Below, piece by piece: positions 1 to 41,069 of a stretch of 41,069 nucleotides of DNA (positions are counted from its first letter, which is position 1; the number at the start of each line of letters is the position of its first letter). The stretch is from contig NZ_HE978588.1 of NCBI RefSeq assembly GCF_000312005.1, positions 307,483 through 348,551 of the forward strand. The letters run 5' to 3'. The notes under the pieces are model-generated. The model had not been told where the DNA came from and made no database searches. It saw only the letters and a list, made by a program, of their open reading frames with translations. The stretch is from Cellulomonas massiliensis JC225. GTDB lineage: Bacteria; Actinomycetota; Actinomycetes; Actinomycetales; Cellulomonadaceae. The position numbers and the translations under genes are program-made.

Positions 1-3000
1 CTCGGGACGGCGTCCGCCGCGGGCGGGGTCGCGGGCTCGTCCGTGGTCGCCGGGTCCGCGCCCCGCGCGGGCCACACCGGCGCGAACGAGCCGGTCGGGG
101 CCTCGACGACCTGGATGAGGCCGGTCGCCGCGACGTCGGACAGCCGGACCGGGTCCGTCGCCAGCTCCACCGCGACGCTCGCGTGGACGTCGGCGGCCGG
201 GGCGCCGCCGTCGGCGGCGGGCGCCGGCGCGGGCAGCGGCTCGGCCTCGTCGTCGTCCACCGCCGCCGGCAGGCCGAGCACGACCGGGCCGGTGCGCGGT
301 GCGGCCGGTGCGGGGACCCGCGCGTGCACGGCTCGACGGATGCGGTCGACCTCCGCCTGGGGGTCGAGGAAGGCCGCGGCGGACCACACGCGCAGGACGG
401 ACCAGCCGAGCCGCTCGAGGCGGTCGGCGACGAGCCGGTCGCGCACCCGGACGCTGGGCTCGGCGACGTAGCGGTCGTCGTCGGTGAGCACCGCGACGAG
501 CGTCTGGTCGGGCGCGTCGGGGTGCCCGACGACCATCGGGATCCGGATGCCGCCGGGCAGCCCGTGCTGCACCTCGACGACGAACCCGATGCGCCACAGG
601 CGCTCCGCGAGGTCGAGCAGCAGCCGGTCCGGCTCGTCGTCGTCCTGGTCGTGGCCGCCGTCGGGCTCCGGCGCAGCGGCACCCTCCGGCGCGTCGTCGG
701 CGGCCGCCGGCTCCGAGCCCTCGGCCTGCGGCGGGACGACGAGCCGGACGAGCTCCGCCTCCGCCGCGTCGTCGCCGCGCGCGGCGGCGAAGGCGAGCAG
801 GTCGCGCAGGAGGCGCGGGCCGTCGCCGCGCACGCGCTCCGGGTCGAGGTCGTCGGCGCCGAAGCAGGACACGACGGTGAGCCGGTGCCGCGTGGACCCG
901 AGCGCGTCGAGCAGCAGCGCGTCTCCGCCCGGCGCGCTGACGGCGCCGAACGTGTGCAGCACCCGCCGGTGCGGCGTGCGGCCGAGGCCCAGCGAGAGGA
1001 TCACGGCCTCGCGGCGCAGCCCGGACGCGTTGGCCAGCTCGGTGACGACGAACGGCTCGGCACGGCCGACGTCGAAGAACGCGGCCAGCGCGGGGTTGGT
1101 GCGCACCTCGGAGAGGACGGCCTCGCGGATGGCGTCGGCGTGCGTCGCGGTGACCGTGACGACGGCGAGCGACTCGTGCGGGCGGGACAGGACGTGCTCC
1201 AGCACGAGCTCGAGGACGTGCGCCACCTCGGCGGCGGTCGACTCGACGGTCCCGCTGGTGCGGTCGGGCATGCCGGTGCCGTCGACGACGTCGAGGCGCA
1301 CGAGCGGCCGGTGCTCGGGCAGCGGCGTGGGGCGCAGGACGCCCTGGTACCCGTGCCCGGCGAGGAACGCCGTCAGCCAGGGGTCGCGGCGCGAGGACTC
1401 GGCGGGCACCGCCACCGAGGGCAGCACCTCGGCGAGGGACCCGACGGCCGTGCCGGAGGCGCACCGCGCGTCCCCGACGACGACGACCTGCCGCCCGCGC
1501 GCGACGGCGGCGAGGGCCACCTCGAGCGGCAGGTGGGCGGCGGAGTCCAGCACCACGAGGTCGACGGTGCGCGTCGCGGGGAGCACCTGCGGCACGAGCA
1601 TGGGGCTGGCCATGACGACCGGCCGCAGGCGGCGCGCCACCTCGGAGTACCGGCCGAACGTGTCGCGCAGCGACGTCACCCGCTCCTCGACGAGCACGGC
1701 GAACAGCTCCTCCGCCTGCTCGCGGTACTGCCGCACGGCGGTGGCGGTGTGGGCGGCGACGGCCGCGAGCACCGGGCCGGCGAGGCCGGCGACGTGCGCG
1801 CGGTCGAGGTCGGCGTACGCGCCGGACATGCGGCCGAGCGTCTCGCCGTCGAACGCGGCGATCGCCGGCTCGGCGACGAGGATCTGCTCGAAGACGGTGC
1901 TCCACCACGCGAGGTCGAGCTCCGCGCCGGCGAGGGCGGGGTCGACCCGGCGCGAGGCGAGGTCGTCGACGAGGGGGCCGAGGCCCGCACCGCGCAGGCG
2001 GTGCAGCAGACCGGTGCGCTCGGGCAGCCGCTCGAGGGCGTCGGTGTCGGAGCGGAGGCGCTCGAGCCGCTCGGCGAGCTCGTCCAGCGGCAGGCGCGAC
2101 AGGCCCGCGCCGCCCGGCGTCGTCGCCAGCACCTCGTCGAGCGCGTCGACGTCGACCCGCAGGGCGCGGTACGCGTCCTCGATCTCCTCCAGGCCGTCCG
2201 GCAGCCGCGGCCACCCGCCGGACGGGCAGTGCGCCTGCCACACCTCGCGCTGGGCCTGGACCTCGAGCAGCGCCGCGTGCAGGTCGGCCACGGGACGGCC
2301 CGGGCGCAGCATGTCCTTGGCCTGCTTGCGCAGGCGACGACGCACCCAGTAGCCCATCTCGACGCCGCGCGCGGAGCGCCACTCGGCGGTGGCCGTCGCG
2401 GCGACGAGGTCGGCGGCAGTCCGCTCGAAGACGATCGGCAGGAACACGTCGAGCGCGCCCCGGACACCGTCCAGCATCGCCAGCTGCTCGCCCCACGCCT
2501 CGACGGAGGCGGGGGCGACGAGCCCGGTGTCCGCGACGACCTGCTCCATGCGCGCGCGCAGGGCGGGCAGCGACTGCTCGAGCCGCTCGAGCCGGCGCAG
2601 CGCGACGTCCGCGTCGGCGCGCGTCCGCAGGTCGGCCCCGTACCAGGGCGTGTCGGACGGGCGCAGCTCGAACCCGCCGAGCTCGCCGTAGCGCTGCAGG
2701 TCCTGCGCGAGCTCGGCGCGGCGCCCGGCGTCGAGCGCACGTGCCTCGTCGGCGCCGAGCCGCACGGTCGTGCGCGGCGTCGGGCGCGCGGAGGTGAGCC
2801 GGGCGAGCTGCTGCAGCGCGTCGTACGCCGACGCCCTCCAGGGCTCGCGCACCTGGTGCAGCACGTCGACGTACGAGCGCAGCCGCTCGCGGTGGCGCAC
2901 GAGGTCGGTGCGCAGGGCGTGCAGGTGGTCGGTGTCCACGCCCGGCGCCTCGAGCGTCATGGCGCCGAGCAGGCGGCGGGCCGCGGCGCTGCGCCACCCG

Positions 3001-4253
3001 GCCTCGGGCGCGACGTCGAGCACCAGGTCGCCCAGGCCGAGGGCGGTGAGACGCTCGGCGAGGGACGCCGCGGCCCGCCGGTGGCCGGGCACGTACAGCA
3101 CGGTGCGCCCGGACGCGGCCGCGTCCGCGACGAGCGCCGCCAGCGTGCCCGTCACGTCGGCACCCGCGGGCGCGTCGACGAACACGTGCGCGCCCGTCGC
3201 GACGACGTCGAGCACGTGCTGCTGCTCGGGCGACAGGTCGCCGACGCCGCGCTCCTGGTCGGGGTCGCGGTCGCCCGCCACCGGGGCGGGCAGCGGCACC
3301 GCGAGCCGCGCGCGCGCCTGCTCGACGCCCGCGAGCGCGGCGACGACCTCGTGCCGCTCGAGCGAGCCCGCGAGGTTGTCGAGGTCGTCGACGAGCACCT
3401 GGCCCGGGTGGACGAACGAGCCGACGATGACCCGGTCGGTGAGCTCGAAGTCGTCGAGGACGGCCTCGCCCAGCGACGCGAGCCGGCGCAGCGCCGCACG
3501 CGGGTCGAAGCCCTCGGGCGTGAACGCGCCGCGCGCGACGGCGGCGGGGTCGAGCAGCGCGCCGCGCGAGCGCAGCGCCCGCGCCAGCACGGGGTTCACC
3601 TCGAGCGAGGGCTCCAGGGCGAGCTCGTAGTCGCTCTCGCCCGTGCCGCGGGCGCGCAGCGTCACGGGGCGCAGCAGCACCGGCGCGCGCACGGTGCGCG
3701 GGGCGACGGGCTCGTCCTCGGAGGGACGCGCCGCGGCCGACGCGCGCGTGACGCTGGCGAGCGCCGCGACGTCGTCCTGGCCCGACGCGGGCCCGGTGCT
3801 CTCGGTCCAGGTGGCGACCCCGATGGCGAGGGACGTCGGCGCGATGCCGTAGCGCTGGGCGTACACCTGCGCCCGGGCGCCGACGGCGCGGGCCCGGCGG
3901 CGGGCGGACGAGAGGGCCGCGCCCTCGCGCACGAGGTTCGACAGGCGCGTCTCGCGGCCGGCGAACAGCTGCGCCATCCCCGAGGGGTGCGCGGCGGACA
4001 GGTCGAGCGCCGCGTCGCCGAGCAGGTCGACGTCGACGAGGGTCGAGCCGCCGGCGGCCTCGACGAGAGCGGCGCGCCACGTGGCGACGGCGCCCTCGAC
4101 GAGCTCGGCCGCCGAGGGCGGCTCGACGAGCACGACGCCCGCGCCGCCGGCCGGGGCCGCGGCCTCGTCGCCGGCGTCGGGGGTCGTCGGCTCTGCCTCG
4201 GTGCCGGGCGCCTCCACGGGCCCCGTGCCGGTCGCGCGCGCGGGGAAGATCAC
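1..4253 (-). CDS. DUF4011 / SF1-helicase-like protein with C-terminal MTES_1575-type domain (C-terminus cut by window edge)
   Basis: At least 1417 codons, open to the window edge. The N-terminal part (about residues 40-200) has the DUF4011-like pattern of large actinobacterial helicase-related proteins, including a segment reading APVLLRPVTLRARG. The SF1 core follows. At the Walker A position (about residues 360-370) the sequence is DAPAGADVTGT, without the GK[ST] lysine. The Walker B place reads LDSAAHLPLE and the next motif VVVGDARC (about residue 925). Around residues 1205-1305 is a domain like the Vsr-fold REase found at the end of this family, with IPMVVGHP and LVAVLTDD in place of the usual acidic catalytic residues. 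So both the motor and nuclease sites look degenerate. GTG at 4253 is chosen because TACCGT lies exactly 6 nt upstream; an in-frame GTG at 4349 is the alternative. Function is unknown; a nucleic-acid or defence-related role is only inferred from the fold. Confidence 0.85.
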   Translation of the reverse strand, partial: MIFPARATGTGPVEAPGTEAEPTTPDAGDEAAAPAGGAGVVLVEPPSAAELVEGAVATWRAALVEAAGGSTLVDVDLLGDAALDLSAAHPSGMAQLFAGRETRLSNLVREGAALSSARRRARAVGARAQVYAQRYGIAPTSLAIGVATWTESTGPASGQDDVAALASVTRASAAARPSEDEPVAPRTVRAPVLLRPVTLRARGTGESDYELALEPSLEVNPVLARALRSRGALLDPAAVARGAFTPEGFDPRAALRRLASLGEAVLDDFELTDRVIVGSFVHPGQVLVDDLDNLAGSLERHEVVAALAGVEQARARLAVPLPAPVAGDRDPDQERGVGDLSPEQQHVLDVVATGAHVFVDAPAGADVTGTLAALVADAAASGRTVLYVPGHRRAAASLAERLTALGLGDLVLDVAPEAGWRSAAARRLLGAMTLEAPGVDTDHLHALRTDLVRHRERLRSYVDVLHQVREPWRASAYDALQQLARLTSARPTPRTTVRLGADEARALDAGRRAELAQDLQRYGELGGFELRPSDTPWYGADLRTRADADVALRRLERLEQSLPALRARMEQVVADTGLVAPASVEAWGEQLAMLDGVRGALDVFLPIVFERTAADLVAATATAEWRSARGVEMGYWVRRRLRKQAKDMLRPGRPVADLHAALLEVQAQREVWQAHCPSGGWPRLPDGLEEIEDAYRALRVDVDALDEVLATTPGGAGLSRLPLDELAERLERLRSDTDALERLPERTGLLHRLRGAGLGPLVDDLASRRVDPALAGAELDLAWWSTVFEQILVAEPAIAAFDGETLGRMSGAYADLDRAHVAGLAGPVLAAVAAHTATAVRQYREQAEELFAVLVEERVTSLRDTFGRYSEVARRLRPVVMASPMLVPQVLPATRTVDLVVLDSAAHLPLEVALAAVARGRQVVVVGDARCASGTAVGSLAEVLPSVAVPAESSRRDPWLTAFLAGHGYQGVLRPTPLPEHRPLVRLDVVDGTGMPDRTSGTVESTAAEVAHVLELVLEHVLSRPHESLAVVTVTATHADAIREAVLSEVRTNPALAAFFDVGRAEPFVVTELANASGLRREAVILSLGLGRTPHRRVLHTFGAVSAPGGDALLLDALGSTRHRLTVVSCFGADDLDPERVRGDGPRLLRDLLAFAAARGDDAAEAELVRLVVPPQAEGSEPAAADDAPEGAAAPEPDGGHDQDDDEPDRLLLDLAERLWRIGFVVEVQHGLPGGIRIPMVVGHPDAPDQTLVAVLTDDDRYVAEPSVRVRDRLVADRLERLGWSVLRVWSAAAFLDPQAEVDRIRRAVHARVPAPAAPRTGPVVLGLPAAVDDDEAEPLPAPAPAADGGAPAADVHASVAVELATDPVRLSDVAATGLIQVVEAPTGSFAPVWPARGADPATTDEPATPPAADAVP

Positions 4254-4259
4254 GACGCG

Positions 4260-4265
4260 ACGGTA
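4260..4265 (-). promoter_or_regulatory. -10 element of a leaderless promoter for the DUF4011 gene
   Basis: TACCGT on the minus strand, followed by 6 nt and then the GTG start. This fits the TAnnnT rule for actinobacterial leaderless transcripts and sets the chosen start. Confidence 0.5.
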
Positions 4266-4374
4266 ACCGCGGCGCCTGCCGGGCTCGTCGTGCCACGCCG
4301 GGCGGCGCGAGATCGCGCGGATCTCGCCCGTGCTCGTCGTCGTGACCACGGCGGCCAGGCCCGGGAACGACGAA

Positions 4375-4398
4375 CGGGACGGGTGGGCACCCGTCCCG
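4375..4398 (-). terminator. Perfect 11-bp hairpin in the 3' region of the sipW operon
   Basis: The arms CGGGACGGGTG and CACCCGTCCCG pair perfectly around a 2-nt centre. The hairpin lies downstream of the signal peptidase gene and upstream of the DUF4011 promoter. There is no T tract, so it would be an I-shaped terminator of the kind common in actinobacteria, or an insulating hairpin. Confidence 0.4.
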
Positions 4399-4449
4399 TC
4401 GGGACCGCGCCGGCCGCTCCTCGACCGCTCAGGAGCCCGGGCATGAAGA

Positions 4450-4488
4450 ACGGTGCGCACCGCGCAGGGGGCAGGCGATGCGCACCGT
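4450..4488 (-). terminator. Hairpin downstream of the signal peptidase gene
   Basis: Arms ACGGTGCGCA and TGCGCACCGT (10 bp, perfect) flank a 19-nt loop. On the minus strand the hairpin is followed by TTCTTC. It is about 125 nt after the signal peptidase stop, in the 358-nt non-coding stretch 4254-4611. That stretch otherwise holds only the second hairpin (4375-4398) and the DUF4011 promoter. Confidence 0.45.
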
Positions 4489-4611
4489 CAGAAGTGAGTG
4501 TGGGGCACGAGCAGGCTGCTGGTCAAACGTCCAGAGGCGCCGATCTGGTCCGTTGTCCGGGTGATTCTTCCGGGCCTCCGGGGGCAACCCGGACGGGTGG
4601 TCACGAACCGG

Positions 4612-5385
4612 TCAGGACGCGGGTGCGACGGTCCACGTCAGCGTGGTCACGGTCGTGGAGACGAACGCGGCCCGGCTGGGCGCCGGCACGGTCCCGACGG
4701 CGAGCAGACCGACGAGGACGGCGGCCCCGACACCGGCCCGGCGGGCGCGTCCGGACCGCGTCGACCACCAGGAGGGACCGCGCGCGGGGCGCTCGTCGCC
4801 GCGCGGGTCGGCGAGCGCGCGCAGCGCACGGCCCGCGGGGGTGGGGGGCTGCGTGGGCCGCACCGCGCCGACGGCCAGCAGCGCCACGGCGGCCACCGTG
4901 AGCCCGAGGGGCAGGACCGCTCCGCTGCGCGCCCACAGCAGGGGGTAGCCGACGAGGGGCACCCGCAGGCGTGCGAGGTGGACGGGGCCGTCGACGACCC
5001 GAGTCGAGTCGACGACCCGGTTCGCGTCGCCCTTCGTCACCAGGCCCTCGGGCGTCACCTCGTGCACGCGGTGCGTGAGCTGGACTCCCTCGTGCCCGGG
5101 CATCGGGACCGTGACGACCTGCCCCGCGCGCACGTCCTCGAAGGGGATGGGCGAGCCGACGACGACGTCCCCGACGGCGATCCGCGGCGCCATCGAGCCG
5201 GATGCGATCGCCGCGTCGTTCCAGCCGAGGGCGGCGCCGACGAGCGGCCAGAGGAGCAGCGTCGCGAGGAAGGCGAGCACCGCACGGCAGGCCAGCTGCC
5301 GGGCGTAGCTCCAGCCGCCGACCGGGTCGTCCCGCTCGGCCTCGTCGGGCTGCGCCTGCGCGCGCGCCGGAGCGATCGCGCTCAC
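4612..5385 (-). CDS. SipW-type signal peptidase I (S26B) with a signal-peptide-like C-terminal tail
   Basis: 257 aa. An N-terminal membrane segment (ACRAVLAFLATLLLWPLVG) is followed by the peptidase core: SGSM with the catalytic Ser, QLTHRVHEV with the catalytic His that replaces Lys in ER/SipW-type enzymes, and TKGDANRVVD with the conserved Asp. A second membrane helix follows the core. It acts at the outer face of the membrane to remove signal peptides. The GTG start overlaps the stop of the TasA-like gene (GTGA), so the two are translationally coupled and probably enzyme and substrate. The last 45 residues are odd: basic RSGRARRAG, hydrophobic VGAAVLVGLLAVG, then APSRAAFVSTT, which looks like a SipW-substrate signal peptide placed at the C-terminus. 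Confidence 0.9.
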   Translation of the reverse strand: MSAIAPARAQAQPDEAERDDPVGGWSYARQLACRAVLAFLATLLLWPLVGAALGWNDAAIASGSMAPRIAVGDVVVGSPIPFEDVRAGQVVTVPMPGHEGVQLTHRVHEVTPEGLVTKGDANRVVDSTRVVDGPVHLARLRVPLVGYPLLWARSGAVLPLGLTVAAVALLAVGAVRPTQPPTPAGRALRALADPRGDERPARGPSWWSTRSGRARRAGVGAAVLVGLLAVGTVPAPSRAAFVSTTVTTLTWTVAPAS

Positions 5386-5966
5386 GGGAGCCGGGACTGC
5401 GCCTCCCACACGAGCGCCAGCTCGGCGGTCTCGCCCTGCAGGGCGTTGTCGGCGTCGGCCGGGAGCTCCCACGTGACGCGGTAGGTCAGCTCGTCGCCCT
5501 GCGCGACGTCGTCCCACGCGCCGAGGCCGCCGTCGCCGGCGCCGGACGAGGTCTCCGCGAACCCGACGTGGTCGCCGAGCTCGGCGAGCGTGCCGTCGAA
5601 GACCGTGGTCGTGGTCGGGTCGGCGGCGGTCCCGGACGTGATCGTCACCTGCAGCGCGTCCGCGAGCGCGGCGGACCCGCTCTCGTCCGAGGTGTAGAGG
5701 CGGACGTCGGCGGACGCGGTGCCGTCGTACGTCACCGTCACGTCGCCGTGGCCCGGCACTCCGGGCTGGATCGCGCCGGGCGAGAACGCGACCTGGTCCT
5801 CCTGGTCGTTGGTGATCTCGACCGTCGCGGCCGTGAACGTGTTCGGCGCGGTGGAGGTCTGGGCGGTGAACGCGGCGCTCGACGCGTGCGCGACGAGCAG
5901 CGCGGCCCCGAGCATGCCCGCGGTGATCGCGGCTGCCGGGCCGTACCGGCGGACGGCGGTGTTCAT
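5382..5966 (-). CDS. TasA/CalY-like secreted protein with SipW-type signal peptide
   Basis: 194 aa. The N-terminus MNTAVRRYGPAAAITAGMLG is a signal peptide. The next part, ending SSAAFTAQTSTAPNTFTAA, has the AAF..T..NTFTA signature of SipW-dependent substrates (TasA, camelysin/CalY). The mature part is acidic and rich in Thr, Ala and Gly, as expected of an extracellular beta-rich protein. It lacks an LPXTG sorting motif and a C-terminal membrane helix, so it is probably released or assembled into fibres; that role is known for TasA and inferred here. ATG 5966 is preceded by the strong Shine-Dalgarno GGAGGAGGA. It is the first gene of a two-gene operon with the signal peptidase. Confidence 0.82.
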   Translation of the reverse strand: MNTAVRRYGPAAAITAGMLGAALLVAHASSAAFTAQTSTAPNTFTAATVEITNDQEDQVAFSPGAIQPGVPGHGDVTVTYDGTASADVRLYTSDESGSAALADALQVTITSGTAADPTTTTVFDGTLAELGDHVGFAETSSGAGDGGLGAWDDVAQGDELTYRVTWELPADADNALQGETAELALVWEAQSRLP

Positions 5967-6015
5967 GGCGTGGTCCTCCTCCTGGCCGCACGGGCCTGCA
6001 GCCGTGCCTGCCTCC

Positions 6016-6044
6016 GCATCGGCACGTCCGGTGCTCGACCTGAG
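6016..6044 (-). promoter_or_regulatory. Possible sigma-28 (WhiG/FliA)-like promoter of the TasA-like operon
   Basis: On the minus strand, CTCAGGTC (6037-6044) and GCCGATGC (6016-6023) resemble the two halves of WhiG/FliA promoters, whose -10 is GCCGATAA. The 13-nt gap is about 2 nt longer than the usual N11, so this is tentative. Confidence 0.25.
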
Positions 6045-6130
6045 GGACTTTGCCCGAGTTCGTGCACCCGGCCGACCCCACCGACCGTACCCGGCGCCGC
6101 CGCCCGGACGGCGCACCCCGCGGCGAGCGC

Positions 6131-6136
6131 GACAAT
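6131..6136 (+). promoter_or_regulatory. -10 element of a leaderless promoter for the MFS gene
   Basis: GACAAT followed by 7 nt and ATG 6144. It favours that ATG over the in-frame ATG at 6135, which lies inside the -10 itself. Confidence 0.45.
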
Positions 6137-6143
6137 GGACGCG

Positions 6144-7469
6144 ATGAGCACCCCCTCCCCCACCCGCAGCACGCGCACCGCGTGGGTGGTGTGGACCGCG
6201 ACGGTCGTCGTCTACTTCGTCGGCGTCACGCACCGCACGGCGCTCGGCGTCGCGGGCGTCGAGGCGCTGGACCGGTTCGGGATGCAGGCCACCGGGCTGG
6301 CGCTGTTCTCGGTCGTCCAGCTGACCGCGTACGCGGCGATGCAGATCCCCGCCGGCCAGCTCATCGACCGCCTCGGCCCCCGCGCGATGCTGACCGCCGG
6401 CGCGGCCGTCATGGCCACCGGCCAGCTCACGCTCGCGCTGGCGCACGACGTGCCGGTCGCGCTGCTCGCGCGCGTCCTCATCGGTGCCGGGGACGCCCCG
6501 ATCTTCATCGGCGCGTGCCGGCTCGTCGCCGAGTGGTTCCCCGCCCGGCGGGTCCCGGTGATGGTGCAGGTGACCGGGCTCATCGGCCAGAGCGGGCAGC
6601 TCGCCTCGGCGATCCCCGTCGCGTGGCTCCTGCACAGCCGCGGCTGGACGGCGACGTTCGGGACCCTCGCCGCGGTCGGCGCGGTGACCGCCGTGGTCGC
6701 GTTCGTCTTCGTCTCGGCGCCGCGCCGGCCGGCCCCCACGGCGCGCGAGCCGTTCTGGGAGGACGTGCGCCGCGCCACCGCGCCGCACGGCACGCGGCTG
6801 GGGTTCTGGAGCCACTTCGTGACGCCGTTCTCGGCCAACCTCATCGCGATGCTGTGGGGCGTGCCGTTCTTCGTCACGGCGCAGGGGCTCACGCCGGCGC
6901 AGGCGAGCCTGCTGCTGACCGCGCTGACGCTGACCGCGATGAGCGCCGGGCCGGTGATCGGGCACCTGACGGCCCGGCACCCGCTGCGGCGGTCGTCCAT
7001 CGTGCTCGGGTCGGCGTGCGCGACGCTGCTGGCCTGGGCGAGCGTGCTGGCGTTCGACACGCCCCGGCCGATGTGGCAGCTCGTGCTGTTCGTCGTCGTG
7101 CTCGGCGCCGGCGGCCCGGTGTCGCTCGTCGGCATGGACTTCGCGCGGACGTTCTCGCCGCCCGACCGGCTCGGGACGGCCAGCGGGTTCGTCAACATCG
7201 GCGGGTTCGTCTCGACGATCGCGAGCGTGCTCGCCGTCGGGCTCGTGCTGCAGCTCGTCTCCCCGCCCGGCACCACCCGCTACTCCCTGGACGCGTACCG
7301 GCTGGCGTTCAGCGTCGTGCTCGTCCCGTGGGTGGTCGGGGTGACCGGCGTGCTCGTCCAGCGCCGCCGCGCGCGGGCCGAGCTCGCGGCGGCCGGCGTC
7401 GTCGTGACCCCGCTCCGCACGGCCCTCGTCGCACGGGCGCGCGACCGACGCCCCCGTGCGGAGGGCTAG
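6144..7469 (+). CDS. MFS transporter
   Basis: 441 aa, the normal size for a 12-helix major facilitator protein. The first helix begins at TAWVVWTATVVVYFVGV. The loop after helix 2 carries QLIDRLGPRAML, the MFS motif A position (GxLaDRxGrr). Regularly spaced hydrophobic segments run to the C-terminus, and the soluble tail is basic (RRRARAELAA). The substrate cannot be told; the N-terminal half resembles the ACS/organic-anion branch more than drug exporters. It is divergent from the TasA-like gene. Its stop codon (TAG) is part of the -10 of the next gene, so the HAD gene has its own promoter. Confidence 0.88.
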   Translation: MSTPSPTRSTRTAWVVWTATVVVYFVGVTHRTALGVAGVEALDRFGMQATGLALFSVVQLTAYAAMQIPAGQLIDRLGPRAMLTAGAAVMATGQLTLALAHDVPVALLARVLIGAGDAPIFIGACRLVAEWFPARRVPVMVQVTGLIGQSGQLASAIPVAWLLHSRGWTATFGTLAAVGAVTAVVAFVFVSAPRRPAPTAREPFWEDVRRATAPHGTRLGFWSHFVTPFSANLIAMLWGVPFFVTAQGLTPAQASLLLTALTLTAMSAGPVIGHLTARHPLRRSSIVLGSACATLLAWASVLAFDTPRPMWQLVLFVVVLGAGGPVSLVGMDFARTFSPPDRLGTASGFVNIGGFVSTIASVLAVGLVLQLVSPPGTTRYSLDAYRLAFSVVLVPWVVGVTGVLVQRRRARAELAAAGVVVTPLRTALVARARDRRPRAEG

Positions 7470-7472
7470 CGT
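7467..7472 (+). promoter_or_regulatory. -10 element of a leaderless promoter for the HAD gene
   Basis: TAGCGT, whose first three bases are the stop codon of the MFS gene, lies 7 nt before GTG 7480. Confidence 0.5.
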
Positions 7473-7479
7473 GACGGCG

Positions 7480-8313
7480 GTGGACCCCCAGCAGCTGCCC
7501 GTGCTCCCCGACGACCTGCGGCTCGTCGCCGTCGACATGGACGGCACGCTGCTCGACCCCGACCACCGCGTCCCGGAGCAGACGTGGGCGCTGCTCGACG
7601 GCCTCGCCGCGCGGGGCGTCGTCGTCGCCCCGGCCAGCGGGCGGCAGTACGCGACCCTCGCGCGCCTGTTCGGCGAGCACGGCGAGCCGATGGTGTTCGT
7701 CGCGGAGAACGGCGCGTACGTCGTGCGCGCCGGCGCCGAGGTCGCCTCCACGACGATCCCCCGCGACGCCGTCGTCGCGACGACGCGGCTCGTGCGCGAC
7801 CTCGTCGCCGGCGGGCGGGACGTCGGGCTCGTGGCCTGCGGGAAGGCGTCGGCGTACGTCGAGCGGTCCGACGACCCGTTCCTCGACGAGTGCCGGCGGT
7901 ACTACGCGCGGCTGAAGGTCCTCGACGACCTCCTGGCGGCCGACGACGAGTGGCTCAAGCTCGCCGTCTTCGACTTCGGGCCCGTCGCGGAGCGCACGGC
8001 CCCCGCGCTGGAGGAGGTGCTGCCGGACCTCGCGGTCGTGGTCTCCGGCGAGCACTGGGTGGACGCCATGCACCCGACGACGAACAAGGGCGCCGCCCTG
8101 CGCCGGGTGCAGGAGGTGCTCGGCGTGACGCGCGCGCAGACCGCTGCGTTCGGCGACTACCACAACGACCTGGAGCTCCTCGCGGACGCAGACTGGTCGT
8201 TCGCCGTGGCGAACGCGCACCCCGACGTGCGGGCCGCGGCGCGCTTCGTCGTCCCCTCCAACGCCGACCACGGCGTCCAGCAGGTCCTCGCCGCCTGGCT
8301 CGCCACGCACTGA
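7480..8313 (+). CDS. Cof-type HAD-IIB family hydrolase
   Basis: 277 aa, the usual length for Cof/YbiV-type sugar-phosphate or nucleotide phosphatases. Motif I is VAVDMDGTLLD (nucleophile Asp19, acid Asp21). Motif II is in VVVAPASGRQY. The C2 cap lies in the middle. Motif III lysine is TNKGAAL and motif IV is FGDYHNDLELL. The C-terminal ANAHPDVRAAA motif is typical of the family. It is a cytosolic Mg-dependent phosphatase; the substrate cannot be named. GTG 7480 is taken from the leaderless promoter; GTG 7471 is an in-frame alternative. Confidence 0.9.
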   Translation: MDPQQLPVLPDDLRLVAVDMDGTLLDPDHRVPEQTWALLDGLAARGVVVAPASGRQYATLARLFGEHGEPMVFVAENGAYVVRAGAEVASTTIPRDAVVATTRLVRDLVAGGRDVGLVACGKASAYVERSDDPFLDECRRYYARLKVLDDLLAADDEWLKLAVFDFGPVAERTAPALEEVLPDLAVVVSGEHWVDAMHPTTNKGAALRRVQEVLGVTRAQTAAFGDYHNDLELLADADWSFAVANAHPDVRAAARFVVPSNADHGVQQVLAAWLATH

Positions 8314-8333
8314 CACGCTCCGCTCGGCCGCGG

Positions 8334-8351
8334 TATCTTGATATCGAGAGA
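8334..8351. promoter_or_regulatory. Palindromic operator (TamR/MarR-like) overlapping the tam promoter
   Basis: An 18-bp imperfect palindrome centred on GATATC, with 7 of 9 base pairs matching. It also contains TATCTT (8334-8339), a good -10. The Shine-Dalgarno and ATG 8362 follow. A MarR-type regulator (TamR) controls tam in Streptomyces from a related TCTTGATATC-type palindrome. The match to that motif is from memory of the family. Confidence 0.45.
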
Positions 8352-8361
8352 TCGGAGCGGC

Positions 8362-9138
8362 ATGGCGCACACCTGGGACCCCGACCGCTACCTCGCGTTC
8401 GCCGACGAGCGCGCGCGGCCGTTCATGGACCTGCTGGCGCGGGTCGGTGCCGAGGAGCCGCGGCGCGTCGTCGACCTCGGCTGCGGGCCGGGGAACCTCA
8501 CCGCGCTGCTGGCCGAGCGGTGGCCGTCGGCCGACGTCCTCGGGCTCGACTCCAGCCCGGAGATGGTCGGGCGGGCGGGCGAGCGCTCCGGCCCTCGGCT
8601 CCGGTTCGACGTCGCGGACCTGCGGGCGTGGGCGCCCGACGAGCCGGTCGACGTCCTCGTCTCGAACGCGACCCTCCAGTGGGTGCCCGACCACCTCGCG
8701 CTGCTGCCGTCGCTCGTGGCGCACGTCGCGCCGGGCGGGTGGTGCGCGTTCCAGGTGCCGGGCAACTTCGGCGAGCCGAGCCACGTGCTGCTGCACGGGC
8801 TGGCCGCCCGTCCGCCGTACGCGGCGCACCTCGAGGGCGTCGCACGGCCGTCGAGCCACGACCCGGCCGTGTACCTCGACGCGCTCGCCCGCCTCGGCTG
8901 CACCGTCGACGCGTGGGAGACGACGTACCTGCACGTGCTCGACCCGGCCGACCCGGACCCCGTCTTCACGTGGATCTCCGGCACGGGCGCGCGTCCGGTG
9001 CTGCAGGCGCTCCCCGACGACCTGCGGGCCCGGTTCGGGGACGAGTACCGCGCGGCGCTGCGCGCCGCCTACCCGGTCGGGCCCGCCGGCGTGGTGCTCG
9101 GGTACCGGCGCGTGTTCGTCGTCGCGCGCGTGCCGTGA
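8362..9138 (+). CDS. tam: Trans-aconitate 2-methyltransferase
   Basis: 258 aa, the same size as the E. coli enzyme. It transfers a methyl group from S-adenosylmethionine to trans-aconitate, a by-product that inhibits aconitase. The N-terminus (WDPDRYLAFADERARPFMDL) follows the Tam pattern. The SAM-binding motif is VVDLGCGPGNLTALL, with the acidic loop GLDSSPEM and later SNATLQWVPDH, as in Tam. The C-terminal FTWISGTGARPVLQAL and GYRRVFVVA are also family features. ATG 8362 has the Shine-Dalgarno-like GGAG about 8 nt upstream. The regulator gene is not next door, but a palindromic operator covers the promoter. Confidence 0.88.
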   Translation: MAHTWDPDRYLAFADERARPFMDLLARVGAEEPRRVVDLGCGPGNLTALLAERWPSADVLGLDSSPEMVGRAGERSGPRLRFDVADLRAWAPDEPVDVLVSNATLQWVPDHLALLPSLVAHVAPGGWCAFQVPGNFGEPSHVLLHGLAARPPYAAHLEGVARPSSHDPAVYLDALARLGCTVDAWETTYLHVLDPADPDPVFTWISGTGARPVLQALPDDLRARFGDEYRAALRAAYPVGPAGVVLGYRRVFVVARVP

Positions 9139-9154
9139 CGTCGGAGGCGCTCGC

Positions 9155-9160
9155 TACCGT
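9155..9160 (+). promoter_or_regulatory. -10 element of a leaderless promoter for the GNAT gene
   Basis: TACCGT followed by 6 nt and GTG 9167. Confidence 0.5.
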
Positions 9161-9166
9161 GCCCCG

Positions 9167-9694
9167 GTGAGCACCTGGGAGCTGGACCTGCCCGTGGAAA
9201 CCGAGCGGCTGCTGCTGCGCGCGCACCGGGAGGACGACCTCGACGACCTCGTCGTCTTCCACGGCGACCCGGCGATCACGCGGTACATCCCGTGGCCGGT
9301 GCGCGACCGTGAGCAGACCCGCGAGGCGCTGGCCAGGAAGCTCGACGGCACGCGCGCCGCAGCCCCCGGCGAGTGGATCACGCTGGCCGTCGAGGAGCGC
9401 GCGACCGGGACCGCCATCGGCGAGGTGCTCGTCAAGCGCGAGGAGGAGGGGCACGCCGAGGTCGGGTACGTGATCCGCACCGACCGCCAGGGCCAGGGGC
9501 TCGCCACCGAGGCCGTCACCGCGCTGCTCGACGCCGTCACGGCCCGGTTCGGCGTCCGGGTCGTCGACGCGATCGTCGTCGACGGCAACGACGCGTCCGC
9601 CCGGCTGCTCGAGCGGCTGGGGTTCGTCCCCGTCGCGCACGACCTGGTCACCCCCGAGGGCGAGCCGATGACGAGGTTCCGGCGGACTCAGTGA
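9167..9694 (+). CDS. GNAT family N-acetyltransferase (RimJ/RimL type)
   Basis: 175 aa. It starts VSTWELDLPVETERLLLRAH; the ETERLLLR opening is the hallmark of the Acetyltransf_3 (RimJ/RimL-like) branch. The acetyl-CoA binding motif A is VGYVIRTDRQGQGLATEAV, and motif B follows with NDASARLLERLGF. The acceptor could be a protein N-terminus or a small molecule and cannot be deduced. The last 7 nt overlap the 3' end of the convergent hypothetical gene. Confidence 0.9.
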   Translation: MSTWELDLPVETERLLLRAHREDDLDDLVVFHGDPAITRYIPWPVRDREQTREALARKLDGTRAAAPGEWITLAVEERATGTAIGEVLVKREEEGHAEVGYVIRTDRQGQGLATEAVTALLDAVTARFGVRVVDAIVVDGNDASARLLERLGFVPVAHDLVTPEGEPMTRFRRTQ

Positions 9695-10290
9695 CCGATC
9701 GTCGTCCGGACCGCCGTGACCGACGGCCGGCCCGGGACCGACGAGAAGCCGACGTGGAGCGGTAGCACCTCGTCGAGGAGGTCGCCGCACGGGCGGTCCT
9801 CCCAGGTGACGTGGGCGTCGACGACCCGGTGCTGGCCGCGAGCGCCGTACCACTCGCGCCGGCCGCCGCCGGCCGAGCCGCGCGTGCGGACGCCGGGCAG
9901 CACGACGCGGGCCACCGGGTCGGCGAGCGTCGCGAACGTCCTGGACGAGCTGATCGGGCGCGGCAGCGCGGCGAGCAGGCGCCCGAGCGGCGTGGGCCCG
10001 CCGATCGTGACGCCGAGCTGCAGGGGACCTGCGTCGACGTGCCAGGTGCGCGTCGCCGCGTCGCACGTGACCCGGACCGGGTGGATCAGCACCTCGTCGA
10101 ACACGTACGTCGCCGCGACCTCGTCGGCGACCGCCCGTGCCGGCGCGATCAGCGTGCGCCAGCCCTCGGCGTCCTCCGTCATGACGTCCGCGAACGGCGG
10201 GAACGGCGAGCGCAGCCAGCGCCCGACGACCACCCGCCGGCCGTCCGAGGTGGCGAGCCCGAGGATGTGGCCGTCGTAGCGGTCGAGCAC
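9688..10290 (-). CDS. Conserved hypothetical protein
   Basis: 200 aa, not recognised. It is a soluble protein with no signal peptide or membrane segment. The start MLDRYDGHILGLATSDGRRVVVGRW suggests a beta-strand-rich fold. The interior has PFADVMTEDAEGWRTLIAP and DEVLIHPVRVTCD. Coding is supported by strong third-position GC bias and by its promoter: GAGACT lies 6 nt before GTG 10290. It is convergent with the GNAT gene (7-nt overlap) and downstream of tRNA-Lys on the same strand. Confidence 0.7.
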   Translation of the reverse strand: MLDRYDGHILGLATSDGRRVVVGRWLRSPFPPFADVMTEDAEGWRTLIAPARAVADEVAATYVFDEVLIHPVRVTCDAATRTWHVDAGPLQLGVTIGGPTPLGRLLAALPRPISSSRTFATLADPVARVVLPGVRTRGSAGGGRREWYGARGQHRVVDAHVTWEDRPCGDLLDEVLPLHVGFSSVPGRPSVTAVRTTIGH

Positions 10291-10296
10291 CGGGCC

Positions 10297-10302
10297 AGTC
10301 TC
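10297..10302 (-). promoter_or_regulatory. -10 element of a leaderless promoter for the 200-aa hypothetical gene
   Basis: GAGACT on the minus strand, with 6 nt to GTG 10290. Confidence 0.4.
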
Positions 10303-10324
10303 GCCGCGTGGCGGCGGTCCCGCC

Positions 10325-10400
10325 TGGTGGGCCCCGTGGGGATCGAACCCACAACCCGCGGATTAAAAGTCCGCTGCTCTGCCAGTTGAGCTAGAGGCCC
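10325..10400 (-). tRNA. tRNA-Lys (anticodon UUU)
   Basis: 76 nt including an encoded CCA. The acceptor stem GGGCCTC pairs with GGGGCCC (one U-G pair). The D arm contains AGCTCAACTGGCAGAGC. The anticodon stem is GCGGA/TCCGC with loop CTTTTAA, giving anticodon TTT. The T arm contains GGTTCGATCC. All conserved positions are present, so it should be functional. Confidence 0.97.
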
Positions 10401-10584
10401 GGTGGATGGGGACCACCCCGGGGGAAGAACGCCGGGGCACCGGCTCCCGTGTCGTTCGTTCCCTGCCCGGCGACCCGATCGCGGTGTCGAGGCTACGGCA
10501 ACGACGCGCGCCTCGGCTCGGAGCGCCGGGCGCGACTCGGCCGTGCCACACCCCGCCACCGCGGGCACCACCGGTGCACGCCTG

Positions 10585-10612
10585 CGGCCCACCACCCGTA
10601 GCCGGCGGGCCG
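10585..10612 (-). terminator. Hairpin downstream of the DctP-like lipoprotein gene
   Basis: Arms CGGCCCACC and GGCGGGCCG (8 of 9 pairs) with a 10-nt loop, 28 nt past the stop codon. There is no T run. The rest of 10402-10584 is the region upstream of tRNA-Lys; I see no gene there. Confidence 0.4.
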
Positions 10613-10640
10613 TCAAGGGCCTCACCGACGTCGACGAGCG

Positions 10641-12098
10641 TCAGCCGATCCGCACGAGCGGCGCGAGCTGGATGTGCGAGTGCCCCCCGTTGCCGGGGAC
10701 GCCCGGGTCGGGCGCGAAGACCAGCGACCCGTCGTCCTGGAGCTCCCACGTCGTCTCGGTGACGAAGCCGCCCAGCTCCGGGCCCCACGCCCAGCGCACC
10801 CGGTCGCCGTCGACGGCGTATGTCGCGCCCCCGTGCGTCGGCCCGGGGACCTCGCCGTCGGCGTGCTGCGCCCACGTGTACCTGCCGCCGTCGAGGACGA
10901 ACGTGTACGTCCCGACGTTGTGGGCGATGTCGTGCTCCGGCCAGCCGCCGGCCCGCAGGACGTCGGCGTCGACCGTCACCCGGTACGTGCCGTCCGGGAT
11001 TCCGCCCGGTCGTGCCGGGACGTCCTCCCAGGCGGCCTGCTGCGCGTCGCCGCAGGTGGCGGGTGTCGCCTCGGACCGGCCCGCCGCCGCGCGGACGGCC
11101 GCGACGAGCTCCGCGGTGGCACCGTCGAGCTCGGCGGCGGCGACGAGGCTCGCGAACGTGTCCCGCACGGCGGCGCCGTCGGCGCCGGCCGCCAGCACGT
11201 GCACGCCCGCGTCGCAGGCGTCGTCGACGAACTCCGCCGCGTGGGGCCGCTCGGCGAGCGTGGCCTCGAGCGCCGTCGCGGCCGCCGCGGTGAGCGCGTC
11301 TCGGACGGGAGCATCCAGCCGGGACCAGGCGTCCGACGACGCGGCGAGCACCTGGAACTTGTAGTACAGCGGCAGGTCGGCGGTGAATCCCCACGGCGCT
11401 CCGGGCAGGCCGGGGACGAGCGAGAGCTGGCTCTCGACAGCCTGGACCTGGTCGGCCCCGGGTCCGGGATCGAAGGTCGTCAGGTCGACGGGCGTCCCCC
11501 CGAGCGCCTCGAGAGTCGCCCACACGGTCGGCGCCATCGGGGCGCGGACGCGGAGGCCGTCGAGCGTCGAGTCGGTCAGCGGCTCGTCGGCGTCGAGGAC
11601 CGCGACGCCCCGCAGGCTCTCCGGGTAGAGCCCGAGCCCGGTCGCGCCCGCGGCGGAGAGGCCGTCGAGGAGCTGCGCGACGAGCGCGTCGTCCTGAGCG
11701 ACGGCGTCGGCCTGCTCGTCCGACTCGACGAGCGTCGGCAGCTGGAGCGCGTCGAGGCTCGCGACGTCGCGGCTGCGCCAGGCGCGGGCCGGCACGAGAG
11801 CGAGCTCGTAGCCGTCGGAGAGAGCGTCGATGGCGCTCTGGTCCCAGGCCGGCTCGTCACCACCGATGCTCGGGGTCACCTCGATCCTCACGGGTGCGCC
11901 CGACGCCTCGACGGCGGCGACGAACCGGTCGACGATCGCGGTGCCCGGTCGGTCCGGCTCCTCCGCCGTCGCGAGGTGGAGCACGACCTCGTGATCACCA
12001 CCGGACCGGTCCGAGGCGCCGACGTCCTGCGTGCACCCCGCAGCGACGGCGAGCACGCCGAGCACGGCGACGGCGGCGGCTCCCAGATGGCGTGACAT
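10641..12098 (-). CDS. DctP/TRAP-type substrate-binding lipoprotein with a C-terminal beta domain
   Basis: 485 aa. The signal peptide ends in a lipobox, LAVAAGC, with the lipidated Cys at residue 22, so the protein is anchored outside the membrane. Residues about 35-340 follow the DctP solute-binding pattern: a start like VVLHLATAEEPDRPGT, a middle segment of type LDGLRVRAPMAPTVWATLEALGG, and DLPLYYKFQVLAASSDAW. About 110 further residues, from DGTYRVTVDADV, look like a beta-barrel or lipocalin-type add-on. No TRAP membrane subunit is nearby, so it may be a ligand receptor rather than a transporter part. ATG 12098 has GGAG 6 nt upstream. It is divergent from the kinase operon. Confidence 0.8.
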   Translation of the reverse strand: MSRHLGAAAVAVLGVLAVAAGCTQDVGASDRSGGDHEVVLHLATAEEPDRPGTAIVDRFVAAVEASGAPVRIEVTPSIGGDEPAWDQSAIDALSDGYELALVPARAWRSRDVASLDALQLPTLVESDEQADAVAQDDALVAQLLDGLSAAGATGLGLYPESLRGVAVLDADEPLTDSTLDGLRVRAPMAPTVWATLEALGGTPVDLTTFDPGPGADQVQAVESQLSLVPGLPGAPWGFTADLPLYYKFQVLAASSDAWSRLDAPVRDALTAAAATALEATLAERPHAAEFVDDACDAGVHVLAAGADGAAVRDTFASLVAAAELDGATAELVAAVRAAAGRSEATPATCGDAQQAAWEDVPARPGGIPDGTYRVTVDADVLRAGGWPEHDIAHNVGTYTFVLDGGRYTWAQHADGEVPGPTHGGATYAVDGDRVRWAWGPELGGFVTETTWELQDDGSLVFAPDPGVPGNGGHSHIQLAPLVRIG

Positions 12099-12147
12099 GG
12101 CGACTCCGATCCTCGTCCTTCGCTGCTGATGGATCGAGAGTCCCGGC

Positions 12148-12165
12148 GGGCACGGGGCCGTGCCC
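12148..12165. repeat. Perfect palindrome between the divergent lipoprotein and kinase genes
   Basis: GGGCACGG and CCGTGCCC flank a GG centre. It lies about 85 bp upstream of the kinase -10 and 50 bp upstream of the lipoprotein start. That suits an operator acting on both; a chance GC-rich palindrome is possible. Confidence 0.35.
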
Positions 12166-12250
12166 AGGTGGGTGTCGCGGAGTCGTCCACGGGGCAGGCC
12201 CGGGCCCGGCGTCCGGGCTGGCACGGACCCGCGGCGAAAGGACACGGTGC

Positions 12251-12256
12251 CACGAT
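12251..12256 (+). promoter_or_regulatory. -10 element of a leaderless promoter for the split-kinase operon
   Basis: CACGAT followed by 6 nt and GTG 12263. Confidence 0.4.
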
Positions 12257-12262
12257 GGGTCC

Positions 12263-13744
12263 GTGGTCGGCTCGCAGGCGGCTGACATCGTCACCGGCGC
12301 GGTCCTCCTGGCGGCAGGCGCCGGGACGCTGCGCGCGCGCCCGCGCGACCCGGTGGGCTGGTTGCTCGTGGGCGCCGCCGGGAGCTGGTTCCTCGGGTTC
12401 GCCGTGACGTCGGAGCCGGTGCTCGTGAGCGAGGTCGCGGCCGGCCTGCTGTTCCTGCACCGCGGCCTCCTGCTGCACGCCGTCGTCGCGACGGCGGTCA
12501 GGGCCGGGCCCGGCGTCGCAGGTGGTGTGGGTGGCGGCGCGTGGTCGAGCGTGCGCCGGCTCGGGACCGCCGGGCTCGTCGTCGCCGGCTACGTGTCGGC
12601 GGTGCGGCCGTGGGCGACGACGTGGCTCGTGCTGGTGGTCGGTGCGGCGGCGGCCGCCGTCGCGGGGCGCGCGCTCGTCCGGGCGCGAGCGCGGCGGGCA
12701 CGCGTGGCGTGGACGCTCGTGGTCGCCGGGACGGCGGTGTGGGTGCTCGCGGCCACGGCGCTGCGCGACCTCCCGACCGAGCAGCTCGCATGGCGGCTCG
12801 CGCCCTACGACGTGGGGATCGCAGCATCCGCCGTCGGCGTGGCGCTCGCGCGGCTGGGGGCGCGACGGGTCGCCGACCGGGCACTCCGGACGGTGGAGAT
12901 CGAGGGCCCGGCCTCGCTCGAGCGGGCGCTCGCCGCGGTGCTCGGGGACGACGACCTCCGGCTCCGACTCCCCGGGGTCGAGCCCCGCGAGGCCGTGGGC
13001 CCGACCGCCGGTGCAGCGGCGAGCCGACTCGACCTCGGCCCGCGCGGGGAGGCGGTGCTGCTCCACCGGCGAGGGCTGCTGGACGACCGCCCGCTGCGAC
13101 GCGACGTCGAGGCGGTGGTGCGCGTCGTGGTCGACGAGGAGGACCTCACCGAGCGCGTCGCGGCGGCGACGCGCGAGGTCCAGGCATCGCACGATCGGCT
13201 CGTCGCCGCCGAGGAGCGCGCCGCGCACGAGCTCGCCTGCGCGGTCGAGCAGCGCGTGGGGCCGCGCCTGGAGGAGATCCGCGCTGCCCTCGCGGCCCTC
13301 GACGAGCCGGTACCCCGGGCCGAGGCGCTGCTCGAAGAGATCGAGACCGAGCTGGCCGAGGTGGCGCAGGGTCGGCGTCGCGACGCCGACCTCGATGCAG
13401 CGCTCGCGTCGGTGGCCGCGACGTCGACCGTCCCCGCGCGCCTGACACTCGCCGGCGGCACCGGCACGCTCCGCGCCGACCGAGCCCGAGCGCTCGTGTT
13501 CGTCGCCGCGGAGGCGGTCGCGAACGCCACGAAGCACTCCCGGGCCGAGCGGGTCGAGGTACGGCTCGACGGCGATCCCGCCGCCGTGGAGCTGCGGGTG
13601 CACGACGACGGCCGGGGCGGGGCCGTCGAGCTGCCCTCGGGCGGGCTGACCGGGCTGCGCACCCGTGTCGAGGCCGTGGACGGCACGCTGACCGTCTCCT
13701 CGGATGCGCACGGGACGACCGTCGTCGCGCGGGTCCCGCGATGA
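12263..13744 (+). CDS. Histidine-kinase-like membrane protein with intact ATPase domain but no phosphoacceptor His
   Basis: 493 aa. About six hydrophobic segments fill residues 5-195, followed by a GAF-like linker. The HisKA_3-like helix reads EERAAHELACAVEQRV. Aligned to the usual R-x-A-R-E-L-H-D-x-x-x-Q-R-L, the phosphoacceptor His is Ala325 and the following Asp is Cys326; His322 sits three residues too early. The ATPase domain is good: N-box EAVANATKHS (Glu417, Asn421), G1 box DDGRGG, and G2 box GGLTGLRTRV. So this should bind ATP but not accept phosphate in the normal place. Its stop overlaps the start of the next kinase gene (ATGA). An alternative reading treats H322-E-L as a HisKA-type site, but the surrounding residues fit HisKA_3 better. 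Confidence 0.85.
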   Translation: MVGSQAADIVTGAVLLAAGAGTLRARPRDPVGWLLVGAAGSWFLGFAVTSEPVLVSEVAAGLLFLHRGLLLHAVVATAVRAGPGVAGGVGGGAWSSVRRLGTAGLVVAGYVSAVRPWATTWLVLVVGAAAAAVAGRALVRARARRARVAWTLVVAGTAVWVLAATALRDLPTEQLAWRLAPYDVGIAASAVGVALARLGARRVADRALRTVEIEGPASLERALAAVLGDDDLRLRLPGVEPREAVGPTAGAAASRLDLGPRGEAVLLHRRGLLDDRPLRRDVEAVVRVVVDEEDLTERVAAATREVQASHDRLVAAEERAAHELACAVEQRVGPRLEEIRAALAALDEPVPRAEALLEEIETELAEVAQGRRRDADLDAALASVAATSTVPARLTLAGGTGTLRADRARALVFVAAEAVANATKHSRAERVEVRLDGDPAAVELRVHDDGRGGAVELPSGGLTGLRTRVEAVDGTLTVSSDAHGTTVVARVPR

Positions 13745-15393
13745 GCACGCCTCATGGGGAGGCGCGGGCCGCGCGTCGCGGTGCGGTCGCAGGGCTGCTG
13801 GCCGCCGGAGTGACCGCGCTGGTGGTGGTCCTCTGGTCCCGGTCCGCGCCCGCGCCCTCGGCCGCGCTCGTCGTGTTCGCCGGCGCAGCGCTCGCGTGTG
13901 CGGCCCTCGTCGGCCTGACGGCCGCCGTCTCGGCGCGGGGCGAGGCGCGCCCTCAGCCGCTGAACGGGTGGGCGCTCGCGGTGCTCACGGCCGCGATGGT
14001 CGTGACGATGCCCGCGCCGGGATGGGTGCGCGTGGCCGGACCCGCCGCGAGCGCGCTCGTCGTACCGCTCGTCGTGCTGCAGGCGGTGCGCGACCGCAGG
14101 CCTCGGCGGGACGGTGCGGCGCCCTGGGACGCCGTGGCGTGCGCGGCGGGGCTGCTCGTGGCCGTGTCGACGGTGCTCCTGGTCGACCCGTTCCGGGAGC
14201 TCGCCTGCGCCGTGACGTGCGCCGCCAACGACCTGGCCGTGGGGCACGCGCCCGTCGCGGTCGCCTCCGCGCAGCTGGTGCTCGCGATCGCGGCTCTGGC
14301 GTGGGGCGCGCTGCGGTTCCGGCGGGTCGCCGAACGGCCGGCGGCGATCGCGGTCGCCACGGTCGGCGCCGTGTGGGCCGTCATGGGCCTGCGGGTACCC
14401 GTGCTGAGCCCGGACGGGACGGTGCTGGGCGTCGCGCTCGGCGTCCAGCTCGCGGCCCTCACGCTCGTGCTGCTCCCCGAGGTCGTGGCCTGGTGGGGTC
14501 TGGTACGACAGCGGCGCGTCCTGTCGCGCGTCGCGGGTGAGCTCGCCGGCTCGGGACCCGTCGACGTCGCCGGGCGACTGCGCAAGGCGACTCGCGACCC
14601 GTCGCTGGAGGTGCTCGGCCCGGCCGCCGTCGTCCCTCCCGAGCGCGCGTCCACCGCCGTGACGCGTGCGGGCCTCCCCGTGGCTCTCGTCGTCCACGAC
14701 CCCGCGGCCGCCGCACGGGTCGCCCGCGCGCTCAACCCGCTCGTCGTCGCGATCGTCGCGAACGCCGCACGCCGCCGGGACGAAGCCGAGCGGTACGAGC
14801 GGCTCGTGCTCGCGCGGCAGGAGATCGTGCGTCGGTCCGACACGGCCCGTACGTCGCTCGAGCGCGACCTGCACGACGGCGCTCAGCAACGCCTCCTCCT
14901 GCTGGGCATGGTGCTGGCGCCGCCGCCGCACGAGGGGGTGAGCGCTCACGACGCCGCGCTCCGGGCCGGCGCGGTCCGGTCCAGCGCGGAGGCGCTGCAC
15001 GAGGTGCGTCGGCTCAGCCACGGTGCGGTGCCGCCGATGCTCGCGCAGATGGGGCTCGTCGAGGCCCTGCGATCGTGTGCCGAGGCCGCGGAGCTGCCGT
15101 GCGCCGTGCACGTCGACGGCCCGCTCCCCTCAGTGCCGTCGGACGTGCAGCGCGCGGTCCACCGGGTCGTCGCGACGCAGCTCGGCGATGCCGCGCGGTG
15201 CGGCGCCCGGAGCGCCGCGGTGCGGGTCGGGCCGGGGGGCGCGGGAGTCCTGCGCGTCGTCGTCGAGCAGGACGCCTGGTCGACCGACGAGGACGAGGAC
15301 CTGGCTGACCGGGTCGGCGCGGTGCGCGGTCGCTGGGAGCGGTCGGTCCGCGGGCCGCGATCGGCCGGTGTCCTGGAGGTCCCGTGCGCGTGA
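13741..15393 (+). CDS. Histidine-kinase-like membrane protein with phosphoacceptor His but degenerate ATPase domain
   Basis: 550 aa. Hydrophobic segments occupy residues about 15-265, with one outer loop carrying FRELACAVTCAAND. A linker like that of the preceding protein leads to a perfect HisKA_3 helix, LERDLHDGAQQRLLLL, with His378. The ATPase domain that follows has lost its binding residues. The N-box position reads VVATQLGDAARCG (Glu to Thr, Asn to Asp, His to Cys), the G1 box is replaced by EQDAWSTD, and the G2 glycines are gone (DEDLADRVGAVRGRW). It should be phosphorylatable but unable to use ATP itself. It overlaps the upstream gene by 4 nt and the response regulator by 10 nt, so the three are made together. 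Confidence 0.87.
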   Translation: MSTPHGEARAARRGAVAGLLAAGVTALVVVLWSRSAPAPSAALVVFAGAALACAALVGLTAAVSARGEARPQPLNGWALAVLTAAMVVTMPAPGWVRVAGPAASALVVPLVVLQAVRDRRPRRDGAAPWDAVACAAGLLVAVSTVLLVDPFRELACAVTCAANDLAVGHAPVAVASAQLVLAIAALAWGALRFRRVAERPAAIAVATVGAVWAVMGLRVPVLSPDGTVLGVALGVQLAALTLVLLPEVVAWWGLVRQRRVLSRVAGELAGSGPVDVAGRLRKATRDPSLEVLGPAAVVPPERASTAVTRAGLPVALVVHDPAAAARVARALNPLVVAIVANAARRRDEAERYERLVLARQEIVRRSDTARTSLERDLHDGAQQRLLLLGMVLAPPPHEGVSAHDAALRAGAVRSSAEALHEVRRLSHGAVPPMLAQMGLVEALRSCAEAAELPCAVHVDGPLPSVPSDVQRAVHRVVATQLGDAARCGARSAAVRVGPGGAGVLRVVVEQDAWSTDEDEDLADRVGAVRGRWERSVRGPRSAGVLEVPCA

Positions 15394-16034
15394 TCGTGGT
15401 CGACGACATGCTGCTGCTGCGCGAAGGACTGGTCGCCGCGCTGCGACGGCACGACGTCGACGTCGTGGGCGAGGCCGCGTCGGCCGACGGGCTGCTCGCG
15501 GCGGTGGACCGGTTGGAGCCGGACGTCGTCGTGCTCGACATCCGCATGCCCCCGACGTTCACCGACGAGGGGCTCGTCGCGGCGGCGGCGCTCCGTCGTG
15601 CCAGGCCCGGCGTCGGGGTCCTCGTCCTGTCGCAGTACCTCGAGACGGTGTACGCGCACCGGCTGCTCGAGACGGCGCCGGGGCGGGTCGGGTACCTGCT
15701 CAAGGACCGGGTGGTCGACATCGCGGTCGTCGTCGACGCGTTGCGCCGGATCGTCGAGGGCGAGACCGTCGTGGACCCGACGATCGTCTCGCGGCTGCTC
15801 GGTCGCGGTCGGCAGGGCGGCTCGCTCGGACAGCTCACGACCCGGGAGCTCGAGGTGCTCGCGGCGGTCGCCGAAGGGCTCTCGAACCAGGCGGTCGCGC
15901 AGCGGCTGCACATCGGCGACCGGACGGTCGAGGCGCACACGGCCGCGATCTTCGCGAAGCTCGGGCTCGGGGAGTCCGTCGGGACCCATCGGCGGGTGCT
16001 CGCCGTGCTGACCTACCTGCGGGCGACGGGCTGA
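15384..16034 (+). CDS. NarL/LuxR-type response regulator
   Basis: 216 aa. The receiver domain has the acidic pair in VVDDMLLLREG, the phosphoacceptor Asp52 in VVVLDIRMPPT, the Ser/Thr switch in VLVLSQY and Lys in YLLKDRV. The output is a GerE/LuxR helix-turn-helix: LTTRELEVLAAVAEGLSNQAVA, then DRTVEAHTAAIFAKLGL. It is a DNA-binding activator expected to receive phosphate from His378 of the preceding protein. GTG 15384 lies within the end of that gene, with GGAGG just upstream. No downstream gene on this strand follows, so its target may be the divergent lipoprotein gene or lie elsewhere. Confidence 0.92.
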   Translation: MRVIVVDDMLLLREGLVAALRRHDVDVVGEAASADGLLAAVDRLEPDVVVLDIRMPPTFTDEGLVAAAALRRARPGVGVLVLSQYLETVYAHRLLETAPGRVGYLLKDRVVDIAVVVDALRRIVEGETVVDPTIVSRLLGRGRQGGSLGQLTTRELEVLAAVAEGLSNQAVAQRLHIGDRTVEAHTAAIFAKLGLGESVGTHRRVLAVLTYLRATG

Positions 16035-16071
16035 CCGGAGCGCGAGCCGCACCCCGTCGTGCCGCCACGCG

Positions 16072-16272
16072 TCAGCTGCCGAGCAGGACGACCGCTCCGG
16101 CGACGAGCCCGGCGACGGCTGCGGGGACGACCACCCACCGCCAGCGGCGGTAGAACGCGCGTGACGTCGGGTCGGTGGGGTGCGACGCGTGCCCGCTCAG
16201 CAGCGACCAGGCGGAGAACACGGTGACCACGGCGACCGCAGCGAGGAGGACCATCCCGGCCGGCGACTGCAC
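16072..16272 (-). CDS. Small two-helix membrane protein
   Basis: 66 aa, not recognised. Two hydrophobic stretches (MVLLAAVAVVTVFSAWSLL and VVVPAAVAGLVAGAVVLLG) flank a short polar loop containing RAFYRRWRW, so it is probably an inner-membrane hairpin protein. The start is GTG 16272 because GACCGT lies exactly 6 nt upstream; longer in-frame versions lack such a signal. It is convergent with the response regulator, ending 38 nt from it. Confidence 0.6.
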   Translation of the reverse strand: MQSPAGMVLLAAVAVVTVFSAWSLLSGHASHPTDPTSRAFYRRWRWVVVPAAVAGLVAGAVVLLGS

Positions 16273-16278
16273 GACCCC

Positions 16279-16284
16279 ACGGTC
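16279..16284 (-). promoter_or_regulatory. -10 element of a leaderless promoter for the small membrane protein
   Basis: GACCGT on the minus strand, 6 nt before GTG 16272. Confidence 0.4.
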
Positions 16285-16363
16285 GCAGGTCGGTGGGACG
16301 GCGCCAAGGGGACGCCGATGGGCCGCCCGCCGAGGACGATGCCGTGCGCCCTCGCCGGCCGGC

Positions 16364-17296
16364 TCAGCCCCGCGCGCGGAACGGCGCCAGCGTCTCGTGG
16401 ACGACCTGCGCAGCACCCCAGTCGTCGTCGAACTGGGCGATCACGGCCAGGTGCTGGCGCAGCTGCAGGATCGGCATGCGGTCGCGCCAGCCCTCGTCGA
16501 GTCCGGTCAGGTCCGCGTACAGGCCGAAGAACGCCTCCGCCTCGGGCGGTGGCACGGTGGTCCACAGGTGCGCGAGGTCGACCTCCGCCCACGTGTACGA
16601 GACCGCGGGGTCGATCAGGGCCGGGCGGCCGTCCGGGGTGGCCATGACGTTCGCCATCCAGAGGTCGCCGTGCGTGAGGCACGCCGGCCGCTGCGGCAGC
16701 AGCTCGGGGAGGCGGTCGCACAGGCGCTCGAGCGCGGCGCGGTCCTCCGGGGACAGCGCGGCGTCGACGCGCGGCTCGCCGAGCCAGCGCAGCAGGCGGT
16801 GCCGGGCGAAGAACGTGAAGCCGTCGTCCTCCCAGTCGTTGACCTGACGGCGGCGGCCGAGCCAGTTGTCCCGGTGCCAGCCGAACCGGTCGTGCGACGT
16901 CCCGAGGTGCAGCCCCGCGACGGCGTGCGCGAGCTCCGCCCAGAACGCCGCCTCGGCGGGCCGCGGCTCCAGCACCGACAGCACCAGCAGGTCGCGGTCC
17001 GCGTACAGCACGTCGGGGGTCGCGACGCCGCCGAGCTCGCGCAGCGCCCGCAGCCCTGCGGCCTCCGCCTCGAACGCGTCCCCGACCTCCTCGTCGACGA
17101 ACGCCTTGACGAACAGCAGCGAGCCGTCGGCCCGCCGCGCGAGCGCCGCGTCCGCCGCGAGACCGCCCGTCGCGGGCTCGATCGACCGGACGTCACCGAG
17201 GCCGACCGCGCGCAGGCGGTCCAGCATCGTGGACATCGGGCCCGCGGCCTCGTCCGCGCCGCTCACCGTGCCCGTGGCGCCTGAGCTCGATCCCAT
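16364..17296 (-). CDS. Fructosamine kinase family protein
   Basis: 310 aa. It has the aminoglycoside-phosphotransferase-like kinase fold in its fructosamine-3-kinase form. The catalytic loop CLTHGDLWMANVM carries the HGDxW..N signature, and the metal-binding region is PALIDPAVSYTWAEVDLAHL. The middle motif GWHRDNWLG is also typical of the family. The likely role is ATP-dependent phosphorylation of protein-bound or free ketoamines, leading to deglycation. It is unlikely to be an antibiotic resistance kinase, given the HGDLW form. ATG 17296 has CAGGCT 6 nt upstream; ATG 17235 is a later alternative. Confidence 0.88.
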   Translation of the reverse strand: MGSSSGATGTVSGADEAAGPMSTMLDRLRAVGLGDVRSIEPATGGLAADAALARRADGSLLFVKAFVDEEVGDAFEAEAAGLRALRELGGVATPDVLYADRDLLVLSVLEPRPAEAAFWAELAHAVAGLHLGTSHDRFGWHRDNWLGRRRQVNDWEDDGFTFFARHRLLRWLGEPRVDAALSPEDRAALERLCDRLPELLPQRPACLTHGDLWMANVMATPDGRPALIDPAVSYTWAEVDLAHLWTTVPPPEAEAFFGLYADLTGLDEGWRDRMPILQLRQHLAVIAQFDDDWGAAQVVHETLAPFRARG

Positions 17297-17302
17297 GCGG
17301 GC

Positions 17303-17308
17303 AGCCTG
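17303..17308 (-). promoter_or_regulatory. -10 element of a leaderless promoter for the fructosamine kinase gene
   Basis: CAGGCT on the minus strand, 6 nt before ATG 17296. Confidence 0.35.
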
Positions 17309-17373
17309 CCACCACCTCGTCGACGACCGCTGACGGGACACTCTCGGGCGCGAGCACAGCCGCGCCCGGCGCG

Positions 17374-17393
17374 GTCGGGACCTTGGTCCCGGA
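17374..17393. promoter_or_regulatory. DevR/DosR-type operator upstream of the DevS-like kinase gene
   Basis: The site matches the mycobacterial DosR consensus TTSGGGACTWWAGTCCCSAA at 16 of 20 positions. Its core, CGGGACC-TT-GGTCCCG, is a perfect inverted repeat. It ends 5 bp upstream of the -10 at 17399, covering the -35 region, as DosR boxes of activated promoters do. Confidence 0.6.
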
Positions 17394-17398
17394 TTCGG

Positions 17399-17404
17399 TA
17401 GGTT
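17399..17404 (+). promoter_or_regulatory. -10 element for the DevS-like kinase gene
   Basis: TAGGTT, placed 5 bp after the DevR-type box and about 28 nt before the GTG start, leaving room for the GAGGAGG Shine-Dalgarno (17421-17427). Confidence 0.45.
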
Positions 17405-17432
17405 GCAGGCCGGACGTGGTGAGGAGGGTCCC

Positions 17433-19112
17433 GTGGGCGTCGATGCGCAGATGGGTGGGCGGCCGGGCGGCGCGACGTCCCAGCTCCTGGCCGCGATCCT
17501 GGAGATGGCCGGCGACCTCGACCTGCCGAGCCTGCTGGAGCGCTTCGTGCACGCCAGCACCAGCCTGACGGGAGCCCGGTACGGGGCCATCAACATCGTC
17601 GACGAGGACGGGGCGTCGCTCACGTTCGTGCAGAGCGGTGTCGACGAGGGCACGGTGGCGGCGCTCGGGCACCCGCCGCACGCGTGGGGCGTGCTCGGGC
17701 AGATCCCGGACCACGGCGTGCTGCGCCTCGAGGACCTGACCCAGCACCCGGCCTTCCGCGGCCTGCCGCCCGGGCACCCGCCGATGGGGTCCTTCCTCGG
17801 CGCCGCGGTGCGGGTTCACGGCGAGCGCTACGGCACCCTCTACCTGTCGGAGAAGCCCGGCGGCTTCGACGACGCCGACGAGGAGGTCACCCTCTCGCTC
17901 GCGGCGGCCGTCGCCGTCGCGGTCGAGAACGCGCAGCTGTACGCGCAGGAGCTGCGCCGCCAGCGCTGGCTCTCGGCGGCGCAGCGGATCTCGACGATGC
18001 TCCTGGAGGGCGCCGACGCCGAGGACGTGCTGGAGGCGGTCGCCCAGGCGGCCGCCGACAGCGGCGAGGCGGACGTCGCGGCCCTCGTCCTGCCGGGCAA
18101 CGCCGCGAGCGAGCTCATCGTCGAGATCGTCACCGACGGCGGGCGGGAGCTGCTCGGCCTCGACGTGTCGGACGAGCCGCGCGTGCGCCGCGCGTTCGAC
18201 GACCCCGACGCGGGGCTGCTCGTCGTGGACGTCTCCGCGAACGCGCAGCCCGCGCTGGCGGGGTTCGGGCCGGCGCTGCTCGCGCCGCTGCACGCGCACG
18301 GCGAGGGTCTCGGGGTGCTCGTGCTGCTGCGCCGGGCCGGTGCGGAGGCGTTCACGGAGCAGGACCTCACGCTCGCGGAGTCGTTCGCCCGGCAGGCCGC
18401 GCTCGCGTTCGTCCTCGCCGAGGCCCAGCGGCTGCGAGGGCACGAGGCGCTGCGCGGCGAGCGCACCCGGATCGCCCGGGACCTGCACGACCTCGCGATC
18501 CAGCAGCTGTTCGCCGCCGGCCTGCAGGTCGAGTCGTTGCGGTCCGACCCGTCCGAGGAGGTCTCGGAGCGGGTCGCGCGCGTGCTGGACCAGGTCGTGA
18601 CGCACGTCGACTCCGGCATCCGCCAGATCCGGGTCATCGTCCGCACGCTCGACGACCCGGGCGCGACGGTCCCCCTCGTGCAGCGCGTCGTCTCCGAGGT
18701 CGAGCTCGCGCAGGCGTCGCTCGGCTTCGCGCCGACGCTGGATGTCGACCTCGACGGCGCACCGGTGGACCTGGGCGACGGCGGCCGCGACCGGCAGGAG
18801 GCGCTCGACGCGCTCGTGGCGCCGGGCCGGGCGAACACCGTGGTGGCCGTCGTCCGGGAAGGGCTCTCGAACGTCGCCCGGCACGCCCGCTCGCGCCAGG
18901 TGTCCGTGCGCGTGCTGGTCACCTCCGGTCCGGACGGTCGGGTCGTCGTCGAGGTGGAGGACGACGGCGTGGGCGTCCCCGCCGCTCCTACGCGCTCGTC
19001 GGGCACGCGGAACCTCGCGCAGCGCGCCGAGGAGGTCGGCGGGTCGTTCGCGCTCCTGCTGCCGCCGTCGGGTCGGGGCGCGCTGCTGCGCTGGGCGGCC
19101 CCGCTGGACTGA
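17433..19112 (+). CDS. DevS/DosT-like sensor histidine kinase (GAF-GAF-HisKA_3-HATPase)
   Basis: 559 aa, soluble. The first GAF domain (residues about 15-165) closely follows mycobacterial DevS: ARYGAINIVDED, then QHPAFRGLPPGHPPMGSFLG and YGTLYLSEKPGG. His105 and His115 sit ten apart like His139 and the haem ligand His149 of DevS, so haem binding is possible but unproven. A second GAF spans about 190-330. The HisKA_3 motif is RIARDLHDLAIQQLF with phosphoacceptor His352. The ATPase domain has N-box EGLSNVARHA and G1 EDDGVGV. No response regulator gene is adjacent. GTG 17433 has an excellent Shine-Dalgarno. Regulation by a DevR homologue is suggested by the box upstream. Confidence 0.88.
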   Translation: MGVDAQMGGRPGGATSQLLAAILEMAGDLDLPSLLERFVHASTSLTGARYGAINIVDEDGASLTFVQSGVDEGTVAALGHPPHAWGVLGQIPDHGVLRLEDLTQHPAFRGLPPGHPPMGSFLGAAVRVHGERYGTLYLSEKPGGFDDADEEVTLSLAAAVAVAVENAQLYAQELRRQRWLSAAQRISTMLLEGADAEDVLEAVAQAAADSGEADVAALVLPGNAASELIVEIVTDGGRELLGLDVSDEPRVRRAFDDPDAGLLVVDVSANAQPALAGFGPALLAPLHAHGEGLGVLVLLRRAGAEAFTEQDLTLAESFARQAALAFVLAEAQRLRGHEALRGERTRIARDLHDLAIQQLFAAGLQVESLRSDPSEEVSERVARVLDQVVTHVDSGIRQIRVIVRTLDDPGATVPLVQRVVSEVELAQASLGFAPTLDVDLDGAPVDLGDGGRDRQEALDALVAPGRANTVVAVVREGLSNVARHARSRQVSVRVLVTSGPDGRVVVEVEDDGVGVPAAPTRSSGTRNLAQRAEEVGGSFALLLPPSGRGALLRWAAPLD

Positions 19113-19203
19113 CGGGCCGCACCGCCCACGCCGCACCCTTGCCCGCGCCCTCGCTCGTGCACCAGCATGCGGAGCAGCGCCGTCACGAGTCTGGGGAGCT
19201 CGG

Positions 19204-20142
19204 ATGCAGGCACTGGACACGAGCACGCTGCCGGTCCGCGACCGGGCCGACGCCATCGTCACGCACCTGCGCGAGATCGCGCTGGCCTCGAAGGTTGTTC
19301 TGCACGACCCGCCGCGCGCGTTCATGTCGACGCAGGTGTACGGGCTCGGGCCCGTCCAGCTCGTCCACCTGCACCGGTCGCCCCTGTTCATCGAGGTCAG
19401 CCGCGAGCGCGACGACTGCGCGCCGGTGGTCGCGATGATGCTGGGCTCGCGGGCGCAGGCGTCGCGCGAGCAGTTCGGGCACCGGATCGACCAGCGCGCG
19501 GGCGCCGTCGACATGATCGAGCTCAACCACCCGCACAAGACGTGGAACCACAGCAGCCGGGACGGCTGGTGCCTCAAGGTCGACGTCGACGCGCTGAGGC
19601 TCCCGCCGGCGACGATCCGCCTGGCCCGCCCCGCCCTCGGCTCCACCCCGCTGCAGCCGGTGTACGCGAGCCACCTGGGGATGCTGGCCGCGTCGGCCGC
19701 GGCGCTCGCCGCCGACGACGCCGCGGCGGAGCTCGGCGCGGCGACCGTGGCCCTGACGCGCGCCGTCCTCAGCTCGGCGGCGGGGGACGCCGGCCGCGCC
19801 CGCGACGCGCTGCACGACGCGCTGCTGCCGCGGATCCAGGCGTTCGTCCGCGCGCACCTGCGTGACCCGGAGCTCAGCCCGCAGACGATCGCCGCGGCGC
19901 ACCACATCTCCGTGCGGCTGCTCTACCGGGTCACGGCGGGCGCCGGCGTGCACCTGGAGCAGTGGATCATCGACGAGCGCCTCGAGGGCGCCCGGCGGGA
20001 GCTGGCGTCGGCGGCGGGGCGCGAGCGCAGCATCACGGCGGTCGCGCACCGGTGGGCGTTCGCGACGCCCGCCCACTTCAGCCGGCGCTTCCGCGACCGG
20101 TACGGCGTGACGCCCCGGGAGTGGCAGCGCGCGCAGCGCTGA
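19204..20142 (+). CDS. AraC family transcriptional regulator
   Basis: 312 aa. The N-terminal 180 residues have the AraC_binding_2 (PF14525) pattern seen in NphR-type activators: [20 protein letters not shown], then [19 protein letters not shown]. The C-terminal 100 residues are two AraC helix-turn-helices: [19 protein letters not shown], then [25 protein letters not shown] followed by VTPREW. ATG 19204 follows GGGGAG at 6 nt. It precedes three hydrolase genes on the same strand, 107 nt away, and probably regulates them; the effector is unknown. Confidence 0.9.
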
Positions 20143-20249
20143 GCCGGGCACGCACAGGCAAGCACCCGTGCACGGAGGGAGAAGTCGCACGACGAGCGCC
20201 TGCGACGGTGGGCGCACGGCACGGACCACCACGAGCAGGAGGACCGCAC

Positions 20250-21074
20250 ATGCCCTACGTCACCGCCGCCGACGGCGCGCAGATCTTCTACCAGGACCTC
20301 GGGACCGACGGCTCGCCCGTCGTCCTCAGCCACGGGTGGCCGCTCAACTCCGACGCCTGGGAGGCGGCGGCCCTCTTCCTGGCCGAGCACGGCCACCGCG
20401 CCATCGCCCACGACCGGCGCGGGCACGGCCGCTCCAGCCGGACGTGGCACGGCAACGAGATGGACACCTACGCCGACGACCTGGCCACCCTCCTCGAGGA
20501 GCTCGACCTGCACGACGTCACCCTCGTCGGTCACTCGACCGGCGGCGGTGAGATCGTCCACTACGTCGGGCGGCACGGCACCGCGCGCGTCGCCCGGCTC
20601 GTGCTCGTCAGCGCCGTGCCCCCGCTCATGCTCCGCACGGACGACAACCCCGACGGGCTGCCGGTCGAGGTGTTCGACGGCATCCGCGCGGGCGAGCGGG
20701 CGAACCGGTCACAGCTCTACCGCGACCTCGCCGACGGGCCGTTCTTCGGCCACAACCGCCGCGGCGACGTCGCGCAGGGCTTCCGCGACGCGTTCTGGCT
20801 GCAGAGCATGGCGTGCGGCCACCGCGCGGCCTACGAGTGCATCGCCGCGTTCTCGGCCACCGACTTCCGGCCCGACCTGGAGAAGGTCGACGTCCCCACG
20901 CTCGTCATCCACGGCGACGACGACCAGATCGTGCCCTTCGACGTCGGGGGGAAGCGCTCCGCCGAGCTGGTCGAGGACGCCGTCCTGCACGTCTACGAGG
21001 GCGGCGCGCACGCGCTGCCCGACACCGAGCGTGACCGGCTGCACGCCGACCTGCTCGCCTTCATCGACGCCTGA
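20250..21074 (+). CDS. Alpha/beta hydrolase, non-haem chloroperoxidase-like
   Basis: 274 aa, the standard length for the cofactor-free haloperoxidase/esterase group. The oxyanion motif [12 protein letters not shown] comes first. The nucleophile elbow is GHSTGGG (Ser96), the acid lies in [10 protein letters not shown] (Asp223), and the base is GGAHALP (His254). The [11 protein letters not shown] strand-loop is typical of chloroperoxidase-like enzymes. It is probably an esterase; the haloperoxidase reaction is a side activity in this family. ATG 20250 follows CAGGAGGACCG. The gap to the next hydrolase is 20 nt. Confidence 0.9.
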
Positions 21075-21094
21075 CCGCACAGGAGAGGACCACC

Positions 21095-21922
21095 ATGTCC
21101 GAGCGACCCGACACGATCGTCCTGGTCCACGGCCTGTGGATGACGCCCCGCAGCTGGGAGGGCTGGGTGGCGCACTACGAGGCGCAGGGCTACACCGTGC
21201 TCGCCCCGGCCTACCCCGGCTTCGAGATCGAGGTCGAGGCGCTGCGGGAGAACCCCGACGTGATCGCGCGGCTCACCGTGCAGGAGACGGTCGACCACCT
21301 CGCGTCGGTCGTCGAGTCCGTCGCGGCGCCGCCGATCATCATCGGCCACTCCTTCGGCGGCACCCTCACGCAGCTCCTGCTCGCCCGCGGGCTCGGCTCC
21401 GCCGGCGTCGTCGTCGACTCCGCCCCCACCGAGGGCGTCCACGTCACGCCGCTGTCGCAGGCGCGCTCGCTGTTCGCCGCGCTGCACAACCCGGCCAACC
21501 GGCACCGCGCGGTCGGCTTCACGCCGGAGGAGTTCCACTACGCCTTCACCAACACCCTCACCGAGGAGGAGTCGCTGCAGGTGTGGGAGCGGTACGCGAT
21601 CCCCGCGCCCGGCTACTGGGTCTTCGAGTACGGGCTGTTCGCGAACCTCAAGCCCGGCCACCAGGACACGTGGGTCGACTACCGGGCGGACCGCGCGCCG
21701 CTGCTGTTCGTCGCGGGCGAGAAGGACCACATCATGCCGCCGTCGGTGAACCGCTCGAACGCCAAGCACTACGAGCACTCCCCGGCGCTCACCGAGTACC
21801 GGGAGCTCGAGGGCCGCGACCACTGGACCTGCGGCGCCCCGGGGTGGGAGGCGGTCGCGGACCTGGCGCTCGACTGGGCCCTCGAGCACGCGCGCACCGA
21901 CCGGCCGTGGGCTGTCGTCTGA
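21095..21922 (+). CDS. Alpha/beta hydrolase
   Basis: 275 aa. The fold is shown by VLVHGLWMTPRSWEGW, the nucleophile elbow GHSFGGT (Ser86), the acidic loop VAGEKDHIMPPS and the terminal GRDHWTCG with the catalytic His. It is only distantly similar to the preceding hydrolase. The AHYEAQGYTVLAPAYPG and long lid FHYAFTNTLTEEESLQVW segments mark a subgroup common next to AraC-type regulators. Substrate unknown. ATG 21095 has GGAGAGGACC upstream. The last 16 nt overlap the MBL-fold gene. Confidence 0.88.
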   Translation: MSERPDTIVLVHGLWMTPRSWEGWVAHYEAQGYTVLAPAYPGFEIEVEALRENPDVIARLTVQETVDHLASVVESVAAPPIIIGHSFGGTLTQLLLARGLGSAGVVVDSAPTEGVHVTPLSQARSLFAALHNPANRHRAVGFTPEEFHYAFTNTLTEEESLQVWERYAIPAPGYWVFEYGLFANLKPGHQDTWVDYRADRAPLLFVAGEKDHIMPPSVNRSNAKHYEHSPALTEYRELEGRDHWTCGAPGWEAVADLALDWALEHARTDRPWAVV

Positions 21923-22683
21923 CCCACGTCGGCGGGCCGACCGTCCTCGTCGAGCTCGACGGGTGGCGGGTCCTCACCGACCCGACCTTCGACCCGCCGG
22001 GCCGGCGCTACGGGTTCGGGCTGGGAACCTCGTCGACCAAGACGAGGGGCCCGGCGCTGGCCGCCGAGGACGTCGGGCCGCTCGACGTGGTGCTGCTGAG
22101 CCACGACCACCACGCCGACAACCTCGACGACCGGGGGCGCGAGCTGCTGGCGGCCGCCGGCACGGTCGTGACGACGGCCGCGGGGGCGCGACGGCTCGCC
22201 GCCGCGAACGCCGTCGGGCTGCGGACGGGCGACCTCCTGGCCCTCGACGCGCCCGGACGGCCGCCGCTCACCGTCCGGGCGACGCCGTGCCGTCACGGGC
22301 CGCCGGGGAGCCGGCCGCTCGTGGGCCCGGTCGTGGGCTTCGCGCTCAGCCTCGGCCACTCGTCGGGGGTGTCGGTCTGGATGACGGGCGACACGGTGCT
22401 GCACCGGCGGCTGCGCCGCGCCGCCCGCCGCATGCAGGTCGACGTGCTGCTGCTGCACCTGGGCGGCGTGCGGTTCCCCCGGACCGGGCCGCTGCGGTAC
22501 TCGATGACGAGCACCGACGCGGTGCGGCTGCTCGACGACGCCCGTCCGCGGGTGGCCGTCCCCGTGCACGACGAGGGGTGGTCGCACTTCGCGGAGCCCG
22601 AGGACGAGGCGCGCGCCGTGCTGCGGGACCTCACGTGGCTCGTCCCCGGGCAGCCCACGGAGGTCGGACCGCCGGGCGCGTGA
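21907..22683 (+). CDS. MBL-fold (UlaG-like) metallo-hydrolase
   Basis: 258 aa starting at GTG inside the end of the previous gene (16-nt overlap), which gives coupled translation. It begins VGCRLTHVGGPTVLVELDGW, the typical UlaG-like opening. The metal motif is LSHDHHADNLDD, an HxHHxDN variant of HxHxDH. Later ligands are in CRHGPPG, WMTGDT and VPVHDEGWSHF. It is cytosolic, with no signal peptide. The substrate is unknown; relatives include L-ascorbate-6-phosphate lactonase and phosphodiesterases. Confidence 0.87.
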   Translation: MGCRLTHVGGPTVLVELDGWRVLTDPTFDPPGRRYGFGLGTSSTKTRGPALAAEDVGPLDVVLLSHDHHADNLDDRGRELLAAAGTVVTTAAGARRLAAANAVGLRTGDLLALDAPGRPPLTVRATPCRHGPPGSRPLVGPVVGFALSLGHSSGVSVWMTGDTVLHRRLRRAARRMQVDVLLLHLGGVRFPRTGPLRYSMTSTDAVRLLDDARPRVAVPVHDEGWSHFAEPEDEARAVLRDLTWLVPGQPTEVGPPGA

Positions 22684-22743
22684 GTACCCGTGCGGCGCGG
22701 ACGTGCGTCAGGATGGCTCGGCCGACCCACCCGAGGAGCTCCC

Positions 22744-23160
22744 GTGCCCGACCGCCCCCGCGTCCTGTTCGTCTGCGTGCACAACGCCGGCCGCTCGCAG
22801 ATGGCCGCCGGCTTCCTCACCGCTCTCTCGGGCGGCGCCGTGGACGTCCGCTCGGCGGGGTCGATGCCCGCCGAGCAGGTCAACCCCGTCGCCGTCGCGG
22901 CCATGGCCGAGGTCGGCGTCGACATCGCCGCCGAGCAGCCGAAGGTCCTCACCGCCGAGGCGGTCCAGGCCTCCGACGTCGTCGTCACCATGGGCTGCGG
23001 CGACGCCTGCCCCTTCTACCCCGGCAAGCGGTACGAGGACTGGGTGCTCGACGACCCGGCGGGGCAGGGCATCGAGGCCGTCCGGCCGATCCGCGACGAG
23101 ATCCGCGCGCGCGTCGTGGCCCTGCTCGACGAGCTCGGCGTCCCGGTGGCCGAGGCCTGA
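22744..23160 (+). CDS. arsC: Arsenate reductase ArsC (low-molecular-weight phosphatase type)
   Basis: 138 aa. It reduces arsenate to arsenite. The P-loop VLFVCVHNAGRSQM gives the CX5R signature with nucleophile Cys11. The resolving cysteines are Cys85 and Cys89 in MGCGDACPFYPGKRYEDW, and the substrate-loop Asp is in LDDPAGQ. Three cysteines suggest a thioredoxin-linked or mycothiol-linked cycle. GTG 22744 has GAGGAG upstream. It is convergent with arsM. No arsenite efflux gene (arsB, acr3) is in the window. Confidence 0.92.
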   Translation: MPDRPRVLFVCVHNAGRSQMAAGFLTALSGGAVDVRSAGSMPAEQVNPVAVAAMAEVGVDIAAEQPKVLTAEAVQASDVVVTMGCGDACPFYPGKRYEDWVLDDPAGQGIEAVRPIRDEIRARVVALLDELGVPVAEA

Positions 23161-23193
23161 CCGGGACGCCGCTCGACGCGGCCCGCCGGGTGC

Positions 23194-23937
23194 TCAGGCC
23201 TCGGGCTTGCGCGCGCGGACGACCGCGGCGTGCATGCCGTCCGCGACCGGGTGGGTGAAGACGACGTCGGTGTCGACGAACCCGGCGGAGGCGAGGCCGT
23301 CGAGGTACTCCTGCCGCGACAGCGCGCCGGCGATGCAGCCGACGTAGGAGCCGCGCTCGGCGCGCTCGTCGGGCGTCAGGTGGTCCTCCGCGACGACGTC
23401 GGAGATGCCGACGCGGCCGCCCGGCACGAGCACGCGGAAGACCTCGGCCAGGACGGCCGGCTTGTCGGTGGAGAGGTTCACGACGCAGTTCGAGATGACG
23501 ACGTCGACGCTCGCGTCGCCGAGGGGCAGGTCCTCGATCGTCCCGCGGTGGAACGCGACGTTCGTCGCCCCCGCCTTCGCCGCGTTGGCGCGCGCCAGGT
23601 CGAGCATCTCGTCGGTCATGTCGACGCCGTGCGCGAAGCCCGTCGGGCCCACCCGCTTGGCCGACAGCAGCACGTCGATGCCGCCGCCCGACCCGAGGTC
23701 GAGCACGCGCTCGCCCTCGCGGAGGTCCGCCACGGCGAGCGGGTTGCCGCACCCGAGCGAGACGAGCTGCGCCTCGAGCGGCACGTCCACCAGGTCGCTC
23801 GCGTCGTACAGCGCTGCGCCGAACGTGTCGGCGGCGCTGGTCGCCCCGCAGCTGCCGCCACAGCAGCCGGCGTCACCGCTCACCTGGATCGCCGCCAGGG
23901 CGTACCGCTGTCGGACCTGCTCACGGATCTCGGACAT
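23194..23937 (-). CDS. arsM: Arsenite S-adenosylmethionine methyltransferase
   Basis: 247 aa. It methylates arsenite to less toxic or volatile forms. The N-terminal cysteine cluster is GDAGCCGGSCG. The SAM motif is VLDLGSGGGIDVLLSA with the acidic GVDMTDEML. NCVVNLSTDKPAVLAEVFRV and later RGSYVGCIAGAL (catalytic Cys) are typical of ArsM. ATG 23937 follows GAGGAG. It is divergent from arsR, with an ArsR-type operator 14 nt upstream of its start codon, so it should be induced by arsenite or a related metalloid. Confidence 0.92.
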   Translation of the reverse strand: MSEIREQVRQRYALAAIQVSGDAGCCGGSCGATSAADTFGAALYDASDLVDVPLEAQLVSLGCGNPLAVADLREGERVLDLGSGGGIDVLLSAKRVGPTGFAHGVDMTDEMLDLARANAAKAGATNVAFHRGTIEDLPLGDASVDVVISNCVVNLSTDKPAVLAEVFRVLVPGGRVGISDVVAEDHLTPDERAERGSYVGCIAGALSRQEYLDGLASAGFVDTDVVFTHPVADGMHAAVVRARKPEA

Positions 23938-23950
23938 CGGCTCCTCGATT

Positions 23951-23977
23951 CATCGATTCTGATCAATGTCAGCATCG
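23951..23977. promoter_or_regulatory. ArsR-type operator, copy 1 (arsM side)
   Basis: It contains the inverted repeat CGATTCTGA-6 nt-TCAGCATCG (8 of 9 pairs match). It matches the second copy, 37 bp away, at 19 of 27 positions. It covers the arsM promoter region. Confidence 0.55.
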
Positions 23978-23987
23978 TGGACCGCTC

Positions 23988-24014
23988 CATCGATGTTCGT
24001 CAATATCGACAACG
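23988..24014. promoter_or_regulatory. ArsR-type operator, copy 2 (arsR side)
   Basis: A direct repeat of copy 1, beginning with the same CATCGAT and sharing TCAAT. It ends 14 bp before the arsR -10. Confidence 0.5.
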
Positions 24015-24028
24015 ATGAATCTCTGACG

Positions 24029-24034
24029 CATCAT
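24029..24034 (+). promoter_or_regulatory. -10 element of a leaderless promoter for arsR
   Basis: CATCAT, 6 nt before ATG 24041. The gene has no Shine-Dalgarno. Confidence 0.4.
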
Positions 24035-24040
24035 GGGCGC

Positions 24041-24421
24041 ATGGCCCTCGACCTGCTCCCCGTCGTGGACGCGACCCCCGCCGCCGCGTGCTGCACGCCC
24101 CGGACCGCACCGGCGATCAGCGAGGACGACGCGCAGCAGCTCGCCCGCACGCTCAAGGCCCTCGCCGACCCCACGCGCCTGCGGCTCCTGTCGCTCATCG
24201 CGGCGCACGAGGGCGGCGAGGCGTGCGTCTGCGACCTCACCGAACCCGTCGGGCTGAGCCAGCCGACGGTGTCGCACCACCTCAAGCAGCTCACGGAGGC
24301 GGGTCTCGTCACGCGGGAGAAGCGCGGGGTCTGGGCGTACTTCACGATCGTGCCCGGCGCGCTCGACGCCGTGACGGGGCACCTGCAGGCGCACCTGCGG
24401 GTCGCGGACCCGGCGGCCTGA
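24041..24421 (+). CDS. arsR: ArsR/SmtB family metalloregulator
   Basis: 126 aa. The winged helix spans residues about 30-115: ALADPTRLRLLSLI, then the recognition region VGLSQPTVSHHLKQLTEAGL and the wing VTREKRGVWAYF. EACVCDL (Cys62, Cys64) corresponds to the arsenite site ELCVCDL of plasmid ArsR. A further Cys17-Cys18 pair near the N-terminus could be the third ligand, as in actinobacterial ArsR variants. It represses without metalloid and is released by As(III)/Sb(III). It is divergent from arsM and ends 3 nt from the convergent hypothetical gene. Confidence 0.92.
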   Translation: MALDLLPVVDATPAAACCTPRTAPAISEDDAQQLARTLKALADPTRLRLLSLIAAHEGGEACVCDLTEPVGLSQPTVSHHLKQLTEAGLVTREKRGVWAYFTIVPGALDAVTGHLQAHLRVADPAA

Positions 24422-24424
24422 CCG

Positions 24425-24877
24425 TCAGGGGTCGATCGGCAGCGACCCGACCCACGAGCTCCACGCGAACGTCGGCACCGGCGCCGTGTAGGCCCGGCCG
24501 CCCTCGACCGGCACCCGGACCGTCGCGAGCGCGCCCGCGAACAGCGCGGCGACCCAGCGGGCGACGCGACGCCCGTTCGTCGTGAGGCGCGCCCGGCCGC
24601 CGAGGAGCGCCTCGACGAGCGCCACGGTGTCCGCCCGTGGGACCTCGAAGTCGACGACGTCCTCGACGAGCACCACGTCCGGGCCCGCGACCGCGAGCCG
24701 CACGGTGATGGACGGCGCGCCGGCGAAGACCACGACGGCGGCGGTCGCGGACGGCTCGGGGTACGGGTCGCCCTCGTCCCACGGGTCGACCTCCGGCGTG
24801 GGCTCGGGCGGCCGGCCGTGACGGTCGCCGGCCTCCCACAGCCGGCGCACGGTCGCGGCGACGGCCTCGCGGGGCAT
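24425..24877 (-). CDS. Conserved hypothetical protein
   Basis: 150 aa, not recognised. It is soluble. The N-terminus MPREAVAATVRRLWEAGDRHG is helical, followed by a Pro/Glu/Asp-rich linker (PEPTPEVDPWDEGDPYPEP). A compact alpha/beta part has VVVFAGAPSITVRLAVAG and LVEALLGGRARLTTNGRRVARW. It ends FAWSSWVGSLPIDP. Its ATG overlaps the stop of a 13-codon upstream reading frame (TGATG), and GTG 24880 is an adjacent alternative start. It may belong to a protein family specific to this lineage; no function is suggested. Confidence 0.65.
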   Translation of the reverse strand: MPREAVAATVRRLWEAGDRHGRPPEPTPEVDPWDEGDPYPEPSATAAVVVFAGAPSITVRLAVAGPDVVLVEDVVDFEVPRADTVALVEALLGGRARLTTNGRRVARWVAALFAGALATVRVPVEGGRAYTAPVPTFAWSSWVGSLPIDP

Positions 24878-24918
24878 CACGCGCCCCGGGACGAACGGTC
24901 GGCGCGCGCGGGGCCCAT
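24877..24918 (-). CDS. Putative 13-codon leader peptide coupled to the downstream gene
   Basis: ATG 24918 lies 6 nt after the -10-like GACACT (24925-24930), the spacing seen at other leaderless starts here. The frame encodes MGPARADRSSRGA and stops at TGA, whose A is the first base of the next gene's ATG. This could be a translated leader or a chance result of the transcript starting at this ATG. Confidence 0.35.
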   Translation of the reverse strand: MGPARADRSSRGA

Positions 24919-24924
24919 GCGGGC

Positions 24925-24930
24925 AGTGTC
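24925..24930 (-). promoter_or_regulatory. -10 element upstream of the leader peptide and hypothetical gene
   Basis: GACACT on the minus strand, 6 nt before ATG 24918. Confidence 0.4.
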
Positions 24931-24976
24931 CCGCGGCGACGCGGCCGACGACAGCCCGTCGGCCCCCGGGCGGGCG

Positions 24977-25000
24977 GCCCTCCTCCCGGAGGAGGAGGGC
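24977..25000. repeat. Perfect 10-bp inverted repeat in a divergent promoter region
   Basis: Arms GCCCTCCTCC and GGAGGAGGGC with a CGGA centre. It lies upstream of both the hypothetical gene promoter (24925) and the ABC operon -10 (25055), so it is more likely an operator or structural element than a terminator. Confidence 0.4.
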
Positions 25001-25054
25001 GAGCGGCGCCGCGGTTCCGCCGCGGGCAGGTGCCGGCGGGCCGGGCCGCCTTCG

Positions 25055-25060
25055 TAGCGT
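25055..25060 (+). promoter_or_regulatory. -10 element of the ABC transporter/two-component operon
   Basis: TAGCGT, about 45 nt before ATG 25106. The transcript would carry a leader with the Shine-Dalgarno AGGAG (25096-25100). Confidence 0.4.
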
Positions 25061-25105
25061 CGACGACGGTCGCCCCACCGGGCGTCCACGACGACAGGAG
25101 ACGTG

Positions 25106-26044
25106 ATGATCGAGGTGGAGGCGCTGACGAAGCGCTACGGCCGGACGACGGCGGTGGACGGGCTGACGTTCGCCGCGCGGCCCGGCACCGTCACCGGGTT
25201 CCTCGGGCCCAACGGCGCGGGGAAGTCGACGACGATGCGGGTCGTCGTCGGGCTGGAGCGGCCGACCTCCGGACGCGCGACCGTCGACGGGCTTCCCTAC
25301 GCCGAGCTCGCGGCGCCCCTGCACGCCGTCGGCGTCATGCTCGACGCCCGCTCCGTGCACCCCGGTCGCTCGGCGTACCGGCACCTGCGGGCACTCGCCC
25401 AGACGCACGGGATCGGCAGGGCCCGCGTGCGGGAGGTCCTCGAGCTGACCGGGCTGGAGTCGGCGGCCGGCCGCCGCGCGGGCACGTTCTCGCTCGGCAT
25501 GGGCCAGCGCCTCGGCATCGCCGGCGCGCTGCTCGGCGACCCCGGCACGCTGATCCTCGACGAGCCCGTGAACGGCCTCGACCCCGACGGCGTGCTGTGG
25601 ATCCGCCGGCTCGTGCGCGAGCTCGCCGCCGAGGGCCGGACCGTGCTGCTGTCCTCGCACCTCATGCACGAGCTCGCGCTGTGCGCGGACCGCGTCGTGA
25701 TCATCGGTCGCGGTCGGCTGCTCGCCGACGCGTCGGTGGCGGAGATCGTGGCGCGCTCCGAGCGGGCGGGCACCGTGCGCGTCCGGACGAGCGAGCCCGA
25801 GCCGCTGCTGCGCGCGCTGCTCGAGCGGGGGGCGCACGTGACACCGCAGGAGCCCGGGGTCCTGCAGGTGCGCGGCGCCACGGTCGGCGACGTCGGGGCC
25901 GCCGCGCGCCGGTGCGGGGTGACCGTGCTCGAGCTCTCCACGGAGGCCGGCTCGCTGGAGGACGCCTACCTGCGGCTCACCGCCGACGCGGTCGAGTACC
26001 GCACGTCCGACGCCGCCGGTGCGCCCGCGGGCGGTGCCCGATGA
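25106..26044 (+). CDS. ABC transporter ATP-binding protein
   Basis: 312 aa. The motifs are in order: Walker A FLGPNGAGKSTTMR, signature FSLGMGQRLGIAG, Walker B LILDEPVNGLDP, and switch His in LLSSHLMHEL. The 90-residue C-terminal extension is typical of drug- or bacteriocin-type (ABC-2) exporters. It is first of a five-gene operon with two permeases, a sensor kinase and a response regulator, resembling actinobacterial antimicrobial-peptide or bacitracin-type modules. ATG 25106 is preferred over GTG 25103 by its spacing to AGGAG. The stop overlaps the next start (ATGA). Confidence 0.93.
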   Translation: MIEVEALTKRYGRTTAVDGLTFAARPGTVTGFLGPNGAGKSTTMRVVVGLERPTSGRATVDGLPYAELAAPLHAVGVMLDARSVHPGRSAYRHLRALAQTHGIGRARVREVLELTGLESAAGRRAGTFSLGMGQRLGIAGALLGDPGTLILDEPVNGLDPDGVLWIRRLVRELAAEGRTVLLSSHLMHELALCADRVVIIGRGRLLADASVAEIVARSERAGTVRVRTSEPEPLLRALLERGAHVTPQEPGVLQVRGATVGDVGAAARRCGVTVLELSTEAGSLEDAYLRLTADAVEYRTSDAAGAPAGGAR

Positions 26045-26898
26045 GCGCCGCCGTCGTCACCGGGGTCCGGCCCGTCGGCACGCCCCGCCGCGGCGTCACG
26101 GCCGGCGGCGTGGTCGCGGCGGAGTGGACCAAGCTGACGAGCCTGCGCTCCCCCTGGTGGACGGCCGTCGTCACCGTGCTGGTCGCCGGCGTGATCACGT
26201 GGCTCAGCGCGAACGCCTCGTCGGTCGACCCGGGCTTCGTGCCGGCGGACTCCATCAGCACCGGGCTGCTGCTGGCCCAGCTCGGGCCGCTCGTGCTGGG
26301 CGTGCTCGTCGGGGCGGGCGAGTTCCGGACGGGCGGGTTCCGCTCGACCTTCACCGTCGTCCCGCGGCGCTGGCCCGTGCTCGCCGCCCAGGCGGTCGTG
26401 ACGGCCGCCTTCGGCCTGGGCCTCGCGGTGGTCACCGTGGCCGCGTGCGTCGCCGGCGTCCTGCCCGCCGCCGCCTCGCGCGGCATGACGCTCGACCTCG
26501 CCGCCGACGGCACGCCCGGGGTGCTCGTCGGGATGGTCCTGCTCCTCGTCGGCCTGGCCCTGCTCGGGCTGGCGGTCGGCGCGCTGCTGCGCCGGACCGT
26601 GCCGGCGCTCGTCACCGCGATCGTGCTCGTCTTCCTGCTGCCGGTGGTGCTCATGCTCGCGTCGGACCCCCTGATCGGCGGCGCCGCCTCCGAGGGCTCG
26701 GGCCTGACGGTGACGGGCACGGTGGGCGTGCTGCTGCCGGGCACGGCCGGGCAGCTCATGACGCTCCCCGCGGGCAGCACCGGGATGGACGGCGCGCCCG
26801 CCCTCGGTCCGGTGGGCGGCGGGCTCGTCCTGGCGGCCTGGGTGCTCGTCCTGCTCGGCCTCGCCGCCGTCCGCCTGCGGACGAGGGACGTCACGTGA
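26041..26898 (+). CDS. ABC-2 type permease (paralogue 1)
   Basis: 285 aa with six hydrophobic helices. It begins with a cytosolic AAEWTKLTSLRSPWW, characteristic of this permease group. The second conserved part is GVLVGAGEFRTGGFRSTFTVVPRRWPVLAAQAVVTAA. It forms the membrane path for the ATPase encoded upstream. It is clearly homologous to the next gene, sharing these same segments, so the pair arose by tandem duplication and probably forms a heterodimer. It overlaps both neighbours by 4 nt. Confidence 0.88.
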   Translation: MSAAVVTGVRPVGTPRRGVTAGGVVAAEWTKLTSLRSPWWTAVVTVLVAGVITWLSANASSVDPGFVPADSISTGLLLAQLGPLVLGVLVGAGEFRTGGFRSTFTVVPRRWPVLAAQAVVTAAFGLGLAVVTVAACVAGVLPAAASRGMTLDLAADGTPGVLVGMVLLLVGLALLGLAVGALLRRTVPALVTAIVLVFLLPVVLMLASDPLIGGAASEGSGLTVTGTVGVLLPGTAGQLMTLPAGSTGMDGAPALGPVGGGLVLAAWVLVLLGLAAVRLRTRDVT

Positions 26899-27725
26899 GC
26901 GCGGTGACGGCCGCGGCGCCGCGGGCGGTGCGCGGCGCCCCCGCGCGCCGGGGCGTCACGCTCGCCCGGGTCCTCGCGGCCGAGTGGACGAAGCTCACGA
27001 GCCTGCGCTCGACCGCGTGGCTCGCGTTCGGCACCGTCGCGGCCACGGCCGCGACGGCCTACGGGCTGGGTCTGTTCGTCCGCGCCGAGGACGGCCGCTC
27101 CGGCACCGGGGTGGTGACGTCCGGCTCGGTGCTGGCGCAGGTCGGGTTCCTCGTGCTCGGCGTGCTCGTCGGGACGGCGGAGCACTCGACGGGCACCGCC
27201 CGCACCACGTTCACGGCGGTCCCCCGCCGGCTGCCGGTGCTCGCCGGCCAGGCCCTCGTGACGGCCGCGGCGGCGCTGGGCACGGCGGGCGCGGCGCTGG
27301 GAGCGTCCGTCCTGGCCACGTCGGGCGTCCGGTCGTCGGTGCCGCTCGCCCTCGACCTCCACGACCCCGGCACCGTCCGGGCGCTCGCCGGGTTCCTGCT
27401 GCTGCACACGGGGGTGGCCCTGCTCGGCGTCGGGCTCGGGTCGCTGCTGCGGCGGCCCGCGGACGCCCTCGTCACGGGGATGCTCCTCGTCGTCGTCCTC
27501 GACCCGCTGCTCGCCACGAACCCGGGCCGCGTCACCGACACCCTGCGCGCGCTGCTGCCCGGGGCGGGCGGCCGGCTCGTCCAGGACGACGCGGCCCTCG
27601 CCGCGCTCGACGCCGCGACCCACGGGCCGCAGCTCGGCACCTGGGGCGGCGGGGTGGTGCTCGCCGGGTGGGTGGTCGTGGCGCTCGCCGCCGCGGCGTA
27701 CCGGCTCCGGCGCCATGACCTCTGA
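26895..27725 (+). CDS. ABC-2 type permease (paralogue 2)
   Basis: 276 aa. It shares AAEWTKLTSLRS, GVLVGTAE.STGTARTTFTAVPRR and PVLAGQALVTAA with the upstream permease, and has the same helix layout. The outer loop between helices 1 and 2 differs (GLFVRAEDGRSGTG). GTG 26895 overlaps the previous stop (GTGA). Its 3' end overlaps a possible ATG start (27715) of the kinase gene. Confidence 0.88.
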   Translation: MSAVTAAAPRAVRGAPARRGVTLARVLAAEWTKLTSLRSTAWLAFGTVAATAATAYGLGLFVRAEDGRSGTGVVTSGSVLAQVGFLVLGVLVGTAEHSTGTARTTFTAVPRRLPVLAGQALVTAAAALGTAGAALGASVLATSGVRSSVPLALDLHDPGTVRALAGFLLLHTGVALLGVGLGSLLRRPADALVTGMLLVVVLDPLLATNPGRVTDTLRALLPGAGGRLVQDDAALAALDAATHGPQLGTWGGGVVLAGWVVVALAAAAYRLRRHDL

Positions 27726-27762
27726 CCCGGACGGCGCGGCGCCCCGCCCGGGTGCGGGATGG

Positions 27763-27768
27763 GACAGT
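27763..27768 (+). promoter_or_regulatory. Internal -10 element for the sensor kinase gene
   Basis: GACAGT followed by 6 nt and GTG 27775. It suggests that the kinase and regulator can be transcribed apart from the transporter. Confidence 0.4.
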
Positions 27769-27774
27769 GGGGCC

Positions 27775-29169
27775 GTGGTGATCCGGAGCGGGCCAGGCGA
27801 CGCCGTCGTCCCGGGGCCCCGTCCGGACGATGCCGCCCTCCTGACCGAGGCCCAGGTGCGCGGCGGCGGCCCGGTCGCCCGGCTCGTCGCGGCACGGCCC
27901 TGGATCATGGACCTGGTCGTGGCGGGGTCGATGGCCGTCCTCGGCGTCGTCGGGGCGGCCTTCGCGTTCGAGACCGCCGCCGGCGCGCGGGCGCTGGGGC
28001 TGTACGCGCAGGACGACGTGACGGACGTCGTCACCGGCACGTGGCTCGTCGGCGCGGCGGTCGCGCCGGCGCTGCTGCTGGCCCGCCGGGCGCGGCCGCT
28101 GCTCGTCACGGCGCTCCTGCTGGTCACCGCCGTCGCGTCGCTGCTCGTCGCGGGGGTGGTCGGCGTCGCCGTGGCGTGCCTGGCCTGCGCCCTCTACAGC
28201 GTCGCCGCGTCGCACAGCCCCCGGACCACGTGGATGACGTTCGGCGCGGTGCTCGTGGTCCTCACCGTGGCGCTCTGGCGCTGGCAGGACCTCGGGCTCC
28301 TCGAGACGCTCTCGTGGTCGGGCGCGGGGACCGGCCAGCAGTGGGACCCGACGACGTACTTCGACGAGCCGCCCTTCTCCCCCGGCCGCCGCTCCGGCGA
28401 CGTCCTGCTGCTGCTCGCGCTGCTGCTGCTCGGCGTGACCACCGGCTCGGCGACGCGCGCACGCCGGCTGCACACCGTCGAGCTGGTGGAGCGCTACCGG
28501 GCGATGGCGCGCGAGCGCGACCAGAGCGCCGAGCTGGCCCGCGCGTCCGAGCGGGCGCACATCGCACGCGAGATGCACGACGTCGTCGCGCACAGCCTCT
28601 CGGTGATGGTGGCGCTCTCCGACGGCGCCGACGCGGCCTTCGAGCGGGCGCCGGAGCGGTCCCGCGAGGCGCTGCGCGAGGCCGGGCGCACCGGGCGCGC
28701 CGCGCTCGCGGACATGCAGCGGGTGCTCGGCGCGCTCGGTCCGGTGGCCCACGACCGGCGCGCCGAGCCCACCGAGGTGGACCTCGCGACGCTCGTCGCC
28801 CGGTTCGGCGCCGTGGGGCTGCCGGTGACGGCCAGCGGGACGGACGTCGCGCTGCCGGCCGACACCTCGGTGCGGCTGGCGGTCCTGCGCGTCGTCGGCG
28901 AGGCCCTCACGAACGTGCTGCGGCACGCGCCGGGCACGGCGTCGGTGCACGTCGCGCTGCGGCGCACCCCCTCGGCGGTCGAGGTGGACGTCGTCGACAG
29001 CGGCGGCACGCGACCCGCCGAGGCGCACGGCACGGGGCGCGGCGTCGTGGGCATGCAGGAGCGCGCGGCGCTGCTCGGCGGGCACGTCGAGGCCGGCCCG
29101 CGGCCGGGCGGCGGCTGGCGCGTGCACGCGGTGATCCCGTGCGCCGACGAGGACGGAGGACGCGCGTGA
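27775..29169 (+). CDS. Sensor histidine kinase (DesK/LiaS-like, HisKA_3)
   Basis: 464 aa from GTG 27775; the coupled ATG at 27715 would give 484 aa. Four or more membrane helices lie in about the first 220 residues. The HisKA_3 helix is AHIAREMHDVVAHSLSVMV with phosphoacceptor His268. The N-box is GEALTNVLRHA. The G1 box, normally DxGxG, reads VDSGGTRP. The G2 box is GRGVVGMQERAALLGG. The short outer loops suggest sensing within the membrane or through the ABC transporter, as in peptide-antibiotic modules. Its stop overlaps the regulator's GTG. Confidence 0.9.
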   Translation: MVIRSGPGDAVVPGPRPDDAALLTEAQVRGGGPVARLVAARPWIMDLVVAGSMAVLGVVGAAFAFETAAGARALGLYAQDDVTDVVTGTWLVGAAVAPALLLARRARPLLVTALLLVTAVASLLVAGVVGVAVACLACALYSVAASHSPRTTWMTFGAVLVVLTVALWRWQDLGLLETLSWSGAGTGQQWDPTTYFDEPPFSPGRRSGDVLLLLALLLLGVTTGSATRARRLHTVELVERYRAMARERDQSAELARASERAHIAREMHDVVAHSLSVMVALSDGADAAFERAPERSREALREAGRTGRAALADMQRVLGALGPVAHDRRAEPTEVDLATLVARFGAVGLPVTASGTDVALPADTSVRLAVLRVVGEALTNVLRHAPGTASVHVALRRTPSAVEVDVVDSGGTRPAEAHGTGRGVVGMQERAALLGGHVEAGPRPGGGWRVHAVIPCADEDGGRA

Positions 29170-29852
29170 CGACGGTGCTGCTCGTGGACGACCAGGCGCT
29201 GCTGCGCGTCGGGTTCCGGCTCGTCATCGAGTCCGAGCCGGACCTCGAGGTCGTCGGCGAGGCGGCCGACGGACGGGTCGCGCTCGAGCAGGTCGCCGCG
29301 CTCGCGCCCGACGTCGTCGTCATGGACATCCGCATGCCCGGGATGGACGGCATCGAGGCGACCCGGCGCGTCGTCGCCGACCACCCGACGTCCCGCGTGC
29401 TCGTCCTCACCACGTTCGACGTCGACGACCTCGCGTTCGCCGCGCTACGGGCCGGGGCGAGCGGGTTCCTGCTGAAGTCGGCGCGCCCGGACGAGCTCGT
29501 CGACGCGATCCGGACCGTCGCGGCGGGCACCGCCGTCGTCGCGCCGCGCGTGCTGCAGCGCATGCTCGACCTGTTCGCCCCGCACCTGCCGGCCGGCGGC
29601 GACCCGGCGCGCGACCGCCCCGGCCTCGACCCACGGCTCGACGCGCTCACGCCGCGCGAGCTCGACGTGCTGCGCCTCGTCGCGCAGGGCATGTCGAACG
29701 GGGAGGTCGCGGCGACGCTCGTGCTCTCGACGACCACGGTCAAGACCCACGTCGGCAACGTGCTCGCCAAGCTCGGTGCCCGCGACCGCGTGCAGGCGGT
29801 GATCCTCGCCTACGAGTGCGGGCTCGTCGCCCGCGGCACGGGACCCTCCTGA
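29166..29852 (+). CDS. NarL/LuxR-type response regulator
   Basis: 228 aa. The receiver has VLLVDDQALLRVGF, phosphoacceptor Asp54 in VVVMDIRMPGMDG, Thr in VLVLTTF and Lys in GFLLKSARP. The output domain has LTPRELDVLRLVAQGMSNGEVAA, then STTTVKTHVGNVLAKLG. It is partnered with the kinase just upstream (4-nt overlap, GGAGGA as Shine-Dalgarno) and likely controls the transporter operon. Confidence 0.95.
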   Translation: MTTVLLVDDQALLRVGFRLVIESEPDLEVVGEAADGRVALEQVAALAPDVVVMDIRMPGMDGIEATRRVVADHPTSRVLVLTTFDVDDLAFAALRAGASGFLLKSARPDELVDAIRTVAAGTAVVAPRVLQRMLDLFAPHLPAGGDPARDRPGLDPRLDALTPRELDVLRLVAQGMSNGEVAATLVLSTTTVKTHVGNVLAKLGARDRVQAVILAYECGLVARGTGPS

Positions 29853-29913
29853 GGTCCCTCGGGCGGACCCCGACGACGTGCCGCCCCACCGTGCGGACCC
29901 GCGCGGACGTGCT

Positions 29914-29919
29914 GATACT
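29914..29919 (+). promoter_or_regulatory. -10 element of a leaderless promoter for the APC permease gene
   Basis: GATACT, 6 nt before GTG 29926. Confidence 0.45.
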
Positions 29920-29925
29920 CGGGCG

Positions 29926-31248
29926 GTGACCGACACCACCGACACGAGCACCGAGCGCGAGGCGGGCACCCGCCTGCGCCGCGCGGTGACCGCACCCCTG
30001 CTGTTCCTGTTCATCCTCGGCGACGTCCTCGGCGCCGGCGTCTACGCGCTGGTCGGCGTGCTCGCCGACGAGGCCGGCGGCATGATCTGGCTGCCGCTGC
30101 TGGTCGCGCTCGTCATGGCGCTGCTCACCGCCGCGTCGTACGCCGAGCTCGTCACCAAGTACCCGCAGGCGGGCGGCTCGGCGGTCTATGCCCAGCGCGC
30201 GTTCGGCCGGCCGTGGCTGTCGTTCCTCGTCGGGTTCAGCATGCTCGCCGCGGGGGTGACCTCCGCCGCGGGCCTGTCGCTCGCGTTCGCCGGCGACTAC
30301 CTGGGCGTCTTCCTCGACGTGCCGCCCGTGCCGACCGCCATCGTCTTCCTCGCTCTCGTCGCAGCCCTCAACGCGCGGGGCATCCGCGAGTCGCTGCGGG
30401 CGAACCTCGGCATGACCGTCATCGAGCTGGGCGGGCTGCTCACCGTCGTCGTCCTCGGCGTGATCGTGCTGGCGCGCGGCGACGGCGACGTCGGGCGCAT
30501 CGGCGAGCTCCCCGACGGCACCGGCGTCGCCGCCGCGACGCTCGGCGGGGCGCTCATCGCGTTCTACTCGTTCGTCGGCTTCGAGACCTCCGCCAACCTG
30601 GCGGAGGAGGTCCGCGACGTGCGCCGGGTGTACCCGAAGGCGCTGTTCGGGGCGCTGCTCACGGCCGGCGTCGTCTACCTGCTCGTCGGCATCGTCGCGC
30701 CCGCCGTCGTGGCGCCCGCCGACCTGGCCGGGTCCAGCGGCCCGCTGCTGGAGGTCGTCGAGGCCGCGGGCGGGGTGCCCCGCGAGGTGTTCTCCGTGAT
30801 CGCGCTCGTCGCCGTGGCCAACGGCGCCCTGCTGACGATGATCATGGCGAGCCGGCTCGCCTACGGGATGGCGGAGGAGCGCCTGCTGCCGAGCGTCTTC
30901 GGCCGCGTGCTGCCCGGCCGCCGCACGCCGATCGTCGCGATCCTCGTGACGACGGCGGTGGCGATGGTGCTCACCACGACCGGCTCGCTCGAGGACCTCG
31001 CGTCGACGGTCGTGCTGCTCCTGCTGCTCGTGTTCCTCAGCACCAACGTGGCGGTGCTCGTGCTGCGCAAGGACCGGGTCGGGCACGACCACTTCCGCGC
31101 CTGGACCCCGCTGCCCGTGCTCGCCGTCGGCACCTGCCTCGGCCTGCTGACGCAGCAGGAGCTGCGGCACTGGGTGCTGGCCGCGGTCCTGCTCGCCGTC
31201 GGCGTCGTCCTGCACCTCGTCGCGCGGCGCCGCACGTCGCACGCGTAG
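29926..31248 (+). CDS. APC superfamily amino-acid permease
   Basis: 440 aa, about 12 helices. The first helix FLFILGDVLGAGVYALVG has the unwound GxGxG substrate site of APC carriers. Helix 2 and its flank read SYAELVTKYPQAGGSAVYA, matching the PxxGG/Y signature. Helix 6 is YSFVGFETSANLAEEVRD, the conserved F-G-F-E-x-x-A-N-x-A-E-E motif. It imports amino acids or related amines with H+ or Na+; the substrate cannot be fixed. It ends at a strong bidirectional hairpin. Confidence 0.92.
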   Translation: MTDTTDTSTEREAGTRLRRAVTAPLLFLFILGDVLGAGVYALVGVLADEAGGMIWLPLLVALVMALLTAASYAELVTKYPQAGGSAVYAQRAFGRPWLSFLVGFSMLAAGVTSAAGLSLAFAGDYLGVFLDVPPVPTAIVFLALVAALNARGIRESLRANLGMTVIELGGLLTVVVLGVIVLARGDGDVGRIGELPDGTGVAAATLGGALIAFYSFVGFETSANLAEEVRDVRRVYPKALFGALLTAGVVYLLVGIVAPAVVAPADLAGSSGPLLEVVEAAGGVPREVFSVIALVAVANGALLTMIMASRLAYGMAEERLLPSVFGRVLPGRRTPIVAILVTTAVAMVLTTTGSLEDLASTVVLLLLLVFLSTNVAVLVLRKDRVGHDHFRAWTPLPVLAVGTCLGLLTQQELRHWVLAAVLLAVGVVLHLVARRRTSHA

Positions 31249-31256
31249 GCGGTGCG

Positions 31257-31284
31257 CCGGCCCGCCGCGCGTGCGGCGGGCCGG
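31257..31284. terminator. Bidirectional terminator hairpin between convergent genes
   Basis: A perfect 12-bp stem, CCGGCCCGCCGC / GCGGCGGGCCGG, with a 4-nt loop. It lies 9 nt after the permease stop and 10 nt from the stop of the convergent ABC permease gene. There is no T tract. Confidence 0.65.
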
Positions 31285-31293
31285 ACGCCACCG

Positions 31294-32067
31294 TCAGTCC
31301 CGGCGGCGGAACGCCGAGAGCGCGAGCGCCGCGAGTGCGAGCACGGCGACGACGAGCAGCGCGAGCCGGGACCACACCAGGCCGGGGTCGGTGAAGCCCG
31401 CGAGCGCGTCGCGTGCCACCACCACCGCCCAGTCGAACGGGTTGAACCGGGCCGCGGTCGCGATCCACGACGGCGCCAGCGCGGTATCCATCACGGCGGA
31501 CGAGAGGAACATCAGCGGCAGGATCAGCAGCTGCGAGACGCCGATGAGCGCCTCCTGCTGCCGCGTCACCAGCGCGACCGCGCCGGAGAACGCGGCGACC
31601 AGGCACGAGAGCAGCGCGGTCGCGACGAGCGTGACGAGCACGCCGCCCCACCCGCCCGGGAACCGCGCGCCGCACAGCCACGCGACCCCGACCACGACGA
31701 GCGCCTGCACGCTGCCGAGCACCGCGTACCAGGCCATGGTCGACGAGAGCAGCGCGCCGCGGCTCGTCGGCGCGGCCAGGAACCGGTCCATCACCCCGCG
31801 GTCGGAGTCCTGGATGAAGGTCGTCCCCGCCCACGCGGCCCCGCCCATCGCCGTCATCATCACGACGCCCGGGGTGAGGAACTCCAGGTAGGAGACGTCG
31901 CTGCCGCCGGCGAAGCCGGGGATCTCGACGACCGTGCGGAACAGCTGGCCGAACAGCAGCAGCCAGATCATCGGCTGCACGAGGTTCATCACCATGAAGA
32001 CGGGGATGCGCATCCCCTGCCGGGCCTGCCGCGCCGTGAGGAGCGCGGTCTGGGTCAGCGCGCTCAT
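31294..32067 (-). CDS. ABC-2 type (DrrB-like) permease
   Basis: 257 aa, six helices. The N-terminus has LVQPMIWLLLFGQLFRTVVEI and LEFLTPGVVMMTAM, both typical of daunorubicin-type DrrB permeases. The ABC-2 signature region is RGVMDRFLAAPTSRGALL, and PLMFLSSAVMDTALAPSWI follows helix 5. Its start overlaps the stop of the ATPase gene by 4 nt, so it pairs with it as a drug or lipid exporter. Confidence 0.93.
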   Translation of the reverse strand: MSALTQTALLTARQARQGMRIPVFMVMNLVQPMIWLLLFGQLFRTVVEIPGFAGGSDVSYLEFLTPGVVMMTAMGGAAWAGTTFIQDSDRGVMDRFLAAPTSRGALLSSTMAWYAVLGSVQALVVVGVAWLCGARFPGGWGGVLVTLVATALLSCLVAAFSGAVALVTRQQEALIGVSQLLILPLMFLSSAVMDTALAPSWIATAARFNPFDWAVVVARDALAGFTDPGLVWSRLALLVVAVLALAALALSAFRRRD

Positions 32068-33092
32068 GCCGCCACCCCCGCCGCCCGGGCCGCATCGGAC
32101 TCCGCCGCGTCGAGGCTGCGCCCCGTGTGCCGCAGGTACACGTCGTCCAGGCTCGGACGCGACAGGCCCGCGGTCCGGACCTCGACGGCCGCCGCGTCCA
32201 GCGCCGCGAGCAGCGCCGGCAGCGTGCCCGCCCCGGACGCCGCGCGCGCCCGCAGGACCCGCCCGTCGGGCCGCACCTCGACGACGCCCGGTACCCGCCG
32301 CGCGGCCTCGACCGCGCGGGCCAGGGCCGCCTCGTCGGCGACCTCGACCGTCAGCCCGTCGCCGTGCAGCGCGTCCTTGAGCTCGTCGGGCGTGCCCGTG
32401 ACGACGGAGCGGCCGCGGTCGACGATGACGACCCGGTCGGCGAGCCGGTCGGCCTCGTCGAGGTAGTGGGTCGTCAGCAGGACGGTCATGCGCTCGACGG
32501 ACGCGAGGCGCGCGATCTCGGCCCACAGCGCCGCGCGGGAGTCCGGGTCGAGGCCCGTCGTGGGCTCGTCGAGGAACAGCACCTGCGGTCGGTGCACGAG
32601 GCCCATGGCCACGTCGAGCTTGCGTGCCATGCCCCCGGACCACGTCCGGACGAGCCGGTGGGCGGCGTCGGCGACGCCGAACCGCTCGAGCAGCTCGTCC
32701 GCGCGCGCTGCAGCCGCGCGGGCCCCGAGGCCCTGGAGCCGGGCGGCCAGGACGAGGTTCTCCCGCCCGGTCCCCATCGGGTCGGTGACGGGGCGCTGGG
32801 CGACGTACCCGATCGCGCGCCGGACGGCGGCGGGCTCCCGGCTGACGTCGTGCCCCGCGACGACGGCGGTGCCGCTGTCGGGGCGGGTCAGCGTGGCGAG
32901 CACCCGCACGGTCGTGGACTTGCCGGCGCCGTTGGGCCCGAGGAGGCCGAGGACGGTGCCGGCGCCGACCCGCAGGTCGAGCCCGTCGAGCGCGCGGACG
33001 GCCGGGGCCCCTCGGCTCCCGCGGTAGGTCTTGGTCAGGCCGGCGACGTCGATCGCGACGCCCCCGCCCGACCGGTCGGTCGTGACGGACAT
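32064..33092 (-). CDS. ABC transporter ATP-binding protein (DrrA-like)
   Basis: 342 aa. Walker A is LLGPNGAGKSTTVRVL, the signature WSGGMARKLDVAM, Walker B VLFLDEPTTGLDP and the switch His LLTTHYLDEAD. The long C-terminal domain (about 110 residues, ending SLDDVYLRHTGRSL) is the hallmark of the DrrA/daunorubicin-resistance group. ATG 33092 follows AGGAGGAGAC. It lies downstream of the PadR operon, and PadR proteins often control such exporters. Confidence 0.94.
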   Translation of the reverse strand: MSVTTDRSGGGVAIDVAGLTKTYRGSRGAPAVRALDGLDLRVGAGTVLGLLGPNGAGKSTTVRVLATLTRPDSGTAVVAGHDVSREPAAVRRAIGYVAQRPVTDPMGTGRENLVLAARLQGLGARAAAARADELLERFGVADAAHRLVRTWSGGMARKLDVAMGLVHRPQVLFLDEPTTGLDPDSRAALWAEIARLASVERMTVLLTTHYLDEADRLADRVVIVDRGRSVVTGTPDELKDALHGDGLTVEVADEAALARAVEAARRVPGVVEVRPDGRVLRARAASGAGTLPALLAALDAAAVEVRTAGLSRPSLDDVYLRHTGRSLDAAESDAARAAGVAA

Positions 33093-33174
33093 GTCTCCTC
33101 CTGGGTCGGAGGGTCCGGCGCACGCCCCTACTCTGGGTGTGCGTCTCGCGGTTCGTGCACCGGACCCGAGCCAC

Positions 33175-33206
33175 CGGTCCCGGGCGATGGCAGTCGCCCG
33201 GGACCG
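33175..33206 (-). terminator. Perfect 13-bp hairpin between the PadR operon and the exporter genes
   Basis: Arms CGGTCCCGGGCGA and TCGCCCGGGACCG with a 6-nt loop. It starts 6 nt after the stop of the 303-aa membrane protein gene. It has no T run but is very stable, so it is probably the terminator of the PadR operon. Confidence 0.6.
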
Positions 33207-33211
33207 TCCTG

Positions 33212-34123
33212 TCAGCGGTCGGACGGACCGCTGCTGCCCTGCCCGAACAGCATCCGGGCGAGGACGAGCATCATGACGGCGAAGCCGCCGACGAGCGCGA
33301 GCCAGGACCACGCCCAGCTCACGGCGAACCCCAGCACGACGAACGCGACGAACGCGACGAGCCACGTCACGGCCGTGTAGATCCCGAACCGCGCCGCCGC
33401 CGCCGGGTCCTGCTCGAACCGGTTCTCGGCGGTGAGCTCGCGCTCGGCCTGGCGCGCCCAGGCCTTGGTCCGGTTGGTCTGCGTGGCGCCGAGCGCGGCG
33501 AGCGCGGCGGTCCCGACGACCACCAGCAGGCCGGCGAGCACGTACCACGCGGCGGGCAGCGACAGGGGCGCGACGACGCCCGCGAGCCCGCCGCCCAGGA
33601 CGACGAGGGCAGCCCCGGCCCCGTAGCCGGCCGCGCGGCCGGCCGGCAGCGGGTGGTGCGTCGTGGTCTCCTGCGCGAGCGACGAGCCGGTCACCCACCC
33701 GACGGCGAGAGCCGTCACGGCGACGGCGGCGAGCACGGCGGGCGTCGACGGGTCGAGCACCCCCGCGGCACCGAGCACTCCCGCAGCGAGCGCCGCGAGG
33801 CCCACGAGCGACACGACGACGGCGCCGGCGACGAAGCCGGGCCGCGGGCGGACCCGGTGCACGAGCGCGCCGGAGGCGTAGCGGCGCGCCGACCCGGGAG
33901 CGGCTGCGGCGGCGTCGCCCGCGGCGTCGGCGACGAGGGCGCGCACGTCGCCGAGCTCGTCGAACGCCTGCCGGGCCGCGGCGTCGTCGCTGGCGCCGCC
34001 CGCGACGAGCTCGAGGGCCCGCGCCTCGAGGTTCGCGCGGATCTCCTCCTTGAGGTCCTGGACCTCGGGCGTGAGGTCGACGCCGTCGAACGCGTCGTCG
34101 AGCAGGCGGTGCACGCTGGTCAT
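33212..34123 (-). CDS. Permease-prefix (HAAS)-domain membrane protein
   Basis: 303 aa. The first 80 residues (TSVHRLLDDAFDGVDLTPEV, then QDLKEEIRANLEARALELVAG and AFDELGDVRALVADAAGD) form the helical HAAS/permease-prefix domain that accompanies PadR regulators. Seven or so membrane helices follow in pairs, separated by a cytosolic TNRTKAWARQAERELTAEN stretch. The start overlaps the padR stop (ATGA). It is probably a membrane partner or target of PadR signalling; the exact role is unknown. Confidence 0.85.
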   Translation of the reverse strand: MTSVHRLLDDAFDGVDLTPEVQDLKEEIRANLEARALELVAGGASDDAAARQAFDELGDVRALVADAAGDAAAAAPGSARRYASGALVHRVRPRPGFVAGAVVVSLVGLAALAAGVLGAAGVLDPSTPAVLAAVAVTALAVGWVTGSSLAQETTTHHPLPAGRAAGYGAGAALVVLGGGLAGVVAPLSLPAAWYVLAGLLVVVGTAALAALGATQTNRTKAWARQAERELTAENRFEQDPAAAARFGIYTAVTWLVAFVAFVVLGFAVSWAWSWLALVGGFAVMMLVLARMLFGQGSSGPSDR

Positions 34124-34521
34124 CGGTCGGAGCCCTTCGTGGCGGGGGTCGTGAGGGGGCCGGCCTGCTCGAGGAGCGCGTCGATGACGTCGCGCGTGGC
34201 GACCCAGGCGGCGACGTTGCGGCGGAAGACCGCCCGGCCGGCGTCGGTGATCCGGTAGTACTTGCGACGACCGCCCTGCGACTCGTCGCCCCAGTACGCC
34301 TCGACCAGGCCGTCCTGCGTGAGGCGCCGGTACGTCGCGTAGAGGGTCGCCTCCTTGATCTCGTGGGCGCCGCCGGTCGCGTCGCGGATCGCCTTGTAGA
34401 TCTCGAAGCCGTACCGGTCCCCGCGCCGCAGCGTGGCGAGCACGATCGTGTCGGTGTGGCCGCGCAGGAGGTCCGCCGAGAACGCGTCGTCGGCCGGCGG
34501 CGGGACGGAGTGCTGCATCAC
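34120..34521 (-). CDS. PadR family transcriptional regulator
   Basis: 133 aa. The winged helix has DTIVLATLRRGDRYGFEIYKAI, then the recognition region EATLYATYRRLTQDGLVEAYWG and the wing QGGRRKYYRITDAGR. The C-terminal helix for dimerisation is short, as in the PadR-s2 group. GTG 34521 has TACAGT 7 nt upstream; ATG 34518 is next to it. It is cotranscribed with the HAAS membrane protein and probably self-repressed. Ligands of this family are often antimicrobial or aromatic compounds. Confidence 0.93.
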   Translation of the reverse strand: MMQHSVPPPADDAFSADLLRGHTDTIVLATLRRGDRYGFEIYKAIRDATGGAHEIKEATLYATYRRLTQDGLVEAYWGDESQGGRRKYYRITDAGRAVFRRNVAAWVATRDVIDALLEQAGPLTTPATKGSDR

Positions 34522-34528
34522 GCCGATT

Positions 34529-34550
34529 ACTGTATCTGATCAACTACTGG
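34529..34550 (-). promoter_or_regulatory. padR promoter and likely operator
   Basis: The -10 TACAGT (34529-34534) lies inside an AT-rich stretch with TGATCA at its centre and AGTA repeated on either side. Such a low-GC patch is rare in this window and is where a self-regulating PadR would bind. No clean PadR consensus can be assigned. Confidence 0.4.
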
Positions 34551-34580
34551 ATGACAACGAAGCCCACGAGTCCGACCCCG

Positions 34581-35195
34581 TCAGAGCGGACGGACCGGCT
34601 GACGGAGCAGGGTGCGGAGCCGCTCCGGCGCCGTCCGTCGCGCGTCGCTGAGGTACACCTCGTGGTGCCGCCCGGTCATCCTCAGGCCGTGCTCGGGGAC
34701 GAACCGCTCGTGCAGCTCCGCGAGCACGGGCCCCTCGTCGTCGTACGGGCCGACGTGCAGGGTCTGCGCGCACAGGCCCTCGTCCAGCGCCTCGAGGCGG
34801 ACCGCGTCGAGCAGCGGCGCCCCGCCCTTGCGGGCCACCGTGGACCGCGCGGCCTCGACGTGCTCCGCGGCCAGCCAGTCGGGCACGAGCACGAGGAGGG
34901 TCCACGCCCACCGGCCCTTGTCGCGCGCACCGGTGAACACCGCCATGTCGTCGGCCCACCACAGGCCCTCCAGCGGCGGCACCGTGTAGTCCCGCCCGAG
35001 CTCGCGCCTGCTGAGGAACTTCAGGGCGTAGGCGAGCGGGTACAGCGACGCGAGCGCGTCCTGGTACCCGGGTGCGGTGTTGGGGTCCCCGTGACCGTCG
35101 ACCGCGAGGTACTGCAGCGGCGGCACGGTGACGAGCTCGAGCACGCCCCGGCGCGCGGAGTACGAGGCGATCTCCTTCCTGAGGTCCGCCTTCAC
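34581..35195 (-). CDS. GyrI-like small-molecule-binding domain protein
   Basis: 204 aa. It begins VKADLRKEIASYSARRGVLELV and has VPPLQYLAVDGHGDPNTAPGYQ, the GyrI-like (PF06445) opening in stand-alone proteins. The fold continues to QTLHVGPYDDEGPVLAELHERF and GRHHEVYLSDARRT, the usual end pattern. Relatives bind small hydrophobic or cationic compounds or hydrolyse some of them. GTG 35195 overlaps the stop of the DinB-like gene (GTGA). Confidence 0.87.
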   Translation of the reverse strand: MKADLRKEIASYSARRGVLELVTVPPLQYLAVDGHGDPNTAPGYQDALASLYPLAYALKFLSRRELGRDYTVPPLEGLWWADDMAVFTGARDKGRWAWTLLVLVPDWLAAEHVEAARSTVARKGGAPLLDAVRLEALDEGLCAQTLHVGPYDDEGPVLAELHERFVPEHGLRMTGRHHEVYLSDARRTAPERLRTLLRQPVRPL

Positions 35196-35785
35196 GAGCC
35201 GGTCGACGCGCGCCCGGGGCGGGGGTACAGCGCCGGCAGCTCGGGGGCGTCCTCGCCGACGAGGCCGTCGATCGCCTCCCGGTAGAGGTCCGCGTGCCCG
35301 ACGTGCCGGGCGTACTCCTCGACGAGGTCGACGAGGATCCGCCGCAGCGTCGGCAGCTCGCCCGTGTACCCGGGCGGCGCCCACACCGAGCGACGGTCGA
35401 GCCCGCCGTCGGCGAGCGCGACCGCGACGTCCTGCCGGGCACGCACCACCGACCGGCGCCACAGCGCGTAGATCTCGTCGGGCTCGTCCTGCGCCGCCGA
35501 GGTCCACGGCCACCGGGGCTCGGCGTCCCAGTCGACCTCGTCCCACGGCGCGCCCGGCGGGCGGCCCAGCAGCCGGGTGCCGAACCACAGCTCCTCGGCG
35601 AACGCGAGGTGCTTGACGATCCCGCCCAGCGTCATGCTCGACGCGGCGACCGTGCGGCGCAGCGCGGCGGCGTCCAGGCCGCCGACCTTCCACGCGAAGG
35701 TCGCCCGCTGCCGCTCCAGCGAGCCGAGCAGCGTCGCGACCTCGTCGCCCGCGACGGGCGGCTCCACCAGCTCGTCCTCGGCCAT
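35192..35785 (-). CDS. DinB/DUF664 family protein
   Basis: 197 aa. It has the four-helix DinB fold: LLGSLERQRATFAWKVGGLDAAAL, MTLGGIVKHLAFAEELWF with the first metal His, and VDLVEEYARHVGHADLYREAIDG with the HxxHxD pair. These three histidines match the metal site of mycothiol- or bacillithiol-dependent transferases, so a thiol-transfer role is possible. It is coupled to the GyrI-like gene, which suggests joint detoxification. ATG 35785 has GGGGGAG 6 nt upstream. Confidence 0.88.
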   Translation of the reverse strand: MAEDELVEPPVAGDEVATLLGSLERQRATFAWKVGGLDAAALRRTVAASSMTLGGIVKHLAFAEELWFGTRLLGRPPGAPWDEVDWDAEPRWPWTSAAQDEPDEIYALWRRSVVRARQDVAVALADGGLDRRSVWAPPGYTGELPTLRRILVDLVEEYARHVGHADLYREAIDGLVGEDAPELPALYPRPGRASTGS

Positions 35786-35834
35786 CGGCTCCCCCTCGAC
35801 TCCCGCTCGACGCGCGCCCGACCTCTCGCGCCGC

Positions 35835-35840
35835 ACGCTA
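35835..35840 (-). promoter_or_regulatory. -10 element of the DinB/GyrI operon
   Basis: TAGCGT on the minus strand, about 49 nt before ATG 35785. Confidence 0.4.
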
Positions 35841-35869
35841 GGCCCGGCCACCGACACGGGGCGGACGCC

Positions 35870-36304
35870 TCAGCCGGGGCGCGACGCGTGACCCGGACGG
35901 CCGTGCGTGCGGGTGCGCTCCTTGAGCTGCGACTCGTACACGTGCCGGCGCCCGCCGACGAGCCGGTCGCGCAGGCGGGCCTCCGCGTCCGCGAACGTCC
36001 GGTAGTAGCCGTCGTCGAACTCCTCGACGACCTGGAACGTCCAGCGCCCGTCGAGCACGTTGCGGCCGACGACCTCGGAGCGCAGCTCGTCGGCCAGCTG
36101 CGCCTCCCCCGCCTCCTCCAGCCGGTCCAGCGCCTCGGCGAGCTCGAGGTCGGCCCGGCCCACGAGGCGGTGGAAGGCGTAGAGCATGCCGCGGGCCTGC
36201 TCGACCACCTCGAACGCGGCGGTCACCCCGCCGACGGCCTCGACGACGGCGTCGCTCACGCCGTCCGGGGGGAGGTGCTCCGCGTCGGGCCGGTCGTCCG
36301 TCAT
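35870..36304 (-). CDS. Conserved hypothetical protein
   Basis: 144 aa, not recognised. It is predicted largely helical and soluble: AAFEVVEQARGMLYAFHRLVG, ELAEALDRLEEAGEAQLADEL, then DGRWTFQVVEEFDDGYYRTF. The C-terminus is strongly basic (RHVYESQLKERTRTHGRPGH), which could bind nucleic acid. ATG 36304 has CACCAT 6 nt upstream. It is divergent from the GAF-PP2C operon. The 84-nt gap to the DinB gene downstream holds only that gene's promoter. Confidence 0.68.
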   Translation of the reverse strand: MTDDRPDAEHLPPDGVSDAVVEAVGGVTAAFEVVEQARGMLYAFHRLVGRADLELAEALDRLEEAGEAQLADELRSEVVGRNVLDGRWTFQVVEEFDDGYYRTFADAEARLRDRLVGGRRHVYESQLKERTRTHGRPGHASRPG

Positions 36305-36310
36305 GAGCCC

Positions 36311-36316
36311 ATGGTG
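36311..36316 (-). promoter_or_regulatory. -10 element of a leaderless promoter for the 144-aa hypothetical gene
   Basis: CACCAT on the minus strand, 6 nt before ATG 36304. Confidence 0.35.
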
Positions 36317-36433
36317 GGCGGACCGGGGTCCCCGCGCGCGCCGAGCGGGGCGTCGAGGACGACACCGCGCCGCGCGGCCGGTCGGTCCGCGCGGAGGACA
36401 CCCGTCCAGGTGGAAGGCCTGCCGGGCCCCGGT

Positions 36434-36439
36434 TACGGT
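36434..36439 (+). promoter_or_regulatory. -10 element of a leaderless promoter for the partner-switching operon
   Basis: TACGGT, 7 nt before ATG 36447. Confidence 0.45.
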
Positions 36440-36446
36440 CGGCCGC

Positions 36447-37637
36447 ATGGCGGTGGACACGGAGGACGCGCGGCTGGTCGCGCTGCAGCGGCTGGGCATG
36501 CTCGACACCCCGCCGGAGGAGCGCTTCGACCGCGTCGTCCGGCTGGCGCAGCAGCTGTTCGACGTCCCGACCGCGTTCGTCTCGCTCGTCGACCGTGACC
36601 GGCTCTTCTACAAGGCCAAGGTCGGCCTGGAGCAGGACGAGGCGCCGCGCGACACGTCCTTCTGCCGCCTGACGATCGAGCAGCCGGAGACGTTCGTCGT
36701 CGAGGACGCCACCGCCGACCCCCGGTTCGAGGACAACCCGTGGGTCGTCGACGACCCGCACCTGCGGTTCTACGCGGGGCACCCGCTCGTCGCCCCCGGC
36801 GGCCACCGGGTGGGCACCCTCTGCCTCATGGACGTGCGGCCCCGCGCGTTCGGCGCGCAGGACGCGGTGCTGCTGCGCGACCTCGCGTCCTGGGTGGAGC
36901 AGGAGCTCGTCGTCGACGACGAGCTGCAACGGGCGGCGCAGGTGCAGGCCCGGCTGCTGCCCCGGTCCGTGCCGGACGTCCCGGGCTACGGCGTCGCCGG
37001 CGCGTGCCTGCCCGCGCGCGGGGTGGGCGGCGACTTCTTCGACTGGGCGCTCGCCCCCGACGGGCTGACGTTCACGCTCGCCGACGTCATGGGCAAGGGC
37101 GGCGCCGCGGCCATCATCGCCGCGACGGTCCGCGCGGTCCTGCGGGCGGCGTCGCGGCGCGGCTCGGTGGCCGACGCCGTCGCGACGGCGGAGGAGAGCC
37201 TCGCGCTCGACCTGTCCGGCACCTCGATGTTCGCGACGGCCTTCCACGCCCACCTCGACCCCGCCTCGGGTGCGGTCGACTACGTCGACGCGGGGCACGG
37301 CCTGGCGCTCGTCGTCCACCCCGACGGGCGCACCACCCGGCTGGAGGCCGGGGGGCCGCCGCTGGGCTTCGCCGCCGCGCTCGACCCCGAGGCCCCGCCG
37401 CCGCCGCGCGACGCCGCGCGCGTCGTGCTCGGGCCCGGGGACCTGCTCGTCACGTTCAGCGACGGCGTCCTCGACGTGCTCGACGGCACGGTCGCCTCGG
37501 TGGACGAGGTCGCCCGCGGCCTCGCCGGCGCGCGCAGCGCCGCCGACGCCGTCGACCGCGTGCTCGCCGTGGCCCGCGGCGCCGCGGACCGCCCCGACGA
37601 CCTCACCGTCGTCGCCGTCCACCGCGAGGCCCCGTGA
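36447..37637 (+). CDS. GAF-domain PP2C (SpoIIE/RsbU-type) serine phosphatase
   Basis: 396 aa. The GAF domain (residues about 15-155) starts VALQRLGMLDTPPEERFDRV, an opening typical of sensory GAF domains, and has FYAGHPLVAPGGHRVGTLCLMD. The SpoIIE phosphatase (about 165-395) has the Mg-binding acids in ARGVGGDFFDW, LADVMGKGGAAA, VDAGHGLAL, TFSDGVLDVLDG and PDDLTVVAVH. It should dephosphorylate the STAS protein encoded two genes downstream, with its activity set by the GAF ligand. Its stop overlaps the glycosyltransferase start (GTGA). Confidence 0.92.
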   Translation: MAVDTEDARLVALQRLGMLDTPPEERFDRVVRLAQQLFDVPTAFVSLVDRDRLFYKAKVGLEQDEAPRDTSFCRLTIEQPETFVVEDATADPRFEDNPWVVDDPHLRFYAGHPLVAPGGHRVGTLCLMDVRPRAFGAQDAVLLRDLASWVEQELVVDDELQRAAQVQARLLPRSVPDVPGYGVAGACLPARGVGGDFFDWALAPDGLTFTLADVMGKGGAAAIIAATVRAVLRAASRRGSVADAVATAEESLALDLSGTSMFATAFHAHLDPASGAVDYVDAGHGLALVVHPDGRTTRLEAGGPPLGFAAALDPEAPPPPRDAARVVLGPGDLLVTFSDGVLDVLDGTVASVDEVARGLAGARSAADAVDRVLAVARGAADRPDDLTVVAVHREAP

Positions 37638-39571
37638 GCCGCCTGCTGCTCCTGCGCGTCGTCGCCACGCTGACGATCGTGCTCGGGGTGAACTACGTCG
37701 TCTGGCGCTGGCTGGAGTCGGTGAACTGGTCCGCCTGGTGGATCGCGGTGCCCCTCGTGCTCGCGGAGACGTACAGCGTCGTCGACGTCACGCTCTTCGG
37801 GCTCACGATGTGGCGCGCGCGCACCCGGCCGGCGCCGCCCGCCCCCGGGCCGGGGCTCACGGTCGACGTCTTCGTCACGACGTACGACGAGCCGGTCGAC
37901 CTCGTCCTGCGCACCGCCGAGGCGGCACGCGACCTCCGGTACCCGCACCGCACCTGGGTGCTGGACGACGGCGCGCGCCCGGAGCTGGCGGCCGCCGCCG
38001 CGGACGCCGGCGTGGGCTACCTCGTCCGGACGGCCGACTGGGAGGGCCGCAACCGGCACGCCAAGGCCGGCAACCTCAACAACGCCCTGTTCCAGACGGA
38101 CGGGGAGTTCCTGGTGGTGCTCGACGCGGACCAGATCCCGGACCCCGAGCTCCTCCACCGCACCCTCGGCTACTTCTCCGACCCGCAGGTCGCGCTGGTC
38201 CAGACTCCCCAGTACTTCACCAACGTGCCCGAGGCCGACCCCCTCGGCAGCCAGGCGCCGCTCTTCTACGGTCCGATCCAGCAGGGCAAGGACGGCTGGA
38301 ACGCGGCCTTCTTCTGCGGCTCCAACGCCGTGCTGCGGCGCGAGGCGCTCATGCAGCTCGGCCTCGTCGGGTACGTCCGGGCCACCGACCAGGCGGTGCG
38401 CGAGGCGCTGCGTGCGTCCCGCACGGTGCTCGCCCGCGCCCGGCGCCGGGCCGACGACCCGCGGGTCGCGGCGGCCGTCGACGAGGTGAGCTCGGCGGCG
38501 CGCTCGTCGCTCGCGCTGCTCGACGCGGGCGAGCCGCTGGCCGACGTGACCTACGCCTTCCAGCGCCGGGTCGACGAGGTGTCCGCGGCGGTCGTCGGGA
38601 CCGACGTGGCGGCCATGCGCGCGGACCTCGAGGCGATCGGCGCGTGGCCCGTCGAGACCGACAGCGAGCTCGGCGCACCGGTCGTGGACGAGGAGGCGCT
38701 CGCCCGGCTCACCGACCGCGAGTGGTCCCCGCTCGGCGCGCTCGCGTCCGTGCAGGCGCTCGTGCGGGCCGTCGACGTCGACCGTGCCGACGAGGCGCAG
38801 CCCGTCATGCCCGTCGCGACGCTGTCCGTCACCGAGGACATGGCGACCGCGATGCGGCTGCACGCGCTGGGGTGGCGGACCGTGTACCACCACGAGCGCC
38901 TCGCGCACGGGCTCGCGCCGGAGGACCTCGGGACGATGATCACCCAGCGCCTGCGCTGGGCGCAGGGGACCATGCAGGTGTTCCTGCAGGAGAACCCGCT
39001 GCGCGTGCCCGGCCTGCGGTTCGGGCAGCGCCTCATGTACCTCGCCACGATGTGGAGCTACCTGTCGGGCTTCGCGGCCGTGGTCTACCTGGCGGCGCCG
39101 ATCATCTTCCTGTGCTTCGGCGTGCTGCCGGTGACGGCGTGGACGTGGGACTTCTTCGCGCGGTTCCTGCCGTTCCAGCTCGCGAGCCAGGTGCTCTTCC
39201 TGGTCGCGGCGCGCGGGATCCGGACGTGGCGCGGGCAGCAGTACAGCCTCGCGCTGTTCCCGGTCTGGATCCGGGCGACGTGGACCGCGGCGGCGAACGT
39301 CTGGTTCGGGCGACCGCTCGGCTTCGCCGTGACGCCCAAGGTCCGTCAGGACGGGCGCGGGTCGTGGCGGCTCGTCCTCCCCCAGCTGGTCGCCATGGGC
39401 GCCCTCGTCGTCGCCGCCGTGGTCGGGATCGCGCGCTGGGGGCTCGGCTACGCGCCGTGGGTGGGCACGTGGGTGAACCTGCTGTGGGTCGCCTACGACC
39501 TGGTCGTGCTCAGCGTGATCGTGCAGGCGCTCCGGTACCGCGGGTACACGGGCGCGGAGAGGATGGGCTGA
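37634..39571 (+). CDS. Cellulose-synthase-like family 2 glycosyltransferase, membrane-bound
   Basis: 645 aa. Two N-terminal helices are followed by the GT2 catalytic domain: VDVFVTTYDEPVDL, LDADQIPDPE, FFCGSNAVLRREAL (Cys228 region), SVTEDMATAMRLH (Thr400-Glu401-Asp402) and QRLRWAQGTMQVF (Gln438). These are the D, DxD, TED and QxxRW motifs of BcsA-type processive synthases. Four or five C-terminal helices form the channel. No PilZ domain is visible. Between the GSNA and TED motifs there are about 150 extra, mostly helical and charged residues; BcsA has about 30 there. It probably makes an exopolysaccharide. It sits inside a partner-switching operon, overlapping both neighbours. Confidence 0.9.
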   Translation: MSRLLLLRVVATLTIVLGVNYVVWRWLESVNWSAWWIAVPLVLAETYSVVDVTLFGLTMWRARTRPAPPAPGPGLTVDVFVTTYDEPVDLVLRTAEAARDLRYPHRTWVLDDGARPELAAAAADAGVGYLVRTADWEGRNRHAKAGNLNNALFQTDGEFLVVLDADQIPDPELLHRTLGYFSDPQVALVQTPQYFTNVPEADPLGSQAPLFYGPIQQGKDGWNAAFFCGSNAVLRREALMQLGLVGYVRATDQAVREALRASRTVLARARRRADDPRVAAAVDEVSSAARSSLALLDAGEPLADVTYAFQRRVDEVSAAVVGTDVAAMRADLEAIGAWPVETDSELGAPVVDEEALARLTDREWSPLGALASVQALVRAVDVDRADEAQPVMPVATLSVTEDMATAMRLHALGWRTVYHHERLAHGLAPEDLGTMITQRLRWAQGTMQVFLQENPLRVPGLRFGQRLMYLATMWSYLSGFAAVVYLAAPIIFLCFGVLPVTAWTWDFFARFLPFQLASQVLFLVAARGIRTWRGQQYSLALFPVWIRATWTAAANVWFGRPLGFAVTPKVRQDGRGSWRLVLPQLVAMGALVVAAVVGIARWGLGYAPWVGTWVNLLWVAYDLVVLSVIVQALRYRGYTGAERMG

Positions 39572-39903
39572 TGGAGATCGAGACCGACCTGCGAGCGGAC
39601 GCCGCCGTCCTGCGCCCGGCGGGCCGCCTGACGATGGTGACGGCCGGCGAGCTGCGCGCGCGCATCGACGAGACGGTCGCCGGCGGGCACCGCGTCGTGG
39701 TGCTCGACCTGGCCGACACCACGTTCATGGACTCCTCGGGCCTCGGAGCGCTCGTCGGCGGGCTCCGGGCGACCCGCGTGGCCGGCGGCGACCTGCGCCT
39801 CGCGTGCGCGGGGGCGCAGGTCCGCACGGTCCTGCAGCTCACGACGATGGACCGGGTGCTGCGCCCCTACGACACGGTCGAGGACGCGCTGCGTGCCTCC
39901 TGA
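39571..39903 (+). CDS. STAS-domain anti-sigma-factor antagonist
   Basis: 110 aa. It has the SpoIIAA/RsbV fold, with LRPAGRLTMVTAGELRARID, then VVLDLADTTFMDSSGLGALVGG. The phosphorylatable serine lies in DSSG (Ser55/Ser56). It is expected to be phosphorylated by the next gene's kinase and dephosphorylated by the GAF-PP2C protein. The ATG shares one base with the glycosyltransferase stop (TGATG). Confidence 0.93.
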   Translation: MEIETDLRADAAVLRPAGRLTMVTAGELRARIDETVAGGHRVVVLDLADTTFMDSSGLGALVGGLRATRVAGGDLRLACAGAQVRTVLQLTTMDRVLRPYDTVEDALRAS

Positions 39904-40294
39904 GGGGCACGTCGAGGTCGACCTCGACGGCGACGACGAGGCGGTGCTGGACCGCGTGCACGACGCGCTCGCCCGGCTCTGGCGGTCGGCCTCCGACGTC
40001 GACGAGACGGACCGGATCGCGCTGGAGACGGCGGTCGTCGAGGTGGCCGGGAACGTCGTCCGGCACGGTGCGGCCGGCCCCGGCCGCCACCTCGCGCTGA
40101 CGGCCGACGCCCGCAGGCTCGTCGCGGAGGTGACCCAACCGGGACCGCCGCCCCCGCTGGACCTCGCCGCCGCGATGCCCGGCTCCGACCAGGAGTCGGG
40201 CCGCGGCCTCGCGCTCACGCGCCTGCTCGTCGACCTCACCTGCGCCGAGCGGGCGGGCGCGACGGTCTGGACGCTGGCGCGCCCACGCTCCTGA
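39893..40294 (+). CDS. RsbW/SpoIIAB-like serine kinase (HATPase_c_2)
   Basis: 133 aa. It has a GHKL ATPase fold: ALETAVVEVAGNVVRHG (N-box, Glu and Asn) and SDQESGRGLALTRLLVDL (G2 region). The G1 box region is TQPGPPPP, lacking the usual DxGxG. The kinase phosphorylates the STAS partner or binds a third protein. GTG 39893 overlaps the STAS gene by 11 nt. No sigma factor gene is nearby, so the target may be the glycosyltransferase or a distant protein. Confidence 0.88.
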   Translation: MPPEGHVEVDLDGDDEAVLDRVHDALARLWRSASDVDETDRIALETAVVEVAGNVVRHGAAGPGRHLALTADARRLVAEVTQPGPPPPLDLAAAMPGSDQESGRGLALTRLLVDLTCAERAGATVWTLARPRS

Positions 40295-40365
40295 CGGGAC
40301 CTGCGGCGCACGGCGCGCCCCACCCCGGCTGCGAGACTCGAGGTCCCACGACGAAGGAGGAGCCG

Positions 40366-40968
40366 GTGGAGCTCGACCTCGAGGCCGCGCTGGCCGACGG
40401 CCGCACCGAGTACGAGAAGATGGTCGCCGGCGACTGGTACCGCTACCGGCACGGGCCGGAGCTGGCGGACCTCACGACGAGCACGCAGCGCACCTGCCGT
40501 CGGATCACCGCGCTGTACGACGAGGACCGGGACGCCGCCGCCGCGCTGTTCCGCGAGCTGCTCGGCAGCGTGGGCGAGGGGGTCGACTTCCGGCCGCCGT
40601 TCTACCTGGACTACGGGCACCGCCTGCACCTGGGCGACCGGACCTTCGTCAACGCGGACTTCCTCACGCTCGGCGGCGGGGAGATCCGGATCGGCGCGGA
40701 CGTGCTCATCGGCCCCAGCGTGCGCCTGTACACCCCCACGCACGTGCTCGACCCGGACCTGCGCCCCCAGGGCTGGGAGCGGGTCTCGTCGATCACGATC
40801 GAGGACGGCGTGTGGCTCGGCGGCAGCGTCGTGGTGTGCCCGGGCGTGACGATCGGCGCGCGGTCGGTGGTCGGCGCGGGGTCCGTCGTCACGAAGGACG
40901 TGCCCCCGGACGTCGTGGTCGCCGGCAACCCCGCGCGCGTCGTGCGCCCGCTGCGTCCCGACGCCTGA
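40366..40968 (+). CDS. Maltose/galactoside O-acetyltransferase family protein (hexapeptide repeat)
   Basis: 200 aa. The N-terminal maltose-acetyltransferase segment is EYEKMVAGDWYRYRHGPELADL. The left-handed beta-helix follows, with VRLYTPTHVLDPDLR carrying the catalytic His, then hexapeptides in IEDGVWLGGSVVVCPGVTIG and ARSVVGAGSVVTKDVPPDVV. The end is AGNPARVVRPL. It transfers acetyl from acetyl-CoA to a sugar hydroxyl, and it could modify the polysaccharide made by the operon upstream, an inference from position only. GTG 40366 has the Shine-Dalgarno AAGGAGG. Confidence 0.92.
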   Translation: MELDLEAALADGRTEYEKMVAGDWYRYRHGPELADLTTSTQRTCRRITALYDEDRDAAAALFRELLGSVGEGVDFRPPFYLDYGHRLHLGDRTFVNADFLTLGGGEIRIGADVLIGPSVRLYTPTHVLDPDLRPQGWERVSSITIEDGVWLGGSVVVCPGVTIGARSVVGAGSVVTKDVPPDVVVAGNPARVVRPLRPDA

Positions 40969-40985
40969 GGCGCGGGCTCGGAGGC

Positions 40986-41012
40986 GACGGACCCCTCGCG
41001 CGACGGGTCGTC
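40986..41012 (+). terminator. Hairpin after the acetyltransferase gene
   Basis: GACG(g)ACCC pairs with GGGTCGTC around a 10-nt loop, 18 nt past the stop. There is no T tract, and the stem has one bulged base. Confidence 0.35.
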
Positions 41013-41052
41013 CCGGGTCCAGACTCGGAGCACGACGTCGCCGAGGAGGTCG

Positions 41053-41069
41053 ATGATGGACCGCGCCAG
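41053..41069 (+). CDS. Start of an unidentified gene (cut by window edge)
   Basis: ATG at 41053 (with another in-frame ATG at 41056) follows GAGGAGGT by a few nucleotides. Only MMDRA is visible, so the product cannot be named. Confidence 0.4.

Follow-up and report, generated by a model that had tools for sequence, protein, structure and literature searches.

A probable split histidine kinase beside a TRAP-type binding lipoprotein in Cellulomonas massiliensis and other Actinomycetota

Two overlapping genes of Cellulomonas massiliensis JC225 encode membrane proteins, here called HK1 and HK2, next to a NarL/LuxR-type response regulator (RR). Neither protein combines an HATPase_c domain having N, G1 and G2 boxes with a HisKA_3 domain. 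Can two such halves work as one kinase, and how did they arise? The window is the whole stretch of 41,069 nt that was analysed, and all coordinates are positions within it. Its relevant features are listed below.

10641..12098, minus strand: DctP (TRAP-type) solute-binding lipoprotein, 485 aa, ATG at 12098; proposed sensor subunit
12099..12262, no strand: intergenic stretch separating the divergent genes of the lipoprotein and HK1; probably their common promoter region, judged from coordinates only
12263..13744, plus strand: HK1, 493 aa, HATPase_c 7.6e-9; membrane block, degenerate DHp-like helix and GHKL; proposed kinase subunit
13247..13249, plus strand: Glu329 codon of HK1, in the column of the phosphoacceptor His by family alignments
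13487..13738, plus strand: HATPase_c domain of HK1, residues 409-492 (Pfam)
13741..15393, plus strand: HK2, 550 aa, HisKA_3 5.1e-4; membrane block, intact HisKA_3 helix and GHKL; proposed phosphotransfer and phosphatase subunit
14872..14874, plus strand: His378 codon of HK2 (LHDGAQQ), predicted phosphoacceptor; DxxxQ motif of Asp379 and Gln383
15031..15390, plus strand: GHKL domain of HK2, residues 431-550, degenerate but predicted still folded
15384..16034, plus strand: NarL/LuxR-type RR, 216 aa, Response_reg 1.2e-14 and GerE 2.5e-14 (Pfam)
15537..15539, plus strand: Asp52 codon, predicted RR phosphoacceptor; Asp in 16/16 module RRs

The coordinates, the reading frames and the 4-base overlap of HK1 and HK2 (13741-13744) in the original prediction were all correct. 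The GTG start of HK1 was taken over from it and is uncertain. The HK2 and RR genes also overlap, at 15384-15393. The lipoprotein-HK1 intergenic region contains a single 8-nt inverted repeat (12148-12165), whose functional role is a candidate only, and no shared inverted repeat was seen across seven lipoprotein-kinase intergenic stretches. The RR has the NarL-family layout of Response_reg and GerE and looks intact. Besides Asp52, all 16 module RRs compared have the Ser, the Lys and the second acidic residue; the first acidic position is Asp in 15 and Glu in one.

The ATP site was scored by eight residues, namely Glu, Asn and His/Tyr of the N-box, Asp and Gly of the D-box, one of G1 and two of G2. 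HK1 matched HATPase_c at 36.4 bits (cut-off 26.4, Pfam) and gave no Pfam match to HisKA_3. All eight residues are present in 27/27 HK1s, in line with the complete ATP site first described. These 27 comprise 23 HK1s from loci and four without locus context (P0123, P0124, P0125 and P0153); P0153 was chosen for its lack of His, and P0155 and P0159, likewise His-less, were left uncounted. The phosphoacceptor His is absent in 21/27 and retained in six, which all belong to the 23 locus-derived HK1s. Ala325 had been taken as the position of the missing His. This was wrong, and an ungapped alignment across HK1 relatives gives Glu329. His322 was considered as a working phosphoacceptor and rejected, because it lies seven residues upstream of the column, in the wrong register, and is not conserved, being Arg in the closest relative (P0123). 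In the HK1s without it, the His column holds one of seven residues (Q, E, A, R, D, Y or G), and the tree implies five or more changes of state. L037, with the His lost, and L038, with the His kept, are sister pairs. Such varied replacement is expected once the His of the partner does the work. The Asp/Gln pair at His+1 and His+5 is complete in none of the 27. By alignment, the DHp-like helix of HK1 has degenerated strongly in the clade of the window; therefore, dimerisation through that helix is uncertain. In the six relatives the kinase split is one-sided, and since their HK1s keep the His, they may double as ordinary kinases.

HK2 has the opposite pattern. HisKA_3 is its only Pfam domain match, with a complete motif and 21 bits against a 24-bit cut-off, reaching 24.4 bits when scored together with its frame neighbours. 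No HATPase match was found in HK2 by Pfam at E<=10. The window HK2 holds 0/8 ATP-site residues, so the reported loss of the N-box and glycine boxes is real, and 29 HK2s, among which the near-identical copies of L031 and L033 are both counted, hold 0-5. The textbook LHDGAQQRL helix around His378 was also well read: His, Asp+1 and Gln+5, the DxxxQ motif included, are present in 29/29. The His378 column is invariant in 51/51 rows of alignment A8, whose rows were picked as HK2-like and many found by that motif. Part of the HK2s were gathered by the LERDLHDG and AQQRLL patterns, which favours conservation of their His by design; all 11 HK2s from searches made without these patterns have it too. Single ATP-site residues are retained here and there (N-box Glu 12/29, D-box Asp 8/29, G1 2/29, G2 4/29). 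L148 retains most, 5/8, but with Asp in the N-box Asn column. L231 has the sole Asn in that column, the remainder of the box being lost, and L159 scored 0 only since its frame breaks before the ATP site, the second piece having 2/8. Therefore, HK2s such as L148 may keep residual nucleotide binding. The degenerate GHKL domain is modelled with pLDDT block means of 88-97 and matches the ATP-binding domain of DosS (8sbm_B) with E 1.5e-3 and TMt 0.73 over 125 columns. Kinases and ChpT are among the structures that the HK2 model hits at E<=1e-3, although whole-kinase superpositions are loose (rmsd at least 5.7). With a predicted kinase-like fold, a lost ATP site and a kept His, HK2 would resemble kinase-derived histidine phosphotransferases. 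The GAF-like linker previously claimed for both proteins was not recovered by Pfam at E<=10 in HK1 or HK2; a short strand pair and a helix occupy its place in the HK2 model. In the window, the predicted ATP site is on HK1 and the predicted phosphoacceptor His is on HK2, which is the residue pattern of a split kinase.

A search of other genomes for the same gene pair found HK1 and HK2 on one contig at 21 loci, the window included, in Actinomycetota and one Chloroflexi MAG. The complementary half-kinases noticed in the window are therefore more widespread than reported. HHalign agrees with their shared origin (probability 100, 487 columns). The HK1s form one clade (SH-aLRT 100; the L035 HK1, whose frame is broken by N, was excluded from trees) and the HK2s another (SH-aLRT 99, in a tree lacking the HK2s of L159, L071 and L231). 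HK1-HK2 distances are correlated (r=0.896, p=1e-4, n=18). A second kinase ORF is present at 9/13 HK2-type loci versus 4/67 ordinary loci. HK2 typing covered about 40 of the strongest HK2 matches, so that very diverged HK2s may be missed, and the G481 HK2, cut by a contig end, was left untyped. HK1 is absent from the assembly at two HK2-type loci, G487 (= L031; MAG, 89% complete) and L071 (1.8-Mb MAG). No HK2 having a normal ATP site was seen among the pair loci. Where a locus was found by HK2 similarity, loss of the N-box belonged to the definition; the ATP site is also lost in the HK2s of five loci reached via the lipoprotein or HK1 (L225, L227-L229 and L231). An all-against-all comparison of the 21 module loci for further conserved neighbours yielded none, the groups being frames read off module genes and one cyclase-like gene common to 3 of the 21.

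These data bear on two other explanations. The locus could be decaying or misassembled, with two pseudogenised kinases devoid of joint function. Both proteins do fall below canonical family profiles, and frame-broken copies occur in draft assemblies elsewhere (L035, L159 and L232). However, the frames of the window are open and overlapping, and the opposite conservation in 21 pair loci together with the correlated distances already contradicts this reading, which we regard as barely credible. HK1 could also be a non-catalytic, ATP-binding pseudokinase regulating HK2, with the HK2 His fed by another HisKA_3 kinase or with HK2 acting solely as RR phosphatase. RetS-like kinases modulate their partners without kinase activity, and RetS structures are among the matches of the HK2 model. 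Six further HisKA_3 matches lie in the window genome, each above cut-off and two of them inside the window, and the DxxxQ motif kept by HK2 suits a phosphatase. On the other hand, HK1 keeps the eight scored ATP-site residues in all 27 sequences while its DHp-like part drifts, so catalysis fits it better than scaffolding, and the two proteins are tightly co-inherited (r=0.90). We therefore consider a regulatory pseudokinase rather improbable.

The course of the losses apparently differs from the one first proposed. The division of labour, the common ancestry and the co-occurrence stand at the sequence level, but a single reciprocal degeneration does not: the HK2s are one clade, whereas the HK1 His was lost in most but not all HK1s, with seven replacements and repeated state changes. 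For the same reason, the HK1 His loss and the HK2 N-box loss are not always paired. Apparently the ATP site of HK2 was lost first and the His of HK1 later, repeatedly.

A stand-alone receiver gene, missed originally, precedes HK1 in 16/22 loci (L232, with a frame-broken HK1 on a short contig, was excluded), which suggests another phosphotransfer route. The ancestral module could have been a phosphorelay of the Spo0F/Spo0B or SdrG/PhyT type, from the own His of HK1 to the receiver, then to the HK2 His and the RR; HK2 would be a membrane-bound histidine phosphotransferase and the window lineage a collapsed form. The receiver is present in 6/6 loci whose HK1 keeps the His, and the His is lost in 6/6 receiver-less loci. 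The seven receiver sequences examined retain Asp, Ser and Lys as well as the two acidic residues, and the structures hit by the HK2 model include ChpT (4fmt, E 3.6e-4) alongside many kinases. A precedent is PhyT, whose ATPase domain has degenerated; this kinase-like protein is anchored in the membrane and passes on phosphate from a single-domain regulator (PMC5898713, excerpt). However, a receiver persists in 10/16 loci with a His-less HK1, which could not feed it from its own His, and the link between His and receiver is a trend short of significance (Fisher one-sided p=0.107). Lacking both the HK1 His and a stand-alone receiver, the window module cannot run such a relay. We hold an ancestral phosphorelay to be unlikely.

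The lipoprotein gene had likewise been overlooked. The protein matches PF03480 (25.8 bits, cut-off 23.4) and has a lipobox-like ...AVAAGC N-terminus and a C-terminal beta-rich domain. Its AlphaFold model (pLDDT 80.5) matches TRAP binding proteins with E 1.9e-17 and TMt 0.78. DctM (PF06808) had no match in the window genome (92.6% complete), and the identical search was positive in 7/14 control genomes. The DctP-like lipoprotein is an orphan, with no DctM partner in that genome. A homologue is found at 21/21 pair loci versus 0/67 ordinary-kinase loci, matches in five of the former being by construction because the profile, dct.hmm, was built from six of their proteins, the window included; 17 of the 21 were found without the lipoprotein as bait. 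For HK2-type loci the count is 10/13 versus 0/67 (Fisher p=1.7e-10). Up to five tandem copies occur per module. Near-full-length DctP-like proteins were found in 5/396 phylum genomes (G000, G262, G326, G487 and G517), the same five in which an HK2-type gene was found. DctP-like proteins of six others (G441, G363, G234, G449, G549 and G022) cover the model no further than about position 390. No HK1/HK2 pair was near their genes in the stretches examined, a result limited by short contigs for G441, G234 and one of G449, and four of these genomes gave no HK1 match at 1e-40. The recurrence of the half-and-half pair with a binding-protein-like lipoprotein in distantly related bacteria suggests that this is a rare, split module for signalling.

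We infer that the locus is a self-contained module for an extracellular signal. The lipoprotein would take its ligand outside the membrane and offer it to the membrane domains of HK1 and HK2. ATP-bound HK1, in a heteromer with HK2, would phosphorylate His378 of HK2 in trans, and HK2 would then phosphorylate Asp52 of the RR. HK2 might also dephosphorylate the RR via its retained DxxxQ motif. A split kinase of this kind, sensing through the lipoprotein, is probably what the window encodes.

M. tuberculosis HK1/HK2 have separate domains and a regulator type other than that of the window. The likeness is of two half-kinases beside one regulator in an actinobacterium, compared by description only. 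That system, HK1/HK2/TcrA (Rv0600c-Rv0601c-Rv0602c), is named in excerpts of PMC8965865 and PMC9274095. In CheA3/CheA4 of Rhodobacter sphaeroides, as in the window pair, the ATP site and the His are on two proteins; neither half autophosphorylates alone, and the mixture labels CheA3 (PMC3591291, excerpt). There, the protein bearing the His doubles as a phosphatase, a likeness to HK2 that is proposed. CheA3/CheA4 are chemotaxis proteins in which whole domains are missing, whereas HK1 and HK2 are HisKA_3-type membrane proteins with vestigial domains, a NarL regulator and a lipoprotein. PhyT of Sphingomonas, Spo0B and ChpT are, like HK2, kinase-derived; their ATPase domain has degenerated and a His can be phosphorylated, as predicted for HK2, and PhyT is membrane-anchored as well (PMC5898713, excerpt). 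Their phosphate donor is a receiver domain according to the same excerpt; for HK2 the putative donor is HK1, whose ATP site is intact. Activation of sensor kinases by binding proteins that carry their ligand has been described (PMC9602780, excerpt). For BctC/BctE, an extracellular solute-binding protein as kinase input is reported there, and is proposed here; BctC is part of a transporter, whereas the DctP-like protein of the window is an orphan and its kinase is split. In the open-access literature searched, neither the HK1/HK2 pair nor a split kinase accompanied by a DctP lipoprotein was found described.

On balance, we lean towards an old and rare module of Actinomycetota, with one Chloroflexi MAG, that joins an orphan TRAP-type lipoprotein to an obligate two-protein kinase and evolved by a ratchet, the HK2 ATP site being lost once and the HK1 His many times independently afterwards. 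In theory, kinase splitting permits switch-like signalling (PMC3591291, excerpt). The pairs also suggest that orphan TRAP-type binding proteins may serve as dedicated sensors. The 21 co-inherited membrane pairs, whose HK1s are at different stages of His loss, would offer a test of the passage from a self-sufficient sensor to an obligate heteromer. If the ratchet reading is true, species before and after the HK1 His loss would make its direction and the dispensability of that His testable on natural pairs.

The two kinase halves of the window are encoded between a lipoprotein gene and the gene of a NarL-type response regulator.

10641-12098, minus strand: DctP-family binding lipoprotein, adjoining HK1 on the other strand
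12263-13744: HK1, the half with an ATP site, overlapping HK2 by 4 bases
13741-15393: HK2, the half with His378, overlapping the regulator gene by 10 bases
15384-16034: regulator with receiver and GerE domains

In view of the two overlaps, the HK1, HK2 and regulator genes probably form a single operon. A HATPase_c match was obtained in HK1 at 36.4 bits, and the HisKA_3 profile gave no match to it. HisKA_3 is the sole domain match in HK2, at 21 bits, which is below the cut-off of 24. The window genome contains seven HisKA_3 matches, HK2 and six others, and two of the six are inside the window (the first two lines below). A fructosamine kinase-like gene follows the regulator on the opposite strand.

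17403-19112, plus strand: GAF-GAF-HisKA_3-HATPase kinase near the module
27715-29852, plus strand: HisKA_3 match at 28549-28746 in frame 27715-29169, then a regulator with receiver and GerE domains (27759 frame, residues 473-684)
16364-17653, minus strand: fructosamine kinase-like gene

HK1 has just one other match in its own genome (E<=1e-5), of 55 bits and covering its C-terminal part; the pair is therefore single-copy in this genome.

The eight ATP-site residues are all kept in 27 of 27 HK1s. Their His column holds H in 6, Q in 6, E in 5, A in 5, R in 2, and D, Y and G in one each, and the DxxxQ Asp/Gln pair is complete in none of the 27. The original prediction had placed Ala325 at the His position of HK1; the family alignment puts Glu329 in that column instead. 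The relatives align without gaps around the helix, His, where kept, falls on the Glu329 column, and P0123, a relative with 64% identity, has Arg instead of His322. The claim that HK1 lacks a phosphoacceptor His stands after this move. In the HK2s, His, Asp+1 and Gln+5 are each present in 29 of 29. Part of this set was found by a motif pattern favouring His, and His is also kept in all 11 HK2s from non-motif searches (L141, L142, L147, L148, L150, L159, L225, L227-L229, L231). Between 0 and 5 of the eight ATP residues are left in the 29 HK2s, of which the copies at L159 and L071 are frame-broken or cut within or before the ATP-site part; the HK2 of L148 has five, with Asp in place of the N-box Asn. 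For loci obtained by HK2 similarity, N-box loss is part of the HK2 definition; HK2s reached via the lipoprotein or HK1 keep one (L225, L227, L229), none (L228) or two (L231). For the degenerate C-terminal end of HK2, a GHKL fold is still predicted. The HK2 model (mean pLDDT 84.8) matches the DosS ATP-binding domain with a TMt of 0.73 over 125 columns, and DesK, RetS and ChpT across both domains, with loose superposition. At the level of residues, the split of ATP site and His between HK1 and HK2 is close to certain.

Among the protein matches listed, the HK1 relatives are P0123 (64%), P0124 (48%) and P0125 (36%), and the best 120 of 494 HK2 matches include P0002 (51%), P0003, P0004 and P0005. 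P0002 and P0124 are probably from one locus, since the listing gives the same source and the same 7943-base contig for both. A genome scan with the HK2 alignment gave, among the best 80 loci, 13 of HK2 type and 67 ordinary kinases. With the loci added by further genome searches, HK1 and HK2 share a contig in at least 21 loci (the window, L034-L040, L065, L080, L141, L142, L147, L148, L150, L159, L225, L227-L229 and L231). The taxa among the loci are Thermoleophilaceae, Micromonospora, Nitriliruptoraceae, Solirubrobacterales, Streptosporangiaceae, Acrocarpospora, Streptomyces olivochromogenes (two modules) and one Chloroflexi MAG; L141 and L142 belong to the window's own family.

The lipoprotein is a partner that the original prediction overlooked. 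Its model matches TRAP binding proteins, and its C-terminal end is a beta-rich domain. All 21 pair loci have a homologue; four of these loci (L225, L227-L229) were found with the lipoprotein as bait, and the other routes gave 17 of 17. In the 80-locus control set, with a profile built from five pair loci including the window, the lipoprotein was found in 10 of 13 HK2-type loci versus 0 of 67 ordinary loci. The three without it are L032, L033 and L071. L032 and L033 end at contig ends; the genome of L032 has a frame-broken HK1 adjoining a DctP-like fragment on a separate contig, and that of L033 (G517) has HK1 on another contig. L071 is an exception to the pairing: neither HK1 nor the lipoprotein was found beside its HK2-type gene (5432-7306) on the 9.4-kb contig, and its genome bin, a 1.8-Mb MAG, gave no HK1-like match besides its own HK2. 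At L031 (G487), HK1 was not found, though lipoprotein genes are present. G487 and G517, both Actinobacteria MAGs, carry tandem lipoprotein frames, at least four near a contig end in G487 and five on one contig in G517. L185, L222 and L223 were entered together with the window gene (10641-12098, minus strand) for the lipoprotein in the kinase module and in tandem arrays. DctP-like proteins matching only to about model position 390, with no adjacent kinase pair (L216-L221, L230), seem to represent a distinct use of this family.

The module is rare. Its marker was a near-full-length lipoprotein. In overlapping genome draws, with the window genome counted each time, this marker occurred in 5 of the 396 genomes drawn at phylum level, 4 of 394 at class level and 3 of 396 at order level. 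The class genomes include G756, whose match reaches only model position 419, and G685, whose contig is too short to show kinases; a fourth order match, G022, is the short form. No DctM was found in the window genome and no other conserved gene around the module in the locus comparison; the lipoprotein is therefore more likely an input than a transporter part. Alternatively, it may be a regulated output.

In a tree by a quick method, limited to 24 HK1s, 26 HK2s and 15 ordinary kinases and with three long branches, a single branch sets off all HK1s (SH-aLRT 100), and another all HK2s (SH-aLRT 99). The two profiles align over 487 columns. HK1 and HK2 distances correlate (r=0.896, n=18, p=1e-4, matrix test), and lipoprotein and regulator distances correlate with those of HK1 and HK2 (r=0.63 to 0.78, n=18 or 16, all p=1e-4). 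This shows co-inheritance and not contact, because shared species history stays in the matrix test. On an HK1 tree built with the His region left out, presence or absence of His changes state at least five times, with clustering no stronger than in shuffles, and close sisters differ (L037 Q, L038 H; L039 H, L040 Q; L147 H, L148 Q). Parsimony is blind to gain versus loss here; His is the ancestral state of kinases, and the changes are therefore read as losses. With HK2 as one clade and His changing repeatedly even between HK1 sisters, the HK2 ATP site was apparently lost before that clade diversified, and the HK1 His later and repeatedly.

HK1 would phosphorylate the HK2 His in trans, and HK2 would then transfer the phosphoryl group to Asp52 of the regulator. 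We regard this as the best reading and as rather probable. The main rival is a relay via a stand-alone receiver. A receiver-only frame lies directly upstream of HK1 in 16 of 22 loci with HK1.

L034, 1600-2670: receiver-only frame
L037, 4797-5174, minus strand: receiver-only frame

The others are at L035, L038, L039, L040, L080, L147, L148, L150, L159, L173, L225, L228, L229 and L231. This neighbourhood recalls the Pak-SdrG-PhyT-PhyR relay, as described in PMC5898713. The receiver accompanies 6 of 6 His-keeping HK1s; of the 16 HK1s without His, 10 have it (p=0.107). It is absent from the window, L036, L065, L141, L142 and L227, all six with a His-less HK1. For the window module such a relay is impossible, because receiver and HK1 His are both missing.

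In the open-access literature searched, neither a pair of HisKA_3 membrane proteins with reciprocal vestigial domains nor a HisKA_3 pair tied to an orphan TRAP-type lipoprotein was found described. A SMART count in PMC3591291 gives 1556 of 42417 HisKA proteins (3.66%) without a recognised HATPase; by that count, HK2-like cases are therefore not unheard of. By function, the module would be grouped with the split kinases, and the lipoprotein is likely, with less confidence than the phosphotransfer, to be its sensor.
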